A program made the translations under genes and the position numbers. A DNA stretch of 64,000 nucleotides from the NCBI RefSeq assembly GCF_000235425.2, contig NZ_KI912266.1:6926035-6990034 (forward strand), in the 5' to 3' direction. Source of the DNA: Pseudofrankia saprophytica (GTDB lineage: Bacteria > Actinomycetota > Actinomycetes > Frankiales > Frankiaceae). This document shows positions 1 to 64,000 of this stretch, piece by piece (position 1 is the stretch's first letter; each line of letters starts with the position of its first letter). The notes below the pieces were generated by a model. That model saw nothing but the letters and a program-made list of their open reading frames with translations. It was not told where the DNA came from and ran no database searches.

Positions 1-412
1 CCCGACGTGCGGGAAGGTCTACGTCCCGCCGCGCGACTTCTGCCCGATCGACGGGATCCCCCTGGACGAGGGCGACGACCTGGCGCTGCCCGACCGCGGC
101 GTCGTCACCAACTTCACGATCGTCACCCCGGTGAAGTACCCGGGCCAGAAGGAGACCGAGCCGTTCGTAAGGGTCTCGGTGCTGCTCGACGAGGTCGATG
201 CCCTCATGGGCCTGCAGCCCGTCGTCGACGTCTCCAACGAGGAGGTACGGGTGGGAATGCGGGTCGAGGCGGTGTGGGTGCCGATGGCGGAACGCAACTC
301 CGACGAGATCGGCAACCGGGGGTGGGGATCCGCGTCCGGCGCGATCACCGGGTGGCGACCGACCGGCGAGCCTGATCTGCCCGCCGAGCGCTACATCGAC
401 CGGGTCTTCTGA
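1..412 (+). CDS. DUF35 OB-fold domain protein, partial (5' end outside window)
   Basis: The frame is already open at the left edge; the first complete codon is at base 2. The visible part starts in a rubredoxin-like zinc ribbon (TCGKVYVPPRDFCPID) and continues into an OB-fold typical of DUF35 proteins. The position usually holding the fourth zinc cysteine reads Asp (CPID). In actinobacterial acyl-CoA degradation, DUF35 proteins or domains (for example the DUF35 part of ChsH2) bind thiolase-fold partners such as the retro-aldolase Ltp2. The stop overlaps the ATG of the next gene (TGATG, 410-414), so the two are almost certainly translationally coupled. A partner or scaffold role for the two following thiolase-fold proteins is inferred from this order. 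Confidence 0.85.
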   Translation, partial: PTCGKVYVPPRDFCPIDGIPLDEGDDLALPDRGVVTNFTIVTPVKYPGQKETEPFVRVSVLLDEVDALMGLQPVVDVSNEEVRVGMRVEAVWVPMAERNSDEIGNRGWGSASGAITGWRPTGEPDLPAERYIDRVF

Positions 413-1626
413 TGGGCACCGATCTGGGCTCGAACGGAACCAGGGAACCGGTCTTCGGCGAGCCGATCGCCATCGTCGGTTACGCCATCTCGCCGATGAC
501 CGAGTTCGCCGAGGACACCGAGGTGCGGCTCTGCCTGGACGTCGTCACCCGGGCGCTCGCCGCCTCGGGTCTCGGCCGCAAGGAGATCGAGTTCACCTGC
601 TCGGGCAGCGCCGACTACCTGTCCGGCGGCACGTTCACCTTCGTCGCCAATCTCGACGCCGTCGGCGCCTGGCCGCCGATCCGCGAGTCCCACGTCGAGA
701 TGGACGGCGCCTGGGCGCTGCACGAGGCGTGGGTGCGGCTGCTGATCGGCGAGGAGCGCACCGCGCTGGTGTTCGGCTCCGGCAAGTCGTCCACCGGCGA
801 CCTGTCCCGGGTGCTCGCCCTGCAGACCGACCCCTACTACCTCGCGCCGCTGGGAGCCGACCCGCTCTCGCTGGCCGCACTGCAGGCGCGGGCTCTGCTC
901 GACACCGGCCGGGCGACCGAACGCGACCTCGCCACCGTCGCCGCGCGGGCGCGCCGGGCGGCCGCGACCAGCCCCCACGCCCTGCCCGCCTTCGCCGCCG
1001 CCGGCGCCGCCGGCTCGGACGGCGGGAGCGGCGGCGACAGCGAGAGCCTGGACACCCAGGTCGACGCGCTGCTCGCGGCCGACTACGTGCGCTCGCCGCT
1101 GCGCGCGCACGACACCCCGCCGGTGACCGACGGCGCGTGCGCGCTGGTGCTCGCGACCGCCTCCGTGGCCAACCGGCTCGCCGCCGAGAAGGGCATCACC
1201 CCGGTGTGGATCACCGGCCTCGAGCACTTCGTCGAGCCGCACCAGCCGGGCATGCGGGACCTCACCGACTCGGTGTCGACGAGGCGCGCGGCCCAGGCGG
1301 CCGGGCTCGCCGACGGCGGCCCGGTCGAGGTGGCGGAGCTGTCCGCGCTCTACAGCCACGAGGAGATCATCCTGCGGGACGCCCTGGGCCTCCCGGACGA
1401 CTGCGAGATCAACCCGTCGGGCGGGCCGCTGGCCGCGAACCCGACGATGGCCACCGGGCTGGTGCGCGTCGCCGAGGCGGCCAGGGCGATCCACGAGCGC
1501 GGCGTGAGCCGGGCGCTCGCGCACTCCACCTCCGGCCCGTGCCTGCAGCAGAACCTCGTCTGCCTGCTGAGCGGCCAGCCCTTCGGCCAGGAGGCAACCA
1601 CCAGCCAGGAAGGAGGGGCGCGGTGA
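412..1626 (+). CDS. Thiolase-fold (SCP-x/Ltp-like) protein lacking the thiolase catalytic residues
   Basis: A 404-residue thiolase-superfamily protein. The C-terminal half has the family pattern INPSGGPLAANP followed by TMATG. Where true thiolases carry GHPxGATG, the catalytic His is absent (ANP). The region expected to hold the nucleophilic Cys reads VEMDGAWALHEAW, with no cysteine. It is therefore unlikely to do ordinary thiolysis. Related lipid-transfer/Ltp2-type proteins act as acyl-CoA retro-aldolases with DUF35 partners, which fits this order. It overlaps the upstream gene by 1 bp and the next by 4 bp (GTGA at 1623-1626), so the three form one operon. Substrate unknown; a steroid or branched acyl-CoA side chain is a guess. 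Confidence 0.85.
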   Translation: MGTDLGSNGTREPVFGEPIAIVGYAISPMTEFAEDTEVRLCLDVVTRALAASGLGRKEIEFTCSGSADYLSGGTFTFVANLDAVGAWPPIRESHVEMDGAWALHEAWVRLLIGEERTALVFGSGKSSTGDLSRVLALQTDPYYLAPLGADPLSLAALQARALLDTGRATERDLATVAARARRAAATSPHALPAFAAAGAAGSDGGSGGDSESLDTQVDALLAADYVRSPLRAHDTPPVTDGACALVLATASVANRLAAEKGITPVWITGLEHFVEPHQPGMRDLTDSVSTRRAAQAAGLADGGPVEVAELSALYSHEEIILRDALGLPDDCEINPSGGPLAANPTMATGLVRVAEAARAIHERGVSRALAHSTSGPCLQQNLVCLLSGQPFGQEATTSQEGGAR

Positions 1627-2777
1627 GCGGCGAGCCGTGCGCGGTCATCGGGATCGGCCAGACCCATCACAAGAGCAAGCGCCTGGACGTGTCGCTCGCG
1701 GGCCTCGTCCGGGAGGCGGCGGCCCGCGCGCTCGAGGACGCGGGCCTGGACTGGCCCGACATCGACGCCGTCGTCATCGGCAAGGCACCGGACGCGTTCG
1801 AGGGCGTCATGATGCCCGAGCTCTACCTCGCCGACGCGCTCGGCGCCGCGGGCAAGCCCATCCTGCGGGTGCACACCGCCGGCAGTGTCGGCGGCTCGAC
1901 CGCGATCGTCGCCTCGCACCTGATCCACGCGCGGCGCCACCGCCGCGTGCTCGCGGTCGCCTTCGAGAAGCAGTCGGAGGGCAACGCCCAGTGGGGCCTG
2001 GCCGGCGGGAAGTCCGGCGGCATGGGAGCGGGCGGCATCTTCGCGCCGTGGATCCGCTCCTACATCCGCCACTCCGGCGCTCCCGAGCACATCGGCTGGC
2101 AGGTGGCGGTCAAGGACCGGCTCAACGCGCTGAAGAACCCGTACGCCCACCTGAAGATCGCCGACATCTCGATCGAGAAGGTCCGCGACTCCTTCATGCT
2201 CTGGGACCCGCTGCATTTCCTGGAGTCCTGCCCGAGCTCGGACGGCGCCTGCGCGATCGTGCTGACCGACGAGGCCGGCGGCCGGGACGCGGCCGCCGCG
2301 GGCCGCTCCCCCGCCTGGGTCGCCGCGACGGCGATGCGCAGCGAGCCGACGTCGTTCCCCGGCCGCGACCCGGTGCGCCCGCGGGCGGGCGTCGACTGTG
2401 CCCATGACCTGTACCGGGCGGCCGGCATCACCAACCCGCTCGCCGACATCGACGTCGCCGAGCTGTACGTGCCGTTCAGCTGGTACGAGCCGATGTGGCT
2501 GGAGGGCCACGACATCACCGGCCCGGGCGGCGGCTGGAAGCTCGTCGAGAGCGGCGAGACCGAGATCGGCGGCTCGTTCCCGGTGAACCCGTCCGGCGGC
2601 GTGCTCTCGTCCAACCCGATCGGTGCCTCCGGCATGCTGCGCTTCGCCGAGGCGGCCCTGCAGGTCCGCGGCCGGGCCGGCGAGCACCAGGTCGAGGGCG
2701 CCCGCACCGCCCTCGGCCACGCCTATGGCGGCGGTGCCCAGTACTTCGCCATGTGGATCGTGAAATCCTCGCTGTGA
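1623..2777 (+). CDS. Second thiolase-fold (SCP-x/Ltp-like) protein
   Basis: Read from the GTG at 1623, which overlaps the previous stop; 384 residues. It starts like SCP-x thiolases (CAVIGIGQTHH) and has the NPSGGVLSSNPIGASG loop, again with SNP instead of GHP. The nucleophile region reads HTAGSVGGSTA rather than CaSG. The C-terminal GHAYGGGAQ loop is the family's glycine-rich end. Like its partner it lacks the Cys/His pair of degradative thiolases, so a heteromeric DUF35/Ltp-type lyase or carrier complex is more likely than beta-ketothiolase activity. Longer frame-compatible sequence upstream of 1623 is antisense-like filler overlapping the previous gene and was not used. Confidence 0.85.
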   Translation: MSGEPCAVIGIGQTHHKSKRLDVSLAGLVREAAARALEDAGLDWPDIDAVVIGKAPDAFEGVMMPELYLADALGAAGKPILRVHTAGSVGGSTAIVASHLIHARRHRRVLAVAFEKQSEGNAQWGLAGGKSGGMGAGGIFAPWIRSYIRHSGAPEHIGWQVAVKDRLNALKNPYAHLKIADISIEKVRDSFMLWDPLHFLESCPSSDGACAIVLTDEAGGRDAAAAGRSPAWVAATAMRSEPTSFPGRDPVRPRAGVDCAHDLYRAAGITNPLADIDVAELYVPFSWYEPMWLEGHDITGPGGGWKLVESGETEIGGSFPVNPSGGVLSSNPIGASGMLRFAEAALQVRGRAGEHQVEGARTALGHAYGGGAQYFAMWIVKSSL

Positions 2778-2831
2778 GCCGGGCGGCCACGGGCCCCGCC
2801 TAGCAGCGGTTGCGATCGAAGGAGATCACCG

Positions 2832-3758
2832 GTGCCGTTACCCGACGAGTTTCACGCGCTGGCTCGGAAGGTCAACAACTGGGGCCGGTGGGGGCCGGAG
2901 GACGAGCGGGGAACGCTGAACCTGCTCACCGACGAGGCGATGCGCCGCGGCGTCGCGTCGGTGCGGTCGGGCAGGCGCTTCCCGCTCGCGATCCCGCTGT
3001 CCCAGAACGGCCCGCAGGTGGGGTTCATCCCGGGGCGGATCAACCCGATCCGCACCATGATCTCCCTGAACGAGCCGCTGACCGGCGACCCCGCCCAGGT
3101 GTGCTTCTCCGACGACATCTTCGTGATGGGGGCGCAGGCCGCGACCCACTGGGACGCGCTCGCGCACGCCTCGTACGACGGCCGGATCTACAACGGCTTC
3201 GGGTCGGCCAGCGTCACCGCGGCGGGCGCCGCCCGCTGCGGCATCGACAAGGCCGGCCCGGTCGCCGGGCGCGGGGTGCTGCTCGACGTCGCCCGGGCCA
3301 AAGGCGTCGAACGGCTCGACGGCGGCTACGCCATCACCGGCGACGACCTGGACGCCGCCGCCGACCTCGCCGGCGTCACCGTCGAGCCGGGCGACATCGT
3401 GCTGGTCCGCACCGGCCAGATGCGGCTCCTGCACGCCGGCGACAGGATGGGCTACCTCTACCCGGTCGCCGGGCTGTCGCTGCGCTCGGTGGAGTGGATG
3501 CGCGGGCACGACGTCGCTGCCGCGGCCACCGACACGATCGTCTTCGAGGTCTACCCCTGCGAGCTTCCGGACGTCGAGCTACCCGTCCACCTGCTGCACC
3601 TGGTGGAGATGGGCCTGACCCAGGGCCAGAACTTCGACCTGGAGGCCCTCGCCGCCGACTGCGCCGACGACGGCGCCTACACCTTCCTGCTGGCGGCGAC
3701 CCCGGAGCCACTCACCGGCGGCCTGGGCGGCCCGGTGGCTCCCATTGCCATCAGGTAA
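2832..3758 (+). CDS. Cyclase-family metal-dependent hydrolase
   Basis: A 308-residue protein of the cyclase family (PF04199; kynurenine formamidase and polyketide cyclase relatives). It carries the metal-binding signature as THWDALAHASYDG, matching the HxGTHxDxPxH pattern in its second half. The start is a GTG at 2832 with a clear ribosome-binding site (GAAGGAGAT) just upstream. It follows the thiolase-fold genes by 54 bp on the same strand and may be in the same operon, where it could hydrolyse a ring or amide intermediate; this is inference from context. A short GC hairpin (3766-3780) follows the stop and could be a weak terminator. Confidence 0.85.
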   Translation: MPLPDEFHALARKVNNWGRWGPEDERGTLNLLTDEAMRRGVASVRSGRRFPLAIPLSQNGPQVGFIPGRINPIRTMISLNEPLTGDPAQVCFSDDIFVMGAQAATHWDALAHASYDGRIYNGFGSASVTAAGAARCGIDKAGPVAGRGVLLDVARAKGVERLDGGYAITGDDLDAAADLAGVTVEPGDIVLVRTGQMRLLHAGDRMGYLYPVAGLSLRSVEWMRGHDVAAAATDTIVFEVYPCELPDVELPVHLLHLVEMGLTQGQNFDLEALAADCADDGAYTFLLAATPEPLTGGLGGPVAPIAIR

Positions 3759-3877
3759 CCCCTGAGGCGCGCCACGCGCCGCGGCAACAGGCACGGCCCG
3801 GGAGAGCGAGTCCCCTGCCGCGCTCGGCGTCTCCGGTGTGGCGTCGCGGTTGCGGGTTTCGCGGCCCTGGCCGTCCC

Positions 3878-3883
3878 TATTCT
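3878..3883 (+). promoter_or_regulatory. Candidate -10 element (TATTCT), leaderless LuxR-family gene
   Basis: TATTCT ends 6 nt before the GTG start at 3890 and no ribosome-binding site lies between, so the transcript would begin at or next to the start codon. No convincing -35 at 17 bp is visible. Confidence 0.4.
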
Positions 3884-3889
3884 GGCGTC

Positions 3890-6800
3890 GTGGGACGCCC
3901 GCGGTTCTGCCTATCGCTGGTCGGCCGGGACGCCGAGGTGCGTCAGCTGCGCGCGGCGCTGGCGGCGGCTCGCGGCGGGGCAGGGCGGGCGGTCGCGGTG
4001 GTCGGGCCGGCCGGGAGCGGCAAGTCCCGGCTGGTACGCGACGTGCTGGCCGAGGACGCCCGCGGCGCACGGGTCCTCACCGGCCGCTGCGTCGACCGGG
4101 AGGAACGGGCGAGCCTGCGCCCGCTGGTCGAGGTCCTGCTCGCGGTCACCCGCGCCGGGCCGTGGCCGGCGGACGCCGGGCTCGCGCCGTTCGTGCCGGT
4201 GCTCGAGCACCTGCTCGCCCAGCCGACGGTCTCCGCGCTCGGTTCACCCGGCGAGAACGCGGCCGTGCTGGTGGGCGAGGGCCTGCTGCGGCTGCTGCGC
4301 GGACTCGCCGAACACCCGGCGGGCCCGGCGGGCAGGCCCGCCCCCGACGACCCGCCGGCGCCGGCGGGCTACACGGTGCTGGTCGTCGAGGACGTGCAGT
4401 GGGCGGACACGGAGACGCTGACCGTCCTCGACTACCTCAGCGACCATCTCGCCGACCAGCCCGTCCTGGTCGTGCTGACACAGCGGTCGGAGGTCACGGG
4501 CCCGGGCGCCGGGCTGCTGGACGCGATGCGCCAGCGGCGCGCCCTCGACGTGCTGGAGCTCGGCGAGCTCGGCCCGGCCGAGGTCCACGCGATCGCGGCC
4601 GACTGCCTGGGCGGCCAGCCGCCTCCGCCGGGATGCGACCGGCTCCTCGCCAGAGCCCAGGGCCTGCCGTTCCTCATCGAGGAGATCCTGGTCGCCGCCT
4701 ACGAAGACGGGCTGCTGCGTGAGACGGCGGACGGCTGGGCGCTCACGGACGCGGACGCGAGCGTGCTGCCCGCCGGCTACACCCGGGCGGTCGAACGACG
4801 GCTCGCCGCCCTGGGCCCGTCCGTCTCGACACTGGTGCGCGCCGCGGCCCTCTTCGGGCAGCTCAGCGACTGGCCGCTGGTGGTCGCCGCCGCCGGGGCC
4901 GACCAGGACGCCGGGCTGCGCGCGCTGCGGGCGGCGGCGAACGCCGGGCTGATCGTCTTCCGGCACGATCCACCGGGCGTCGCCTTCCGGCACGACCTGG
5001 TCCGGGAGTCGGTGCTGGCCACGTGCCCACCCGGCGAGGCCACGCGGCTCGCGCGGGCGGCGCTCGCGGCGCTCCAGGCGGCGCGCCCGCGGCCGGCGGG
5101 CCGCTGGCTGGAGACCGCTGTGGCGCTCAGCCTGCGCGCCGGCGAACAGGCGGGCGCGGCGCGGATGACGGTCCAGCTGGGCCGTGACGCTCTCGCGGAC
5201 GGCGGAACGGCGAGCGCCCGGGAGGCGGGGCTGCGCGCGATCGCGTGGACCGACGACTCCGACGTCCGGGTCGAGGCCGCCGGCCTGCTGTTCGACGTTG
5301 CCCAGCGGGTCGGTGACGTCGGTCTGGCCGAGACGGCCGCGGCTGGCCTGGCCGGCGCCGAGGTCGAGGCAGGGATCCGCGGCGGAGGCCGAACGGCGGT
5401 GCTGGCCCACCTCGGGGTCGCCGCCGCGGCCGTCGCCGCCACCGACTGGCGAGCGGCGACGTCCCGGCTCGCCGCGGCGGCTCTCCTGCTGGCCCCCGCC
5501 GCCCTCGACATGCCGGACGACGCCGCTACGGACGACGCCGCCCTCGACCAGCCGGCGGTCGTGAGGTCGGCGCACGAGGCCAGCCGTTACCACGCCCTGC
5601 GCGCGGAACTCGCCGCTGCGCGCGGCGACGAGGATGGTGCCCGCCGGCACGCCGCGGAGGCGGTGCGGCTGGCGGACGCCGGCGGCAGCCCCGTCGCGGT
5701 ATGCCAGGCGCTGCGGATGCTTGGCCGGCTGACGCGCAGGTCCGATCTGGACGGGTCGGTGGCCGCCTTCACCGAGGCGTTGCGGATCGCCCGGGCGCAC
5801 GGTCTCGTCGACGACGAACTGCGCTGCCTGTCCGAGCTCGGCATCGTCGACATGCTGCGGCGCGGGGACGTCGACGGCCTGCTCGCCGCCCGTGAGCGGG
5901 CGGCCGCGTTGGGCGCGCTCGCCACCGCGGCGCTCGTCGACCTGCAGATCGCCGGAGCGGCGGCGCTGTGCTTCGACCCGGCGACGGCTCTGGAAGCCGG
6001 GCGGCGTTGCCTGGACGTCGCGCGGCACTATCCTCTGCCGTCGGTCGTGCCGATGGCGCTCGTGCAGGTCGCCACCGCGCACGTCGTCGCGGGGCGGGCG
6101 CGGGACGGCGAGGCGGCGCTGCGCGAGGCGTTCGGGCTGGCGCCCGACGAGCCCGACGTCGCCGCGTCCGGCTGGGGCCATGCCCGCCTGCTGGGCGCGC
6201 TGCTGCGGGACGACCGGGCCGCGGCGCTGGACGCGGCCGACAGGGCCGTCGCCGCGAGCCGGCTCGCGGGCCGCACCATCCCCGGCCTGTTCTGGGCGCC
6301 GTGGGCCCTGCTGCACCTGGCGCCGGGCAGGGCGCGGGAAGGCGGCCGGGTGGCGAGCCGCCGCCGGGCGGACGAGGCGCGGGTCGCGGCAGTCGTCGGC
6401 GCGGCGGACGCGAGCGGGATACCGGCGAACCTGGCCCTGCGGCGTCTCCCCCAGGCCGTGCTCGCCGCGGCGCGGGGCGATGTGGGCACCGCGGACGAGC
6501 TGGTGGCCGAGGCGGACGACGCGATGCGCGCGCTCGGGAGGTTCGAGGGCTGGTACCAGCTCTGCCGCTGGCTCACCGCCGAGGCGGCGCTCGCCGGCGG
6601 CTGGGGCGATCCGGCGAGCTGGCTGCGCGGCGCGCTGGGGTTTTTCGAGGACGGCGGGCACACCCCGGTCGCCGCCGCCTGCCGCGGCCTGCTGAGCCAG
6701 GCCGGAGCCGCGGTGCCTCGCGGCGGACGGCGTCTGGCCGCGCTGCCTTCCGCGCTGCGGGCGGCCGGCGTCACGAGCCGGGAGGCGGAGGTCCTTCGCC

Positions 6801-6958
6801 TCGTCGCGGGCGGCCTGTCCAACCGCCAGGTCGCCGCCGTCCTCGTCCTGTCACCACGCACCGTCGAGAAGCACGTCGAGCGGCTGCTCGCCAAGACCGG
6901 CGCGGCCAGCCGCACCGGGCTGGTCGCCTGGGCCAACACCCACCACGTCGTGGGGTAG
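3890..6958 (+). CDS. Large ATP-binding LuxR-family (LAL) transcriptional regulator
   Basis: A 1022-residue protein from the GTG at 3890. An N-terminal AAA/STAND ATPase carries Walker A (GPAGSGKSR, near residue 40) and Walker B (VLVVEDVQWAD, about residue 170). A long alanine-rich helical region of TPR type follows. The C-terminus is a LuxR helix-turn-helix (TSREAEVLRLVAGGLSNRQV, then SPRTVEKHVERLL). This is the usual LAL-regulator layout and size. Such proteins activate neighbouring catabolic or secondary-metabolism genes after binding an inducer and ATP. The target is not evident; the upstream acyl-CoA operon and the downstream hydrolase are candidates. Open sequence upstream of 3890 in this frame overlaps the hydrolase gene and is not coding. 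Confidence 0.92.
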   Translation: MGRPRFCLSLVGRDAEVRQLRAALAAARGGAGRAVAVVGPAGSGKSRLVRDVLAEDARGARVLTGRCVDREERASLRPLVEVLLAVTRAGPWPADAGLAPFVPVLEHLLAQPTVSALGSPGENAAVLVGEGLLRLLRGLAEHPAGPAGRPAPDDPPAPAGYTVLVVEDVQWADTETLTVLDYLSDHLADQPVLVVLTQRSEVTGPGAGLLDAMRQRRALDVLELGELGPAEVHAIAADCLGGQPPPPGCDRLLARAQGLPFLIEEILVAAYEDGLLRETADGWALTDADASVLPAGYTRAVERRLAALGPSVSTLVRAAALFGQLSDWPLVVAAAGADQDAGLRALRAAANAGLIVFRHDPPGVAFRHDLVRESVLATCPPGEATRLARAALAALQAARPRPAGRWLETAVALSLRAGEQAGAARMTVQLGRDALADGGTASAREAGLRAIAWTDDSDVRVEAAGLLFDVAQRVGDVGLAETAAAGLAGAEVEAGIRGGGRTAVLAHLGVAAAAVAATDWRAATSRLAAAALLLAPAALDMPDDAATDDAALDQPAVVRSAHEASRYHALRAELAAARGDEDGARRHAAEAVRLADAGGSPVAVCQALRMLGRLTRRSDLDGSVAAFTEALRIARAHGLVDDELRCLSELGIVDMLRRGDVDGLLAARERAAALGALATAALVDLQIAGAAALCFDPATALEAGRRCLDVARHYPLPSVVPMALVQVATAHVVAGRARDGEAALREAFGLAPDEPDVAASGWGHARLLGALLRDDRAAALDAADRAVAASRLAGRTIPGLFWAPWALLHLAPGRAREGGRVASRRRADEARVAAVVGAADASGIPANLALRRLPQAVLAAARGDVGTADELVAEADDAMRALGRFEGWYQLCRWLTAEAALAGGWGDPASWLRGALGFFEDGGHTPVAAACRGLLSQAGAAVPRGGRRLAALPSALRAAGVTSREAEVLRLVAGGLSNRQVAAVLVLSPRTVEKHVERLLAKTGAASRTGLVAWANTHHVVG

Positions 6959-7143
6959 GGCGGCACGCGGGCGAGGCGGCGCGACCAGGCGGCGCGTCGG
7001 CACCGGTGAAGCAGGCCCGGGTCGCGGGCGCTACGTACCGGACCGTCCAGGGCGGTGGCGCTGCGGGCGCTGAGTACGTGGTCGGCCGCCGGAAAGATAC
7101 GTGATCTCACCGCTGTGGTGGACCAGCGCCGGCGGCGACAGTC

Positions 7144-7983
7144 ATGGCCATGACGAACATGCCTCCCGCTGCTGATCGGACCGTCGACCATGACGACCTC
7201 GGCGTCGACGCCGGACCGGGCGAGCCGGCCCTGCTCTACCTGAGTGGTCTGGGCTCCCCCCGCTCGATGTGGCGCCCCCTGGCCGGGACGACCGCCTTCT
7301 GGCGGCGCAGCGTCGCCGTCGACTGGCGCCGCCATGGGACGAACCCGCCCGGGCCCCACGACTACGAGTGGGACGACCTGTTGGCCGACGCCGTCGGTGT
7401 CGTCGACGCGCTGGGCGTCGGGACGTTCGTCCCGGTGGCGAACGCGCATGCCGGCTGGGTCGCGCTCGAGCTCGCCCGCCGGTTCCCCGACAGGGTGCCA
7501 GGCGTCGTGCTCGTCGACTGGATGGTGCTCGGCCCGCCGGCGCCGTTCCTCGGTGGTCTCGCGGCGATGCGCGACCCGGCCCGGTGGGAGGCCGCCGTCG
7601 CGGCGCTCACCGCGTCGTGGGTTCACGGCCACGAGGACGTCCCTGGGCTGGTGGACCTCGTCGAGGGAATGCGGGCGAACGGTTTCTCGACGTGGTCGCG
7701 CGCCGGGGAGCTGATCAGCGGCGCGTTCGCGCGCCACGGGAGCCCGCTCGCCGCCTTCGGCCGGCTGCACCCACCGGTGCCGACGCTGCACCTGTACGGC
7801 GACCCCGCCGACGAAGGCTATCTCGTCGCCCAGCAGGTCTATGCCCAGAGCAACCCGTGGTTCCACGTTCGCCGGCTCGAGGGGGCACGCAGCCACTTCC
7901 CGATGCTCGAAGCCCCGGGCGAGATCGCCGCCAGCGTCGAGGACTTCATCAGGACGTGCGTCCTGGCGCCCGCCGCGGGCTGA
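7144..7983 (+). CDS. Alpha/beta-hydrolase resembling cofactor-free 2,4-dioxygenases (HOD-like)
   Basis: A 279-residue alpha/beta-hydrolase. Its order of motifs resembles 1H-3-hydroxy-4-oxoquinaldine 2,4-dioxygenase (HOD): VAN-AHAGW at the nucleophile elbow, VLVDWMV, a DPARWEA helix, NPWF, and SHFP near the end. HOD has HSHGG at the elbow; here the aligned residues are Asn100-Ala101-His102, so the Ser nucleophile is replaced by Ala. His251 and Asp125 remain, the dyad that HOD uses as general base for oxygenolytic ring cleavage. A serine hydrolase function is therefore excluded on sequence. Either cofactor-free ring cleavage of a quinolone-type substrate or an inactive/other role is possible. 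The ribosome-binding site is weak. It is convergent with the phn-type operon. Confidence 0.8.
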   Translation: MAMTNMPPAADRTVDHDDLGVDAGPGEPALLYLSGLGSPRSMWRPLAGTTAFWRRSVAVDWRRHGTNPPGPHDYEWDDLLADAVGVVDALGVGTFVPVANAHAGWVALELARRFPDRVPGVVLVDWMVLGPPAPFLGGLAAMRDPARWEAAVAALTASWVHGHEDVPGLVDLVEGMRANGFSTWSRAGELISGAFARHGSPLAAFGRLHPPVPTLHLYGDPADEGYLVAQQVYAQSNPWFHVRRLEGARSHFPMLEAPGEIAASVEDFIRTCVLAPAAG

Positions 7984-8005
7984 CCGGCCGGGTCGCACCC
8001 TGGGC

Positions 8006-8063
8006 GACGAGCGCGGCCTCCCGTCAGCAGGTGGAGAGAATCCGCGCCTGGGCCGCGCTCGTC
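8006..8063. terminator. Inverted repeat between convergent genes
   Basis: Perfect 13-bp arms (GACGAGCGCGGCC at 8006-8018 and its complement at 8051-8063) flank a 32-nt loop. It lies between the HOD-like gene and the convergent permease gene and overlaps the permease stop codon, so it could end transcripts from both sides. There is no U-tract, which is common for actinobacterial hairpins. Confidence 0.5.
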
Positions 8064-9795
8064 AGCGGAACACCCGACGCAGCCATTGTGAGATGCCCTC
8101 GAGGAGGAGCGTGGTGACGACGATCATGATGACGAGCGTCGTGACCTGGCCGTGCAGCTTCAGGACGGGCGAGGCGACCGTCAGGAAGTAGCCGATGCCG
8201 CTGCCGCCGACGATGCCGAGGATCGTCGCCGCCCGCAGGTTCGTGTCGACGAGGTACAGCGAGTTGCTCAGCAGCGACGGCAGTCCCTGTGGCCAGGTCG
8301 CGGCGAGGTAGCGCTGGCCCCTCGTCGCGCCCGCGGCGGTGAGGGCGCGCTCCGGTCCGGCCGGCACCTCCTCGAAGGAGTCTGCGATGAGCTTGCCGAG
8401 CAAGCCGACGCCGCCGAACGCGAGCGCGACGACGCCCGCCTGGTTGCCGAGACCCGTGACCATGATGAGGAAGATCGCGAGCACCAGCTCCGGCACGCCA
8501 CGGAAGATCACCAGGATGACGCGGAACACGCTGCGCACGCGGCTGTTCGGGGCGACGTTGCGGGCGGCCAGCGACCCGAACAGCAGCGAGAAGAACAGCG
8601 AGAGCACCGCGGCGGCGAAGGCGACCTCGATGGTCACGAGCAGGGCGTGCATGTACTCGCTGAAGGTGTGGCTGCCGAGGTTCGGCGGCCAGAAGCTGTC
8701 GAGGGTCGGCCGGACGTACTCCCACGTGATGTCGCTGAACTTGACGTCCGCCATCCAGTAGCTGCCGATGATGAGCGCCACGGCGGCGAGCGACCAGGTC
8801 AGGTTGCGCACCCGGGGGCGGGTCCACGGGCGCTTCATCATCGACTCGGCAGCCGTGGTACCCGTAGCCGTGCCGAGCTTCGGTTCTGGCGCCGGCGCGT
8901 TCTTGGTCGCCCGGCGCACGATGCGGTCGCCGAGGCCCTTGCCGGTGGGCTGGATGCCGAGCAGGTTGCGCCGGATGGTCGACGAGACGATCTCGAGCAC
9001 GACGCAGAGCACGAAGATGACGATGGCGATGCCGAGGCCGCGGCCGTATCCCTCCGGAAACCTCTCGAAGGAGATCTTCATCGCGTAGCCGAGGCCGCCC
9101 ACGCCGGCGTAGCCGAGGATGGCCGAGCCGCGAAGGTTGATGTCGAAACGGTGCAGGACGGTCGCGATCCACGACGGCAGCACCTGGGGGAAGACCCCGG
9201 ACCAGAACTCCTGCGCCCGCGACCCGCCCGCCGCCCGGATCGCGAGGCGCGGGCCGTCGTCGATCTGTTCGATCGCGTCGGCGAACAGCTTCGAGATCAT
9301 GCCGATCGAGTGGATACCGATCGCCAGGATGCCGGGCAGCGGGCTGCCTAGGACGAACATCAGGGCGAACGCGAGGGCGAGGACGACGTCCGGCAGCGCG
9401 CGGGTGAGGACGCCGATCGCCCGGCCGACCGGGCGCAGCCAGCGCGCCGGAGTCGTGTTGTGGGCCGCGATCCACGCCACCGGGACCGAGATGAGCGCGG
9501 CGATCACGGTCCCGAGGATCACGATGCCGAGCGTGAGCCCGATGAGGTAGAACAGGTCGCTCGGCCCCGGAACGCTGATCGGGTCCATCTGCCCGAACAC
9601 CTTCGCGGCGTTGTCGAAGCTCGAGACGGTGTTGCTCCACGAGAAGTCGAGCGTCGTCAGCGAGTAGATCGAGAAGCCGAGCATCGCCAGGATGAAGGCG
9701 CCGCCGATGATCTTGCTCACCGGGACGGGCCGGCGCGGCGCCCGCTGCGCGACGTCCGGCGCGGCGGTTGCCCGGGCCGCCTCGACAGTGGTCAT
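8062..9795 (-). CDS. phnE: Phosphonate-type ABC transporter permease, tandem PhnE fusion
   Basis: A 577-residue protein that is two PhnE-type permeases joined head to tail: domain 1 about residues 30-290, a charged linker with KNAPAPEP, and domain 2 about residues 330-577. Both halves contain the permease coupling-loop region (EQIDDGPRLAIRAAGGSRAQEF and EEVPAGPERALTAAGATRGQRY) and a glycine-rich motif (GGLGYAMK and GSGIGYFL). Single-domain PhnE dimerises in other bacteria; the fusion would replace the dimer. It overlaps phnC by 4 bp (ATGA). The system imports phosphonates, phosphite or related oxyanions. No C-P lyase or phosphite dehydrogenase gene is in the window, so the substrate is open. 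Confidence 0.93.
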   Translation of the reverse strand: MTTVEAARATAAPDVAQRAPRRPVPVSKIIGGAFILAMLGFSIYSLTTLDFSWSNTVSSFDNAAKVFGQMDPISVPGPSDLFYLIGLTLGIVILGTVIAALISVPVAWIAAHNTTPARWLRPVGRAIGVLTRALPDVVLALAFALMFVLGSPLPGILAIGIHSIGMISKLFADAIEQIDDGPRLAIRAAGGSRAQEFWSGVFPQVLPSWIATVLHRFDINLRGSAILGYAGVGGLGYAMKISFERFPEGYGRGLGIAIVIFVLCVVLEIVSSTIRRNLLGIQPTGKGLGDRIVRRATKNAPAPEPKLGTATGTTAAESMMKRPWTRPRVRNLTWSLAAVALIIGSYWMADVKFSDITWEYVRPTLDSFWPPNLGSHTFSEYMHALLVTIEVAFAAAVLSLFFSLLFGSLAARNVAPNSRVRSVFRVILVIFRGVPELVLAIFLIMVTGLGNQAGVVALAFGGVGLLGKLIADSFEEVPAGPERALTAAGATRGQRYLAATWPQGLPSLLSNSLYLVDTNLRAATILGIVGGSGIGYFLTVASPVLKLHGQVTTLVIMIVVTTLLLEGISQWLRRVFR

Positions 9796-10670
9796 ACCGT
9801 GCCGTCCTGCACCGGCACCGAGGGGTGCGCCGCGCCGTCCCGGACCGGCAGGTCGATCGGCACGTCGGACAGCTCCGTCGCGATCGCCTTGAGCTCGGCG
9901 GTCGAGGTCGCCACCCGCCCGTAGATCTCCATCACCTGGGCCTTGCTGAGGCCGTCGGTGGTGGTGTCGAGGACGACCCCGCCCTGGCGCAGGCCGACGA
10001 TCCGGTCGCCCCAGTCGAGCGCGAGGTCGACCTGGTGCAGGCTGCAGACGACGGTCAGGCCGTCGTCGGCGGCGATCTCCCGGATGAGCCGCATGACCTG
10101 TTCACTCGACTCGGGGTCGAGGCTCGCGACGGGCTCGTCGGCGAGCAGGATCTCGGGGCTCTGCATCAGCGCGCGGGCAATCGCGACGCGCTGCTGCTGG
10201 CCGCCGGAGAGCTGGTCCGCACGCTGGTAGGCCTTTTCGAGCAGGCCCACGCGGTCCAGGTGGGCAAGCGCCGTGAGTCTCAGGCTCTTCGGGTACGACC
10301 ACAGGCCGATGCGCGGGCCCGAAAGACGCGAGAGCGCGCCGGTCAGCACGTTCTCGAGCACCGTGAGGGAGGGAACGAGCTCGAACTGCTGGAAGATCAT
10401 GCCCACGCGTCCACGCAGCGCGCGCAAAGCCTTCGTCTTCAGGGCGGGAACGTTCTGCCCGAGGACCTCGACCGTCCCCCTGGTCGGGAACTCGAGGCCG
10501 TTGAGATGCCGGAGCAGCGTCGATTTTCCCGAACCAGAAAGTCCGAGTAGCACGACGACCTCCCCGGGCTCCACCGTCAGATCGACATCGCGGAGTGCTC
10601 GCGTGGAGGAGCCGAAGTCCTTGATGACTCCGCTCACGGAGATGATCGGGGAGGTCGCCGTGCCGCTCAT
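9792..10670 (-). CDS. phnC: Phosphonate-type ABC transporter ATP-binding protein
   Basis: A 292-residue ABC ATPase with Walker A (GLSGSGKST), Q-loop (FQQFELVPSL), signature (LSGGQQQR), Walker B (ILLADEP) and H-loop (CSLHQVD), all in the PhnC style. The domain ends near residue 250, and a proline/valine-rich tail of about 40 residues follows. It sits between the binding-protein gene (41-bp gap) and the fused permease (4-bp overlap), giving the order phnD-phnC-phnE on the minus strand. It powers import across the membrane through the tandem permease. Confidence 0.94.
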   Translation of the reverse strand: MSGTATSPIISVSGVIKDFGSSTRALRDVDLTVEPGEVVVLLGLSGSGKSTLLRHLNGLEFPTRGTVEVLGQNVPALKTKALRALRGRVGMIFQQFELVPSLTVLENVLTGALSRLSGPRIGLWSYPKSLRLTALAHLDRVGLLEKAYQRADQLSGGQQQRVAIARALMQSPEILLADEPVASLDPESSEQVMRLIREIAADDGLTVVCSLHQVDLALDWGDRIVGLRQGGVVLDTTTDGLSKAQVMEIYGRVATSTAELKAIATELSDVPIDLPVRDGAAHPSVPVQDGTV

Positions 10671-10711
10671 GAGCTACCTGTCTCTTCTATCCGACTAGGT
10701 GACGCAGTCCG

Positions 10712-11707
10712 TTACTTGGCGCAGTCCGCAGCGGTGACCTTCGAGCAGATGTCGCGGATCGTGTCGTAGTAGGAGTCGTCCTCGGGCTTCGCTCCCTGGA
10801 AGGCATCCTTGAAGCCGTCGGTGACGGTGATGCCGGCCTTGGTGATGTCGTCGAGCGTGACGCTGCCCAGAACCGACTTGAGCTTGGTCTGGACGCTCTG
10901 GGGCAGGGCGGTCGAGTAAGTCAGCGGTCCGCCAGGCACGTACTGCTTGTCCACCGACACCAGCGCGCCGTCCTTCACGCCAGGCTCGACTTCCGAGTCC
11001 TCGGCGAAACCCGCGTCGCACTGCTTTGAGGCCACGGCCTGGACCGACTTGTCGTGGGCGCCGGCGAAGGACGCCTTGAAGTCGGCGAAGGTCGGGTTAC
11101 CGCTGGCGTCCGTGCCCGACGGGGTGATGTTGAGGCCCGCCTTGCTGAGCGCGAGCATCGGGAAGAGGAACCCGGAGGTCGAGCTCTTGGAGACGAAGCA
11201 GACGGTCTTGCCCTTGAAGCCGGCCACCGAGGTGATGTCCGAACCCTTCGGGACGATCGCCTCCGAGTAGTAGCCCGGGTCGGTCAGGCCCGCCGAGGCG
11301 ATGACGGCCGACGCGACCGTCTGCTTGGCGCCCTTGTTGGTGGCGTTGACGTAGGTGAGGCCCGAGAACGCCGCGACGTCGACCTTGCCGGCGACGGCGG
11401 CGGCGATGAGCGCCGTGTAGTCGGCGGTCGGGAAGTACTCGACCTTGAGGCCGGTCTGCTTGGCGATGTACTCCTCGAGCGGCTTCCAGTTCGAGTCCGA
11501 ACCGGCCTGGTCCGGCACCGTGCCGAAGATGAGGGTTCCCTCGCTCTTGGCGAACTTGCCCGCCTCGGCCGGGCCGCTGGCCCCGGCGGTCGCGCCGGCC
11601 GCGTCCGTGGAGTCGTCGTCAGAACCACAGCCCGCGAGTGCCACGACGGCGAGCAGCGCGCCGACGACGGCGCCAGCCATGGCCCGCTTGGTGCCGATGA
11701 AACGCAT
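10712..11707 (-). CDS. phnD: Phosphonate-type substrate-binding lipoprotein
   Basis: A 331-residue periplasmic-binding-fold protein of the PhnD family. It has a lipoprotein signal: a short charged N-terminus, a hydrophobic stretch, then the lipobox LAGC, so the mature protein is anchored at Cys27. A low-complexity Asp/Ala/Gly linker precedes the domain, which opens with LIFGTVPDQAG. The typical PhnD segments SGLTYVNA, KGKTVCFVS and STSGFLFP follow. It is the first gene of the operon, with a GAAAGGG ribosome-binding site. It captures the substrate for phnC/phnE. No operator could be identified upstream. Confidence 0.93.
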   Translation of the reverse strand: MRFIGTKRAMAGAVVGALLAVVALAGCGSDDDSTDAAGATAGASGPAEAGKFAKSEGTLIFGTVPDQAGSDSNWKPLEEYIAKQTGLKVEYFPTADYTALIAAAVAGKVDVAAFSGLTYVNATNKGAKQTVASAVIASAGLTDPGYYSEAIVPKGSDITSVAGFKGKTVCFVSKSSTSGFLFPMLALSKAGLNITPSGTDASGNPTFADFKASFAGAHDKSVQAVASKQCDAGFAEDSEVEPGVKDGALVSVDKQYVPGGPLTYSTALPQSVQTKLKSVLGSVTLDDITKAGITVTDGFKDAFQGAKPEDDSYYDTIRDICSKVTAADCAK

Positions 11708-12393
11708 GTGGACCCTTTCGATGTTTTTTGTTGGTTTGGCCCGTACGAGTGCCCCAGCGGGTTCGCCGCGCTGGATGCGTGACGGTTCGGGGGCGGATGG
11801 TGGTCGTGGATGCGTGGGTCTTCTCGGGACCGGGTCGCCGGTCCGGGTGGGGTGGCTGGCTGATCAGGGAGGAGCCGCGGCCCGGTGGGCCGCGGAACGG
11901 TCAGCGGGTGGTCAGGGGACGACCGCCAGGACAGGCGCGCCGGCCGGGACTCGTATCGCCACGGCAGGATTCGCAGGATTCGCTCCCGCGCTCACGCCGC
12001 CGCCCCGGGAACGCGAGGCCGTCGATATCGGCGCGCAACTCGTCATCGGCGCGCCGCTCGCCGGCGCGGGATTCCGGTGCGCTCGATCCGCGGAGAGCGG
12101 CCCCGGCGTGTGCCGATGCGGCGCCCCGCCTTCATCCGGGCAGCCTCGCGGGACCCCTCGTCCGTCCACGTCGAGAACCTTGATGGCCCTCTCTGAACGG
12201 GCTGTGAACCGTAAGCGTTGCGCCAGCAACGTTCATGTGTCGCCGGCAAGGCGATTTGCGCATGCTAGGCGTGACCGTCTGCGCACGTTACGAACAGATT
12301 TCCACCGCGAGGCGCAGCCGCCAACCGTGACGCAACGATGACGCTACGACGCCAAGATCCGGCCGTTCACTCGACCGGATTCACGTAAAGGGT
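11708..12393. other. Non-coding region upstream of phnD
   Basis: About 690 bp with no convincing gene. The minus-strand leader of phnD is A-rich just before the start (complement of 11718-11732). A short inverted repeat CGTTGC-gcca-GCAACG sits at 12216-12231, about 500 bp from phnD; its role is unknown. The stretch 12200-12370 is noticeably less GC-rich than its surroundings and may hold promoters for the small membrane protein or the phn operon, but no clear -35/-10 pair was found. Confidence 0.4.
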
Positions 12394-12597
12394 TCAGCGC
12401 CCAGTGGGCGGGCGTCGAGCGCGCGCCCGCATGGAGTAGTCCGGGTCCCGCGTGTCCGGACCGGCGAACCAGCCGAGCACCCCGGCCAGGGTCAGCACAC
12501 CCAGGACCACAAGGGCGATCATCGCCGTCCACCCAGCGACCGTCCGCCGCGGAGCGGGGCCTCCACGAGAACAGGCGGGGTCGCGGGGACGGGCCAC
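12394..12597 (-). CDS. Small single-pass membrane protein, hypothetical
   Basis: A 67-residue frame with one strong hydrophobic helix (WTAMIALVVLGVLTLAGVLGW, about residues 23-43, quoted in part) followed by an Asp/Arg-rich tail GPDTRDPDYSMRARARR. The N-terminal 20 residues are Arg/Pro-rich, so translation might instead start at the internal Met near residue 25. It is divergent from the MocR gene, 66 bp away, and could share its promoter region. The hydrophobic helix and the neat position between genes support it as real; the family is not recognised. Confidence 0.5.
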   Translation of the reverse strand: MARPRDPACSRGGPAPRRTVAGWTAMIALVVLGVLTLAGVLGWFAGPDTRDPDYSMRARARRPPTGR

Positions 12598-12625
12598 CCC
12601 ACCGGGGCCGATGTCCCGAAAGCGC

Positions 12626-12655
12626 CTGACGGGTCCGGAACGGTAGCGCTATCCT
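12626..12655 (+). promoter_or_regulatory. Candidate promoter of the MocR gene
   Basis: CTGACG (12626-12631) and TATCCT (12650-12655) are 18 bp apart. The ATG follows 8 nt after the -10 element with no room for a ribosome-binding site, suggesting a leaderless mRNA. Confidence 0.5.
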
Positions 12656-12663
12656 CTGTCCTC

Positions 12664-14094
12664 ATGAAAAATGGTAGCAGTAGGGATGCCGGCGGCGTCG
12701 AGAAAGTCGCCGACGAGCTGCGCTCCCTGGCTGATGCCCGGGCCGTCGGCGCCCGCCTGCCCAGCACCCGCGACCTGCAGCACAGGCTGGGTGTCGGCCC
12801 GGTGACCGTGCAGCGAGCGCTCGCCCGCCTCGTCACCGAGGGTCTGCTGGTCACCCGGCCGGGTGCCGGCACGTTCGTGGCGGCGCGCCGGGCCACCCGC
12901 GCCGGCGACACCGACTGGCAGCAGGTAGCGCTCGGCGCGAGCCCGGTGTCGGCGTCTGGTGTAGACGTGCTGCTGGCGAGCGCCCACTCGACCGGTTTCC
13001 AGCTGGGTGCCGGCTACTTCGACGCGACGCTGCGCGCCGACAGCCGGCTCGCCGCCGCGGCCAGCCGCGCGGTGCGCCGGCCGGACGCCTGGAGCGCGCC
13101 GCCAGCGGCGGGCGTTCCGGAGCTGCGCAGCTGGTTCGGCCGCCAGGTCGGCGCCGATCCCGACCAGGTGCTGATCACCCCGGCCGCTCAGGGCGCCCTC
13201 TCCGCCGCCTTCCGCGCGCTCCTGCCGGCCGGAAGCCCGGTGCTGTTCGCGGTGCCGACCTACCCCGGCGCGCTGGCGGTCGCGCGCAGCGCCGGCCACG
13301 TGCCGGTGCCGGTGCCGACCGACGCCGACGGCATCCGCCCGGAGCTGCTCGAGCGGGCGCTGGCGGCGACGTCGGCGCGGCTGCTGTTCCTGCAGCCGAC
13401 GTTCGCCAACCCGGACGGCGGGGTGCTCGCGCACACGCGCCGCCGCGAGGTGCTCGACATCTGCGAGCGGGCCGGCGCGTTCATCCTCGAGGACGACTTC
13501 GCGCGCTGGCTCGGCCACGGGCAGGTCCCGCCGCCGCCGCTGTGGCGCGACGACGACCAGGGCCGGGTCATCACGGTCTGCTCGTTGACAAAGATTCTGG
13601 CCCCGAGCCTGCGCATCGGCGCGATCGTGGCGCGCGGGCCGGTGATGACCCGGCTCGCCGCGATGCGCCAGGTCGATGACTCCTTCGTGCCCATGCCGTT
13701 GCAGCACACCGCCGTGGAGATGGTGGCCGGGCCGGGCTGGTCGGCTCAGCTGCGCACCGTTTCGGCGGCGCTGCGCGCCCGGATGGCCACGCTCACGACC
13801 GCCCTCGCCCTCGAGCTGCCGGAGTGCTCGTTCGAGAACCCCCGGGGTGGGGTCAGCATCTGGCTGCGGCTGCCCCGGGGCACCGACGACCTCGCGGTCG
13901 CCACCCGCGCGGGGCGGCTCGGGGTGGCGGTGGTGCCCGGTCGGTACTTCGTGATCGGCGAACAGGACGTCAGCCACCTGCGGCTGTGCGTCGCCGGGGT
14001 CCGGGAGCCCGATATCCCCACCGCGGTCGCGCTGCTCGCCGAGGCGGTGCGCGCCAGCGCCGGCACGGCCGCCGACCACCCGTTCGTCGGATGA
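12664..14094 (+). CDS. MocR-type regulator (GntR HTH fused to aminotransferase-like domain)
   Basis: A 476-residue protein. Residues about 10-75 form a GntR winged helix (GARLPSTRDLQHRLGVGPVT, then ALARLVTEGLLVTRPGAGTFV). Residues about 110-470 form a fold-type I aminotransferase domain with the PLP-lysine region CSLTKILAPSLRIG and the LQPTFANPDG loop. MocR proteins sense PLP or an amino compound and usually control an adjacent gene. The divergent small membrane protein, or the phn-type importer beyond it, are the nearest candidates. Length and domain order are normal for the family. Confidence 0.92.
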   Translation: MKNGSSRDAGGVEKVADELRSLADARAVGARLPSTRDLQHRLGVGPVTVQRALARLVTEGLLVTRPGAGTFVAARRATRAGDTDWQQVALGASPVSASGVDVLLASAHSTGFQLGAGYFDATLRADSRLAAAASRAVRRPDAWSAPPAAGVPELRSWFGRQVGADPDQVLITPAAQGALSAAFRALLPAGSPVLFAVPTYPGALAVARSAGHVPVPVPTDADGIRPELLERALAATSARLLFLQPTFANPDGGVLAHTRRREVLDICERAGAFILEDDFARWLGHGQVPPPPLWRDDDQGRVITVCSLTKILAPSLRIGAIVARGPVMTRLAAMRQVDDSFVPMPLQHTAVEMVAGPGWSAQLRTVSAALRARMATLTTALALELPECSFENPRGGVSIWLRLPRGTDDLAVATRAGRLGVAVVPGRYFVIGEQDVSHLRLCVAGVREPDIPTAVALLAEAVRASAGTAADHPFVG

Positions 14095-14130
14095 CCGGAC
14101 AGGCCGGTGCCAGGTGGCCGGCGCCAAGTG

Positions 14131-14157
14131 GCCGGTGACCGATTGCCGGTCACCGGC
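14131..14157 (+). terminator. Hairpin after the MocR gene
   Basis: GCCGGTGACC (14131-14140) pairs perfectly with GGTCACCGGC (14148-14157) across a 7-nt loop, 37 bp after the MocR stop. There is no U-tract. Confidence 0.55.
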
Positions 14158-14392
14158 ACCGGATCGGCCCCGAGGTGGTCAGAGCCGGGAACGTCGCGAA
14201 ATTCCTGAAACAGTGGAAACCGCGCCGTTACCGGCCGACGAGGCGCGGGCGGGCGGGCGGAGTGCGGCCGGTGGTAATAGCCCGGCAAACCCTCAAAACG
14301 ACGCCAAAGCGTCTGTTGTCATTTGATAGATCCACTAGGGTGCCCTGAGCAGGATCCGCCGGGTCCAGCGCATTTCCCCCGCACCCCGCAAG

Positions 14393-16174
14393 GTGAGTGA
14401 GTACATGCGCCGAGCGCTCAGATCCCCCACCCCACCCGCAGAAGGAAAGCGCCGCTCTCGCCGGTCGCGCAGGCTGGCACTGCTGGCCGCGCCGGTCGCC
14501 GCCATGGTCGCCGTACCGCTCGCGCTCACGCTGCCGGGTGGCCCGGCGAGCGCCGCGAGTACCAGGACCTTCCTCGTCGTCTACTCGGGTTCCGCGGAGG
14601 CGGGCCGGGCGGCGGTCGCGAAGCTCGGCGGCACGATCGAGTCGGAGAACGCCGAGACCGGGCTCGCGGTCGTCACGTCGACGGACGCGTCCTTCGAGAC
14701 GAAGGCTGGCGCCAACGCGGCGCTGGTCGGCGCGGCGCCGAACGCGCCGATCGGCTACGCCGTCCCCGACATCGCCGGCGGCTCGGGTGCCGGCAAGGAC
14801 CAGTCGTTCACCCAGCGCGAGCGCGACCTGAGCCGGGCCGGCGGCGGCACCAAGCCCGGCAAACCCGGCAAGCCCGCGGCCGGCGCCGAGCCGCTGTCGA
14901 GCCTGCAGTGGGACATGCAGCTGATGGGCGCGACGCCGACCGGTTCGTACAAGTACGAGCCAGGCGACAAGGGTGTGCTGGTCGGCGTCATCGACACCGG
15001 CATCGACGGCACCCACCCGGACATCGCCCCCAACTTCAACAAGGGGCTGTCGCGCAACTTCGTCACCGACATCCCGACCGACCCGGCCTCCGGCGAGGAG
15101 GTCGACGGCCCATGTGAGCACCCGAGCTGCAAGGACCCGGTCGACGAGGACGACGACGGCCACGGCACCCACGTCGCGTCCACGATCGCCTCGCCGATCA
15201 ACGGCCTGGGCATCGCGGGCGTCGCCCCGAACGTGCAGCTGGTGAACGTCCGGGCCGGCCAGGACTCGGGCTACTTCTTCCTGAAGCCGACGATCGACGC
15301 CATCACCTACGCCGGTGACGCGGGCATCGACGTGGTCAACATGTCCTTCTACACCGACCCCTACCTGTTCAACTGCAAGGCGAACCCGGCGGACTCCCCC
15401 GAGCGGCAGGCCGAGCAGCGCACGATCATCGCCGCGACCCAGCGCGCGGTCGCCTACGCGTCCAGGCGCGGCGTCACCCTGATCGCCGCGTCCGGCAACG
15501 AGGGGTTCGACCTCGGCCACCCCACCGGCGACGACACCAGCCCGGACTACCCGCCGTCGGGCAGCGCCGCCTACCCGCGCGTCATCGACAACTCGTGCCT
15601 GTCGATGCCGTCGGAGGCGCCGAACGTGCTGGACGTCAACGCGATCGGCCCGTCCAAGCGGCTGAGCTACTACAGCAACTACGGCCTGGAGCAGACGGTC
15701 GTGGCCGCGCCGGGCGGTGACGCCTACGACGGCTCCGCCACCCGCAAGGTGACGAACGAGATCCTCGCCGCCTACCCGAAGAACGTCGCCGTGGCCAACG
15801 GTGACATCGACGAGAACGGCGACCCGACCAGCGAGTTCGTCATTCGCGACGACAGCTTGGGCAAGGCGTCGTACTACCAGTACCTGCAGGGCACGTCGAT
15901 GGCCTCGCCACACGCCGTCGGCGTGGCCGCGATCATCGTCAGCGCGCTGGGCCGCAAGGACCTGAGGCACGGCGGGCTGACGCTGGACCCGGCGATCGTC
16001 CAGCAGCAGCTGCAGAGGACGGCGGTCGCGACGCCCTGCCCGACGCCGAACCCGTACGTCTACCCCGCGCCGGTGCCAGCGAGCTACACCAAGACCTGCG
16101 AGGGCAGCACCAAATTCAACGGGTTCTACGGAAACGGAATCGTCAGCGCGCTGAACGCGTCCAAGCTCCACTGA
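14393..16174 (+). CDS. Secreted S8 family subtilisin-like serine protease
   Basis: A 593-residue preproprotease. The N-terminus is a twin-Arg-rich charged region and a hydrophobic segment ending PASAAS, a plausible signal peptide. Residues about 55-130 resemble an inhibitor I9 propeptide. The catalytic triad is visible: Asp201 in VIDTGIDGTHPD, His257 in DDGHGTHVAS, and Ser502 in GTSMASPHAVG. The GTG at 14393 and an ATG at 14405 are both usable; AAGG at 14390-14393 would serve the ATG better, making the protein 589 residues. It is exported and would degrade extracellular protein. It is convergent with the acyl-CoA ligase gene and separated from it by a strong hairpin. Confidence 0.93.
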   Translation: MSEYMRRALRSPTPPAEGKRRSRRSRRLALLAAPVAAMVAVPLALTLPGGPASAASTRTFLVVYSGSAEAGRAAVAKLGGTIESENAETGLAVVTSTDASFETKAGANAALVGAAPNAPIGYAVPDIAGGSGAGKDQSFTQRERDLSRAGGGTKPGKPGKPAAGAEPLSSLQWDMQLMGATPTGSYKYEPGDKGVLVGVIDTGIDGTHPDIAPNFNKGLSRNFVTDIPTDPASGEEVDGPCEHPSCKDPVDEDDDGHGTHVASTIASPINGLGIAGVAPNVQLVNVRAGQDSGYFFLKPTIDAITYAGDAGIDVVNMSFYTDPYLFNCKANPADSPERQAEQRTIIAATQRAVAYASRRGVTLIAASGNEGFDLGHPTGDDTSPDYPPSGSAAYPRVIDNSCLSMPSEAPNVLDVNAIGPSKRLSYYSNYGLEQTVVAAPGGDAYDGSATRKVTNEILAAYPKNVAVANGDIDENGDPTSEFVIRDDSLGKASYYQYLQGTSMASPHAVGVAAIIVSALGRKDLRHGGLTLDPAIVQQQLQRTAVATPCPTPNPYVYPAPVPASYTKTCEGSTKFNGFYGNGIVSALNASKLH

Positions 16175-16206
16175 TGTTCCGGACCACCGGAAAAACAACT
16201 GAATGA

Positions 16207-16244
16207 GGAGCGGCCCGGGCGGCGTCTGCCACCCGGGCCGCTCC
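16207..16244. terminator. Bidirectional hairpin between protease and acyl-CoA ligase genes
   Basis: GGAGCGGCCCGGG (16207-16219) pairs perfectly with its complement at 16232-16244 over a 12-nt loop. It lies between the stops of two convergent genes. Confidence 0.7.
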
Positions 16245-16285
16245 GTCGTCGGCGACAGGTCCGAATGTCCACGTGAGCGTGGGTG

Positions 16286-17920
16286 TCAACGACCGCCGAA
16301 ACGGGCGCGCAGCTCGTGTTTCAGGATCTTCAGGGTGGCGTTGCGAGGAAGCGCGTCGAGTATCTCCAGGCGCTCCGGGATCTTCTGCGTCATCAGCCCG
16401 GCGCCGCGCAGGAAGGCGGCGAGCTCGGCGAGCGTCGGCGGGGCCGCGCCGGGCGCCGGCTCGACGACCGCGCAGACCAGCTCGCCGCGCTCGGCGTCCG
16501 GCAGCCCGACGACGGCGACGGCGACGACCTTCGGATGCTGGTAGAGCAGGTCCTCGACCTCCTTGGCGGAGACGTTCTCGCCCTTGCGGATGATCACGTC
16601 CTTGAGCCGACCGGTGAGCGTCACGTGACCGTCGGGGCGCAGGAAGCCGAGGTCGCCGGTGCGGAACCAGCCGTCCTCGTCGAAGGCGGCGGCGGTCGCC
16701 TCGTCGTCGGTGTAGCCGGCGCAGACCGTGGCGCCGTGGACCCGGACCTCGCCCTCGACGCCGGCCGGGGCCACCGCGCCGTCCGCCGTGACGACGCGCA
16801 CCTCGACCCCGGGCAGCGGGGCGCCCTCGGAGTACATCAGCGCGTCGTCGCTGTCCGCCGGCGAGCCCTGGGTGATCATCGGGACCTCGGTCATGCCGTA
16901 GCCGTGCGCGATCGGGATGCCCATCTCACGCCGCACGTCGGTGAACAGCTCCGGCGGCTTCGGCGCGCCGCCGCCGGCGAGCATCCGCAGGGTCGGCACG
17001 AGCGGCCCGGCGGGCGCCGGCAGGGCGCGCTGGGCCGCGAGCAGCGCGGAGTAGAAGGCGGTGGAACCGCCGGCGATCGTCACCCCGTGGCGACGGAAGG
17101 CGTCGATCGCGTCCGCCGGCACGAAGGCCTCCAGCAGCAGCGCCGGGAAACCGACCGCGAGCATCATCGCCAGGTAGTCCGGGCCGCCGATGTGCGCGAC
17201 CGGGAACGCGATCGAGCCGACGTCGTCCGGCCTGGCCGCGAGCGCCAGCGCCAGTCCCACGCCGGCGGCGATGAGCGACGAGTCGCGGTGGCGCACGCCC
17301 TTGGGCTGCGACGTCGTGCCGGAGGTGTAGTAGATCCAACGGATCTCCTCGCCGTCCGTCGGCGGGGGCGGCAGCGTCGACGGGTCGCCCTCGGGCAGCC
17401 CGTCACCGGCGCCAGCGCCGGCGCCGACGACCAGTAACCGCGGCGGATCGGCGAGGTCCCTGGTCGCCGCGGCGGCGAGCGCGCGATAGTCGGTGCCACG
17501 CCAGACGCCCGGGACGCAGAACAGCCGGGCGCCGGTCTGGTGCAGCGCGACGGAGACCTCGCGCTCGCGGTAGATGTGGATGATCGGGACCTGGACCGCG
17601 CCAAGCCGGGCGAGCGCCATCGACAACACGACCGTCTCGACCCTCGTCGGCAGCTGCCAGCACACCCGCGTCCCCGGCCCGACGCCCTGCGCGAACAGGC
17701 CCGCCGCGACCCGCTCGGCGCGAGTCGCGAGATCCGCGCAGGTGAGGCGGACGGAGCCGGCCGCGGAGCCAGAGGCCGCGCCGCTCGGAGGGTCCGCAAG
17801 TAAGAGCGGGGCGTCCGGGGTGAGTGCGGCCCGGCGCGCGACGAGGTCCCACAGGGTGGCGACGCTCGATGCCGTGATCATCGACGACCCCGCGGCCGGC
17901 GCGGCTTCGGAGCTGGGCAT
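16286..17920 (-). CDS. AMP-forming acyl-CoA synthetase (CoA ligase)
   Basis: A 544-residue ANL-superfamily ligase. The start at 17920 has a strong ribosome-binding site (GAGGGAGG); the frame stays open to 18094 but would run through the operator palindrome. Motifs: the P-loop appears as YYTSGTTSQPKG (the usual Y-TSGTTGxPKG), then HGYGMTE, the hinge GWFRTGDLGFL, and the C-terminal catalytic lysine region NATLKILKHELR. It would activate a carboxylic acid to its CoA thioester at the head of a degradation route. The KstR-like operator 140 bp upstream suggests inducible control. Substrate not predictable. Confidence 0.92.
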   Translation of the reverse strand: MPSSEAAPAAGSSMITASSVATLWDLVARRAALTPDAPLLLADPPSGAASGSAAGSVRLTCADLATRAERVAAGLFAQGVGPGTRVCWQLPTRVETVVLSMALARLGAVQVPIIHIYREREVSVALHQTGARLFCVPGVWRGTDYRALAAAATRDLADPPRLLVVGAGAGAGDGLPEGDPSTLPPPPTDGEEIRWIYYTSGTTSQPKGVRHRDSSLIAAGVGLALALAARPDDVGSIAFPVAHIGGPDYLAMMLAVGFPALLLEAFVPADAIDAFRRHGVTIAGGSTAFYSALLAAQRALPAPAGPLVPTLRMLAGGGAPKPPELFTDVRREMGIPIAHGYGMTEVPMITQGSPADSDDALMYSEGAPLPGVEVRVVTADGAVAPAGVEGEVRVHGATVCAGYTDDEATAAAFDEDGWFRTGDLGFLRPDGHVTLTGRLKDVIIRKGENVSAKEVEDLLYQHPKVVAVAVVGLPDAERGELVCAVVEPAPGAAPPTLAELAAFLRGAGLMTQKIPERLEILDALPRNATLKILKHELRARFGGR

Positions 17921-18060
17921 GGGGCTGCCTCCCTCACTCGGATGCGGCCCGACCTGACCGCGGTGCAACCTGACAGGCGCGTCGCGGGGTCGGCGGAGGA
18001 CCGGCACGGCGCCGCCACCGGACGGTGCCGACGGCCTCGCGTCGGCGCCCGATCGCCCGC

Positions 18061-18088
18061 GCCAATATAGAACGCGTTCTATATTGGC
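18061..18088. promoter_or_regulatory. Perfect 28-bp palindrome with KstR-type core, operator candidate
   Basis: Both 14-nt halves are exact complements. The core TAGAACGCGTTCTA (18068-18081) fits TnnAACnnGTTnnA, the pattern recognised by the TetR-family steroid regulator KstR. It is the most AT-rich spot in the gap upstream of the acyl-CoA ligase and probably overlaps its promoter. Confidence 0.75.
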
Positions 18089-18190
18089 CGCCATACCGCG
18101 CGCTGGCGGGTCGAGGCCGGCCAGCCGTCGGCCCCGGTTACCGGTCGGCGCCGCGGGCGAAATCCCGGCCCGGCCGCGTGCGGATGGACG

Positions 18191-20005
18191 TCAGCCAGGC
18201 TCGGTGTAGTTCTCGCGCCACTCGCTCATGGGCCCGTTCGTCCCGTCCGAACGCGCGGCAGAGACGCGCCACCGGACGGCGCCGTAGCCCTGCCAGGTCA
18301 TCGAGTAGGACGGGGCGGTTCCCTGGTATGGCGCCAGCATCTGCCAGCCGCTGCCCGACGACTGCTCGAACAACAGCACATAGCTGTCCGCGCCCGCGAC
18401 GGCGTTCCACGAGTAGGTGACCTTGTCACCCGGGAAGAAGGTGGCTCGATCCGCCGGGCCGATGAGGACGGGCGCGGTGAGCGGCTGACGCACCGTGACG
18501 GTGACCGGCTGGCTCGTCGCGCGTGTCCCGGTCGCGTCGATCACCGTCAGCGTGACGGTATAGGTGCCTGGGCTCTCGAAGGTGTAGCTGGCGCTGCCGT
18601 CACCCGACTCGCGGACGACTCCGCCGAAGGAGAAGTCGTACGTCGACAGCGGATGTGAGCCGGCGCGGGAGCCGGAACCGTCGGCCGCCACCGTGAGCGG
18701 CGCGTCGCCACTGGTCTTGTCGAGGCGCAGCGCCGCCGTCGGCGGGTCGTTCTTCAGCGAGGTGGTGATGGACGCGGTGGTGTGCGTGCCTGTTGTTCCG
18801 GTCGGGCCGGACCCGCTGGGCGACGCCCTCGCGGTCTCGGAACCAGTCGGGGCCGGCGGCGTCGAGACGACGCCCTCGCTGGGCGACGCCCCGCCATCAC
18901 CAGGCGTGGCCGTCGAACCCCGGCCCGGCAGCACGAACGCGGCCAGCATTACCACAGCGGCCGCCAGGGCCGCCGCCATGATCACCGTCACGACCGGCCA
19001 CCGGCTCCGGCGCGCGGCATCCGGCCGACGGATCGCGCCGCCGTCGTCATCGCCGTCCTCGGCGGCGGCGCCGCGGCCGGACCTGGCCGGCGGCAGCGCA
19101 AGGACGACTGTCCCGCCAGGAGGTTCGGGCGATTCAGGGGAGCCGGGAGACCGAGGGGATTCGGGAGCTTCAGGGGATTCAGACACGCCGGGGGTCCGCG
19201 CGGCGGGAATCGCCGCCGCCGGCCCGGGCGAGTCCAGGCCGCCCGCTCCGGCGGGGCCACGCTCGGCCGGACCGTCCGCAGGCCCACCACCGGGCGCCGC
19301 CTCCGCTCCCCGCGCCGAAGGCGTGTCGGCTTCCGGAGCCGGTTCGGGTGGTTCGGGATAGGCGGGTGGCTCGTCTGGAACGGGATTCTCGGGCGCTACC
19401 AGGTCGCGCAGCGCGACGGCCCTGGGCCGGCCCCCCGCGGTCCGGTCCGGGAACGTCGGCTCGGCGGCGGGCTTGGCGCGCCCGCTGACGGCCTCGCCGA
19501 TGCGGGCCAGCAGGAATTCCCTGGCCTCGCCTTCGGAAAGCGGGAAGAGGTCCAGGGAGACGATGTGGCGCAGCAGCGCGGGGCGGTCGCAGTCCTCCAC
19601 CCGGACCGGGATCAGCCGGCGTGCGAAGCCGTCGGGGTCCTGCCCGTAGGCCGCCTGCCACTCCGTATTGCCGTACACCGACTGCAGATATGCCCCGGAC
19701 AGGACGGCGAGGATCCTTCTCGCCCCCTGCATGCCCTCCTGCATCCGGGCCATCCAGTGGGTGCCCGGTACGAAGTCCCAGGCCTGCACGAGGACCCGGT
19801 AGCCGGCGGACTCCAGCTGCCAGGCGATCCACTCGGCCCAGTCGCGATCGGCCTGCGTATAGGACACGAAGAAGTCCCAGAGGCCTTCCGGCGGCCGCGC
19901 CGCGGTACCACCATCCGTTTCCGCGCGCCGCCGGGTGAGGACGTCCGAGGCGTCGTCCTTCTGCTCCACGCCGCCGGCTCCTGAACCGGTCGTCTGGGTA
20001 TGCAT
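18191..20005 (-). CDS. Transmembrane TIR-domain protein with extracellular PKD and Fn3-like domains
   Basis: A 604-residue protein from the ATG at 20005; the frame also allows a start at 20200, adding 65 low-complexity residues. Residues 42-175 form a TIR domain (WDFFVSYTQADRDWAEWIAW, then AWDFVPGTHW, ILAVLSGAYL, NTEWQAAYGQDP); Glu115 aligns with the glutamate that is catalytic in NAD-cleaving TIRs. A 150-residue Pro/Glu/Ser linker follows, then one membrane helix (about 336-360), a Thr/Ser-rich stalk, a PKD domain (about 420-506) and an Fn3/Ig-like domain (about 510-603). With the TIR inside, the PKD and Fn3 parts would face outside. No other defence gene is adjacent. Function is unknown; a surface-sensing signalling or immune role is inference. 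A TAGAAT hexamer (20091-20096, minus strand) may be its -10. Confidence 0.85.
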   Translation of the reverse strand: MHTQTTGSGAGGVEQKDDASDVLTRRRAETDGGTAARPPEGLWDFFVSYTQADRDWAEWIAWQLESAGYRVLVQAWDFVPGTHWMARMQEGMQGARRILAVLSGAYLQSVYGNTEWQAAYGQDPDGFARRLIPVRVEDCDRPALLRHIVSLDLFPLSEGEAREFLLARIGEAVSGRAKPAAEPTFPDRTAGGRPRAVALRDLVAPENPVPDEPPAYPEPPEPAPEADTPSARGAEAAPGGGPADGPAERGPAGAGGLDSPGPAAAIPAARTPGVSESPEAPESPRSPGSPESPEPPGGTVVLALPPARSGRGAAAEDGDDDGGAIRRPDAARRSRWPVVTVIMAAALAAAVVMLAAFVLPGRGSTATPGDGGASPSEGVVSTPPAPTGSETARASPSGSGPTGTTGTHTTASITTSLKNDPPTAALRLDKTSGDAPLTVAADGSGSRAGSHPLSTYDFSFGGVVRESGDGSASYTFESPGTYTVTLTVIDATGTRATSQPVTVTVRQPLTAPVLIGPADRATFFPGDKVTYSWNAVAGADSYVLLFEQSSGSGWQMLAPYQGTAPSYSMTWQGYGAVRWRVSAARSDGTNGPMSEWRENYTEPG

Positions 20006-20232
20006 TCCCGGCGGGCCGCTCGGCGCCGCGTCAGGATTCCGTTTGTCCAAGGCCCCCGCCACCTGCCGTGCCCCCGCCGGACCGAGACGGATTCTATCGG
20101 CGCGCGAGCCGGATTCCCGATGTGTCGGCGACGGCACGCCGACGGGCGCGGCGGGACAGCAGGCGGCCGCGGTACCAGGCCGGGAGACGGCACCGGCCAC
20201 CGCCCCGGCTGGCCGAGCCTGGTCCGTGCTTC

Positions 20233-21459
20233 CTACCGGAGGTCCAGCCCCAACATCCGGATGGCGTTACCGCGAACGATCTTGTGTACGGTGTCGGCGT
20301 CGAGGCCGGCCATCATCTCCTCGGCGACCTTCTTCGTGTGCGGCCAGGTCGAGTCGGTATGCGGGTAGTCGGTCTCGAAGGTGACGTTGTCGACGCCGAT
20401 CTCGGCCAGCGACGCGAGGCCGTGCCGGTCACGGAAGAAGCAGCCGAACACCTGCCGGTGGAAGTAGGTCGACGGCGGCTCGGGGACGATGTCGCGTACG
20501 CCGGCCCAGGCACGGTGCTCACGCCACACGTCGTCCGCCCGCTCCAGCGCGTACGGCAGCCAGCCGATCTGGCCCTCCGAGTAGGCGAGTTTCAGCGTCG
20601 GGAAGCGCACGAGCACGCCGGAGAACAGCCAGTCGGCGAGCGAGGCCATCGCGTTGTTGAACGACAGCGTCGCGGCGACGGCGACCGGCGCGTCTCCTGA
20701 CGTGGCGGGCATCTGGGACGAGGAGCCGATGTGCATGCACACGACCGTCCCCGTCTCGGCGCAGGCGGCGAAGAACGGGTCCCAGTAGCCGCTGTGAATG
20801 CTCGGCAGCCCCAGCTTCGGCGGGATCTCGCTGAAGCAGACCGCCCGCACGCCGCGGGCCGCGTTGCGGCGCACCTCGGCGGCCGCCGCCTCGGCGTCCC
20901 ACAACGGGATGATGCACAGCGGGATCAGCCGGCCGCCGGAGTCGCCGCACCACTCCTCGACCATCCACTCGTTGTAGGCCGTGACGCAGGCGGCGGCGAG
21001 ATCGCGGTCCGAGGCCTCGGCGAACGTCTGGCCGCAGAAGCGCGGGAAGGTGGGGAACGACAGCGACGCCTCGACGTGGTTGAGGTCCATGTCGGCAAGC
21101 CGGGCGACCGGGTCGTAGCAGCCGGCGCGCATCTCGTCGTAGGTGATCGGCGACATCGTCATGTCGTCGCGGTCGAAGCCGACGGCCGCGACGTGCCGCT
21201 TGTTGATGTAGACGAGGTCCTCGTAGATCCAGCAGTCGGCCTTTGGCCCGTCCGGGTCGAAGGTCTGCCGGTAGGCGCCGCCGCCGACGTGCTCCATCGT
21301 CCCGATGCCGCGCCGCTCGACCCGGGGCCCGGCGTCGCGGAAGCGGGCCGGCAGCCACGTCCTCCACAGGTGCGCGGGCTCCACCACGTGGTCGTCCACG
21401 CTGATGATCTTCGGTAGCTCGCCGAAGGAGTGTCCCTCGCCGCCGTCGCCGGTCGCCAT
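20233..21459 (-). CDS. Amidohydrolase family (PF04909) protein
   Basis: A 408-residue TIM-barrel amidohydrolase of the aminocarboxymuconate-semialdehyde decarboxylase type. It opens with ISVDDHVVEPAHLW (the DxH metal pair) and ends with the NVTFETDYPHTDSTWP segment, where the C-terminal Asp/His ligands lie; CMHIGSSSQ supplies the middle His. Such enzymes hydrolyse or decarboxylate ring-derived acids. The ATG at 21459 has a GGGAGGA ribosome-binding site. It is divergent from the zinc alcohol dehydrogenase; the 177-bp gap holds the 19-bp operator (21597-21615), so both could be controlled together. The TIR gene lies downstream on the same strand but is probably separate. Confidence 0.9.
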   Translation of the reverse strand: MATGDGGEGHSFGELPKIISVDDHVVEPAHLWRTWLPARFRDAGPRVERRGIGTMEHVGGGAYRQTFDPDGPKADCWIYEDLVYINKRHVAAVGFDRDDMTMSPITYDEMRAGCYDPVARLADMDLNHVEASLSFPTFPRFCGQTFAEASDRDLAAACVTAYNEWMVEEWCGDSGGRLIPLCIIPLWDAEAAAAEVRRNAARGVRAVCFSEIPPKLGLPSIHSGYWDPFFAACAETGTVVCMHIGSSSQMPATSGDAPVAVAATLSFNNAMASLADWLFSGVLVRFPTLKLAYSEGQIGWLPYALERADDVWREHRAWAGVRDIVPEPPSTYFHRQVFGCFFRDRHGLASLAEIGVDNVTFETDYPHTDSTWPHTKKVAEEMMAGLDADTVHKIVRGNAIRMLGLDLR

Positions 21460-21596
21460 GCCTCGTCCTCCCTCGCCCCCGCAGCCACTGCCCGGCCACC
21501 ACGGCCACCGCGGCCACCGCGCGACCGCCAGGCGGCCGCGGCGCGGCGGCCTGACCCGCTCCCCATCCCGCGTCCGTCATCCGACGCTAGCATCCG

Positions 21597-21615
21597 ACCT
21601 GACGGACCGTCAGGT
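21597..21615. promoter_or_regulatory. Perfect 19-bp operator palindrome (ACCTGACGGACCGTCAGGT)
   Basis: Nine-base arms around a single central A, 22 bp before the alcohol dehydrogenase ATG and 138 bp before the divergent amidohydrolase. It is the best copy of the CTGA-N7-TCAG motif found at four other promoter regions in this window. Confidence 0.75.
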
Positions 21616-21636
21616 TATCTGCCTCCGGGAGACCCC

Positions 21637-22716
21637 ATGACCAGCACCGGCGCGACGACCATGCCGGCCTACCGGATCGACGACTGGCTCAGGAAGCCTC
21701 GTCTGATGGATGTTCCCGTGCCGCGGCCTGGTCGCGGCGAGGTGCTGGTCGCGGTGGCGGCGAACGGGCTGTGCCATTCGGACCTGACGATGAGCCAGAT
21801 TCCGGGCGAGATAGGCGAGCTGATCGGCTGGCGGATGCCGTTCACCCTCGGCCACGAGATCGCCGGCACCGTCGCCGCGCTCGGCGAGGAGGCGACCGAC
21901 GCCCCGCTGGTCGGCACCCCCGTCGCGCTGGTCTCGCCGACGTCCTGCGGTCGCTGCGCCTACTGCCTGGCCGGCAGGGACAGCGCCTGCCCGAACGGCC
22001 TGGCCGGCCGCGGCTACGGCCGCGACGGCGGGCTCGCGCCGTACGTCGTCGCGCCGGTGCGGGCGCTGATCCCGCTGAACGGGCTGGACCCGGTGGCCGC
22101 CGCGCCGCTCACCGACGCCGGCGCCACCTCCTACCACGCCGTCCGCCGGGTGCTGCCCGTCCTGGACCCGGGCGGTACCGCCGTCGTCATCGGCGCCGGC
22201 GGCCTCGGCGGGTTCGCCATCCAGCACCTGAAGGCCTGCTCGCCCGCCCGGGTCGTCGCGGTCGACACCTCGCCCGCCCGCCTGGCCACCGCCCGGGAGC
22301 TGGGCGCCGACGAGACCGTCAGCGGCGTGGGTGGCGAGCGGGGCGACCCGGCCCGGGCGGCGGGAGCGCTGAAGGAGGCCTGCGGCGGCGACGGCGCCGC
22401 CGCGGTGCTCGACTTCGTCGGCACCGACGCGACGATCACCGCGGGGATCGGCGCCGTCCGCCCGTGCGGCGCCTTCGGCCTGGTCGGCTCCGGCGGCGGC
22501 CGGCTGCGCGCCGCCTGGTACGGCGGCCTGCCCCGCGAGGCAGACGTGTTCACCTTCCAGGGCTCGACGATCGCCGACGCCCATGCCGTCGTCGCCCTGG
22601 CCGCCGCCGGCAGGATCCGCAGCCTCGTCGAGGTCTTTCCGCTCGACGCCGTCGCGGACGCCTACCGCGCCCTCGACGAGACGACCCTGCGCGGCCGCGC
22701 CGTCATCACGCCATAG
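21637..22716 (+). CDS. Zinc-dependent medium-chain alcohol dehydrogenase
   Basis: A 359-residue MDR alcohol dehydrogenase. Catalytic zinc ligands are in NGLCHSD and LGHEIAG. The structural zinc site has four cysteines in SCGRCAYCLAGRDSAC. The Rossmann motif is VVIGAGGLGGFAIQH with an acidic residue after it (VAVDTS), so NAD is likely preferred. Start at the ATG at 21637, with CCGGGAGA upstream. The 19-bp operator directly in front of the gene suggests tight induction. It likely oxidises an alcohol intermediate of the same pathway as the divergent amidohydrolase; the substrate is unknown. Confidence 0.92.
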   Translation: MTSTGATTMPAYRIDDWLRKPRLMDVPVPRPGRGEVLVAVAANGLCHSDLTMSQIPGEIGELIGWRMPFTLGHEIAGTVAALGEEATDAPLVGTPVALVSPTSCGRCAYCLAGRDSACPNGLAGRGYGRDGGLAPYVVAPVRALIPLNGLDPVAAAPLTDAGATSYHAVRRVLPVLDPGGTAVVIGAGGLGGFAIQHLKACSPARVVAVDTSPARLATARELGADETVSGVGGERGDPARAAGALKEACGGDGAAAVLDFVGTDATITAGIGAVRPCGAFGLVGSGGGRLRAAWYGGLPREADVFTFQGSTIADAHAVVALAAAGRIRSLVEVFPLDAVADAYRALDETTLRGRAVITP

Positions 22717-22721
22717 ACCGG

Positions 22722-22735
22722 GGCGGGGCCCCGCC
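22722..22735 (+). terminator. GC-rich palindrome after the alcohol dehydrogenase
   Basis: GGCGGGGCCCCGCC, a 14-bp perfect palindrome 5 bp after the stop. It could act as a terminator although it has no loop bases. Confidence 0.3.
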
Positions 22736-22874
22736 TCCGACGCTGCCAGGCCAGTTGTCCACAGGTCCGGCATGTCCGATTGACGCTGATCCGTCGACCA
22801 TGGGGAGTCGCCTCAGACAGTGTCGGAGACAGCAGTGGTCGTTCCGACAGAAGGACTCGACCGGGGAGGACTTA

Positions 22875-22906
22875 GTGGCCACAATGATCTATGAAAATGT
22901 AGCCAC
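22875..22906. promoter_or_regulatory. Inverted repeat before the antitoxin gene, probable autoregulatory site
   Basis: GTGGCCACA (22875-22883) and TGTAGCCAC (22898-22906) match in 8 of 9 pairs around a 14-bp centre, immediately before the ribosome-binding site. VapB-type antitoxins commonly bind such repeats to repress their own operon. Confidence 0.5.
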
Positions 22907-22919
22907 CAAGGAGGCCACG

Positions 22920-23174
22920 ATGGACGTCGGCATCCGCGAGTTGCGGGACAACCTGAGCCGCCACCTTGCCGAGGTACGCGCAGGTCATACGCTGACCATC
23001 ACCGATCATGGCCGCGCCATCGCCCGGCTGGTACCCGTCACGGAACCCACGCCGCTCGAGCGGTTGATCGCCGAGGGCCTAGTGGAACCAGCCCGGTCGC
23101 GTACCCGCGCTACACCCAGGCCGGTCGACGCGAACGGCCCGGTCAGCGACCTCGTGAGCGAGCAGCGCGGATGA
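22920..23174 (+). CDS. vapB: VapB/Phd-type antitoxin
   Basis: An 84-residue protein starting at the ATG at 22920 with a strong AAGGAGG site. The N-terminal half (VGIRELRDNLSRHLAEVRAG, then LTITDHGRAIARLVP) is the Phd/YefM-like DNA-binding antitoxin fold. The C-terminal half is disordered and charged and should wrap the toxin. It overlaps the toxin gene by 4 bp (ATGA), the standard arrangement. The antitoxin both neutralises the toxin and represses the operon. Confidence 0.9.
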   Translation: MDVGIRELRDNLSRHLAEVRAGHTLTITDHGRAIARLVPVTEPTPLERLIAEGLVEPARSRTRATPRPVDANGPVSDLVSEQRG

Positions 23175-23608
23175 TCTGCTATTTCGACACCTCCGCCTTC
23201 ATCTCGCTTCTGGTCAGCGAATCTGGCTCGGCGGCGGCGACGCAGGTCTGGAAAGCAGCGGACCGTGTGGTGTCGTCGAGGTTGCTCTACGTCGAGGCCG
23301 CTGCCGGGCTAGCGCAGGCGCATCGGCTCGGACGGCTCAGCAGGATCACCCACGAGGCGGCGCTGTCTCAGCTTGACGAGCTGTACGCCAACGTCGACGT
23401 CGTGGCCGTGAACGACCGTCTCGTGGCCAGGGCGGCGACGCTTGCCAGGAGGATGGCCCTGCGAGCCTATGACGCGGTGCATTGCGCAGCCGCGCAGATG
23501 CTGGCATCGGATGACCTTGTGATCGCCAGCGGCGACAAGACACTCCTGTCGGCCTGCCGAACCCTGGGCCTGGCCACAGCCGATACCAGCGTCATCAGTC
23601 AGGCCTAG
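23171..23608 (+). CDS. vapC: VapC-type PIN-domain ribonuclease toxin
   Basis: A 145-residue PIN protein. The acidic metal-binding residues are Asp6 (YFDTSA), Glu42 (YVEAAAG), Asp101 (AYDAVHCAA) and Asp122 (ASGDKTLL), so the nuclease centre is intact. VapC toxins cut tRNA or rRNA and stop growth when the antitoxin is degraded. The pair sits alone between catabolic and transporter genes, which is common for mobile addiction modules, although no element ends were seen. Confidence 0.92.
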   Translation: MICYFDTSAFISLLVSESGSAAATQVWKAADRVVSSRLLYVEAAAGLAQAHRLGRLSRITHEAALSQLDELYANVDVVAVNDRLVARAATLARRMALRAYDAVHCAAAQMLASDDLVIASGDKTLLSACRTLGLATADTSVISQA

Positions 23609-23672
23609 GCCCTCGGCTGGTGCGCGGCTCGGGGCAGGGGATTTCCGGATGTTCCGGTGTCGCGTCCGCGCC

Positions 23673-23678
23673 TAAGAT
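23673..23678 (+). promoter_or_regulatory. Candidate -10 element (TAAGAT), leaderless MFS gene
   Basis: TAAGAT ends 6 nt before the GTG at 23685, with no ribosome-binding site possible between them. Confidence 0.45.
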
Positions 23679-23684
23679 CATGGC

Positions 23685-25040
23685 GTGTCCGCTCCGCCCG
23701 CCGATGCTTTCGGCCATCCTGGTGAGGTAGTTCCGACCGGCGGGGTGCTGCCCGACCCGAAGGCGCCGGCTCCGGCGCTGTCGGGGGCGACTCCCGGGGC
23801 CGCCGGTGAGGCAGCCGTGCGCGGCCCGTCGCGGCTGCCCTATCTGCTCTCGACGGTCGGGCTGGAGAGCATGACCGCCGTCACCGCCCCGTTCCTCGGC
23901 CGCACGCTCGGGGCGGCGCCGTTCGCGCTCGCGGGGGTGGAGGCCGCCGGCCGCGCCGGATCGGCCGCCGCCAGGTACGGCCGCAACCAGCTCTCCGACC
24001 GGCAGCCGGGGCTGCGCGGGTTCCTGGACCTCGCCGGCTCGACCGGGCTCGCGCTCGCGGCCGGGTTCCTCGCCGCCAGCAGCGTGCTCTGGCAGGCCGG
24101 CGCCTGCCGGGCCGGTTCCTGGGCGGCGCGCGGGCTGGGGACGCCCGCGCTCGAGGAGCACGCGAGCGCGGCGGCCCCGGCGCACCAGCTCGGCCGGCGG
24201 ATCGGGTTCGAGCGGTCCATCGGCGCGCTCGGCGCGGCGGTCGGCGCGCTGCTGGTGGCGGTGCTGCTGGAGGTCACCGACACCCGCGGCGTCATCGGCT
24301 ACGCCCTGGTTCCCGTCGCCCTGGCGGTGGTGGTGAGCATCCTCGGCCTGCGGCGTACCCGGGCCGACGCGCCGCCGCCCGCCCCCACCCAGATCAAGAT
24401 CACGAAGCTGCGCGGCGGGCCGCTCGGCATCCTGCTGCTCGGGATCGTCTGCTACGAGGCGTCCAACATCGCGGTCGTGCTGCTCCTGCTGCGAGCTTCG
24501 AAGATCGTCAGCGTGAGCGAGGCGCTGCCCGTCGTCCAGCGAGTAGCCCTCTGCTACGGGCTCTACCAGCTCAGCGCCGCCGCCTGCGCGGTGGTCGCGG
24601 GCCGGCTGACGGACCGCGCCGCCGCGAGCCTGGTGCTCGCCGCCGGCGGGCTGAGCCTCCTGGGCGCCTACATCGGCCTGGCGTGGGCCAGCGCGGGCGA
24701 CGACGCGATCGTGGTGCTCTGCCTCCTGCTCGCCGGGGCCGCGGCCGGGGCGGTCGACACCGCGGAGTTCACCGGCGTGGCCCGGCTAACCAGCCCGGAC
24801 TCGCGGCGCGCCGCGTTCGGCGTGCTCGCCGGGCTGCAGAGCGGCGGCCGGGTGTTCGCGACGCTGACCGCGGGCGGGCTGTGGACCCTGATCGGCCCCA
24901 AGGCCGGCCTGCTGGTCTGCGGGCCGCTGCTCGTCGCCGCCATCGTCATCTTCGCCGTACGGGTGGACCGCCCCAGCCGGTCCGAGCGCGCGGCGAGCGC
25001 GGCGGCCGCGGCGCCCGGCACCCCGCGATCCCGGCCCTAA
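23685..25040 (+). CDS. MFS-type multi-spanning transporter
   Basis: A 451-residue protein with about 12 hydrophobic segments after a 45-residue Pro/Ala-rich N-terminus. A central cytoplasmic loop carries RRTRADAPPPAPTQIKITKL. It has the general layout of an MFS permease; the substrate is not recognisable. Start at the GTG at 23685, supported by the TAAGAT hexamer. It converges with the oxidoreductase gene so tightly that their stop codons overlap (CTAA, 25037-25040). Confidence 0.8.
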   Translation: MSAPPADAFGHPGEVVPTGGVLPDPKAPAPALSGATPGAAGEAAVRGPSRLPYLLSTVGLESMTAVTAPFLGRTLGAAPFALAGVEAAGRAGSAAARYGRNQLSDRQPGLRGFLDLAGSTGLALAAGFLAASSVLWQAGACRAGSWAARGLGTPALEEHASAAAPAHQLGRRIGFERSIGALGAAVGALLVAVLLEVTDTRGVIGYALVPVALAVVVSILGLRRTRADAPPPAPTQIKITKLRGGPLGILLLGIVCYEASNIAVVLLLLRASKIVSVSEALPVVQRVALCYGLYQLSAAACAVVAGRLTDRAAASLVLAAGGLSLLGAYIGLAWASAGDDAIVVLCLLLAGAAAGAVDTAEFTGVARLTSPDSRRAAFGVLAGLQSGGRVFATLTAGGLWTLIGPKAGLLVCGPLLVAAIVIFAVRVDRPSRSERAASAAAAAPGTPRSRP

Positions 25041-26137
25041 GGCGCGAGGATCGGGGCTTCGCCCGGGTAGCGGACGCCGAGGACGGCGCGGACGCGGTCG
25101 AGGGTGGTCGCGACTCGGATGCTCTCGGCCGGCGGCATCACGTCGCTGTCGAGGTGGCCGGCGCGCAGCCGGTCGTGGACGTGGCGCACCTGGTAATGCA
25201 GGCCGATCCCGGTCAGCGGCGTCTCGATCCTGCGTTCGCCGGCTGAGCCGTCCGCCTCGCCGCCGATGCGGACCGGCGCCGCCCGGGTACGCACCAGCAG
25301 CACCTCCGGTGCCCACATCGACGCCGGGAACTCCAGCGACCCGCGGGTGCCGGTGACCCGGGCCGTCCCCGGCAGGTCGGCCCGCAGCGACGACGTCGCG
25401 ACGGCGAGGGCGCCCGCGTCGTAACGCAGCACCGCGACGACATGCTCGTCGACCCCGGTGGAGCCGACGATGCCGCCGGCGGTGACGTCGTCCGGGGCGC
25501 CGAGCAGCAGGTGGGCGAACTGCACGGGGTAGATGCCGATGTCCAGCACGCTGCCGCCGCCGAGCGCCGGGTCGAACAGCCGGTGGGCCGGATCGAACGG
25601 CGCGCGGAAGCCGAACTCGGCCTCGACCAGCAGCACGTCGCCGATCTCACCGTTCCCGATCAGGTCGCGCATCACCCGGTAGCCCGGCGTGAACCGGCTC
25701 CACACCGCCTCCATCAGGAATCGGCCGGCGGCGGCCGCCGCGGCCGCCATCTCGCCGGCCTGCGCGGCGTTCAGCGCGAGCGGCTTCTCGCAGAGGACGT
25801 GCTTGCCCGCGCCGAGGAACAGCAGCGTGTGCGCGAGATGGGCCGGGTGGGGCGAGGCGACGTAGACGATGTCGACGTCCGGGTCCGCGGCGAGCGCCTC
25901 GTAGCTGCCATGACGGCGCGGCACGGCGAACTCGGCGCCGAAGGCCTCGGCACTCGCGGCGCCGCGTGAGCCGACCGCGACCAGCTCGGCGTCCTCGACC
26001 AGCGTGAGGTCGCGGGCGAACTCCCTGGCGATCATGCCGGTGCCCGCGATACCCCACCGGAACCGCGGGCCGGCGGCCGGGAGGTTCGCCGGCGCGGACG
26101 GTGACGACGACGCTGAGGGCTCTTCCACGTCGGCCAT
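25037..26137 (-). CDS. Gfo/Idh/MocA family NAD(P)-dependent oxidoreductase
   Basis: A 366-residue protein. The N-terminal Rossmann fold has WGIAGTGMIAREFA, and the family signature EKPLALN follows in KHVLCEKPLAL. The C-terminal alpha/beta domain contains GGGSVLDIGIYPVQF, the usual substrate-binding segment. Members oxidise or reduce sugars, inositols or, in some cases, dihydrodiols (dimeric dihydrodiol dehydrogenases). The last option would suit the aromatic or alicyclic degradation context but is unproven. Ribosome-binding site GGAGCAGG before the ATG. The upstream flavin-reductase gene ends 27 bp away on the same strand, so they may be co-transcribed. Confidence 0.9.
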   Translation of the reverse strand: MADVEEPSASSSPSAPANLPAAGPRFRWGIAGTGMIAREFARDLTLVEDAELVAVGSRGAASAEAFGAEFAVPRRHGSYEALAADPDVDIVYVASPHPAHLAHTLLFLGAGKHVLCEKPLALNAAQAGEMAAAAAAAGRFLMEAVWSRFTPGYRVMRDLIGNGEIGDVLLVEAEFGFRAPFDPAHRLFDPALGGGSVLDIGIYPVQFAHLLLGAPDDVTAGGIVGSTGVDEHVVAVLRYDAGALAVATSSLRADLPGTARVTGTRGSLEFPASMWAPEVLLVRTRAAPVRIGGEADGSAGERRIETPLTGIGLHYQVRHVHDRLRAGHLDSDVMPPAESIRVATTLDRVRAVLGVRYPGEAPILAP

Positions 26138-26164
26138 CCTGCTCCAGCGCGTGCCCGGGTGTCC

Positions 26165-27409
26165 TCAGCCGGGGTGGGGGCCGCCGAGTGCGGTGGTCAC
26201 GGTGGTCGCGGCGGCGCGCAGGGCCGCGACCGGGTCCTCGCCAGTGGCGGCGGCGCCGAGCGGGCCGTGGACACCGATGAGCGTCAGGACCAGAACCACT
26301 GTCCCGTCACGGCCGAACACGGGCACGGACACGGTGCGCAGCTCGTCCTCCTGGCCGCCGGGAGCCGCCCGCCCGTTCTCGAGGCCCGGCTGGCCACCGC
26401 CGGGCCAGGGCGGCGCCGACGGCGACTCGTAGCCGGGCGGAAGGGCGCGGATCAGCCGGCGCACCGCGTCGTGGCCGGGGTCCGCGGGGTCCGTCGGGTC
26501 GGCCTTGGCCAGCACGGTGTTCAGCTCGCCGTGCCAGCCGGCTCCCCGCCCGACGGCGTAGCCGGCGGCCCGGACCTCGGCGAGGGTCGCCTCCAGCGCC
26601 TGGGCGGTGCCGGGCGGGCAGTCCCGGCCCGCCCGGTCCAGCCAGGCGCGCCGGGCGAGCTCGCCCGCCCAGGCGACGAACGCCGTGCCCAGCGGCGGCA
26701 GGAACGGGATGCGCTGCCCGACCCGGGTCGGCAGCTCGCCGGACGGCGACGAGCCGGGGGCCGCGTTCGCGACCAGCACCATCTCGTCACCGACTGCGGC
26801 GCTGGCCACGCACTCGGCGCCGAGCCGGGCGGCCAGCTCCTCCATCTGCGGGCGGGCGAGGTCGGCGGTACGCAGCTGGACGGCGAGGTCGCCCTCCCAG
26901 GCGGCGAGCGACAGCGGCGAGAACCGGCCGTAGCCGCCCTGGAAGAAGACCAGCGGCAACGCCGATCGGCCGACGTCGAGGACCCGCACCCGGCCGAGCA
27001 CCAGGTCATGGTCGCCCGCCGGATGGATGGCCGCGAGGTCGCAGTCGATCCAGGCGACGGCGCCGTCGAGGATCGGCGCCCCCGACGGCGCCGGCCGCCA
27101 GGACAGCTCGGCGAACTTGTCACCGCCGCTGACGGCGAACGTCCGGCAGACCGACTCCTGGTCGTAGCCGAGGATGTTCACGCAGAAGCGGCCGGTGGCC
27201 GCGATGCGCGGCCAGCTGCTCGACCGGCGATCCGGGAAGAACGCGACGAGCGGCGGGTCCAGCGACGCCGACGAGAACGAGCCGACCGCGAGCCCCACGG
27301 GCGCGCCGTCCCGGTCGAGGCCGGTGATCACGGCCACGCCGGTGGGAAAGTTCCCCAGCACCTGCCGGAACCAGCCGGCGTCGATCGCGTTCGGCGGTTG
27401 CGGTGCCAT
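26165..27409 (-). CDS. Flavin reductase domain fused to IclR-like effector-binding domain
   Basis: A 414-residue fusion. Residues about 8-165 are a flavin reductase-like (FMN-binding split barrel) domain: FRQVLGNFPTGVAVITG, the SSASLDPPLVAFF segment, FCVNILGYDQE and the GDHDLVLGRV stretch. Residues about 195-410 resemble the C-terminal GAF-like effector domain of IclR regulators: LAARLGAECVASAAVGDEMVLV, RIPFLPPLGTAFVAWA, then EVRAAGYAVGRG and VSVPVFGRDGTVVLVLTLIG. There is no helix-turn-helix. The reductase would supply FMNH2 to a two-component monooxygenase, with the second domain perhaps sensing a ligand. This fusion is uncommon but in frame and without breaks. Start with a GGGAGCTGAG site. 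Confidence 0.85.
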   Translation of the reverse strand: MAPQPPNAIDAGWFRQVLGNFPTGVAVITGLDRDGAPVGLAVGSFSSASLDPPLVAFFPDRRSSSWPRIAATGRFCVNILGYDQESVCRTFAVSGGDKFAELSWRPAPSGAPILDGAVAWIDCDLAAIHPAGDHDLVLGRVRVLDVGRSALPLVFFQGGYGRFSPLSLAAWEGDLAVQLRTADLARPQMEELAARLGAECVASAAVGDEMVLVANAAPGSSPSGELPTRVGQRIPFLPPLGTAFVAWAGELARRAWLDRAGRDCPPGTAQALEATLAEVRAAGYAVGRGAGWHGELNTVLAKADPTDPADPGHDAVRRLIRALPPGYESPSAPPWPGGGQPGLENGRAAPGGQEDELRTVSVPVFGRDGTVVLVLTLIGVHGPLGAAATGEDPVAALRAAATTVTTALGGPHPG

Positions 27410-27541
27410 CAGGCTCAGCTCCCTGCGACGTTCGTCGTTTCCCAGAAGACCGAAGAGACGCCATCATGCGGCGGGCGCCGCTTCCCGAGCGGCGATGTCC
27501 CGAGCGGCGATGTCCCGGCCGGAGGTCGGTGTGACCGGCCA

Positions 27542-27578
27542 CGGGTCCCGGCCTGGCCTCGCGCCAGGCCGGGACCCG
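27542..27578 (-). terminator. Strong hairpin after the nitronate monooxygenase-like gene
   Basis: A perfect 16-bp stem (27542-27557 with 27563-27578) and a 5-nt loop, lying 7 bp past the stop of the minus-strand gene ending at 27585. Confidence 0.75.
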
Positions 27579-27584
27579 GCCGTC

Positions 27585-28703
27585 CTACTCCTCGATCAGG
27601 CCCGACAGCCGCTGGGTCGTCGCGATCCATTCCTCCACCAGGCCGTGCACGACCTCGGCGGCGGGGCGGCGGGCGTTCATCCGCCCGACGATCTGGCCGA
27701 CCGGGAACCCGTTGAGCTCAGGCGTGCCGGCCCGGGTGAACCGGCGGGCGGCCTCGGCCCAGACCACGCCCTGCAGCGGCATCGGCAGCGTCTTCGGCGC
27801 GTCCGGCCGTTCCCAGGCGTCCGTCCAGGCGTTGCGCAGCAGGCGAGCGGGCTTGCCCGTCATCGAGCGCGACCGGACGGTGTCCCGCGAGGTCGCCTTC
27901 AGCAGGTTGTCGACGGCGGCCAGGTTGGTGTCCGCCTCGGCGACCGTGAGCCAGATGGAGCCGGTCCAGGCACCCTGCGCGCCGAGCGCGAGCGCCGCCG
28001 CCATCTGGCGCCCCGAACCGATCCCGCCGGCCGCGAGCACCGGGATGTTCGGCCCGACGGCGTCGACGACATCGGGGACCAGCACCATCGTCCCGATCTC
28101 GCCCGTGTGCCCGCCGGCCTCGGTGCCCTGCGCCACGATGATGTCGACGCCCTGCTCGACCTGCTTGACGGCGTGCCGCGGGCTGCCGACCAGCGCGCCG
28201 ACCAGGATGCCGTGCTCGTGCGCCCGGTCGACGACCTCCTTCGGCGGCGGGCCAAGCGCGTTGACGAGCAGGCGGGTCGGGTGCTTGAGCGCCACCTCGA
28301 CCTGGCCTGGGCCTTCGAGGTCGACGGCGAGGCCCGCGGCCTTGATGTCACGGCCGTCCTCGGCGTCCTCGGGCAGCGGTGGGACACCGTACTCGGCGAG
28401 CACCGAGTCGACGAACGCCCGGTGTTCCGCCGGCACGAGACCGGAGATCTTCTCCCGGGTGAGACCCTCGCCCTTGCCCATGTACGCGTTCGGCATGACG
28501 ATGTCGACGCCGTAGGGCTTGCCATCGACGTGGTCGTCGATCCAGGACAGCTCGACCTCGAGCTCCTCGGCGTTGAACGCCAGCGCGCCGAGCACCCCGA
28601 ACCCGCCTGCCCGGCTCACCGCGGCGACGACGTCGCGGCAGTGCGAGAACGCGAAGATCGGGAACTCGATGCCGAGCCGGTCACAGATGGGTGTTCGCAC
28701 CAC
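27585..28703 (-). CDS. Nitronate monooxygenase-family flavoenzyme (NMO/IpdC-like)
   Basis: A 372-residue FMN TIM-barrel of the NMO/2-nitropropane dioxygenase family: IEFPIFAFSHCRDVVAAVSRAGG at the front (quoted as family motif only), VAQGTEAGGHTGEIGT in the middle and VLAAGGIGSGRQMAAALALGAQG after it. The steroid-ring enzyme IpdC belongs to this family, so a reductase on a CoA-linked ring intermediate is as likely as true nitronate oxidation. The GTG at 28703 is preceded by GAAGGGG. A KstR-type operator pattern (28840-28853) lies 137 bp upstream and a strong terminator follows, so it is transcribed alone. Confidence 0.88.
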   Translation of the reverse strand: MVRTPICDRLGIEFPIFAFSHCRDVVAAVSRAGGFGVLGALAFNAEELEVELSWIDDHVDGKPYGVDIVMPNAYMGKGEGLTREKISGLVPAEHRAFVDSVLAEYGVPPLPEDAEDGRDIKAAGLAVDLEGPGQVEVALKHPTRLLVNALGPPPKEVVDRAHEHGILVGALVGSPRHAVKQVEQGVDIIVAQGTEAGGHTGEIGTMVLVPDVVDAVGPNIPVLAAGGIGSGRQMAAALALGAQGAWTGSIWLTVAEADTNLAAVDNLLKATSRDTVRSRSMTGKPARLLRNAWTDAWERPDAPKTLPMPLQGVVWAEAARRFTRAGTPELNGFPVGQIVGRMNARRPAAEVVHGLVEEWIATTQRLSGLIEE

Positions 28704-29069
28704 GACCCCTTCGTTCGGTTACCTGGGGGCTGGGCCCACCGGGCCGTCGCCCATGGCCTGCGGTTCCAGTCGCGGGCGGCGGGCTCCTCCGCACCTGCCG
28801 CCCGTCGGTGTAGGCATACAAGCATCTTTCAGCCCGAATTGAAACCAGTTCTATTTTTTAGGCGGCGGGCTTCAGACGCAAGCCGAACCGACGGCGACAG
28901 CCGTGACCGCGCCCGGACCCGCGCCCGGATCCGTTGCTCACATCCACGTCGCGGCCTGGGGAAGAGGTCCGGTGGGCGGATAGCGTCGCCGCGTGCCACG
29001 CCGGTCCTTGTCGATGCCAGACCGGCTGGCTCGTCCCGGCCTCCGGCGCGCCTCGGCCGGGCCGGTGCG
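28704..29069. other. Intergenic region between divergent NMO-like and TauE-like genes
   Basis: 366 bp without a convincing gene. It has an AT-rich patch at 28820-28865, unusual for this window, that contains the operator-like sequence 28840-28853 and a run of T (28854-28859). The rest is ordinary GC-rich sequence. Confidence 0.5.
28840..28853. promoter_or_regulatory. KstR-type operator pattern upstream of the NMO-like gene
   Basis: TGAAACCAGTTCTA fits TnnAACnnGTTnnA at all eight fixed positions. It lies in an AT-rich patch upstream of the gene starting at 28703 and shares AGTTCTA with the 18068-18081 site. Confidence 0.55.
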
Positions 29070-29825
29070 GTGAGCACCGCCGACCTCGCGCTGCTGGTCG
29101 TCGCCGGTGTGCTGGCCGGGATCACCGGAACGGTGGGACTCGCGTCGCTGGTCTCCTACCCGGCGCTGCTCGCCGCCGGGCTGCGCCCCCTGGACGCCAA
29201 CGTCACCAACACGGTCGCCCTGGTCTGCGTCGCCGTCGGCGCGGTCGCCGGCTCCCGGCCGGAGCTGGCCGGCCAGACGCGGCGGGTGCTGCGGTACGGC
29301 ACGCTGACGCTGCTTGGCGGCTCGGCGGGCGCGGCACTGCTGCTGACGACGCCGCCGGGGGTGTTCAGGCTGGCCGTGCCATGGCTGATCGCGGGCGCCG
29401 CGGTGCTGCTCGCGCTGCAGCCGCGGCTGGTGAGCAGGCCGACCGGCGTGATCGACGAACGCGGGCTCCCGGTGACCGCCGCGGTGCTCGGCGTGGGTGT
29501 CTACCTCGGCTACTTCGGCGCCGGCGGCGGGGTGGCGCTGCTGGCCGTGCTCGCGGTGGCGCTGCCGGAGCCGCTGGCCCGGGTGAACGCCGTCAAGACC
29601 GTGTCCGGCGGGTTCGCGAACCTGCTCGCGGCCGTCGCGTTCGCGCTCGCCGCCCCGGTGCACTGGGCGGCGGCCGGGGCCCTCGCGGCCGGGCTGCTCG
29701 TGGGCGGAACCGTCGGACCGGCGATCGTCCGCGTCCTGCCCGCGACGGCCGTCCGGCTCGCCGTGTCCGCCGCCGCCCTGTGCCTGGCCGTCAGCCTCGG
29801 CGTCGACGCCTACCGCGCCGGCTGA
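29070..29825 (+). CDS. TauE/SafE family membrane permease
   Basis: A 251-residue protein with about eight hydrophobic helices in two similar halves. The first half has the family loop GTVGLASLVSYPALLAAGL; the second has GVYLGYFGAGGGVALLAVLAVAL, then NAVKTVSGGFANLLAAVAFA. These match the TauE/SafE (DUF81) sulfite/organosulfonate exporter fold. Start at the GTG at 29070. It is convergent with the next gene and separated from it by a hairpin. Substrate unknown; small organic acids or sulfonates are typical. Confidence 0.85.
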   Translation: MSTADLALLVVAGVLAGITGTVGLASLVSYPALLAAGLRPLDANVTNTVALVCVAVGAVAGSRPELAGQTRRVLRYGTLTLLGGSAGAALLLTTPPGVFRLAVPWLIAGAAVLLALQPRLVSRPTGVIDERGLPVTAAVLGVGVYLGYFGAGGGVALLAVLAVALPEPLARVNAVKTVSGGFANLLAAVAFALAAPVHWAAAGALAAGLLVGGTVGPAIVRVLPATAVRLAVSAAALCLAVSLGVDAYRAG

Positions 29826-29864
29826 GGCCTGCCCGCCGAGACGGGCCCCCGGCCGAGGCAGGCC
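29826..29864. terminator. Hairpin between convergent TauE-like and hypothetical genes
   Basis: GGCCTGCC (29826-29833) pairs with GGCAGGCC (29857-29864); a smaller hairpin (GCCCG/CGGGC) nests inside. Confidence 0.5.
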
Positions 29865-29879
29865 GGCCGGCGCGGGCGG

Positions 29880-30761
29880 TCAGCCGAGGGCGGTCAGGTC
29901 GAACAGGCGGGGGTCGGGGGTGTCGCCGATGGTGAGGCGGCGCAGCGCGCAGCGCTCCGCGAGCCGGCCGAGGTAGTAGGCCGCGAGCTCGACGATGACG
30001 CCGGTCTCGTCGTCCACGACGACGTCGAAGCGCTGCGCGCCGTCGGCGAGCCCTTCGAGCGCCGGCGGGCGCGGGCCGGGGCGGGGCACCATGGCGAGGC
30101 GGGTGGAGGGCCGGCCACCGACGTGCACCGACGCGACCAGCCTCGGCCGCAGCCAGGACAGCAGCAGCCAGGGCCGGACGAGCAGCTGCTCGCGCACGAT
30201 CAGGCCGGGCCGCCGCGGCGGGCCCGCCTCCCCGACGGTCCCGGTGCCGCTGACGGCCTCGCCGCGGCGGCGGCGCCAGTGTTCGCCGACGACGACCGTC
30301 ACCTCGTCCTCGTCGGGCCACTCGACCCGCAGCCTGCCGTCGGCGGCGAGCAGCCGGCCGCGACGGACCACCGGGTCGGTGGCGTCCTCGCCGCGGGCGG
30401 GCGGGGCGGGCACCGGCACGAACGCCGCCGGCGCTGCCCCGCCCGGGACGCGCGAGGCCGCTCCCCCGCCGCTGAGGCTGGGCGTTCCCGCGTCGCCGAG
30501 ATCCGCGGCCCAGGCGTCGAGAATCGACTCCCAGTCGGAGCCCGACGCGTCCCAGTCGCCGAGGCCGTCGTCGGCCGCGCCCTGGCCGCCGCTCGTGGCT
30601 GGTTCGCCGCTGGTCCTGGCCCTGGGGTCACGCACGAACGCCGCGCGGCGCGCGTCCGCGATCGTGCCCGGGTCGTAGCGGCGTACCAGCTCGGCATGGA
30701 CGGACGGCCACCCCTCGCCGCAGGCGACCATTACCGCAAGTGCGTCACCCAACGACCTCAT
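29880..30761 (-). CDS. Hypothetical actinobacterial protein
   Basis: A 293-residue protein if read from the ATG at 30761 (309 residues from 30809). No domain is recognised. The N-terminus (MRSLGDALAVMVACGEGWPSV) could form a helix. A Gly/Asp/Ser-rich disordered region spans about residues 45-120. A beta-rich C-terminal half includes LRVEWPDEDEVTVVVGEHWRRR and ends in VDDETGVIVELAAYYLGRLAERC. Neither start has a clear ribosome-binding site; a TTGACA-like sequence upstream is on the other strand. Codon position bias and the tidy gap before the P450 gene support it as real. Confidence 0.65.
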   Translation of the reverse strand: MRSLGDALAVMVACGEGWPSVHAELVRRYDPGTIADARRAAFVRDPRARTSGEPATSGGQGAADDGLGDWDASGSDWESILDAWAADLGDAGTPSLSGGGAASRVPGGAAPAAFVPVPAPPARGEDATDPVVRRGRLLAADGRLRVEWPDEDEVTVVVGEHWRRRRGEAVSGTGTVGEAGPPRRPGLIVREQLLVRPWLLLSWLRPRLVASVHVGGRPSTRLAMVPRPGPRPPALEGLADGAQRFDVVVDDETGVIVELAAYYLGRLAERCALRRLTIGDTPDPRLFDLTALG

Positions 30762-30856
30762 GTCGTGATGTTGACACAGGTCGCCACGAACTGTTGGGCC
30801 TTTGTTCACGGTCGGTCTCCGCGTTCAGGCGCCCAGCGACCGAGGGCGGGGCGCGC

Positions 30857-32089
30857 TCAGTGCTCCGCCGCCACGAGGCGGACCTGCATCTCCTTGACGC
30901 CGTTGATGAAGTTCGAGCGGAGGCGGCGCGGCGCGGCGGTCGGCACGACCTGGGCGACGCGACGGGCCAGCGTCCGGTACATGATCTCGATCTCCAACTG
31001 CGCGAGGTGGCGGCCCAGGCAGAAGTGCGGGCCACCGCCGCCGAAGCCGACGTGCGGGTTCGGGTCGCGGCCGATGTCGAACACCGAGGGGTTCTCGAAG
31101 ACCGTCTCGTCGAAGTTGGCCGCCGTGTAGTACATGATGACCTTGTCGTTCTCCCTGATGAGCTGGCCGGAGAGCTCGACGTCGCGGGTGGCGGTGCGCC
31201 GGAAGCCCATCACCGGGCTCACCCAGCGGACCATCTCGTCGGCGGCGAGGCGAGCCATCCGGTCCGGGTCGGCGCGCAGCCGCTCCCACTGCTCCGGGAA
31301 GTCGATCAGAGCCTGCATGCCACCGGAGATCGCGTTCCGGGTGGTCTCGTTGCCGGCGACCATCAGCAGGATGAAGAACAGGTCGAACTCCAGCTCGGAG
31401 AGCGAGAGGCCGTTCTCGTCCGGGACGACCAGCTTGCTGACGATGTCGTCGACCGGGCAGCCTCGCTTGGCCTTGCCCAGCTCGTTGGCGTAGGCGTACG
31501 CCTCCATCGCGGCCACCAGGCCCTCGTCGGGGGCCGGGCTGAGCTCCGGGTCGTCGGCCGCGAGCATTCGGTTCGACCATTCGAAGAGCTTGTAGCGGTC
31601 GGCGTTCGGGACGCCCATCAGCTCCGCGATGACCACGAGGGGCAGCTCGGCCGCGCACAGTGCCACGAAGTCTCCGGTGCCTGCCGCCAGCGCCTTGTCC
31701 ACGATCGTGTCGCAGGCACTCTGGATCTTGTCGGTGAGCCGGCCGATGGTGCGCGGCGTGAAGCCGCGGTTGACCAGGGCGCGCAGCCGGGTGTGGTCCG
31801 GCGGGTCCATGTTGACCATCATCAGCTGCTGCTCGGCCAACCGCTCCGGATCCTGCTCGTTGAGGAAGCAGGTCTGCCGGTGCGAGGAGAAGATCTCCGG
31901 GTTGCGGGAGACGTACGTGACGTCGGCGTGCCTGGTCAGAGCCCAGAACCCCTCCGGCAGCTCGTGGTCGGCATGGTGGAAGACCGGGGCCTCGGCTCGC
32001 AGCACGGCGAACTGGTCGTGCGGGACACCGGTGACGTACAGCTCGGGGTCGTAGACGTCGATGGTGTCGAGGCTGATCTGCGATGCCAT
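30857..32089 (-). CDS. Cytochrome P450 (CYP125/CYP142-like group)
   Basis: A 410-residue soluble bacterial P450. It has the I-helix oxygen-binding motif AGNETT, the K-helix ExxR (DEMVRW region precedes it) and the heme loop FGGGGPHFCLG with Cys357 as iron ligand. The general sequence feel is that of actinobacterial P450s acting on steroid or fatty side chains (CYP124/125/142 types), but the substrate cannot be fixed. The ATG at 32089 follows a GGAGGT site. Upstream lies a copy of the CTGA-N7-TCAG operator (32174-32192), so induction by the local TetR regulator is plausible. No ferredoxin gene is adjacent; electrons must come from elsewhere. Confidence 0.93.
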   Translation of the reverse strand: MASQISLDTIDVYDPELYVTGVPHDQFAVLRAEAPVFHHADHELPEGFWALTRHADVTYVSRNPEIFSSHRQTCFLNEQDPERLAEQQLMMVNMDPPDHTRLRALVNRGFTPRTIGRLTDKIQSACDTIVDKALAAGTGDFVALCAAELPLVVIAELMGVPNADRYKLFEWSNRMLAADDPELSPAPDEGLVAAMEAYAYANELGKAKRGCPVDDIVSKLVVPDENGLSLSELEFDLFFILLMVAGNETTRNAISGGMQALIDFPEQWERLRADPDRMARLAADEMVRWVSPVMGFRRTATRDVELSGQLIRENDKVIMYYTAANFDETVFENPSVFDIGRDPNPHVGFGGGGPHFCLGRHLAQLEIEIMYRTLARRVAQVVPTAAPRRLRSNFINGVKEMQVRLVAAEH

Positions 32090-32506
32090 GGGGACCTCCG
32101 GGTACGGCGCGACCGGCCGGGCGGGGCAGGCAGGGCTGGCAGGTGCTGGCGGCAGGGCAGTGGGGGCGACCTGACCTGAGCACCCGTCAGGTTGCGTGCC
32201 CTACGGGACTTTCAGTCTGGGACAAGTTTGTAAAGTTGCCAACCCCCAACGCGCCTTTCAGTGAAGGGAAATTCTGTAAAGAGGCGATGGACGCGGGAGT
32301 GGGCGTCCGCCCAGGCCGTGGGTCGCGACCCGGACGGCGAGCACCCTGGCCCCAAAGCGGCGTCGCCGAGGCTCCGGCCCGGCGGTGCCCGGGTGGGATC
32401 CTCGGCGACGGCGAATCAGCCGATCAGACCATGAGAAATGACAGGTCGTCAGGAACGGCCGCGACCTGGGCCGAGCGGCCGCGAGCCGGGCCGGGCGGCG
32501 GTGAGC
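32090..32506. other. Intergenic promoter region upstream of the P450 gene
   Basis: 417 bp without a gene. The part 32205-32285 is markedly AT-rich; read on the minus strand it contains TTGGCA and, 17 bp on, CAGACT, a weak candidate promoter upstream of the operator. The rest up to 32506 is GC-rich and unremarkable. Confidence 0.45.
32174..32192. promoter_or_regulatory. Operator motif copy upstream of P450
   Basis: ACCTGA-gcacccg-TCAGGT: arms identical to those of the 21597-21615 palindrome with the same 7-bp spacing, 85 bp before the P450 start. Confidence 0.7.
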
Positions 32507-33499
32507 TCAGCGGAGCTGGTCGACGTAGGTATCGGTGCCGGGCAGCGTGGGGACGAAGGGCGCGACGAGCTCGAGGCGGCCGGCGCCACCGGCCTCGGCC
32601 TCCTCGGCCGCGCGCCCGAACGCCTCGCCCCACACCGAGCGCGGGTCGGACTCCAGGAACCACAGCACGGTCACCCGCCGGCCGAGCCCCTCGACCTGCT
32701 TGACGTAGGACATCCGGTTCTCCGGCAGCGGCAGCGGCGTGAAGTACAGGCCCATCGCGACGCCGGGCACGCCCAGCACCCGCGGGGCCCGCTCGGCCCG
32801 CAGCCACTCGAGGACACCCGCGACCCCGGTGCCGCCCGGCTCGGCGGCCTCGGCCGGCGCGTCGACGACCTCCACCACCAGGCCCTGGTACGGGTAGTCG
32901 AGCGCGTGGACGTCGCGCGGCCTCGACGGCCCGCCCGGCCCCGACGCGTCCCGATACGACGCCCCCAGATAGCGCTGGAACGCGGTGAAGATGTGGTCGC
33001 GGTCCAGGTAGACCCGCCCGTCCGGCAGAAGGCGCTGGTTGGTGGCCACCGTCCAGCGCATGTGCTCCTCCTGGCGGCCCTTCGTGATCCAGTAGACCGC
33101 GAGGTAGCAGCCGTTCGTGACCGGCTGGGCGATCACGGAGTCCGCCGGGCGGCGCAGCAGCTGCAGGTCGCGGGGGGCGACCCAGCGGCGGCCGGCGAAC
33201 ATCCACGGCATCGCCATCGCGCCGGCGTAGAAGTGGTCGTCCTCGTACCAGCGGTTGTAGGCGTGCTCGTGGCCCGGCCGCGGCTCGACCATCGTGATCA
33301 GCGCCGAGCCGATGTCGACCGCGTACGGCCCGACCGCCGCGAGCCCGGTGTAGGCCGGGTCCGGGTCGGCCCACGCGACGGGCTCGGCCGGGTCCCTCGT
33401 CACGGTCACCGGTTGACCGGCTCCGGCTCCGGTTCCGGCCGCGCCGGGCTCGGCGTCGGCGGGTGTGGCCATCCTGCCGGGTTCGCTGGTGGTCGTCAT
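32507..33499 (-). CDS. EthD-like / dimeric alpha-beta barrel protein, function unknown
   Basis: A 330-residue protein from the ATG at 33499, which has a perfect AGGAGGGA site; earlier in-frame codons are not needed. Two halves each look like ferredoxin-type alpha-beta units: SALITMVEPRPGHEHAYNRW with YEDDHFYAGAMAMPWMFAG in the first, and VAMGLYFTPLPLPENRMSYV with VTVLWFLESDPRSVWGEAF in the second. The pattern of a conserved Tyr-Glu-Asp-Asp-His segment resembles EthD/Dabb proteins, which often accompany P450 and other oxygenase systems. The role is unproven. It is divergent from the LLM gene, sharing a 98-bp gap with an operator-like sequence. Confidence 0.7.
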   Translation of the reverse strand: MTTTSEPGRMATPADAEPGAAGTGAGAGQPVTVTRDPAEPVAWADPDPAYTGLAAVGPYAVDIGSALITMVEPRPGHEHAYNRWYEDDHFYAGAMAMPWMFAGRRWVAPRDLQLLRRPADSVIAQPVTNGCYLAVYWITKGRQEEHMRWTVATNQRLLPDGRVYLDRDHIFTAFQRYLGASYRDASGPGGPSRPRDVHALDYPYQGLVVEVVDAPAEAAEPGGTGVAGVLEWLRAERAPRVLGVPGVAMGLYFTPLPLPENRMSYVKQVEGLGRRVTVLWFLESDPRSVWGEAFGRAAEEAEAGGAGRLELVAPFVPTLPGTDTYVDQLR

Positions 33500-33556
33500 G
33501 GCGGATCCCTCCTGTCGGCTGGCAGCGGGCAAGCCTAGGCCACCACCGCGGCCGGA

Positions 33557-33575
33557 ATCTGTCGACCCGTCAGAA
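33557..33575. promoter_or_regulatory. Degenerate operator motif copy overlapping the LLM promoter
   Basis: The right half CCGTCAG is intact, the left half reads CTGT instead of CTGA; spacing is the same as in the other copies. It covers the -35 region of the LLM gene and lies between it and the divergent EthD-like gene. Confidence 0.45.
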
Positions 33576-33582
33576 AATCTTC

Positions 33583-33588
33583 TAGACT
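33583..33588 (+). promoter_or_regulatory. Candidate -10 element (TAGACT) of the LLM gene
   Basis: TAGACT lies 9 nt before the GTG at 33598 and 3 nt before an alternative GTG at 33592; its position favours 33598 as the start of a leaderless mRNA. Confidence 0.4.
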
Positions 33589-33597
33589 CCAGTGCCC

Positions 33598-34560
33598 GTG
33601 ACCTCGACCGCGCCGCAGCCGGCGCCCGCCGCCACCCCAGCTCCCGGCTCGCTCGCCTACGGCATGCAGCTGCCCGTCCAGGCGCAGAGCGCGCTGTTCG
33701 CCGAGCCGTGGGAGCGCGCGGCGGGTCCGGCCGAGCTGGCCGCCGTCGCCGCCGCAGCCGACGCGGCCGGCTTCGACTACGTTGGCGTGTGCGACCACGT
33801 CGCGATCCCCCGCCGGCTCGCCGCCGCGATGGGAACCGTCTGGTACGACACCGTCGCCACGCTCGGCTGGCTCGCGGCCCAGACGACGCGTACCCGCCTG
33901 CTGTCCCACGTCTTCAACGTCACCTACCGCCATCCGCTGGTGACGGCGAAGTCGTTCGCCACCCTGGACGCGCTCTCGGGCGGCCGGTTGATCGTCGGGG
34001 TCGGTGCCGGCCATGTCCCCGAGGAGTTCGCCGCGCTGGGCGTGGACTTCCACCGCCGCGGCCAGCTCCTCGACGCCAGCCTCACGGACGTCGACGCCGC
34101 GCTGCGCGACGAGTTCGCGCTCACCGACCCGGCCGGCGGCGGCCTGGGACAGGCTCCCAGGCCCGTCCAGTCCCCGCGGCCACCGATCTGGGTCGGTGGG
34201 TCGGCTCCCGCCGCCGTCCGCCGCGCCGCTCGCTACGACGGCTGGCTCCCCCAGGGCACCTCCCGCGCCGAGATGCGCCCGCTGGTGGAGCTGTTCGCCA
34301 AGGAGCGGGCCGGCGCCGGGATCGAGGCGCCGGCGGCCGTCGGCGCCGTCACGGAGTGGCTGTACGTCGGCACGCCCGGCTGGGAGGTCGACCGTCCCTG
34401 CGTCAGCGGCACGCCGGCCGAGCTCGCCGAGAACCTGCGCGAGTACGCGGCGATCGGCGTCACCCACCTGCAGGTCCGCTTCCCCAGCCGCACCCTGGCG
34501 GAGCTCACCGACCAGATCGCCGCGTTCGGCGCCGAGGTCGGGCCGCTCCTCACCAGCTGA
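33598..34560 (+). CDS. LLM-class F420-dependent oxidoreductase
   Basis: A 320-residue luciferase-like monooxygenase-fold protein. It shows the family landmarks FDYVGVCDHVAIPR, TRTRLLSHVFNVTYRHPLVTAK (in part), LDALSGGRLIVGVGAGH and PPIWVGGSAPAAVRRAARYDGWLP. In actinobacteria most such proteins use F420 rather than FMN. They reduce or oxidise ketone, alcohol or enoyl intermediates. Start chosen at the GTG at 33598 because of the -10 position (33592 is possible). An operator-like sequence in front links it to the P450 and dehydrogenase genes. Confidence 0.9.
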   Translation: MTSTAPQPAPAATPAPGSLAYGMQLPVQAQSALFAEPWERAAGPAELAAVAAAADAAGFDYVGVCDHVAIPRRLAAAMGTVWYDTVATLGWLAAQTTRTRLLSHVFNVTYRHPLVTAKSFATLDALSGGRLIVGVGAGHVPEEFAALGVDFHRRGQLLDASLTDVDAALRDEFALTDPAGGGLGQAPRPVQSPRPPIWVGGSAPAAVRRAARYDGWLPQGTSRAEMRPLVELFAKERAGAGIEAPAAVGAVTEWLYVGTPGWEVDRPCVSGTPAELAENLREYAAIGVTHLQVRFPSRTLAELTDQIAAFGAEVGPLLTS

Positions 34561-34676
34561 GGGCCGCCCAGCCCTCGGCCCCGCGCCGGTTCGCCGAAGC
34601 CGGCCACCGTGACGCCGTTGGGGACGCGTTACTGTCCCATGCTCCCCGGTTCCCGGCCTCGGTCAGGGGCGCGGCT

Positions 34677-35687
34677 TCAGTCTGAACGGCGCTTCCGGCG
34701 CAGCAGGGTGAATGTCAGACCAACAAGCACGACCAGGACGACCGCCAGGGAGGCAAGGAGGACGGGCCCAGGCCGGGAGGTCCTGGTGGCCGGGTCGGTG
34801 CCGGTCCTGCCGGGCAGCGTGACGGTGGCCTGAGTGGTCCGTTCGAGAAGGCCACTCCTGAGTCGGATCTTGACCGTCCACCTGCCCTCGGGTAGCCGGC
34901 TGTCGAGGACCACCTCGACCGGTCCGGCCTGACCGGTGCCCACGGTGGTGCCGAGCCGGGCAGGGAACGGTCCGGCGCTGAGTCCGCCGGGGCCGTCGGT
35001 CAGGGTCAGATCGCCGCTGAGATCCAGTGCGCGGCCGCCGGTGTTGTGGACCCGCGTGGTGACGGCCGGTCGGCCGTTCGCCAGGCGCTTCGCGGTGATC
35101 CTGTCGATGACGAAGTCGGATGGAGGGGGTCCGCCGGGGCCGACGGCCAGGTAGACACGCACACCTACGCGGCTGACTTCGAGGATGCCTTTGCTCTGCT
35201 CCGGTGTGGAGGAGGCGGCGACCTCGGCCCAGATGCCGGCGTAGCGCTCGCCTGGGGAGGCGTCCCGAGGTACCGCGATGGTCACGGTGACAGGTGCCGA
35301 CGCACCGGGCGGCAGGGTCAGGACGTGCCGGTCGAGGCTCATCCAGCTCGTCAGCTCGTTGGGGGTATGTCCTGGAGCGACGTCGAACGATCCGTTCTTG
35401 ACGGACGCCGCTCCGGGGTAGATCGACACGTGCGCCTCGGCGTCGGACTTGTTGGTGACCTCGACTCGCCTGTGGATCACGGCACCGAGTTTGAGGTAGT
35501 CGACGATGTAGAGCCGCGCGCGGGGGTCGTCGACATCGTCAGCCGGCACGTCGACCAGGCGGATCCCGACGCTTCCCGACGTGGAACCACTGGCCCGCGC
35601 GGGCTGGGTGAGCGCGGTCGTGGCCGGGATCAGAGTCCCGGCCACGACCACTGCGAGTGCGGTGAGAACACGTCGCACGCTGTACAC
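34677..35687 (-). CDS. DUF916-like (WxL-interacting) secreted, membrane-anchored protein
   Basis: A 336-residue protein. It has a signal peptide (VRRVLTALAVVVAGTLIP, cleaved near QPARA), an Ig-like N-terminal domain typical of DUF916/WxL-interacting proteins (IRLVDVPADDVDDPRARLYIVDYLKLG with VEVTNKSDAEAHVSIYPG, in parts) and a second beta domain. A C-terminal membrane helix (VLLASLAVVLVVLVGLTFTLL, about 305-327) and the positive tail RRKRRSD anchor it. It starts at a GTG 17 bp after the WxL-like gene, so the two are co-translated. In Firmicutes such pairs bind peptidoglycan at the cell surface. Confidence 0.8.
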   Translation of the reverse strand: MYSVRRVLTALAVVVAGTLIPATTALTQPARASGSTSGSVGIRLVDVPADDVDDPRARLYIVDYLKLGAVIHRRVEVTNKSDAEAHVSIYPGAASVKNGSFDVAPGHTPNELTSWMSLDRHVLTLPPGASAPVTVTIAVPRDASPGERYAGIWAEVAASSTPEQSKGILEVSRVGVRVYLAVGPGGPPPSDFVIDRITAKRLANGRPAVTTRVHNTGGRALDLSGDLTLTDGPGGLSAGPFPARLGTTVGTGQAGPVEVVLDSRLPEGRWTVKIRLRSGLLERTTQATVTLPGRTGTDPATRTSRPGPVLLASLAVVLVVLVGLTFTLLRRKRRSD

Positions 35688-35704
35688 AGCCGGATGTCGT
35701 CTCG

Positions 35705-36232
35705 TCAGATGACCGAGTGGGTGACGACCGAGCTATACGTCCCCGCGGTGGCGTTGGGCGGAATCGTCGCGGTAATCGTGGGATCCCACGTCGCGGTGTT
35801 GTTACCGCCACCAGGCCAGGTCGGATTGAGCGTCACGATCTGCTGCGGGTTGGGTGTGAGCGTCACCGGCGTGTTGATGGTCCACTGGCTGATCGGGATT
35901 CCCGTGGAACTGACCACTCCGGTGTCGTACGACGCGCTGAGGACATGCGTCCCGTTTTGCAACGGTGTCGCCGAGACCGACGCCGCCCAGGCGGCGGGGT
36001 CCGCGCTGCGGTTGTCGGTCACGGTCACCGGGCCTAGCGGGCCGCTGGCGGACGAATCCGTCACGGGCTTGATGCCAAGGCTCACCGGCAAGGTTGGCAC
36101 GGTGATGTCCAGCGTTCCACCCGTGAGTTCAAGGGTGACCGCGGTGTCTCCAGAACCAGCCGCACTGGCCGGCAGCGCCATTGCGGCGGCGAGAATCACG
36201 GAACCTGCAAAGATGGGGACAGTTCTACGCAA
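35705..36232 (-). CDS. WxL-like secreted surface protein
   Basis: A 175-residue protein from a TTG at 36232, chosen because AAAGAGG lies 6 nt upstream and the product then starts with a textbook signal peptide (LRRTVPIFAGSVILAAAM, then ALPASA). A GTG at 36286 would add 18 residues. The mature part is all-beta: GGTLDITVPTLPVSLG, VTVTDNRSADPAAWAASVSA, and the end TAGTYSSVVTHSVI. The DNR...W segment and the final strand match WxL-type surface domains, although the Trp motif reads WAA. With the DUF916 partner downstream it probably forms a cell-wall-bound complex. Confidence 0.7.
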   Translation of the reverse strand: MRRTVPIFAGSVILAAAMALPASAAGSGDTAVTLELTGGTLDITVPTLPVSLGIKPVTDSSASGPLGPVTVTDNRSADPAAWAASVSATPLQNGTHVLSASYDTGVVSSTGIPISQWTINTPVTLTPNPQQIVTLNPTWPGGGNNTATWDPTITATIPPNATAGTYSSVVTHSVI

Positions 36233-36386
36233 AGCACACCTCTTTGGACATCGCAAAGTCGGCGAAACGAGCCGGATTTGGATCACGCTCCTCGAGGATT
36301 ATCACTCTGAGTAACTATTCAAGGGCAGCAAGTGACCGTGTGTTCCGGCCCTGTGGCCCGGAGCATCCGGGACCTTGGAACGGCCG

Positions 36387-37403
36387 TCAGAGCAGGTCGG
36401 CGAGGGCGCGCAGGTGGGACGGGTCCTTGACGCCGCCGACGAGCAGGGTGGTCACCGGGGAGTCACGCCAGAGCTGGAGGCGCTCGCGGATGCGAGCGGG
36501 CGGGCCGACGAGGGCGATGCCGTCGGCGAGGTCGTCGGGCACGGCGGCCGCGGCGGCGGCCCGGTCGCCGGCGAGGAAGAGGCGCTGGACCTCGGCCGCC
36601 TCGTCGGCGTAGCCGAGCCGGCCGATCAGGTTGAGGTGGAAGTTCACCGTCCTCGCACCCATCCCGCCGATGTAGAACGCGAGCGTCCACCTGACCACCT
36701 CGAGCCCCGCCGCGACGTCGTCGGTGACGGTCACCGTCACCGGGCAGGCGATCTCGAACCCGGGCGGAGCACCCTCGAGCACGTCGGCGTAGGCCTTCGG
36801 GCCGCGCTCGGCGTGGTAGAAGATCGGGACCCAGCCGTCGGCGATCTCGGCGGCGAGCGCGACGTTGCGCGGGCCCTCGGCACCGAGGTAGATCGGGACA
36901 CGGCCGCGCAACGGATGGACGATCATCCTCAGCGGTTTGCCGAGGCCCGTGCCGCCCGGGTAGGGCAGCGGGTAGTGCGGGCCGTCGTTCGTCACCGGCT
37001 CCTCGCGGGCCAACGCCTTGCGGATGACCCCGACATACTCGCGGGTGCGGGCGAGCGGTTGGGGGAACGGCTGGCCGTACCAGCCCTCCACCACCTGCGG
37101 CCCGGAGACACCGAGGCCCAGGATCACCCGCCCGCCGGAGAGGTGGTCGAGCGTGGCCACGGTCATCGCCGTACAGGCCGGGGTGCGCGCCGAGAGCTGG
37201 ATCAGGCCGGTGGCCAGCTTGATCCGGCTGGTGTGCGCGCCGTACCAGGCCAGCGGGGTGACGGCATCGGAGCCCCAGGCCTCGGCGGTCCACAGGGAGT
37301 CGTAGCCGCAGGCGTCCGCCTCCTTGACCAGCTCCAGCTGGCCGGGCGGCGGGCTCGCTGGCCAGTAGCCGAGGTTGAGGCCCAGCTTCAGGTCCGCGGT
37401 CAT
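36387..37403 (-). CDS. LLM-class F420-dependent oxidoreductase
   Basis: A 338-residue luciferase-like protein: LGLNLGYWPASPPPGQ at the N-terminus, YDSLWTAEAWGSDA, IKLATGLIQLSARTPACTAM, LDHLSGGRVILGLGVSGPQVVEGW and GRVPIYLGAEGPRNVALAAE are the family landmarks, and the last supports F420 use. The ATG has a strong AGGAGG site. It is divergent from the aldehyde dehydrogenase. The 287-bp gap contains an operator copy (37448-37466) close to this gene and a KstR-like site (37549-37562). Confidence 0.92.
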   Translation of the reverse strand: MTADLKLGLNLGYWPASPPPGQLELVKEADACGYDSLWTAEAWGSDAVTPLAWYGAHTSRIKLATGLIQLSARTPACTAMTVATLDHLSGGRVILGLGVSGPQVVEGWYGQPFPQPLARTREYVGVIRKALAREEPVTNDGPHYPLPYPGGTGLGKPLRMIVHPLRGRVPIYLGAEGPRNVALAAEIADGWVPIFYHAERGPKAYADVLEGAPPGFEIACPVTVTVTDDVAAGLEVVRWTLAFYIGGMGARTVNFHLNLIGRLGYADEAAEVQRLFLAGDRAAAAAAVPDDLADGIALVGPPARIRERLQLWRDSPVTTLLVGGVKDPSHLRALADLL

Positions 37404-37447
37404 CGCGTCCTCCTGTCGTCGCGTCCAGCCGGCCGGCCGTGTCCCCT

Positions 37448-37466
37448 GGCTGACGGGCCATCAGTG
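37448..37466. promoter_or_regulatory. Operator motif copy upstream of the second LLM gene
   Basis: GGCTGACGGGCCATCAGTG has CTGA-N7-TCAG with the same centre as the palindrome at 21597-21615 (13 of 19 bases agree), 45 bp before the LLM start. Confidence 0.55.
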
Positions 37467-37548
37467 CCTCTGGTAACCGGGCCGCCGGAGGCGCGAAGGA
37501 AGAGCATTTTCGCGCCTCCTTTGGCCGACTGGAAGCATTGCGGATTTC

Positions 37549-37562
37549 TAGAACTCGTACTA
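37549..37562. promoter_or_regulatory. KstR-like operator, one mismatch
   Basis: TAGAACTCGTACTA fits TnnAACnnGTTnnA except for GTA in place of GTT. It lies in the AT-rich part of the gap between the LLM gene and the aldehyde dehydrogenase. Confidence 0.4.
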
Positions 37563-37690
37563 GTTTTCGGGCGTCCGATCCAGTGAGCCAGGCCACTCGT
37601 CCAGCCGGGGCACGCGCGTGACCGCGACGACGCCAGATCCCGGACGACACCGACCCAGCGGCGCCGGGCGACCGGCGGACGGAGGCGACG

Positions 37691-39217
37691 ATGCAGGTCC
37701 ACGACCGGCTGTTCATCGGGGGCGCGTGGGTGGCGCCCGCCGGGACCGGCACCATCGACGTGGTCTCGCCACACACCGAACAGACCATCGGGCGGGTGCC
37801 GGAGGGCACCACCGCCGACCTGGACGCCGCGGTCGCCGCGGCCAGGGACGCCTTCGACAACGGCCCCTGGCCGCGGATGTCGCCCGCCGAGCGGGCGGAC
37901 GCCATCGGGCGGATCGCGGCGGCGCTGACCGCGAAGGCCGACGAGGTCGCCCGCACGATCAGCACCGAGATGGGCAGCCCGGTGAGCTGGGCGCTGTTCG
38001 GGCAGGTGTACTCGACGACGTTCGCGCTGGACTACTTCGCGAACCTGGCGCGGACGTTCGCGTTCACCGACGTGCGCGCGGGGATGCTCGGCCCCGCCCT
38101 GGTCCGCCGGCTGCCGATCGGCGTCGTCGGGGCGATCGTGCCGTGGAACGTGCCGCTCTACGTCACCGCGCTCAAGCTGGGCCCGGCGCTCGCGTCCGGC
38201 TCGACGATCGTGATCAAGCCGGCGCCGGAGACGCCGCTGTCGGCCTGGCTGCTCGCCGAGGCCGTCGAGGAGGCCGGCCTGCCGCCGGGCGTCGTCAGCA
38301 TCGTGCCGGCGCACCGCGAGGTCGCCGAGCACCTCGTCCGCCATCCGGGCGTCGACAAGGTCAGCTTCACCGGCTCGACGGCCGCCGGGCGGCGGATCGC
38401 GTCGATCTGCGGGGAGCGGCTGGCCCGCTGCACGCTCGAGCTCGGCGGCAAGTCCGCCGCGCTGCTGCTGCCGGACGTCGACATCGAGGCGGCCCTGCCG
38501 GCGCTGCTGCCGGCGGCGCTGATGAACAACGGGCAGGCCTGCGTCGCGCAGACCCGGCTGCTCGCGCCCCGGGAGCGGTACGACGAGATCGTCGAGGCGC
38601 TCGTGGCCAAGGTCGGGGCGATGAAGGTCGGCGACCCGCTCGACCCCGCGACCGAGGTGGGCCCGCTGATCGCCGCCCGCCAGCGTGAGCGGGTCGAGGG
38701 CTACATCGCGGCCGGCCGGGAGGCCGGCGCCAAGGTCGCGCTCGGTGGCGGTCGGCCGGCCGAGCTGGATCGGGGCTTCTACGTCGAGCCGACCGTGTTC
38801 ACCGAGGTCGACAACGGCATGAGGATCGCCCAGGAGGAGATCTTCGGCCCGGTGCTGTCGGTCATCCCGTACTCGGGGGTCGAGGAGGCGGTGGCGATCG
38901 CCAACGACTCCCGCTACGGCCTGTCCGGCTCGGTCTGGACGGCGGACACCGACCGGGGCCTGGAGATCTCGGCCCGGATCCGCACCGGAACGTTCAACGT
39001 CAACACGTTCATGCTGGAGAACTCAGCGCCGTTCGGCGGCTTCAAGGAGTCCGGGCTCGGCCGCGAGCTGGGGCCCGAGGGCCTGTCGGCCTACCTGGAG
39101 TACCAGTCGGTGAACCTCCCGGCCGGCTGGACCCCGCCGGCACCAGCCGCCGAGGCGGGCGCGGCCGCGGACGCAGCGGGTACGGACGCAGCGAGCAGGG
39201 ACGGGGCGGGCGCGTGA
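37691..39217 (+). CDS. NAD(P)-dependent aldehyde dehydrogenase
   Basis: A 508-residue ALDH-superfamily enzyme with all key motifs: PWNVPLY, FTGSTAAGRRI, general base Glu250 in LELGGKSA, nucleophile Cys284 in NGQACVAQ, and EEIFGPVLSV near the end. It is active by sequence. The last 30 residues are an Ala-rich tail. The ATG at 37691 has a GGAGGCG site. It leads a compact operon with the EthD-like gene (4-bp GTGA overlap) and probably the NDMA-type alcohol dehydrogenase and epimerase-like gene, which suggests consecutive alcohol-aldehyde-acid oxidation. Confidence 0.94.
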   Translation: MQVHDRLFIGGAWVAPAGTGTIDVVSPHTEQTIGRVPEGTTADLDAAVAAARDAFDNGPWPRMSPAERADAIGRIAAALTAKADEVARTISTEMGSPVSWALFGQVYSTTFALDYFANLARTFAFTDVRAGMLGPALVRRLPIGVVGAIVPWNVPLYVTALKLGPALASGSTIVIKPAPETPLSAWLLAEAVEEAGLPPGVVSIVPAHREVAEHLVRHPGVDKVSFTGSTAAGRRIASICGERLARCTLELGGKSAALLLPDVDIEAALPALLPAALMNNGQACVAQTRLLAPRERYDEIVEALVAKVGAMKVGDPLDPATEVGPLIAARQRERVEGYIAAGREAGAKVALGGGRPAELDRGFYVEPTVFTEVDNGMRIAQEEIFGPVLSVIPYSGVEEAVAIANDSRYGLSGSVWTADTDRGLEISARIRTGTFNVNTFMLENSAPFGGFKESGLGRELGPEGLSAYLEYQSVNLPAGWTPPAPAAEAGAAADAAGTDAASRDGAGA

Positions 39218-39936
39218 GCGGCGAGGGGGCCGGCGCGTTAGCCGGCGCCGGCGGGGCCGGCTCCAAGGAGCCGTCCGCCGGCGAGGTTCTGCTGTTCCTG
39301 TTCACCCGCAAGGCTGGCGTGTCCGAGGACCAGTTCCGCGACCACTACCTCGGCGTGCACGCCCCGATGAGCGTGGCGCACTCGACGGCCACCGGCCGCT
39401 ACGTCGTGCGCCTCGTCGAGGGTGGCCACGGGCCGCTGCCGCTGGACGCGGTCACCGAGATCCACACCGAGTCGGTCGACGCGTTCGTCGACCCGGCGAA
39501 GGGCTGGGACTCGGCGGAGAACTGGAAGGCCGTGATCGACGACGCGGCGAGCTTCCTCGACGGCTTCCACATGTACCGCGTCAGCCGCGAGATCCTCGTC
39601 CCCGCGGAGACGGCCACGCAGCCCCCGGGCGCGGTGGCCGGGGCGGCCGAGGCCGCCGCCGGCGCGGTGGGGGCGCGCGGACGCTCGCCCGGCGTCGTGC
39701 TCGCCCGGCTCTTCCTCACCGACGACACGGGCGAGGAGGCGGCCGACGAGCCGGACGGCCCGGACGCCATCCCCGGCGCCGTCCGCTACCGGGTGCTCGA
39801 CACGCTGAGCCCGGGCGCCCCGCCGCTGCACGCCGTCGATCTCGTGACGCTGCCGGACGCCACAGCGGCCCGTTACCGTCCGAACACTTATCTACTCGGC
39901 GAGTACGTGCAGAAATGGCCAAAGGAGGTGCGATGA
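39214..39936 (+). CDS. EthD-domain protein
   Basis: A 240-residue protein starting at a GTG that overlaps the ALDH stop. An EthD/Dabb ferredoxin-like domain occupies about residues 22-130: VLLFLFTRKAGVSEDQFRDHY, then LGVHAPMSVAH, with ENWKAVIDDAASFLDG and FHMYRVSREIL. A second, weaker unit follows an Ala-rich linker (RSPGVVLARLFLTDD onward). EthD proteins are needed for some P450-linked degradation pathways but their reaction is unknown. Its place between two dehydrogenases suggests an accessory or isomerase-like role in the same pathway. Confidence 0.82.
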   Translation: MSGEGAGALAGAGGAGSKEPSAGEVLLFLFTRKAGVSEDQFRDHYLGVHAPMSVAHSTATGRYVVRLVEGGHGPLPLDAVTEIHTESVDAFVDPAKGWDSAENWKAVIDDAASFLDGFHMYRVSREILVPAETATQPPGAVAGAAEAAAGAVGARGRSPGVVLARLFLTDDTGEEAADEPDGPDAIPGAVRYRVLDTLSPGAPPLHAVDLVTLPDATAARYRPNTYLLGEYVQKWPKEVR

Positions 39937-39992
39937 TGATCTTCCATCGCACCTCCGGAGGCCTCCCAGGCGATGAGGAGGTCTGACGGACC

Positions 39993-41111
39993 ATGCGCAC
40001 CAAGGCAGCGGTGATGTGGGAGCTGAACCAGCCCTGGACCGTCGAGGAGATCGAGCTCGACCCGCCGAAGGCCGGCGAGGTGCTGGTCCGCTGGCACGTC
40101 TCCGGCATGTGCCACTCCGACGACCACCTGCGCACCGGCGACATGGGCGCCGGCACGCCGATCGTCGGCGGTCACGAGGGCGCCGGCGTCGTCGAGTCCG
40201 TCGGGCCCGGGGTCACGAGCATCGCCCCGGGCGACCACGTGATCTGCACGTTCATGCCGTCGTGCGGCCAGTGCCGCTGGTGCGCGAGCGGCCGCTCGAA
40301 CCTGTGCGACCTCGGCGCGAACCTGATGATGGGCTACGGCGTGGACGGCACCGCCCGGTTCCACGCCCGCGACCAGGACTGCGCGGCGATCTGCTTCCTC
40401 GGGACCTTCAGCGAGTACGCCGTGCTGCACGAGCGCAGCGTCGTCAAGATCGACGATGACATCCCGATGGACGTCGCCGCGCTCGTCTCCTGCGGCGTGC
40501 CGACCGGCTACGGCTCCGCGGTCCACACCGCGCGGGTCGTCCCCGGCGAGACGGTCGTCGTGGTGGGCGCCGGCGGGGTCGGGATGAACGCGGTCCAGGG
40601 CGCGCGGATCGCCGGCGCCGAGCGGATCATCGCCGTCGACCCGGTCGAGTCCAAGCGGGATGCCGCCAAGATATTCGGCGCCACCCACGCGGCGGCCGAC
40701 CTGGAGGCGGCGACCGCGCTCGTGCGCGACCTGACTCACGGGGTGATGGCCGACGCCGCGATCATCACCGTCGGCGTCGTCAAGGGCGACCAGCACATCG
40801 CGCCGACGATGGCGCTGGTCTCCAAGGGCGGCCGGGTCGTCGTCACCGGCGTGTCGCCGGTCCAGGACAGCGACGTCAAGCTGTCCCTGTTCGACCTGGC
40901 GATCTTCCAGAAGGAGCTGCGCGGCACCTTGTTCGGCGCGTGCAACGCCCGCTCGGACCTGCCGACGCTGTTCCGGCTCTACCGCTCCGGCCAGCTCAAG
41001 CTCGACGAGCTGATCACCAACCGCTACCCGCTGGAGGAGATCAACACCGGCTACGCGGACATGCTGTCGGGCCGCAACATCCGCGGCGTCATCGTCCACG
41101 ACGTGAGCTGA
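39993..41111 (+). CDS. NDMA-dependent-type zinc alcohol dehydrogenase
   Basis: A 372-residue class III-like MDR enzyme: SGMCHSDDHLRTGD, VGGHEGAGVVESVGPGV, the structural zinc cysteines in SCGQCRWCASGRSNLC, and the long LMMGYGVDGTARFHARD insert. This matches the NDMA-dependent alcohol dehydrogenase family, whose nicotinamide is held tightly and re-oxidised by an external acceptor; mycofactocin is the proposed natural acceptor in actinobacteria. No mycofactocin genes are in this window. The ATG follows a GAGGAGG site that partly overlaps a CTGACGGACC half-site of the operator motif. It probably oxidises the alcohol that the upstream ALDH then converts to an acid. Confidence 0.92.
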   Translation: MRTKAAVMWELNQPWTVEEIELDPPKAGEVLVRWHVSGMCHSDDHLRTGDMGAGTPIVGGHEGAGVVESVGPGVTSIAPGDHVICTFMPSCGQCRWCASGRSNLCDLGANLMMGYGVDGTARFHARDQDCAAICFLGTFSEYAVLHERSVVKIDDDIPMDVAALVSCGVPTGYGSAVHTARVVPGETVVVVGAGGVGMNAVQGARIAGAERIIAVDPVESKRDAAKIFGATHAAADLEAATALVRDLTHGVMADAAIITVGVVKGDQHIAPTMALVSKGGRVVVTGVSPVQDSDVKLSLFDLAIFQKELRGTLFGACNARSDLPTLFRLYRSGQLKLDELITNRYPLEEINTGYADMLSGRNIRGVIVHDVS

Positions 41112-41125
41112 CGGAGGCGCACGCG

Positions 41126-42292
41126 ATGTCCGACACCGCGCAGGCCCCCGCCGGGGGCACGGGCTACGACCAGCTCGCGGGCGCCACGGGCGTGGGCGCC
41201 GGCGACGCGGACGCGTATCCCGAGGCGACGAAGGGCGCGGCGGGCCCGTCTCGCCGGGTCGAACTGGTGGACCTGACCGACCGGACGATCATCGTCACCG
41301 GCGTGACCGGTCAGGTCGCCCGCCCGCTCGCGACCGCGCTCGCGCGGAACAACACCGTCTACGGCGCGGCCCGGTTCAAGGACGCGGCGCTGCGCGAGCA
41401 GCTGACCGCGGCCGGGGTGCGCTGCGTCCCCGCCGACCTCGTCACCGGTGACCTGTCCGGGCTGCCGGAGCGGGTCGAGTACGTGCTGCACTTCGGCGTC
41501 GTCAAGAGCAACCGCTGGAACGTCGACCTGGACGGCAACGTCGGCGGGACGCTGGCGCTGGCCGAACGCTACGCCGGGATCGCGCGGGCGTTCCTGCACT
41601 GCAGCTCCGGTGCCGTCTACGCACCCGACCACGAGGGGGTGCTGGCGGAGGACCACCCGTTCGGCGACAGCCACGCCGTGTGGCCGTTCCTGCACACCTA
41701 CAGCGTCTGCAAAATCGCCGCCGAGAGCGCGGCGAGGTACGCGGCCCGCCGTTTCAGCCTGCCAACGACGATCGCGCGGCTGAACGTCCCCTACGGCTCC
41801 GCGGCCGGTGGTTTGCCCGACTACCACCTGCAGATGATGATCGCCGGGATGGCGGTGCCCGTCTATGGCGAGAGCGAGGCGGCCGCGACCCCCACCCGGT
41901 ACCAGCTGCTGCACGACGACGACACCGCCGCCATGATTCCCGGGCTGCTGGCCGTGGCGGACGTGCCGGCGACGGTGCTCAACTGGGCCGGGCCCGAGAC
42001 GGTCGCCGTCCAGGAGTGGTGCGCCGAGCTCACGGCGCTCACCGGCGTCCCGGCGACGTTCGAGTACACGAAGGCCACTCTGGGCAGCGTGGTCATGGAC
42101 CTGGCGACGCTGCACGAGCGGGTCGGCCGGGCGAAGGTCCCATGGCGCGACGGCGTGCGCGCCATGGTCGCCGCCCGCCACCCGCACCTGCTCCGCGCCG
42201 ACGCCGACGCCACCGCCCAGGCCCAGGCCCAGCCGCGCCCGGCTTCGAGGGAGGAGGACCGCGGGAGACGGCGGCGAGGTCAGCTGACCTGA
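41126..42292 (+). CDS. NAD-dependent epimerase/dehydratase (extended SDR) protein
   Basis: A 388-residue extended SDR from the ATG at 41126 (site ACGGAGGCG). A 45-residue flexible N-terminus precedes the Rossmann start TIIVTGVTGQVARPLATAL. The active-site residues are Ser in LHCSSGAVY and the YSVCK pair (YxxxK). The C-terminal domain is present and an Arg/Gln/Ala-rich tail follows. It is 14 bp after the alcohol dehydrogenase and is likely the last gene of that operon. Sugar epimerase and carbonyl reductase functions are both possible; given the neighbours, oxidation or reduction of a pathway intermediate is favoured. Confidence 0.88.
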   Translation: MSDTAQAPAGGTGYDQLAGATGVGAGDADAYPEATKGAAGPSRRVELVDLTDRTIIVTGVTGQVARPLATALARNNTVYGAARFKDAALREQLTAAGVRCVPADLVTGDLSGLPERVEYVLHFGVVKSNRWNVDLDGNVGGTLALAERYAGIARAFLHCSSGAVYAPDHEGVLAEDHPFGDSHAVWPFLHTYSVCKIAAESAARYAARRFSLPTTIARLNVPYGSAAGGLPDYHLQMMIAGMAVPVYGESEAAATPTRYQLLHDDDTAAMIPGLLAVADVPATVLNWAGPETVAVQEWCAELTALTGVPATFEYTKATLGSVVMDLATLHERVGRAKVPWRDGVRAMVAARHPHLLRADADATAQAQAQPRPASREEDRGRRRRGQLT

Positions 42293-42305
42293 CCAAGCGT
42301 CAGGC
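42287..42305. promoter_or_regulatory. Operator motif copy upstream of the TetR gene
   Basis: ACCTGA-ccaagcg-TCAGGC: 11 of 12 arm bases agree with the 21597-21615 palindrome. It overlaps the end of the epimerase gene and lies 83 bp before the TetR start, as expected for autoregulation. Confidence 0.65.
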
Positions 42306-42318
42306 GCGCGACGTGACG

Positions 42319-42333
42319 ATGTTCGGTGAACAT
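42319..42333. promoter_or_regulatory. Second inverted repeat upstream of the TetR gene
   Basis: ATGTTC-ggt-GAACAT, 6-bp perfect arms, 55 bp before the TetR start. Sequence differs from the CTGA/TCAG motif, so a different factor or a second site type is implied. Confidence 0.45.
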
Positions 42334-42375
42334 GGTCACATGGCCCGCTTCTGACGCCCCGTCGGGTCGTCGCCT

Positions 42376-42381
42376 TACGCT
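42376..42381 (+). promoter_or_regulatory. Candidate -10 element (TACGCT) of the TetR gene
   Basis: TACGCT ends 6 nt before the GTG at 42388, again a leaderless arrangement. Confidence 0.35.
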
Positions 42382-42387
42382 TACCAG

Positions 42388-43269
42388 GTGTCCCCAGCCG
42401 ACGCCCCTGCCCTCGACAAGACCGCCAAGGCCGCCAGCCGCCAGAGCCGCGGCCGTGGCCGCGCCGCGAGCGCCCGGCTCACGGTCGACGCCGGCGACGG
42501 CCCGGTGGCCGACGGCGAGGCGGGCGCGACGCCCATCGCGGACGCCGAGACCGGCGCCAGCTCGGCCGGCGACGCCAGCTCGGGCGACGACGCCAGCTCG
42601 GCCGACGCCAGGTCAGCGGCCGCTGCGCCACGGGCGGCGGACGGCCGGGTGCCGGGCCGCCGGGGCCTCGCGACCAGGGCCCGTCTGCTGGACTGCGCCG
42701 CCGCGATGCTGGAGACCACCCCGTACCGGGAGCTGACGGTCACCGACGTCGCGCGCGAGGCGGGCACCTCACCCGCGACCTTCTACCAGTACTTCGTCGA
42801 CATGGAGACGGCGATGCTCGCGCTCGCCGAGCAGGTCGCCGACCAGGGCTCCGAGCTGTCGGACCTCGTCGGCGCCCGGCCGTGGCGGGGCGCGGCCGGC
42901 TGGCACGGCGCCGAGTCGCTGGTCGACGGGTTCCTGTCGTTCTGGCAGGCGCACCAGCCGGTGCTGCGGGTCGTCGACCTGCTCACCGAGGAGGGCGACC
43001 AGCGGTTCCGCCGCGCCCGGGTGCGCATGCTCAACGCGATCACGAGGTCGCTCGCCGGCGTGGTCGAGGAGGCGCAGACCCGCGCCGGGCGCACCGCCGA
43101 GGTCGAGCCGATGGCGATGGCCGGCGCGCTCGTCTCGATGCTCGCGCACGTCGCCGCGCACCAGCCCGGCTTCGAGGCCTGGGACATCCACGTCGCCGAC
43201 CTGCGCCAGGCGATGATCCGCCTCGTCTTCTGGGGCGTCACCGGCCCGAAGGTCCCCCGGGTGATCTAG
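42388..43269 (+). CDS. TetR-family transcriptional regulator with long N-terminal extension
   Basis: A 293-residue regulator. The first 90 residues are an unusual Ala/Asp/Ser-rich, disordered stretch starting SPADAPALDKTAKAASRQSRG (in part). The helix-turn-helix follows: TRARLLDCAAAML, then LTVTDVAREAGTSPATFYQYF. The ligand domain (about 150-290) has the usual all-helical pattern. TetR proteins are about 200 residues, so the extension is odd. Being the only TetR gene in the window and having a copy of the operator motif upstream, it is the best candidate repressor of the P450/dehydrogenase/LLM genes. That assignment is inference. Confidence 0.88.
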   Translation: MSPADAPALDKTAKAASRQSRGRGRAASARLTVDAGDGPVADGEAGATPIADAETGASSAGDASSGDDASSADARSAAAAPRAADGRVPGRRGLATRARLLDCAAAMLETTPYRELTVTDVAREAGTSPATFYQYFVDMETAMLALAEQVADQGSELSDLVGARPWRGAAGWHGAESLVDGFLSFWQAHQPVLRVVDLLTEEGDQRFRRARVRMLNAITRSLAGVVEEAQTRAGRTAEVEPMAMAGALVSMLAHVAAHQPGFEAWDIHVADLRQAMIRLVFWGVTGPKVPRVI

Positions 43270-43277
43270 CGCCGCCC

Positions 43278-43293
43278 GTCGGCGTTCGCCGAC
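43278..43293. terminator. Short hairpin between convergent TetR and hsp20 genes
   Basis: GTCGGC-gttc-GCCGAC, 6-bp stem and tetraloop, 8 bp after the TetR stop. Confidence 0.4.
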
Positions 43294-43534
43294 CAGCCCG
43301 CCGCCGCCAGGGCGACCAACCTCCAACGATCCGTATTGCCCGCAGCTTTTCACCCGATTATCCGATTCGCCCGTTTCACGGCCTCTTGGCTCAGTCGGCC
43401 GGCCGGCCCACCCGCCGTTCGTCCGGCCGCCCGGGCGTTTCCGGCTCATCGACGATTTCCCGCCTCGGTGCCGGGAGAGCGGGGCGCCCCATGCCCCATA
43501 CGGTTCGGACTTTCCCGCTTTCCGCCGATCGGGT

Positions 43535-44014
43535 TCAGGCGGCTTCGATTTCGATACGACGAGGGTGGGTGGCGCGCTGCTTCGCGCAGCGGATGGTCAG
43601 GACACCGTCACACAGTGAGGCGCGGACCGAGTCGGGATCGACGTCGCCCGGCAGCGCGATGCGGTGCTCGAACAGACCGGTGCGGCGGGTCTGGCGGCGC
43701 AGCTTGCCGGTGCGCTCTCGTTCCTTGATCTCGCCAGTGACGATCAGCTCGTTGTCCTGCAGATCGATGGTGACGTCCCTCCGGGGAACGCCGGGCACAT
43801 CGATCTCGACGATGAGCTCGTCATCGGTCTCCTCGATGTCGACCGGTGTGATCATGTTGGCCAGGGTGCCGAAGGTGCGGCCCTCCGGAGCCCCGCCCGT
43901 GACCACGTCGCCGAGCAGGCTGCCCATCTTCGCCCAGGCGTCCTCGATCTCCCGGAACGGATCCCACCTCGCCAGCATCGGGCGGACGTCGCCGCCACGC
44001 GTAGGAAGTGCCAT
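43535..44014 (-). CDS. Hsp20 family small heat-shock protein
   Basis: A 159-residue alpha-crystallin protein from the ATG at 44014, which has a perfect AAGGAGGAG site; the frame extends 30 codons further upstream without need. The N-terminal WDPFREIEDAW segment, then VDIEETDDELIVEIDVPGV, ITGEIKER-like VTGEIKERERTG, FEHRIALPGDVDPDSV and GVLTIRCAK give the complete alpha-crystallin domain. It is an ATP-independent holdase. Unlike the second Hsp20 gene at 49768, no HspR or CIRCE-type repeat is visible upstream, so it is probably regulated differently. Confidence 0.95.
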   Translation of the reverse strand: MALPTRGGDVRPMLARWDPFREIEDAWAKMGSLLGDVVTGGAPEGRTFGTLANMITPVDIEETDDELIVEIDVPGVPRRDVTIDLQDNELIVTGEIKERERTGKLRRQTRRTGLFEHRIALPGDVDPDSVRASLCDGVLTIRCAKQRATHPRRIEIEAA

Positions 44015-44465
44015 TGCTCCTCCTTGGATTTCGTCATCGAGCAGGTGGATCGCCGGCCCGATGGTGTGACCGGTGTAGGACGAGGGAACGCGCCGCGGAC
44101 CCACCGACCGGGCTACGCGGCCCGCCGCGCCGTCGGCCGCGGGCCGCGGTCAGGCCTCCGGCCCGCCCGAGGTACCCGCCCGTAATGCCTTGCCTACCCA
44201 CTGCGTTTCGAGACATGTGCGGTCGGAAATTCGACACGGCTGTAAGGACCCGCCCGTTCCGCGCGGTACCTGGGCGCACTAGCGTGTTTGCCAAACGGCG
44301 GGTCGAAACGCGTGGGCCAGATTCGCGCGCCTCGACCCGTGGGCGATGGCCGGGCCGGCGATGGCGCGGTGCTTCGGCGGCGCGATCGTCGCGCGGCCAG
44401 GCATCGGCACCGCCGTACCCAGGTGCGGACGAGCAGTGACGAGCAGTAAAGCGGAGGGGGACGGG
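44015..44465. other. Intergenic region between hsp20 and FHA-ABC genes
   Basis: 451 bp between divergent genes, no convincing gene. It contains a small inverted repeat GTTTG-c-CAAAC (44286-44296) and a tandem duplication of GACGAGCAGT (44428-44447) just before the FHA-ABC start. Functions unknown. Confidence 0.4.
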
Positions 44466-47189
44466 GTGGTCAGCACCGCGCTTCGGGTGACGACATCGGC
44501 TGGGGAGGCGCTGCTTACCGGTCCGGAACCCGCGGTGATCGGCAGGGCTCGGTCCTCGACCGTCGTGATCAGCAACAGTCAGGTGTCGCGCCAGCACGTG
44601 CTGCTCACACCGTCGGCGTCCGGCTGGCGGGTCGCCGACAACAGCGCCAACGGGATCTGGCAGGATGGCCGACGCGTCACCGAGCTGGAGCTCCGGCTCG
44701 GCGAGGTGGCGAGCATCCGCCTTGGCGGGGTGGACGGCCCGGAGGTCGTGATCACCGCCGTCCCGGCCGCCGGCGCGCCCGCGGCGTCGGCCGCCCCGAG
44801 ACCGGCGACCCCGCCGGCGCGGGCCCCACGCCCGCCCGCGGCCCAGCCCGGTCCGCCGGCCCAGCCCGGTCCGCCGGCTCAACCCAGTCCCGAGATACCG
44901 CCCACCCCACATCTCTTGCCCGCCCTGGCCGGCCAGTCGGTGCCCGGGGGGCGGACCGGCACGATCGACCCCGCGACCACCGCGAACCCGTCGGTGCCGG
45001 CCGCGCGCAAGGTGCACCCGATCTCCGGCGGCCGGATCCGGCTCGGCCGGTCCCGCGACAACGACGTGTCGGTTCCGGACCTGCTCGCCTCCCGTCACCA
45101 CGCCGACCTGTTCCTGCACCCCGGCGGCGGCGCCGAGGTCGTCGACCTCGAGTCGGCGAACGGCACGTTCGTCAACGGCCAGCGCGTGCAGCGCGCCCCC
45201 GTCGGGCAGCGCGACGTGATCGCGATCGGCCACCACCTGTACCAGCTCGACGGGGCGACCCTCGTCGAGTACCGCGACTCGGGCGACGTCGCGTTCGAGG
45301 CGCAGAGCCTCAACGTCTGGGCTGGCACGAAGCAGCTGATGCACGACATGACGTTCCGGCTGCCGGCCCGCTCGCTGCTCGGCGTCGTCGGCCCGTCGGG
45401 CGCCGGCAAGTCGACGCTGCTCAATGCGCTCACCGGTTTCCGCCCGGCCGACGCCGGCACCGTCCGCTACGCGGGCCGCGACCTGTACGACGAGTACGAC
45501 GAGCTGCGCCGCCGGATCGGCTACGTGCCGCAGGCCGACCCGCTGCACGCCCAGCTGACCGTCCGCCAGGCGCTGGAGTACGGCGCCGAGCTGCGCTTCC
45601 CCGCGGACACCACCAAGGACGAGCGGCGCTCGCGCGTCCAGGAGGTGATCGGCGAGCTGGGTCTCACCCAGCACTCCGACACGCCGGTCTCGCGCCTGTC
45701 CGGTGGCCAGAAGAAGCGCACCAGCGTCGCGCTGGAGCTGCTGACCCGGCCGTCGCTGCTGTTCCTCGACGAGCCGACCTCGGGCCTCGACCCCGCCAAC
45801 GACCAGGCGGTGATGGACACGCTGCGGGCGCTGGCCAAGGGCGGCGGCGCGGGTTCCGCCGACGAGCAGGGCCGCACCGTCATCGTCGTCACCCACAGCG
45901 TGCTGTTCCTCGACCGCTGCGACTACGTCCTGGTGCTGGCCCCAGGCGGCTACATCTCCTACTTCGGCCCGCCGGAAGGGGCGTTGGGCTACTTCGGCAA
46001 GCGGGACTTCAAGGACTTCGTCGACGTCTTCCGCGAGCTGGAGAACACGCCGGGCGAGGAGATGGGCGCCCGGTTCCGCGCCTCCGAGCACTACGTGCCA
46101 TCGGCCATGGTCGCGCCGTCCGTGCGGACCGCGCCGCCGGCGCTGCCGAGCATCCGCCAGCAGCCGGTGGCCAAGCAGCTGTCGACGCTGACCCGCCGCT
46201 ACCTGAAGGTCATCCTCGCGGACAGGTCGTACCTGCGCCTGATCGCCGCCTTCCCCGTCTTCCTGGGAATCATCCCGCGGGTGATTCCGGCGCCGGACGG
46301 GCTGGGGGTGCTGGCGAACGGCCGGCCGAACGGGGACGCGACGAAGGTACTCGTCGTGCTCATCCTGTGTGCCTGTTTCATGGGCATGGCCAACTCGGTA
46401 CGCGAGATCGTCAAGGAACGAGACATCTATCGCCGAGAACGCACCATAGGCCTGTCCAGATCGGCCTACCTCGGCTCGAAGATCGTCATCCTGACCGGCA
46501 TCACGACGCTGCAGTGCATCATCTTCACGCTGATCGGCCTGGTCGGGCGCACGCCAGAAGAGGCGGTGGTGGTCGGTTCGCCGCTGCTGGAGTGCCTCAT
46601 CGCGATCGTCGCCGCCGCGCTCGTGTCGATGATGATCGGCCTGCTCGTCTCGACGCTGGTCGACAACGCCGACAAGACGATGCCGTTCCTGGTGCTGATC
46701 ACCATGGCGCAGCTGGTGCTCTCCGGCGGCCTGATCACCGTGTCCGACGGGCTCGGGTTGCAGCAGGTCAGCTGGCTCGCCCCGGCGCGCTGGGCCTTCG
46801 CCGCCCTCGCCGCCACCGATGATCTCAACAACGCCGGCAAGCTCGGCGACGAGCGGATCGGCACCGCGCCCCGCGACACGCTCTGGGACCACAACGCGCC
46901 CACCTGGGTGCTCGACATCGCCGTGACCCTGGCGATCGGCGTCGTCCTGCTCTACCTGACGTCGGTCATGCTGCGCCGCATCGAACCGAAGGTCGGCCGC
47001 CCGGCAGCCGCCGGCGTCGCCGCGAACGCCGTCGCCGCCTACGGCCCCGCCGGCGCGGCGGCACCGGGCGGGCCCGCCGGCTACCCTGCCCCCGCGGGCT
47101 ACCCGCCGGCCGGCGGCGCCCCGTGGTCACCCCAGCCCGGCGCCCAGCCCCCGCCCGCTCCCGGCTCCTGGGGCTCCCCCGGCCGCTGA
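44466..47189 (+). CDS. FHA-FHA-ABC transporter (Rv1747-like exporter)
   Basis: A 907-residue half-transporter from the GTG at 44466 (GCGGAGGGGG upstream). Order: FHA domain 1 (about 20-95; IGRARSSTVVISNSQVSRQH), a Pro/Ala linker with PAQPGPPAQP repeats, FHA domain 2 (about 190-265; LGRSRDNDVSVPDLLASRHH, ANGTFVNG), an ABC ATPase (Walker A GPSGAGKST near residue 307, signature LSGGQKKR, Walker B LLFLDEP), then six membrane helices (about 580-850) and a Pro/Gly-rich tail. This is the Rv1747 layout of mycobacteria, where FHA domains bind Thr-phosphorylated partners under Ser/Thr kinase control and the protein exports cell-envelope lipids or glycolipids. No kinase gene is adjacent. Confidence 0.93.
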   Translation: MVSTALRVTTSAGEALLTGPEPAVIGRARSSTVVISNSQVSRQHVLLTPSASGWRVADNSANGIWQDGRRVTELELRLGEVASIRLGGVDGPEVVITAVPAAGAPAASAAPRPATPPARAPRPPAAQPGPPAQPGPPAQPSPEIPPTPHLLPALAGQSVPGGRTGTIDPATTANPSVPAARKVHPISGGRIRLGRSRDNDVSVPDLLASRHHADLFLHPGGGAEVVDLESANGTFVNGQRVQRAPVGQRDVIAIGHHLYQLDGATLVEYRDSGDVAFEAQSLNVWAGTKQLMHDMTFRLPARSLLGVVGPSGAGKSTLLNALTGFRPADAGTVRYAGRDLYDEYDELRRRIGYVPQADPLHAQLTVRQALEYGAELRFPADTTKDERRSRVQEVIGELGLTQHSDTPVSRLSGGQKKRTSVALELLTRPSLLFLDEPTSGLDPANDQAVMDTLRALAKGGGAGSADEQGRTVIVVTHSVLFLDRCDYVLVLAPGGYISYFGPPEGALGYFGKRDFKDFVDVFRELENTPGEEMGARFRASEHYVPSAMVAPSVRTAPPALPSIRQQPVAKQLSTLTRRYLKVILADRSYLRLIAAFPVFLGIIPRVIPAPDGLGVLANGRPNGDATKVLVVLILCACFMGMANSVREIVKERDIYRRERTIGLSRSAYLGSKIVILTGITTLQCIIFTLIGLVGRTPEEAVVVGSPLLECLIAIVAAALVSMMIGLLVSTLVDNADKTMPFLVLITMAQLVLSGGLITVSDGLGLQQVSWLAPARWAFAALAATDDLNNAGKLGDERIGTAPRDTLWDHNAPTWVLDIAVTLAIGVVLLYLTSVMLRRIEPKVGRPAAAGVAANAVAAYGPAGAAAPGGPAGYPAPAGYPPAGGAPWSPQPGAQPPPAPGSWGSPGR

Positions 47190-47208
47190 TCCGAGCTGAC
47201 GGCCGTCC

Positions 47209-47235
47209 GTGGCCCGCCGCGTCGCGGCGGGCCAC
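47209..47235 (+). terminator. Strong hairpin after the FHA-ABC gene
   Basis: GTGGCCCGCCGC (47209-47220) pairs perfectly with 47224-47235 over a 3-nt loop, 19 bp past the stop. Confidence 0.75.
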
Positions 47236-47473
47236 ACCCATGTCCGGCCAGGGGGTGTGCGCAGGCGCCTGGTTTGGCACGATCGTGGGGCTGACTGCCT
47301 GACCGTCCTTGGCCGCCGGAGGCCGACACCAGGGCCGACCACCTGCCAGCGCGACCAGACCGGCCGCGACCACACCCGCGCGGCCGAACCAGACCGATCC
47401 GCCCTCCGCCCACCGCCCGCGCGCCGCCCGCGCGGGGGCGGCGCCGGTGGGTTGGGAGAGGGGGCCGAACCTC

Positions 47474-48655
47474 ATGTCCACCTACCCGCGGTACGTCGAA
47501 CCCGTCGAGCGCACGACCTGGGACGTCCCGTCCGCCGGGGCGGCCCGGTTCAGCTGGGAGTACGACGAGGGGCGCGAGCGGTTACTCGCCCTCTACCAGA
47601 AGGGCAAGGACAAGCAGTGGGACGCCGGCACCCGGATCGACTGGTCGCTCCAGGTGCCGTACGGTCGGCCGCTCGGCCTGCCCAATGAGACGATCGCGAT
47701 CTACGGCACCCCGGCGTGGGACAAGATGTCGGACGCGAACCGGGACGAACTGCGCCACCACCTGGCTTCCTGGCAGTTCAGCCAGTTCCTGCACGGCGAG
47801 CAGGGAGCGATGATCTGCAGCGCCCGGATCGTCGAGTCGGTGCCGGACATGGACGCGAAGTTCTACGCGACGACGCAGACCATCGACGAGTCCCGGCACG
47901 TCGAGGTCTACTCCCGGTTCCTGCACGAGAAGCTCAGCCTGATCTATCCGATCAACGAGCACCTGAGGCTGCTGCTCGACCAGACCCTGTCCGACAGCCG
48001 CTGGGACATCCCCTACCTCGGCATGCAGGTGCTCATCGAGGGGCTGGCACTGGCCGCGTTCGGCCTGCTGCGCGACATGACGCCGCTCCCGCTGCCCAAA
48101 CAGATCCTGGCGTACGTCATGCAGGACGAGGCCCGCCACGTCGCGTTCGGCCGGCTCGCGCTGCGTGACTACTACAAGGAGCTCACCGACGCCGAGCGCG
48201 CCGAGCGGGAGGAGTTCGCCGCCGAGGGCTGCTTCCTGATGTACGAGCGGCTCAACGGCTCCGAGGTCTGGGAGAACATCGGGCTGGACCTCGCCGAGAG
48301 CACCGAGCTGGTCAAGAAGTCGGACTACTACCGGACGTTCCAGACGCTGCTGTTCAGCCGGATCGTGCCCTGCATGAAGGACATCGGCCTCTGGGGCCCG
48401 ACGATTCGCGACGCCTACGCGAAGCTCGGCGTCCTGGAGATGGCGAACGTCGACCTCGGCGCGCTGATGGCCGCGGACGAGCGCGTCGCCGAGGACGTCG
48501 ACGACGAGCGCCGGCGTGCGGCCGCGCGCGAGCGGTCCGAGCTCGCCGGCCGCCGCGCCGAGGTCGCCGCCACCATCGCCACCGCGGCGGGCACGGCCTC
48601 TCCGGCCGAGGTCGCCGACGCGCTGCCGGCCGTACCCGGGGGCACGGCGCCCTAG
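47474..48655 (+). CDS. Ferritin-like diiron protein, probable oxygenase
   Basis: A 393-residue protein from the ATG at 47474 (GGGAGAGGGG upstream). It has two four-helix-bundle iron motifs: an early Glu in FLHGEQGAM with ExxH in TIDESRHVEVY, and Glu in VLIEGLALAAFG with ExxH in MQDEARHVAFG. This is the ligand set of a carboxylate-bridged diiron centre, as in ribonucleotide reductase R2-like, AurF-type and related oxygenases. The last 50 residues are an Ala/Arg-rich tail. Substrate and reductase are unknown. It stands alone between two unrelated genes, so its role cannot be inferred from context. Confidence 0.85.
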   Translation: MSTYPRYVEPVERTTWDVPSAGAARFSWEYDEGRERLLALYQKGKDKQWDAGTRIDWSLQVPYGRPLGLPNETIAIYGTPAWDKMSDANRDELRHHLASWQFSQFLHGEQGAMICSARIVESVPDMDAKFYATTQTIDESRHVEVYSRFLHEKLSLIYPINEHLRLLLDQTLSDSRWDIPYLGMQVLIEGLALAAFGLLRDMTPLPLPKQILAYVMQDEARHVAFGRLALRDYYKELTDAERAEREEFAAEGCFLMYERLNGSEVWENIGLDLAESTELVKKSDYYRTFQTLLFSRIVPCMKDIGLWGPTIRDAYAKLGVLEMANVDLGALMAADERVAEDVDDERRRAAARERSELAGRRAEVAATIATAAGTASPAEVADALPAVPGGTAP

Positions 48656-48717
48656 CCCACCGGCCGGCCGGGGCGGAACAGGGACGGGAGGATCACCGCC
48701 CTGTCGGACCGGGGTAC

Positions 48718-48723
48718 TAACGT
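48718..48723 (+). promoter_or_regulatory. Candidate -10 element (TAACGT) of the xth gene
   Basis: TAACGT ends 7 nt before the GTG at 48731; there is no ribosome-binding site, so the mRNA is probably leaderless. Confidence 0.4.
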
Positions 48724-48730
48724 CTTCGAT

Positions 48731-49660
48731 GTGCGGATCGCGACGTGGAACATCAACTCGGCCAAGGCCCGGCAGGCACGGCTGATCGAGTGGCTCGACC
48801 GCGCCCAGCCCGACGTGGTGTGCCTGCAGGAGACCAAGCTCGACGACCAGTCGTTCGCCGAGGCCTTCGACGAGGACCTGTTCCGCCGGGGCTACCGCTA
48901 CGCGCATCACGGCGACGGCCGGTGGAACGGGGTGGCGCTGCTGTCCCGGCAGGGCCTCGACGACGTCGAGCGCGGCCTTCCCGGCGACCCGGGCTTCCCC
49001 GCGGGCGCGCCCGAGCCGCGGGCCATCGCCGCCACCTGCGGCGGCATCCGGATCTGGTCGCTCTACGTGCCCAATGGCCGCACTCCCGAGGATCCGCACT
49101 ACGCCTACAAGCTCGAGTGGCTCGCCGCGCTGCGCGGCCTGCTCGCCGAGGTGGCGCCGCGGCAGCCGATCCTGGCCTGCGGCGACTTCAACATCGCCCC
49201 CACCGACGCGGACGTCTGGGATCCGGCCGACTTCGTCGGCGCCACCCACGTCACCGCCCCGGAGCGAGCCGCGCTGCACGCGGTGACCGAGGTGGGCCTG
49301 GTCGACGTGCTGCGCGCCCGCTGGCCAGACGACGTCGTCTACACCTACTGGGACTACCGGGCGCTGTGCTTCCCGAAGAACATGGGCATGCGCATCGACC
49401 TGACACTGGCGAGCGCCGACGTCGCGGGGCGGGTCGCCGCCGTCTGGGTCGACCGGGCGGCCCGCAAGGGCACCGGCACCTCCGACCACGCCCCGGTCGT
49501 CGTCGACCTGGACACCGCCCCGGACGGTGACGTCGGCCCCATGGTCCCACCGCCGTCCGCCAGGAGCTCGTCCGGCCGCGGAGGCTCAGCGCAGCGCGGC
49601 CGCGCCGCCGCCACGATCCGCCGCACGTCCACTCCGAAGCCGCCGGCGTCGGCCGAGTAA
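48731..49660 (+). CDS. xth: Exodeoxyribonuclease III family AP endonuclease
   Basis: A 309-residue EEP-superfamily nuclease: RIATWNINSAKARQ, VCLQETKLDD (metal-binding Glu), SLYVPNGRTPED, ACGDFNIAPTD, and the closing MRIDLTLAS and GTSDHAPVVVDL (catalytic Asp-His). These are the ExoIII hallmarks, so it should cut at abasic sites and degrade 3' ends in base-excision repair. The last 45 residues are a Ser/Arg-rich tail. It is convergent with hsp20; a perfect 38-bp palindrome separates them. Confidence 0.95.
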   Translation: MRIATWNINSAKARQARLIEWLDRAQPDVVCLQETKLDDQSFAEAFDEDLFRRGYRYAHHGDGRWNGVALLSRQGLDDVERGLPGDPGFPAGAPEPRAIAATCGGIRIWSLYVPNGRTPEDPHYAYKLEWLAALRGLLAEVAPRQPILACGDFNIAPTDADVWDPADFVGATHVTAPERAALHAVTEVGLVDVLRARWPDDVVYTYWDYRALCFPKNMGMRIDLTLASADVAGRVAAVWVDRAARKGTGTSDHAPVVVDLDTAPDGDVGPMVPPPSARSSSGRGGSAQRGRAAATIRRTSTPKPPASAE

Positions 49661-49694
49661 CGCGGTGAGGCGGCGGCCAGCGCCGGACGTGCCA

Positions 49695-49732
49695 GGTGTT
49701 GGCTATCCGGTAGCTACCGGATAGCCAACACC
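49695..49732. terminator. Perfect 38-bp palindrome, bidirectional terminator between xth and hsp20
   Basis: Two 19-bp arms (49695-49713 and 49714-49732) are exact complements with no loop bases. The pairing can extend outward to 49691 and 49738 if two bases bulge. It lies 35 bp from the xth stop and 36 bp from the hsp20 stop. Confidence 0.85.
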
Positions 49733-49767
49733 CCTGGCACAGGCGGGTCCGCTCGCCCACTCCGCCG

Positions 49768-50379
49768 TCAGGCGGCGTGCTGGGCGCTCGCGGCCCCGTC
49801 GGCCCCGGCCTGCGCCGGCCCGCCCTCGGCCGCGCCGGCGACGGGGAGCTCGGCGGACGACGCGGCCGCGGCGGTCACCGGGATACGGGTGCTGACCGGC
49901 CTCGCGGCGGCACCTGGCAGCCGGATCGACAGCACGCCCCTGTCGTAGGTGGCCGAGACCCTGCTCGCCGCCGCGCTCTCCGGCAGTGAGAACTCGCGGC
50001 GGAACGAACCGCGCCAGCGCTCGCGGCGGATCCGGCCGCCCTCGCTCGTCTCGGACGAGTCGCCGCGCTCGCCGCGCACGACCAGCCGGCCGCGGTCGAT
50101 CTCGACCGTCACGTCCTTCTCGACGTCCACCCCCGGCAGCTCGACGTTGACCACCACGTCGTCGCCGTCGGTCACCACGTCCGCCGACGGCATCACGTCG
50201 CCGAACCTCGCCGAACGGGCGGGCGCCGCCCCGTCACCCGACGCCGGCCGGGCCAGCGCCGCGGTCGCGCGCGGCGCCCGCGCGCGGTCCCACGGGCCGA
50301 ACGAGGCACGGACGACGCCCTCGAACTCACGGTCGAGCCGCCCCAGCACGGCGAACGGGTCCCACAGGTAGGCACTCAT
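49768..50379 (-). CDS. Hsp20 family small heat-shock protein (HspR-type control)
   Basis: A 203-residue alpha-crystallin protein from the ATG at 50379 (GAAAGGGG upstream); the frame is open much further but would cross the operator. The N-terminus MSAYLWDPFAVLGRLDREFE is typical. The domain includes PSADVVTDGDDVVVNVELPGV, VTVEIDRGRLVVRGER, FRREFSLPESAAASRV and YDRGVLSIRLPG. The C-terminus is a 40-residue Ala/Gly-rich tail with a TRIPV (IxI/V-like) anchor. A HAIR-like repeat 46 bp upstream indicates repression by HspR, as for actinobacterial hsp18, clpB and dnaK operons. Confidence 0.95.
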   Translation of the reverse strand: MSAYLWDPFAVLGRLDREFEGVVRASFGPWDRARAPRATAALARPASGDGAAPARSARFGDVMPSADVVTDGDDVVVNVELPGVDVEKDVTVEIDRGRLVVRGERGDSSETSEGGRIRRERWRGSFRREFSLPESAAASRVSATYDRGVLSIRLPGAAARPVSTRIPVTAAAASSAELPVAGAAEGGPAQAGADGAASAQHAA

Positions 50380-50424
50380 CAAGATCGCCCCTTTCCGGTG
50401 CCCGGCGATCCCGGGCTCATGCTT

Positions 50425-50445
50425 GTTGAGTCTACCCGACTCATC
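50425..50445. promoter_or_regulatory. HAIR-like element (HspR operator) upstream of hsp20
   Basis: GTTGAGT-ctacccg-ACTCATC matches the HAIR consensus CTTGAGT-N7-ACTCAAG in both GAGT/ACTC cores and in spacing. On the minus strand it covers a TAGACT hexamer that could be the hsp20 -10. Confidence 0.7.
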
Positions 50446-50763
50446 CTTCCGAACGAACCTCGAGTCATGACGATTCCGCGCCCTCGGCAGGTTCGCGGGT
50501 CGACGTCGCGACCACTCCCGGCCGCGATCGGCGTCGGCGACCGCAGCCGTCAGCCGCCGTCCGACCACTGGGACCCGGCCCCACTTCGACCCCCCTCCCC
50601 GGCCCCAGCCCCAGCCCGGATGAGAGATCGCGGACACCACCGCGGCCGACGACCAGGAAACGGCGCGGGAAACGGCGCGGACACATAACGCGCAACCGGT
50701 GGCCGACCGCGAGCCCACCAACGACTCCCATAAGTCGACGTCGAAACAATCAGTGCACAACAT

Positions 50764-50784
50764 GTCAATTGCCAAGTCAATTGC
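50764..50784 (+). repeat. Tandem GTCAATTGC direct repeats, 12-bp period
   Basis: Two identical 9-mers, each containing the palindrome CAATTG, start 12 bp apart, about one helical turn. They lie roughly 90 bp before the synthetase start and could bind a dimeric activator on one face. Confidence 0.5.
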
Positions 50785-50833
50785 TCTTCAGCAGCCCACC
50801 CGGCGGCGGCGCATTATTTGGACGGTAGGAAAA

Positions 50834-50851
50834 TCGCGGACATATAACGTG
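50834..50851 (+). promoter_or_regulatory. Duplicated element, candidate promoter of the A-PCP-TE gene
   Basis: TCGCGGACATATAACGTG repeats the sequence at 50675-50692 (GCGCGGACACATAACGCG) with three differences. TATAAC (50843-50848) looks like a -10; TTGGAC (50818-50823) is a possible -35 at a long 19-bp spacing. Confidence 0.45.
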
Positions 50852-50872
50852 AGGCAGGAACGGGGGGCACAC

Positions 50873-53800
50873 GTGAACGGGCCGCGCAACAGTGACGTAG
50901 GTGTCGGGTTCGCGCGGGTCGGTACAGATCAGACAAACGATCGACCATCACGGGACGGTGCGGCAATGACGACGTCGGCGGCGGGGGCTGCGGCGGACTG
51001 GGACGACGCCACACCGCGGAGCACACCACGCACCGGGTCACGCGCACGGCCAGCGGCCAGGACCACGCTGGAGACCACGGCCCGGTCGCTGGCGCCGGTG
51101 GTGACCGGGAAAGGCACGGCCGGGGGACGTACGGTCGCCGCACCCGGCGCGGTGCCCTTCCGTCCGTTGGAGCCGGCGGACCTGGAGAGCTCGATCTCCG
51201 CGCGGTTCCGCGCGGTCGCCCGCATGCTGCCGGACACACCGGCCCTCGTCTCCCCCGGCCAGTCGCTCACCTTCGCCGAGGCCGACGCCCGCGCCGACCA
51301 GCTCGCCGCGCTGCTGCTCGCCGAGCTGGGTACCGGCGACGAGCCGGTCGCCACGCTGCTCCCGCACAGCGCGGCCGGCCTGGTCGGTCTGCTCGCCGCG
51401 CTGCGCACCGGCCGCCCGGCGGTTCTGCTCGACACGATGCTCCCGACGGCGCGGATCGGGCAGATCCTGCGCCAGTCCGGCGCCGTCGGCTGCCTGGTCG
51501 ACGCCTCCACCCGCCCGGTCGTCGACGAGCCCGGCACCACCGTCCGCGTCGTCGACGTCGCGGACGCCGAGCGCCACCCCGACGCGGCCACCACCGCCGG
51601 CATGCTCGGCCCCGACGGCGCGCCGTTCCCCGGCGACCTGGGCGGGGCCGACGCCGTCGCCTGCATCGTGTTCACCTCCGGCTCCACCGGCGAGCCGAAG
51701 GGCGTCGTCTGGACGAACGGCACCTTCGTCAACGACTGCTACGCGGGCATGCTCGCGCTCGGCTTCGCCCCCGGCGACCGGTCCGCGCTGGTGTTGCCGT
51801 ACTCGTTCGCCGCGGGCCTGACGGTCGTCGGGTTCGCGCTGCTGAACGGTGTCGGCGTCTACGCCTACGACCCGCGGTCGCTGGGCATCCGCGACCTGCC
51901 CGAGTGGGTCACCACGAACCGGCTCACCACCCTGCACACCACCCCGTCGCTGCTGCGCTCGTTCGTCGGCGCGCTCGTGCCCGGAGACGTCCTTCCCGAC
52001 CTGCGGCTCGCGACGACCTGCGGCGAGGCGGTGTACGGCGGCGACATCGCGGCGCTGCGCCCGCACCTGCCGCCGACCGCCACGTACACCAACTGGTCGG
52101 GCTCGTCCGAGGTGGCCTCGCTCGCGTTCTTCCAGATCGCCCCGGGCGACCAGATCCCCGACGGCACGATCCCCACCGGCTGGCCGGCCGCCGGCAAGGA
52201 CGTGACGATCGAGCGCGAGGACGGCACGCCGCTGCCGACGGGCCAGACCGGCAACGTCGTCGTGACCTCGCACTACCTGTCCGCCGGCTACTGGAAGGCG
52301 CCGGAACTGACGGCCGGCAAGTTCACCGAGCTGCCCGACGGCCGGCTGCGCTGCCCCACCGGCGATCTCGGCCGGTTCGAGCCCGACGGCCGGCTCGTCC
52401 TGCTCGGCCGGGGCGACGCCGCGGTGAAGGTTCGCGGCTACCTGGTGGAGCCGAGCGAGATCGAGTCGGCGCTGCTGTCCCTCCCGGACATCAGCGAGGC
52501 GGTGGTCGTCGCGGTGCGCAACCCGCCGGAGCCGAACCGGCTGGTCGCCTACGTCGTCCCCCGTTCGGGCAACGCGACCCTGGCGGCGGCGACGATCCGC
52601 CGGCTGCTGCGCGCGAAGCTGCCGAGCTACATGGTCCCGGCGACGATCATGACGCTGCCCGCGCTGCCGCGCACCGAGCGCGGCAAGGTCGACCGGGCCG
52701 CGCTGCCGGCACCGCTCGCGGCGCCGGCCCGCTCCGGCGTGCCGCGTACCCAGTGGGAGGTGCTGCTCGCCGACCTGTGGACCCGGGTCCTCGAGCTCGA
52801 GGAGGTCGGCGTCGACGACGACTTCCTCGAGCTCGGCGGCGACTCGCTGGCGGCGGAGGAGCTGCGGGCGCTGGTCCGCGAGGAGCTGGGCGTCCACCTG
52901 CCAGCCACGGCGGTGATCGACGCGCCGACGCTCGCCGAGTTCGCCCGGAAGGTGTCGGTCGCGGACCGGTCGGGGCCCGCGCACCCGACGATCGTGCCGC
53001 TGCGTGCCCACGGCTCGCGCCCGCCGCTGTTCTGCGTCGCGGGCGCGGCGGGCCTCGCGCTGGGGTTCGTCTCGCTGTCGCGCCGGCTCGGGGAGGACCA
53101 GCCGGTCTTCGGCTTCCAGGCGCGCGGGCTGGAGCAGCGCGGCCTGCCGGACTGGACGGTCGAACGCGCGGCCCGCCGCCACCTGCAGCTGCTGCGGGTG
53201 ATCCAGCCGTACGGGCCGTACTTCCTCGCCGGGCACTCGATGGGCGGCCTGATCGCCCTGGAGATGGCCCACCAGCTCGATGCGGCGGGCGAGGAGGTCG
53301 CGCTGCTGGTGCTGGTCGACACCTACCTGCCAGCCTCGCTGCGGTTGGCCTGGGGCAGCGAGGAACGACCCGCCGACCCGACCGCGGCCCCCGTCGGCGG
53401 CCGGGACGGCACCGGTGGCGTGGGCCTCGGGGTCGCCCGGGAGTACCAGCGCCGGACACGGGTGCGCCCGAGGCTGCGTTCGCTGGGCCGGGTGCTGCTG
53501 CCGGAGCAGCGGCGCAACCTGCTCAACAAGGAGACCCTGCGCCGCATCGCCCAGCTGCCGCTCACCGGCCTGCTCGTGCTACCGGGGCTCGACGAGTTCG
53601 AGGCGTTCTTCAACTACTCCCGGATGCTGGAGCGGTTCTACCGGCCCCGGCCGTGGCCGGGGCGGACGGTCGTCTACCGGGCGATGGGCAATCCCGACGA
53701 GCCGCAGGCCTGGTCGCGCTACCTGACCGGCGACCACACCTACCACGACGTCTCGACGGAGCACTTCTCGGTGCTGCGGGAGCCGCACATCCGCCAGATC

Positions 53801-53878
53801 GCCGAGGGCATCCGCGCCGGGATGGACGAGGTCCTCGCCGCCCGCGCCGCCGCGCCCGACGGCCGCGCCGCCCGTTGA
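50873..53878 (+). CDS. Single-module A-PCP-TE synthetase (NRPS-like)
   Basis: A 1001-residue enzyme from the GTG at 50873 (GGGGGGCA upstream); starts at 50849 or 50966 are possible. Adenylation domain about 80-600: FTSGSTGEPKGVVW, LPYSFAAG at the A4 site, NWSGSSEVASL, TGDLGRFEPDG, and the Lys in ERGKVDR. Carrier domain about 610-690 with LGGDSLAAEEL (Ser658). Thioesterase about 715-985 with GHSMGGLIALE and a full triad Ser789-Asp816-His964. The A4 position lacks the Asp that holds alpha-amino groups, so a non-amino acid is likely activated. There is no condensation domain. It could make an ester, dimer or lactone, or release an activated acid. No tailoring genes are adjacent. Confidence 0.9.
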   Translation: MNGPRNSDVGVGFARVGTDQTNDRPSRDGAAMTTSAAGAAADWDDATPRSTPRTGSRARPAARTTLETTARSLAPVVTGKGTAGGRTVAAPGAVPFRPLEPADLESSISARFRAVARMLPDTPALVSPGQSLTFAEADARADQLAALLLAELGTGDEPVATLLPHSAAGLVGLLAALRTGRPAVLLDTMLPTARIGQILRQSGAVGCLVDASTRPVVDEPGTTVRVVDVADAERHPDAATTAGMLGPDGAPFPGDLGGADAVACIVFTSGSTGEPKGVVWTNGTFVNDCYAGMLALGFAPGDRSALVLPYSFAAGLTVVGFALLNGVGVYAYDPRSLGIRDLPEWVTTNRLTTLHTTPSLLRSFVGALVPGDVLPDLRLATTCGEAVYGGDIAALRPHLPPTATYTNWSGSSEVASLAFFQIAPGDQIPDGTIPTGWPAAGKDVTIEREDGTPLPTGQTGNVVVTSHYLSAGYWKAPELTAGKFTELPDGRLRCPTGDLGRFEPDGRLVLLGRGDAAVKVRGYLVEPSEIESALLSLPDISEAVVVAVRNPPEPNRLVAYVVPRSGNATLAAATIRRLLRAKLPSYMVPATIMTLPALPRTERGKVDRAALPAPLAAPARSGVPRTQWEVLLADLWTRVLELEEVGVDDDFLELGGDSLAAEELRALVREELGVHLPATAVIDAPTLAEFARKVSVADRSGPAHPTIVPLRAHGSRPPLFCVAGAAGLALGFVSLSRRLGEDQPVFGFQARGLEQRGLPDWTVERAARRHLQLLRVIQPYGPYFLAGHSMGGLIALEMAHQLDAAGEEVALLVLVDTYLPASLRLAWGSEERPADPTAAPVGGRDGTGGVGLGVAREYQRRTRVRPRLRSLGRVLLPEQRRNLLNKETLRRIAQLPLTGLLVLPGLDEFEAFFNYSRMLERFYRPRPWPGRTVVYRAMGNPDEPQAWSRYLTGDHTYHDVSTEHFSVLREPHIRQIAEGIRAGMDEVLAARAAAPDGRAAR

Positions 53879-53900
53879 CCTTCGACCGCCTCCGGCGGGG

Positions 53901-54806
53901 TCAGCGGCCCTGGTAGCGGGGCGGGCGGCGCTCGACGAAGGCGGTGACGGCCTCGTTCAGGTCGTGGGACGGCAGGAAGGCGGCGTTCCAGGCCGCGACG
54001 TAGCGCAGCCCCGCGGCCACCGCCGGGCCGCGGGCGACGTCCAGGATCTCCTTGACGCCCTGCACGACGAGCGGCGGGTTGGCGGCGGCCTCGTCGGCGA
54101 AGGCGTGCGCGGCGGCGAGCGCCGCCGCCTGGTCGGCCACGACGTCGTTGACGAGGCCGATCCTCTCGGCGCGCGCGGCGTCGATGTCCTTGCCGGTGAG
54201 CGCGAGCTCGCGCAGGTGGCCGTCACCGATGATCGCCGGGAGCCGCTGCAGGCTGCCGAGGTCGGCGACGATCGCCACCTTCACCTCCCGGACGCTGAAC
54301 CGGGCGTCGGCGCTCGCGTAGCGGACGTCGCAGGCGGCGGCGAGGTCCACGCCACCGCCGATGCACCAGCCGCTGATGGCCGCGGCGACCGGCTTGCGGC
54401 ACCCCGCCACCGCGTCCAGAGCCCGCTGCAGGGAGCGGACCTTCGTGAGCATCGCCGTGCGAGCCCCGGCGAGGCCGCCATCGTCCGCGCCCCCAGCGGT
54501 GAGCCCACCGAGCATCGCGGTCAGGTCCAGGCCGTAGCAGAAGTGCGCGCCGGAGCCGGCGATCACGATGGCGCGCACCGAGTCGTCGCCGTCCAGCGCC
54601 GCGAAGACCTCGGGGAGCTCGCGGAAGAAGTCCGGGCCCATCGCGTTGCCCTTGCCCGGCCCGAGCATCGTCACCTGGACGACCCGGCCGCCGTCGCCGC
54701 GGCGCTCGACCCGCAGCGCCTTCAGACCCGGCGCGTACCCGTAGTCGGCCAGCTGGGCCGCCGGGTCCGCCTGGCCGCCGGCCTCGCCGTGGTCCGTCGT
54801 CGTCAT
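53901..54806 (-). CDS. Crotonase-family protein, dienoyl-CoA isomerase-like
   Basis: A 301-residue crotonase from the ATG at 54806 (CGGAGGCG upstream). The oxyanion-hole segments are GSGAHFCYGLDL and ISGWCIGGGVDLA. The catalytic region SVREVKVAIVADLGSLQRLP has Glu174 and Asp182, with the same 8-residue spacing as the Glu/Asp pair of delta3,5-delta2,4-dienoyl-CoA isomerase (ECH1), rather than the hydratase Glu pair. It probably shifts double bonds in an unsaturated acyl-CoA. It is convergent with the synthetase gene, 22 bp apart. Confidence 0.9.
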   Translation of the reverse strand: MTTTDHGEAGGQADPAAQLADYGYAPGLKALRVERRGDGGRVVQVTMLGPGKGNAMGPDFFRELPEVFAALDGDDSVRAIVIAGSGAHFCYGLDLTAMLGGLTAGGADDGGLAGARTAMLTKVRSLQRALDAVAGCRKPVAAAISGWCIGGGVDLAAACDVRYASADARFSVREVKVAIVADLGSLQRLPAIIGDGHLRELALTGKDIDAARAERIGLVNDVVADQAAALAAAHAFADEAAANPPLVVQGVKEILDVARGPAVAAGLRYVAAWNAAFLPSHDLNEAVTAFVERRPPRYQGR

Positions 54807-54905
54807 CGCGGCGCCTCCGCTGGCCGGGGGTGTCTGTGCCCCGGGAGTGTCCTGGCAGTCCCCGGCCCGCCGCCTACCGTCGCACATCCGGCGCCTGACG
54901 CGCAC

Positions 54906-54936
54906 GGGCCCGGGCGCGCAGCGCGCGCCCGGGCCC
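54906..54936 (-). terminator. Strong hairpin after the DUF4230 gene
   Basis: GGGCCCGGGCGCGC (54906-54919) pairs perfectly with 54923-54936 over a 3-nt loop, 28 bp past the minus-strand stop at 54965. Confidence 0.75.
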
Positions 54937-54964
54937 TCGTCGAGGCGGAGTGTCCCGCCCTACC

Positions 54965-55720
54965 TCACTTCTTGTCCTCCTCGTAGGTGACGGTGACGTT
55001 GGTGTAGCCCAGGGCGCCGAGCAGGCCCTTCAGCATCGCCGTCGTGTTCTGCTTGCCCAGCGCGATCACCTGGCCGTCACTGGCCGCGGCGGCCTGCATC
55101 TGCTCGGTCGCCCGGACGTAGAGGTCCTGGTCGGTGCTCTGGCCGCCGAACAGGCCCCCGATCCGGTCGAGCGCGCCGCGCTGGCGGGCGACGACGTAGC
55201 TCTTCTTGGGATCGAGGGTCGCCTTGCCGATCGTCGGCGCGGGCAGCCTGATCGTCACGGACTTGGTCGCCTCGTCGACCGTGACCCGCTTGCTGTCGAG
55301 GCCGGCGAAGTTGACCACCGAGTCGACGGTGCCGACGCCGACGAAGAGCACCCGCTCGCCCTTGAGCGAGGACGGGATCCACTTCGTGTCGTCCTCGACG
55401 TCGACGACCACCTCCATGTGGGCGCTCGCCGCGTGGTAGTCACTGAGGTTCTCCAGCGAGCGCAGCACCGGCGGCGAACTGCGGTCGACCTTCTTCTCGC
55501 TGAAGGGGTTGTGAAGCAACGACGGCCAGCCGGCGACGAAGCTGACCACGCTGGCGAGGACCACCAGCGCGACCAGCAACGTCACGATCTTGAGTAGGCC
55601 GCCGAGGGAAGGCGGCCATGCGCTCCGGCCACCGCGGCGGGACGCGGCGGCTCCGTCGGGGGTGGTGGGAGGCAGGGTGTCGGTCGATTGCGAGGTCGAC
55701 CGACCGGACTCGTCGCTCAT
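54965..55720 (-). CDS. DUF4230-type membrane-anchored protein
   Basis: A 251-residue protein from the ATG at 55720 (open to 55777). A 40-residue Ser/Thr/Pro-rich cytoplasmic N-terminus precedes one membrane helix (LLKIVTLLVALVVLASVVSFV, about 42-62, quoted in part). The rest is an extracytoplasmic domain of the DUF4230 type: LENLSDYHAASAHMEVVVDV, GVGTVDSVVNFAGL, VTIRLPAPTIGKATLDPKKS and the end NVTVTYEEDKK. The family has no assigned function. It precedes nothing on its strand but the crotonase and has its own terminator, so it is monocistronic. Confidence 0.85.
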   Translation of the reverse strand: MSDESGRSTSQSTDTLPPTTPDGAAASRRGGRSAWPPSLGGLLKIVTLLVALVVLASVVSFVAGWPSLLHNPFSEKKVDRSSPPVLRSLENLSDYHAASAHMEVVVDVEDDTKWIPSSLKGERVLFVGVGTVDSVVNFAGLDSKRVTVDEATKSVTIRLPAPTIGKATLDPKKSYVVARQRGALDRIGGLFGGQSTDQDLYVRATEQMQAAAASDGQVIALGKQNTTAMLKGLLGALGYTNVTVTYEEDKK

Positions 55721-55794
55721 GGCTAGGGATCTACCCAAAAACACTGCCATCACGCAGGTTCGTCGCCCACAGGACAAATAACGAGGCCAGAGGG

Positions 55795-57609
55795 CTAGGC
55801 CCGAGCGCGGCGGGCTCCCGGCACGCTCGGGCTCAGCGAGAGCGCGATGGCGGTGCGGTCGTCGCTGGGGCGACCGGGAGCGTGGTCGCGCACGGCGGCG
55901 AACACGTCGTCGAGCAGCCGGTCGGGTGAGCGTCCGGAGACGCGGACCAGCTCGCCGACGAGCCGGTGGCGGCCGAACAGCCGGCCGCCGTCGTCGCGCG
56001 CCTCGACGAGGCCGTCGGTGTAGACGAACAGCACGTCGCCGTGGCCCAGGCGAAGCCGGCCGGTGCGCCAGGCTCCCGGCTCGGCGACCAGGCTGGACAT
56101 CAGCGGCCCGGTGGATGCCAGCGGCTCCACCAGGCCCAGCCCGGCCAGCCGGTCCAGGCCCTCCGGATCGTCGAGATCATCGAGGCGGTCGAGCCCGACG
56201 AGGTCGTTGACGTCACCGAGGCCGTCCCCGTCACCAAGCTCGTCGAGGTCGTCAAGGTCCTCGAGCTCGTCGAAGTCGCCGCGGCCGCCGGGCTCGCCGC
56301 GCCCGCCGCCGTAGCCGGGGCGATAGCCGGCGGCGGCGCGGGCACGCGTCCGGGCGCCCGCGCCGGCCGCGGCGGGCCTGGCCGCGCGCAGCACGAGCGC
56401 GTCCGGGTGGCCGGCATTGGCGTAGATGATCTCGCCGTCCCACGGGTCGACGACCGCGATCAGCACGGTCGCGAACGTCTCGTCGGTGTCGCCGAGCGCC
56501 TCGACCACCCACTGCACCGCCGTCGCGGGCTCGGAGCCACGCGACAGCGACGCCGTGAGCAACTGCTTGAGCCGCAGCGCGAAGACGCCGGAGGCCGCGC
56601 CGTGCCCGGCGACGTCGCCGACGACGATCGCGACCCGGCCATCGGGCATCTCGATGGCGTCGAACCAGTCGCCCGCGAGCGCGCCCTCCGCCGGGTCGAC
56701 CCGGCCGAGCAGCTCCAGCCCCGCCGTGTCGCGCAGCGACGACGGGGTCAGCGCGTCCCGCAGCGCCAGCACCGCCGGGCCCTCCTGGGCGAGCGCCTCC
56801 CAGGAACGCTCGTTCTGGCGGACCAGGCTCACCAGCTGGGCGCGCATCGTCTCGACGTTGCCGGCGAGGTCGACGATCTCGCGCGGGCCGACGGCGGGGA
56901 TCGTGGTGTCGTGGCGACCGGCGGCGACGGCGTTCACCGCCCGGCGCAGCTCGTTGATCGGGACGATGAGCCAGCGCCGGGACAGGACGAGCATCAGCAG
57001 CGACATCGCCAGCAGCACGGCGACGATGGTGCCGACAGAGGTCAGCAGCAGGTCCGCCGAGTTCTTCACCCGGCCGGTCGCCGCGGACTGCTCGTCCGCG
57101 ATCGCCTTCGTGAGGCCCTCGGTGGCCGAGCGCAGGTCGCGGAAACGCAGCAGGCTCTCGTCGCTGATCTCGAGGAGCTGCGCGGCCAGGGCGTTGCCGC
57201 CGGCCGCCTCGTCGAGCTCCGAGCGGACGACGCCGGTCCGCCAGGTCTGGTAGGTGCGGCTCAGCGCGTCGACCCGGGTGAGCAGGTCGGGGAAGTCGGT
57301 GACCAGGTCACGCAGACTCGCGGTCAGGACGGGGATGTTCCGCTCGGCGTCGCGAAAGGGGTCGAGCAGCTTGTCGTTCGCGCCGTCTGAGATGAGGTAG
57401 CCGCGCAGCGCGCTGCGCTGGTCGACGAACGCGGTGTAGAGCTGGGCGGTGACGGTCGCGGCCGGGTCGAGCCGGTTCGCGCGCTCCGCCGCGGCGTCGT
57501 TCGCCCGGACCGACGAGTAGACGGCGAGGACCATCGTCGCGACGATGGCGACGACGGCGAGCCCGACCAGCACGCGGACGCCGTGGCGCACCCCCGCCGA
57601 TCCGCCCAC
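55795..57609 (-). CDS. Membrane receptor-type PP2C (SpoIIE-like) phosphatase with HAMP domain
   Basis: A 604-residue protein; the GTG at 57609 is chosen because AGGGAG lies 5 nt upstream (the frame opens at 57615). Order: membrane helix 1 (about 12-32), an extracellular CHASE3-like helical domain (VTAQLYTAFVDQRSALRGYL), membrane helix 2 (about 190-212), HAMP (RWLIVPINELRRAVNAVAAG), a coiled linker and a SpoIIE/PP2C domain (GDWFDAIEMPDGRVAIVVGDVAGHG in parts, YANAGHPDALVL, FVYTDGLVEARDD, DDRTAIAL). The metal-binding aspartates are present. An acidic Leu/Asp repeat of about 50 residues is inserted inside the phosphatase domain. It likely dephosphorylates an anti-sigma-factor antagonist in response to an outside signal. 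Confidence 0.92.
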   Translation of the reverse strand: MGGSAGVRHGVRVLVGLAVVAIVATMVLAVYSSVRANDAAAERANRLDPAATVTAQLYTAFVDQRSALRGYLISDGANDKLLDPFRDAERNIPVLTASLRDLVTDFPDLLTRVDALSRTYQTWRTGVVRSELDEAAGGNALAAQLLEISDESLLRFRDLRSATEGLTKAIADEQSAATGRVKNSADLLLTSVGTIVAVLLAMSLLMLVLSRRWLIVPINELRRAVNAVAAGRHDTTIPAVGPREIVDLAGNVETMRAQLVSLVRQNERSWEALAQEGPAVLALRDALTPSSLRDTAGLELLGRVDPAEGALAGDWFDAIEMPDGRVAIVVGDVAGHGAASGVFALRLKQLLTASLSRGSEPATAVQWVVEALGDTDETFATVLIAVVDPWDGEIIYANAGHPDALVLRAARPAAAGAGARTRARAAAGYRPGYGGGRGEPGGRGDFDELEDLDDLDELGDGDGLGDVNDLVGLDRLDDLDDPEGLDRLAGLGLVEPLASTGPLMSSLVAEPGAWRTGRLRLGHGDVLFVYTDGLVEARDDGGRLFGRHRLVGELVRVSGRSPDRLLDDVFAAVRDHAPGRPSDDRTAIALSLSPSVPGARRARA

Positions 57610-58005
57610 GATCACTCCCTGGCATCCACGGCGCCGGCGTCATGCCGGCGCTCCTCTGACCCGACCCCGCCTGACCCAACCCCGCCCCCGCGCACGGAAC
57701 CGGAGTGCCTCCCTCCGGACTACACATTGTGGGCCATTGTCGCCCAGCGGCTTGGAAGCGGACACGGCCGGTCGGCACTGGTGACGCGCGGTCACCACGT
57801 GGTATGCGCCCGTCTCGACGTGCGGCGGTGGCCGCCGAGCTGCCACGTGGCCTTGGGCCGAAGCCCGAGCCGACACCGGAGCCGGGGTGCGCATCCGGTA
57901 GGGCCAACACCAGAGCGGGTAGGCCTGCGCTAGGACGCACGCACCGTTATCCGATGGATACCTAGCGCGCACAGTCGAGATCGGCCTCGCGGGAGGAACA
58001 ACCGG
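57610..58005. other. Intergenic region between divergent phosphatase and ABC exporter genes
   Basis: 396 bp with no convincing gene. A 13-bp inverted repeat TATCC-gat-GGATA (57948-57960) lies 45 bp before the ABC ATPase start and may be an operator. Otherwise plain GC-rich sequence. Confidence 0.4.
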
Positions 58006-59403
58006 ATGACGTCGGGCGAGCGGGGACGGGCGAGCCGGCGTCGGCGCGGCGACGCCGGCCCCGCGCAGGTCAGGGAGCCGAGCTCGTCGGTGTTCCCGAA
58101 CCTGCCCAACCTGCGGCTGCCGCACCCGCTGCTCGGGCACACCCATCTGCCCCACCCGCATCTCCCCCACCCGCACCTGCCGCACCGCGACCCCCACCGC
58201 GACCCGTACGCCAGCCTCGGCCGGCGCCCGGACGCGGCCATCTGGACCCGCGGGCTCACCAAGCTGCACGACGGCCGCCGTTCCGTGGACCACCTGGACC
58301 TCGACGTCCCGGTCGGCGCGCTGTCCGGGTTCGTCGGGCCCAACGGCGCGGGCAAGTCGACGACGCTGCGGATGCTGCTCGGGCTGATCCGCCCGACCGA
58401 GGGGGTCGGCTACGTGCTCGGGGAACCGGTGAGCCATCCCGAGCGCTACCTCAGCCACGTCGGCGCGATGATCGAGGGACCGACCTTCCACCCGGGGCTG
58501 TCGGGCCGGGAGAACCTGCGGCAGCTGGCGGTGCTGCGCGGCGTCGACAACCGCCGGATCTACGAGGTACTGCGAATGGTCCGGCTCACGGGCCGCGCCG
58601 GCGACCCGTTCGCCAGCTACTCGCTCGGCATGAAGCAGCGGCTCGGCATCGCCGCCGCGCTGCTGCCGATGCCGGAGCTGCTGATCCTCGACGAACCGAC
58701 GAACGGGCTGGACCCGGCAGGCATCCTGGAGATCCGCGCGCTGCTGCGCGAGCTCGTCGACGACGGGATGACCGTGTTCGTCTCCAGTCACCTGCTCGCC
58801 GAGATCGAGCAGATCTGCGACCACGTGGTGATGATCCGCGGCGGGCGGCTGCTGTTCCAGGGCCGCACCAGCGAGCTGCTGGCTGCCGGGGAAGCGCGGA
58901 TCCTGCTGGCCCCCGAGCGCGGCGCCGACGCGCGCCGGCTGCTCACCGTGCTCGCAGAGGACGGTGTTCGGGCGGAGATCCGCCTCGACGGGCCGCCGAC
59001 GGTCGCGCCGCGCTCATGCGACCAGCGTGTCGTCGTCGTCGCGCACGCGCCGGAGCGGATGGCCGCCGACCTGAACCGGGCCGCGATGCGGGCTGGCATC
59101 GCGCTGCGCGGCCTGCGCGCCCACCGGCCGAGCCTGGAGGAGACCTTCCTGCGTGCCACCGGCGGGTCCGACGGGTCCGACGGCGACGGCGACGACGGCG
59201 ACGCCCTGTCCGGCGACACGATGCCCGGCGCCCAGCCGGTCAGGGGCCACGGCGTCGCGGCGCCGACGGCCGAGACCGGCGCGGACGACGCCGCCGCGTC
59301 GGCGGTCTACCCGGCCGAGCCCGGCCATCCGGCCGACACCGGCCGTACACGCTCATCCCCGGTCCTTCGGGCCGGGTCGAGCCGGCACCGGGGAGGTCGA
59401 TAG
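58006..59403 (+). CDS. ABC-2 exporter ATP-binding protein with His/Pro-rich N-terminus
   Basis: A 465-residue ATPase. Residues 1-80 are atypical: after an Arg-rich start comes a repeat of LPHPH units (HLPHPHLPHPHLPHRDPHRD, about residues 47-66). The ATPase (about 82-300) has Walker A GPNGAGKSTT, LSGRENL, signature SYSLGMKQR, Walker B LLILDEP and SSHLLAEIEQ, as in the BcrA/lantibiotic-immunity group. A C-terminal accessory domain and a Gly/Asp/Ala-rich tail follow. The stop is directly adjacent to the permease ATG (59404). The His-rich segment may bind metal. The exported substrate is unknown. Confidence 0.9.
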   Translation: MTSGERGRASRRRRGDAGPAQVREPSSSVFPNLPNLRLPHPLLGHTHLPHPHLPHPHLPHRDPHRDPYASLGRRPDAAIWTRGLTKLHDGRRSVDHLDLDVPVGALSGFVGPNGAGKSTTLRMLLGLIRPTEGVGYVLGEPVSHPERYLSHVGAMIEGPTFHPGLSGRENLRQLAVLRGVDNRRIYEVLRMVRLTGRAGDPFASYSLGMKQRLGIAAALLPMPELLILDEPTNGLDPAGILEIRALLRELVDDGMTVFVSSHLLAEIEQICDHVVMIRGGRLLFQGRTSELLAAGEARILLAPERGADARRLLTVLAEDGVRAEIRLDGPPTVAPRSCDQRVVVVAHAPERMAADLNRAAMRAGIALRGLRAHRPSLEETFLRATGGSDGSDGDGDDGDALSGDTMPGAQPVRGHGVAAPTAETGADDAAASAVYPAEPGHPADTGRTRSSPVLRAGSSRHRGGR

Positions 59404-60189
59404 ATGGTCAGGGCATTCCTCGCCGAATGGTTCCCGCTGCGACGTCGGCGGTTCGTCGTCGGCACGTTCAGCGCGACGGCGGCCGTCGCAGCCCTCGGCG
59501 CCGTGCTGACCTTCATGGCCACCGGCGGGCGCGATTTCTACGGCGACTACCTGCACACCGCCGCCCTGTCCCGGCCCAGCGGCATTGTCGAGGGCCTGAG
59601 CTCGATCAGCATCCTGCTCGGCGTCGTCGGGCTGTGCGTGGTCGCCGCGGCGCTCGCGGGCGACTACAGCCGCGGCACCCTGCGCAACCAGCTCACGGCC
59701 CAGCCACACCGGTTACAGCTGCTCGCGGGCAAGTGCCTGGCGCTCGCGTCGTTCATCGCGCTGGTGGTGCTCGCGGCGGCGGCCGTCAGCGTCGCGCTGT
59801 CGTTCGTCCTCGCGCCGATCAAGGGAGTGTCGACGGACGCGTGGACGTCGGCGGCGGGGGTGCGCGAGCTCGGCAAGGGGATCGCGAACAACCTGCTCAA
59901 CGCCTGGGGGTACGGGGTACTCGGTGCGTTGATGGCGATCGTGTTCAGGTCTCCAGCCGCGGCGATCTCGGTCGGCCTCGCGTACGTGCTGCCAGTGGAG
60001 ATCATCATCACCGGCATCTGGGGGACCGCCGGCCACTGGCTGCCCGGCCAGCTCCTGCAGGACATCGCCAACGGCGGCCACGGCTACTCGACCACGTACG
60101 CCGACGCCGGCCTGCGCATCCTGCTCTACGGCCTCGTGGCCGCGCTCGTCACCGCCCTCCTCTTCCGCTACCGCGACATGACCTCCTGA
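59404..60189 (+). CDS. ABC-2 type exporter permease
   Basis: A 261-residue membrane protein with six hydrophobic segments and the ABC-2 family stretch GDYSRGTLRNQLTAQPHRLQ (in part) between helices 2 and 3. It starts at the ATG immediately after the ATPase stop and completes the exporter. Codon bias and membrane topology are good to the end. Its last 477 bp are overlapped on the other strand by the extended 3' end of the flippase frame; this gene is the better supported reading there. Confidence 0.9.
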   Translation: MVRAFLAEWFPLRRRRFVVGTFSATAAVAALGAVLTFMATGGRDFYGDYLHTAALSRPSGIVEGLSSISILLGVVGLCVVAAALAGDYSRGTLRNQLTAQPHRLQLLAGKCLALASFIALVVLAAAAVSVALSFVLAPIKGVSTDAWTSAAGVRELGKGIANNLLNAWGYGVLGALMAIVFRSPAAAISVGLAYVLPVEIIITGIWGTAGHWLPGQLLQDIANGGHGYSTTYADAGLRILLYGLVAALVTALLFRYRDMTS

Positions 60190-61539
60190 CCGCGCGGCCC
60201 AGCCGGCTGGCCGCGGCGCGCGCTGGCGCAGGATCAGCGTCCCGGCGACGGCGGCGGTGAACGCCTGGCACCCGAGACCGGCGAGCGCCGTACGCATGAC
60301 CAGGCCGTCGGCCAGGGCGAGGACCACGGCGGTCAGCGGCGCGCAGCCCGCGAGCACCCAGACAATCTGCCGGGAGCGCGCGCCCAGCAGGAACGACGCG
60401 AACAGCAGCGTGACGGACAGGCAGGTCATCGCGAGCGCGAGCACCCACAGCCCGTCCGCGGCCGCCGTCAGCCTCGGTCCGAACACCAGCGCGAGGAGCT
60501 GGTGGCCCGCGACCGCGCCGACCGCCGCGAGCAGCAGCCCCGGCGTGACGACGACGCCCAGCGCCATCGCCAGCGCCTGGCCCGCGGGCCGGCCGTCCCG
60601 GCGCCGCAGCGCCGCCTCCGCGAGCAGGTAGTTCGCCACCGCCAGTCCCATGAACACCGGCACCTTGCAGGCGGTGGAGATCGCCGCGTAGCCGGCCACC
60701 GCGTCCGGGTTGCGCCAGCCGACGATGACCACGTCCATGTTCTGCAGCAACGCGAGGGGCACCAGCGTGGCCAGCGCCGTCGAGGTGTCGACGGCCAGGC
60801 CGTCCCGGGTCCGCCGGTGGACGCCTTGGCCGCGGGCGCGCGCGGCCGACGGCACCGCCCGGGTGGTCTCGCCGCCCGCCAGCCCGCCGGACGCCGGCAG
60901 CCAGGCCGGTCGAGAGGTGCCCGCCACCGCCCGACGGGCGAGCACGGCCCCGACGGCGACGCCGAGCACGAGCCCGAGCCCGACCCCGTCCACGCCGAGC
61001 CCCGCGCAGGCCAGGACGATGATGCAGGTGACCCGCAGGAAGGTCTCGAGGAACAGGTTGGCCGCCAGTGCCGGGTAGTCGCGCCGGGCCTGGAGCAGCC
61101 CGCGCTCGACGCACAGGCTTACCCACACCGCGGCGGCGAGCGCCGCCTCGGCGATCGCGACCGGGTGCGGGTAGGACAACAGCGTCGCCACCGGCCCGCA
61201 CAGCGCGAACGCGACCAGCGCGGTGGCCAGGGTGGCGAGCAGGACCAGACCGCGCAGGCGCCGGGCCCAGCCCCGCCGCGCGTCGGTCTCCTCGTCCCGC
61301 GCGGCGAGGTCGCGGTGCACGACCGCGATCAGGACGGCGGTGCCGACGACCGACAGGACCATGAAGATGTTCGTCTGCTCGACGACGGCGCCGTAACCGT
61401 CCGCGTCCAGGACCCTGGCCAGCACGAGGTTCATGACGAGGTTGAGGAGGTTCACCCCGGCCGCGGCCGCCGCCAGCGCCATCGGACCGCGCAGCAGTTC
61501 GACGACGAGCTCCCGTCGGACCACCGCGTTCAGGGCCAT
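59713..61539 (-). CDS. Polysaccharide/lipid flippase-like membrane protein with antisense-overlapping 3' end
   Basis: A 608-residue frame from the ATG at 61539 (a GTG at 61548 is possible). Residues 1 to about 445 hold some 12-14 membrane helices of the MOP/Wzx polysaccharide flippase type: AGVNLLNLVMNLVLARVLDA, then ALLQNMDVVIVGW, AISTACKVPVFMGLAVANYL and VVVTPGLLLAAVGAVAGH. The last 160 residues are a charged, Gly/Arg-rich sequence that is simply the reverse strand of the ABC permease gene; no stop occurs earlier. The true protein either carries this tail or ends earlier through a frameshift. It follows the GT2 gene by 31 bp, suggesting co-transcription and lipid-linked sugar export. It is a close paralogue of the partial gene at 63316. 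Confidence 0.75.
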   Translation of the reverse strand: MALNAVVRRELVVELLRGPMALAAAAAGVNLLNLVMNLVLARVLDADGYGAVVEQTNIFMVLSVVGTAVLIAVVHRDLAARDEETDARRGWARRLRGLVLLATLATALVAFALCGPVATLLSYPHPVAIAEAALAAAVWVSLCVERGLLQARRDYPALAANLFLETFLRVTCIIVLACAGLGVDGVGLGLVLGVAVGAVLARRAVAGTSRPAWLPASGGLAGGETTRAVPSAARARGQGVHRRTRDGLAVDTSTALATLVPLALLQNMDVVIVGWRNPDAVAGYAAISTACKVPVFMGLAVANYLLAEAALRRRDGRPAGQALAMALGVVVTPGLLLAAVGAVAGHQLLALVFGPRLTAAADGLWVLALAMTCLSVTLLFASFLLGARSRQIVWVLAGCAPLTAVVLALADGLVMRTALAGLGCQAFTAAVAGTLILRQRAPRPAGWAARSGGHVAVAEEEGGDERGHEAVEQDAQAGVGVRGRVAVAAVGDVLQELAGQPVAGGPPDAGDDDLHWQHVREADRDRRGWRPEHDRHQRTEYPVPPGVEQVVRDPLAELAHPRRRRPRVRRHSLDRREDERQRDADGRRREHHQRDERRERQALAREQL

Positions 61540-61570
61540 CGGTGGCACCGCGCCGCGGCTCGGCCCGGCG

Positions 61571-62782
61571 TCATCGACGCCCGGCCGAGCTGGCTGGTCG
61601 CATCCGTGGCGAGCGCGGCAGCGCGGACCTCGCGCCGGCCCGCAGCCAGCTCTGCGGCGGCGCGGATGCCGGTGGCGGCGGCGGAGCCGGTGACGCCGAC
61701 ATGTCCGGCGACGTCGGTGCCGGCACCGGCGAGGCCGGGCCGGGCGGCCCGGGCGGCGCCGCCGGTGCCCGGCCAATGCGCCGAGGCCTCGCCGGATGCG
61801 ACGACGGGGTGGGCGAGCAGGGAAGAACGGACCTCGCCCCAGCCAGCAGCCACGCCGGTGACGTCGACGGAGCCGGTGGTGTCGAGCCGGGTGGGGCCAG
61901 GCCGCAGGGTCTCTGCTCCGCCGCGGCCGCCGACGGGGCCGCGGCTGGCCGGGCGATCGCGCCGAGGGCGGCCGGGTCCGGTCCGCCGCGGGCGCCCAAC
62001 CCGAGGCCGCACCACCCGCCGTCGTCAGCCGCCGGGCCGGCGGGCCTGAACCTGGCGACCCGCGCCCGCTGGCTGGCCCGGGTGATGTGGCGGCGAGCCT
62101 TGAGCAGATCGACGAGCATCGCCGGGGTGTGCCGCGCGGCGCTGAACGTCCCTTCCGGCTTCTCGATCCAGCGAACCGGGACCTCCGCTATCCGGTAGTC
62201 CAGCGACCGCGCGATGGCGAGCACCTCGACGTCGAAGGCGAAGCCGGTGACCTGGGACTGGCCGAAGAGGATCTTCGCCTCTGCCCGCCGGAACGCCTTG
62301 AAGCCGCACTGGGTGTCGGCCAGGCCGAGCGGAACGAGCCGCCGGGAGATCCCGTGGAACGCCCAGCTGCCGAGCCGGCGGGTGACGGCACGGTCGGCGC
62401 CGCGGCCCAGCCGACGCGACCCGAGCGCCACCTCGGCCTCCTCCAGCGCCGCCAGCAGCGCGGGCAGGTCGGAGATGTCGGAGGCCAGATCGGCGTCCAT
62501 GAACACGATCGCCTCACCCGTCGCGGCGGCCACGCCGGCCCGCACCGCGGCGCCCTTCCCGTTGTTGCTCGGCAGGCTGATCACCCGGCCTTTCGCCAGG
62601 TCTCGCAGTAGTTCTGTGGCTATCCCGGCGGTGTCGTCGACGCTGCCGTCGTCAACGACGATCACCTCGGCGTCGTGGAGCGCGAGGCCGTGCAGGGCAT
62701 CCGAAAGAACGGGGAGGGAGGACGGAAGCCGGTGAGCCTCGTTGAATGCCGGGATAACAACACTTAAAGGGATTTTGCCCAT
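61571..62782 (-). CDS. Dolichyl-phosphate glucosyltransferase-like GT2 glycosyltransferase
   Basis: A 403-residue protein from the ATG at 62782 (CGGGGGTTT upstream). Residues 1-235 are a GT-A fold GT2 enzyme: LSVVIPAFNEAHRLPSSL, EVIVVDDGSVDDT, NNGKGAAVRAGV, the metal-binding DAD in VFMDADLASD, and ADTQCGFKAFRR. These match polyprenyl/dolichyl-phosphate beta-glucosyltransferases. The last 150 residues form a Pro/Ala-rich disordered tail with repeats such as RAGARSALPRSPR. It would load a sugar on polyprenyl phosphate for export by the adjacent flippase. Confidence 0.9.
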   Translation of the reverse strand: MGKIPLSVVIPAFNEAHRLPSSLPVLSDALHGLALHDAEVIVVDDGSVDDTAGIATELLRDLAKGRVISLPSNNGKGAAVRAGVAAATGEAIVFMDADLASDISDLPALLAALEEAEVALGSRRLGRGADRAVTRRLGSWAFHGISRRLVPLGLADTQCGFKAFRRAEAKILFGQSQVTGFAFDVEVLAIARSLDYRIAEVPVRWIEKPEGTFSAARHTPAMLVDLLKARRHITRASQRARVARFRPAGPAADDGGWCGLGLGARGGPDPAALGAIARPAAAPSAAAAEQRPCGLAPPGSTPPAPSTSPAWLLAGARSVLPCSPTPSSHPARPRRIGRAPAAPPGPPGPASPVPAPTSPDMSASPAPPPPPASAPPQSWLRAGARSALPRSPRMRPASSAGRR

Positions 62783-63315
62783 CAGAAACCCCCGCCGTGT
62801 CAACAGGTGAACAACAGGGCATGTGGGGCCGTCGCGCGCGCCGCATCCGGCCATCGGACAAGCAGACAGTTACTACAGGACATGTCAAGCGTGCCAGCAC
62901 TGTAGCCACTTGCGTACGCATGCGCACGTTTTGTCGGCCGATGACATTCCGTCACCCTTGCCAGGCTTCCGCCCGGGCGACGTGACTGGTCGCGTCCAGC
63001 CGCGACCACCGCCGGCACGGCTCAGGGCACGGCGGAACTCGAACAGCCACTGCCGGTCACGCGGGCTTCATCGATCGCCGTCCGGCTGTGTCAGCTCACC
63101 GTCACACTCGGCGAGGGCTGTCCTGACCCGTCAGATGATGCCCGGTCTGTGCCGCTGGTGCATCAAATGGTTTGTTCGCCCCGGTCAGGCCCGGTACGTC
63201 CGACGCGATCGTGGCATCGGGTGGCATCGGGGTCGCCGTGCCCGTGGCATCCGTCACGCCGTGGCCCCCGCCACGCCCGCGGCATCCGTGCGTTCCGTGG
63301 CGCCCGCGAGTCCCA
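62783..63315. other. Intergenic region between the GT2 and second flippase genes
   Basis: 533 bp on the upstream side of the GT2 gene, no convincing gene. TTGACA occurs on the minus strand at 62883-62888 but no -10 follows at the right distance. The part 63195-63320 carries loose, irregular repeats of GGCATCSGT that look like compositional slippage. The part 62855-62965 is relatively AT-rich and may hold the GT2 promoter. Confidence 0.4.
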
Positions 63316-64000
63316 TCATGCCCGTCGCCTGCCGGGCCCCAGGGCCGGCGTCCGCGGCGGGCCGTCCGCTCCCCCGTCCTCCGCGACGGAGCCGCCGTCG
63401 GGGGCGATCGCGGCCACGGTCGATCCGTCGGGCCCGGCCTCCTCGGCCTCCTCGCCTTCCTCGGGCTCGGCGAGGCCGTCTCGGGCCGAGGGAGACGCCT
63501 TGGCGGGCCGGGGCGCGGCGGCCGCCGTGGCGGCCAGCGCGGTCGCGGGGCCGCGAGGGGGGGCCGCCACCACGGTGTCGGGGCGCGGCGAGGGCACGGC
63601 GCCGTCCACCGTCCGGCCGGCGGCGAGGTGGTGGCTGTGCAGCCGGTACACGAGCGCACCGGCGACGGTCGCGGTGAACGCCTGGCAGGCGAGACCCGCG
63701 ACGGCCGTCCGCATCACCGCGCCACCCGCGAGCGTGAGCACGACCGCGGTCAGCGGGGTGCAGGCGGTGAGCGCCCAGACGATCTTCCGGTAGCCCGCGC
63801 CGAGCAGGTAGGTGGCGAACATCAGGGTCACCGCGAGGCACGTCATCGCGAGCGCCAGCACCCACAGCGCCGACGACGCCACCGCCAGCTCCGGACCGAA
63901 CACCAGGGAGAGGACCTCGTGGCCCGCGACCGCGCCGACGGCGGCGAGGAACAGCCCCGGGGTCACCACGAACACCAGCGCCATCGCGAGCGCCCGCCCG
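63316..64000 (-). CDS. Flippase-like membrane protein, partial (5' end outside window)
   Basis: The visible C-terminal 227 residues match the other flippase closely: VVTPGLFLAAVGAVAGHEVL, LVFGPELAVASSALWVLALA, TPLTAVVLTLAGGAVMRTAV and GLACQAFTATVAGALVYR each have near-identical counterparts there. After the last helix comes a 110-residue Ala/Pro/Glu-rich tail ending PGRRRA. The frame runs off the right edge and continues in phase (GRALAMAL, as in the paralogue). The two genes flank the GT2 gene and probably arose by duplication. Confidence 0.85.
   Translation of the reverse strand, partial: GRALAMALVFVVTPGLFLAAVGAVAGHEVLSLVFGPELAVASSALWVLALAMTCLAVTLMFATYLLGAGYRKIVWALTACTPLTAVVLTLAGGAVMRTAVAGLACQAFTATVAGALVYRLHSHHLAAGRTVDGAVPSPRPDTVVAAPPRGPATALAATAAAAPRPAKASPSARDGLAEPEEGEEAEEAGPDGSTVAAIAPDGGSVAEDGGADGPPRTPALGPGRRRA

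Follow-up and report, generated by a model that had tools for sequence, protein, structure and literature searches.

A Predicted Single-Pass TIR Protein with an Extracellular PKD and Fibronectin-III-Like Region in Pseudofrankia saprophytica: A Possible Surface Sensor in a TIR/EAD1 Conflict Network

The genome of Pseudofrankia saprophytica, a soil actinobacterium (9.98 Mb in two contigs), encodes a 604-residue protein, here P0001, in which an N-terminal TIR domain with a candidate catalytic glutamate is predicted to be joined through a long linker and one membrane helix to an extracellular PKD and fibronectin-III (FN3)-like region. Because the same outer half is joined to TIR in this species and to an EAD1 domain in a sister species, as judged from the sequences, a bacterial receptor assembled from swappable parts is suggested. 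We propose that P0001 is a single-pass sensor-effector, with its N-terminus inside the cell, of a TIR/EAD1 conflict network (self-sacrifice immunity) in which an outside signal would lead through clustering to NAD cleavage, a reading to which we give about an even chance.

Results

The gene lies in a stretch of 64,000 nucleotides (the window), on the minus strand at 18191–20005, with its ATG at 20005 and its stop at 18191; an alternative GTG start at 20200 would add 65 residues. An earlier note on this DNA had placed the gene correctly but had left out its strand. The minus strand holds the sole open frame across this interval, with GC contents of 0.71, 0.64, and 0.84 at codon positions 1, 2, and 3, which is gene-like, and a plus-strand reading was ruled out because stops close the frame. 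Behind a short variable head, P0001 comprises a TIR_2 domain (residues 45–161; 19523..19873), a Pro/Glu/Ala-rich, presumably cytoplasmic linker of ∼150 residues (187–336; 18998..19447), a single predicted transmembrane helix (337–359; 18929..18997), a Ser/Thr/Pro/Gly-rich, predicted extracellular stalk (360–418; 18752..18928), a PKD domain (419–505; 18491..18751), and an FN3-like domain (511–600; 18206..18475), all on the minus strand. This order supports the receptor-like look that the earlier note had pointed out, and the long Pro/Glu linker described there is likewise evident.

The PKD domain was identified by Pfam (PKD_4, E 5.5e-12), and its model superimposes on 2c26 with a Z of 10.5 (2.1 Å over 88 residues). 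Residues 511–600 gave no match in the Pfam search of P0001; they were assigned by an AF2 ectodomain model built from three relatives (pLDDT ∼88 for the FN3-like part) and by its matches to FN3 structures (6hyf_C, Z 10.3, 2.5 Å over 84 residues). The two extracellular beta domains claimed earlier are thus supported, one by Pfam and the other by structure prediction, and together they resemble parts of adhesins and cell-wall enzymes. Structure prediction of the TIR, PKD, and FN3 parts, which had been proposed as a check, supported all three folds, with structural Z values of ∼10 to 18.

The TIR assignment is strong (124.9 bits against a Pfam gathering score of 28; E 3.2e-36). Group 6 bacterial TIRs are characterized by an RDFFVSY-like box 1, a WDxVPG box 2, and two Trp residues in alphaA (PMC7075850), and P0001 conforms to this consensus with WDFFVSY, AWDFVPG, and DWAEWIAW. 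Its AF2 model (pLDDT 91) matches TIR structures with Z values of 15–18, the closest being Hydra TRR-2 (Z 18), SPARTA (17), AbTir (15.7), and SARM1 (15), with MyD88 and TIR-STING also among them; since the model lies near NADase TIRs and adaptor TIRs alike, the fold alone cannot tell an enzyme from an adaptor. A sequence search with this domain returned MyD88 and TLR TIRs first, and a plasmid search matched the TIR domain only.

Glu115 (19661..19663, minus strand), the candidate catalytic residue, aligns by profile with the WPQKEL glutamate of PdTIR (3h16) and occupies the alphaC position (S-x-x-Y/F ... E-W/L) that is characteristic of catalytic TIR NADases. The same column holds Glu in 85 of 117 aligned TIR rows from the genus (116 distinct ORFs plus the query), the remaining 32 being replaced, mostly by Ala, Gln, or Val, or missing. 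By reading of the sequences, Glu is present in seven of the ten membrane-segment-bearing TIRs described below and in a relative from Parafrankia colletiae (L001), and is absent from L171, L172, and L192; a TLR TIR (the chicken TLR15 alignment row) has it as well. A general lack of this residue among homologues had been named as a finding that would tell against the reading, and these counts show the opposite.

The best 19-residue hydrophobic window of P0001 (residues 341–359) scores 2.83; the best score among 2000 shuffled versions of P0001 was 2.39. Five Arg/Lys residues precede the helix and one follows it, which places the TIR domain inside by charge, and an excess of Arg/Lys before the helix was found in all seven proteins compared. 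By hydropathy and charge, then, P0001 is predicted to be a single-pass protein with its N-terminus in and its C-terminus outside. The helix reported in the earlier note is therefore strong in P0001 but marginal in the P. colletiae relative, where the hydrophobic stretch is 15 residues long and its 19-residue score of 1.61 was reached by 378 of 2000 shuffles; a frameshift hiding a stronger helix there was ruled out, the other frames likewise lacking hydrophobic character. This marginal helix is the main doubt over the membrane step.

Among 35 genomes of the family and 394 sampled genomes of the class, just three places had the PKD-FN3 ectodomain in full: the window, P. colletiae L001 (and apparently the same gene in G024), and locus L098 of the sister species G003. 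The P. colletiae protein, which is 42% identical to P0001 over the alignment, bears a TIR domain and retains the glutamate, PKD, and FN3, so that the domain order sought elsewhere recurs there, albeit with its marginal helix. In G003 (L098:5285-6682) an EAD1 domain (E 4e-14) stands in place of TIR and is followed by a transmembrane segment (19-residue score 2.88, likewise beyond 2000 shuffles), PKD, and FN3, the ectodomain being 48% identical to that of P0001. At the level of sequence, TIR and EAD1 have thus been exchanged on one membrane-ectodomain half. EAD1 is a small helical, death-domain-like coupling domain of bacterial conflict systems, and it has been proposed to recruit effectors by EAD1-EAD1 contact (PMC7159879). 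P0001 has no EAD1 domain detectable by Pfam, and G003 additionally encodes two EAD1-TIR proteins (L186 and L201).

P0001 belongs to a large family. Its own genome contains 26 TIR_2 matches, P0001 included, and 32 EAD1 matches, the latter being the highest number per genome among the Pseudofrankia-group genomes examined; its TIR domain shares up to 66% identity with those of paralogues encoded there that combine TIR with TPR or WD40. Soluble forms, which carry WD40, TPR, or NTPase parts, make up most of the TIR proteins in the genus. In a census confined to fetched loci, some of them cut at contig ends, and with hydropathy as a crude test for membrane segments, 10 of 116 distinct TIR ORFs lacked a P-loop motif and had a strongly hydrophobic segment, and six of these ten had one predicted membrane segment and a C-terminal outside part. 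Besides P0001, the six are a TIR-TM-WD40 protein of the same genome (L099), a 738-residue TIR-EAD1-TM-NHL beta-propeller protein (L109:1407-3623, plus strand, G006), two TIR-TM proteins with small ectodomains (L116 in G002 and L199 in G003), and a protein whose outside part is a short tail (L112); neither L112 nor a further membrane-segment-bearing TIR, L192, has a sizeable ectodomain. An EAD1-TM-WD40 protein (L142) occurs in G005.

Several other loci of this family were observed. In L171 (2181-3740, plus strand) and L172 (2319-4169, minus strand), TIR is followed by hydrophobic segments and then a bacterial PH domain (bPH_2), and the catalytic Glu is replaced by Ala. A TIR gene at L104:2390-4118 (plus strand) is followed in another frame by an apparent hydrophobic stretch and apparent WD40-like repeats, and is probably a frame-shifted TIR-TM-WD40 copy. 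A region of ∼60 kb in the P. saprophytica genome (C1:2024966-2083952) with three TIR genes, that of L099 included, and several EAD1 genes looks like a conflict-gene island.

P0001 is flanked directly by an acyl-CoA ligase gene and an amidohydrolase gene. Five of the seven sister genomes (G001, G002, G005, G006, and G007) have these two genes side by side, 50–279 bp apart, and the junction sequences there link them directly; comparison of gaps and junctions shows that a segment at 18089..20232, comprising the TIR gene and its flanks, is missing from these sisters. Membership in an amidohydrolase/ligase operon was therefore ruled out, and the TIR gene is best regarded as an accessory insertion beside, not inside, a metabolic unit. 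Insertion by a mobile element was also considered and rejected, as border repeats worth naming were not found. The claim that the gene lies outside any defense operon holds, given these metabolic neighbors, but the description of it as standing alone does not fully hold, for it is a member of a large TIR/EAD1 family that includes other membrane-anchored proteins.

A search for conserved neighbors, proposed in the earlier note, revealed no partner gene common to the window, L001, and L098 loci: L001 is flanked by Type ISP restriction-modification and barstar genes, and L098 by GH3-like and pabB-like genes (labels from reading translations) and a contig end. Interaction partners of P0001, if there are any, must consequently be encoded elsewhere. 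PADLOC gave weak matches to the TIR part only, and by PADLOC and inspection of the direct neighbors, the partner genes or diagnostic second domains of Thoeris, SPARTA, CBASS TIR-STING/TIR-SAVED, and TIR-NLR were not found at P0001.

Two features of the surrounding DNA are recorded here. A perfect 28-nt palindrome, GCCAATATAGAACGCGTTCTATATTGGC, lies at 18061-18088, upstream of the acyl-CoA ligase gene; the motif TAGAACNNGTTCTA has only 4 sites in the genome and 0 in a reversed control, and recurs at the equivalent place in several sister genomes. The palindrome resembles a KstR-type operator, so that a sterol or alicyclic-acid regulon may include the amidohydrolase/ligase pair. At 23171-23608 there is a PIN-domain protein gene (7e-13), preceded by a small ORF resembling a Phd/VapB-type antitoxin.

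Discussion

If P0001 is a sensor-effector, its PKD-FN3 region would bind, on its stalk, a target at or beyond the cell surface (a glycan, a protein, or the surface of a phage or competitor), and binding would cluster the protein within the membrane. The flexible linker would allow the cytoplasmic TIR domains to pack together, and the clustered TIR might then cleave NAD+ through Glu115, with NAD depletion or an ADP-ribose-type signal as the result. The sequences themselves show the domain order, the single helix with its charge pattern, the glutamate position, the family membership, the exchange of TIR and EAD1, and the insertion of the gene between its two metabolic neighbors; the steps from ligand sensing through clustering and NAD cleavage to a defensive outcome we infer. 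A conflict-gene role is in keeping with the accessory, patchy distribution of the gene. In G003, the EAD1-TM-ectodomain protein would attract, in trans, effectors that carry EAD1, among them the genome's own EAD1-TIR proteins; because G003 encodes such proteins, its two-protein version could mimic in trans what P0001 may do in one chain.

The outer half could instead be a cell-wall tether that keeps the TIR domain membrane-held and inactive, with a trigger inside the cell such as a phage, the level of NAD, damage to the membrane, or cleavage of the linker by a protease. PKD and FN3 domains are often passive spacers, the genus contains membrane-segment-bearing TIRs without a sizeable ectodomain (L112 and L192) or with a bPH domain (L171 and L172), and the amoeba TirC is kept in check by a transmembrane helix (PMC13142454). 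However, the ectodomain has been kept while the cytoplasmic domain was swapped, which fits sensing better than a spacer, and we regard a tether as rather unlikely. A role in which the TIR domain has no catalytic function and assembles cytoplasmic partners at the envelope through protein interaction, making P0001 an adhesin-like surface organizer, would agree with the prominence of MyD88 and TLR TIRs in the sequence search, with the replacement or loss of the glutamate in 32 of 117 rows, and with the adhesin- and cell-wall-enzyme-like character of PKD-FN3. Because Glu115 is kept both in P0001 and in its Parafrankia relative, and the TIR model is equally close to the SPARTA, AbTir, and SARM1 TIRs, we find such a scaffold distinctly unlikely.

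The membrane step itself could be mistaken, in which case P0001 would be cytoplasmic and PKD and FN3 would be intracellular binding domains, as might be thought from the marginal helix of L001 and from the many TIR relatives in these genomes that have soluble WD40 or TPR parts and no membrane segment. The helix scores of P0001 and L098, both beyond 2000 shuffles, and the charge bias in seven of seven proteins make this very unlikely.

Described bacterial TIR defense proteins mostly have their trigger inside the cell. If the sensor-effector reading is true, some bacteria couple outside sensing directly to NAD-based death or signaling. The EAD1/TIR pair makes the model testable, as both proteins should answer the same kind of external cue via different cytoplasmic routes.

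In receptor-type Ser/Thr kinases of the PknB type, an N-terminal cytoplasmic enzyme is followed by a Pro-rich linker, one transmembrane helix, and a C-terminal ectodomain; P0001 and L098 have a similar layout, with TIR or EAD1 where those proteins have a kinase. The actinobacterial group 6 proteins, in which TIR is combined with TPR, AP-ATPase, or WD40 (Toshchakov and Neuwald 2020, PMC7075850), share their motifs with P0001, but their partners are soluble cytoplasmic repeat or ATPase parts, whereas P0001 has a predicted membrane helix and extracellular PKD-FN3. The conflict systems with EAD1 that are known from multicellular bacteria (Kaur et al. 2020, PMC7159879; 2021, PMC8195603) are alike in that EAD1 sits on a P0001-type membrane-ectodomain half in G003 and between TIR and the membrane segment in L109; the available text of those papers deals with membrane components (EACC1, GAP1-N2) and with other proteins that bear extracellular domains, and describes no TIR-TM-ectodomain receptors. 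The statement in the earlier note that no system of this layout had been described is consistent with the literature searched, which lay mostly outside subscription papers and yielded no description of a bacterial TIR-TM-ectodomain protein.

With metazoan Toll-like/IL-1 receptors, P0001 has in common an ectodomain, one transmembrane segment, and a cytoplasmic TIR whose fold best matches Hydra TRR-2. Toll-like receptors, however, have N-terminal LRRs, a transmembrane segment, and a C-terminal TIR, whereas the TIR of P0001 is N-terminal, of group 6, and endowed with an NADase-type Glu, and its ectodomain is PKD-FN3 without LRRs, so that convergence is likelier than descent. It is possible, though we suggest it only tentatively, that P0001 represents a class of bacterial surface receptors that serve self-sacrifice immunity and combine exchangeable ectodomains (PKD-FN3, WD40, or NHL) with one transmembrane helix and either a TIR enzyme or the EAD1 adaptor; such a class would be an independent analogue of the animal Toll-like/death-receptor pair.
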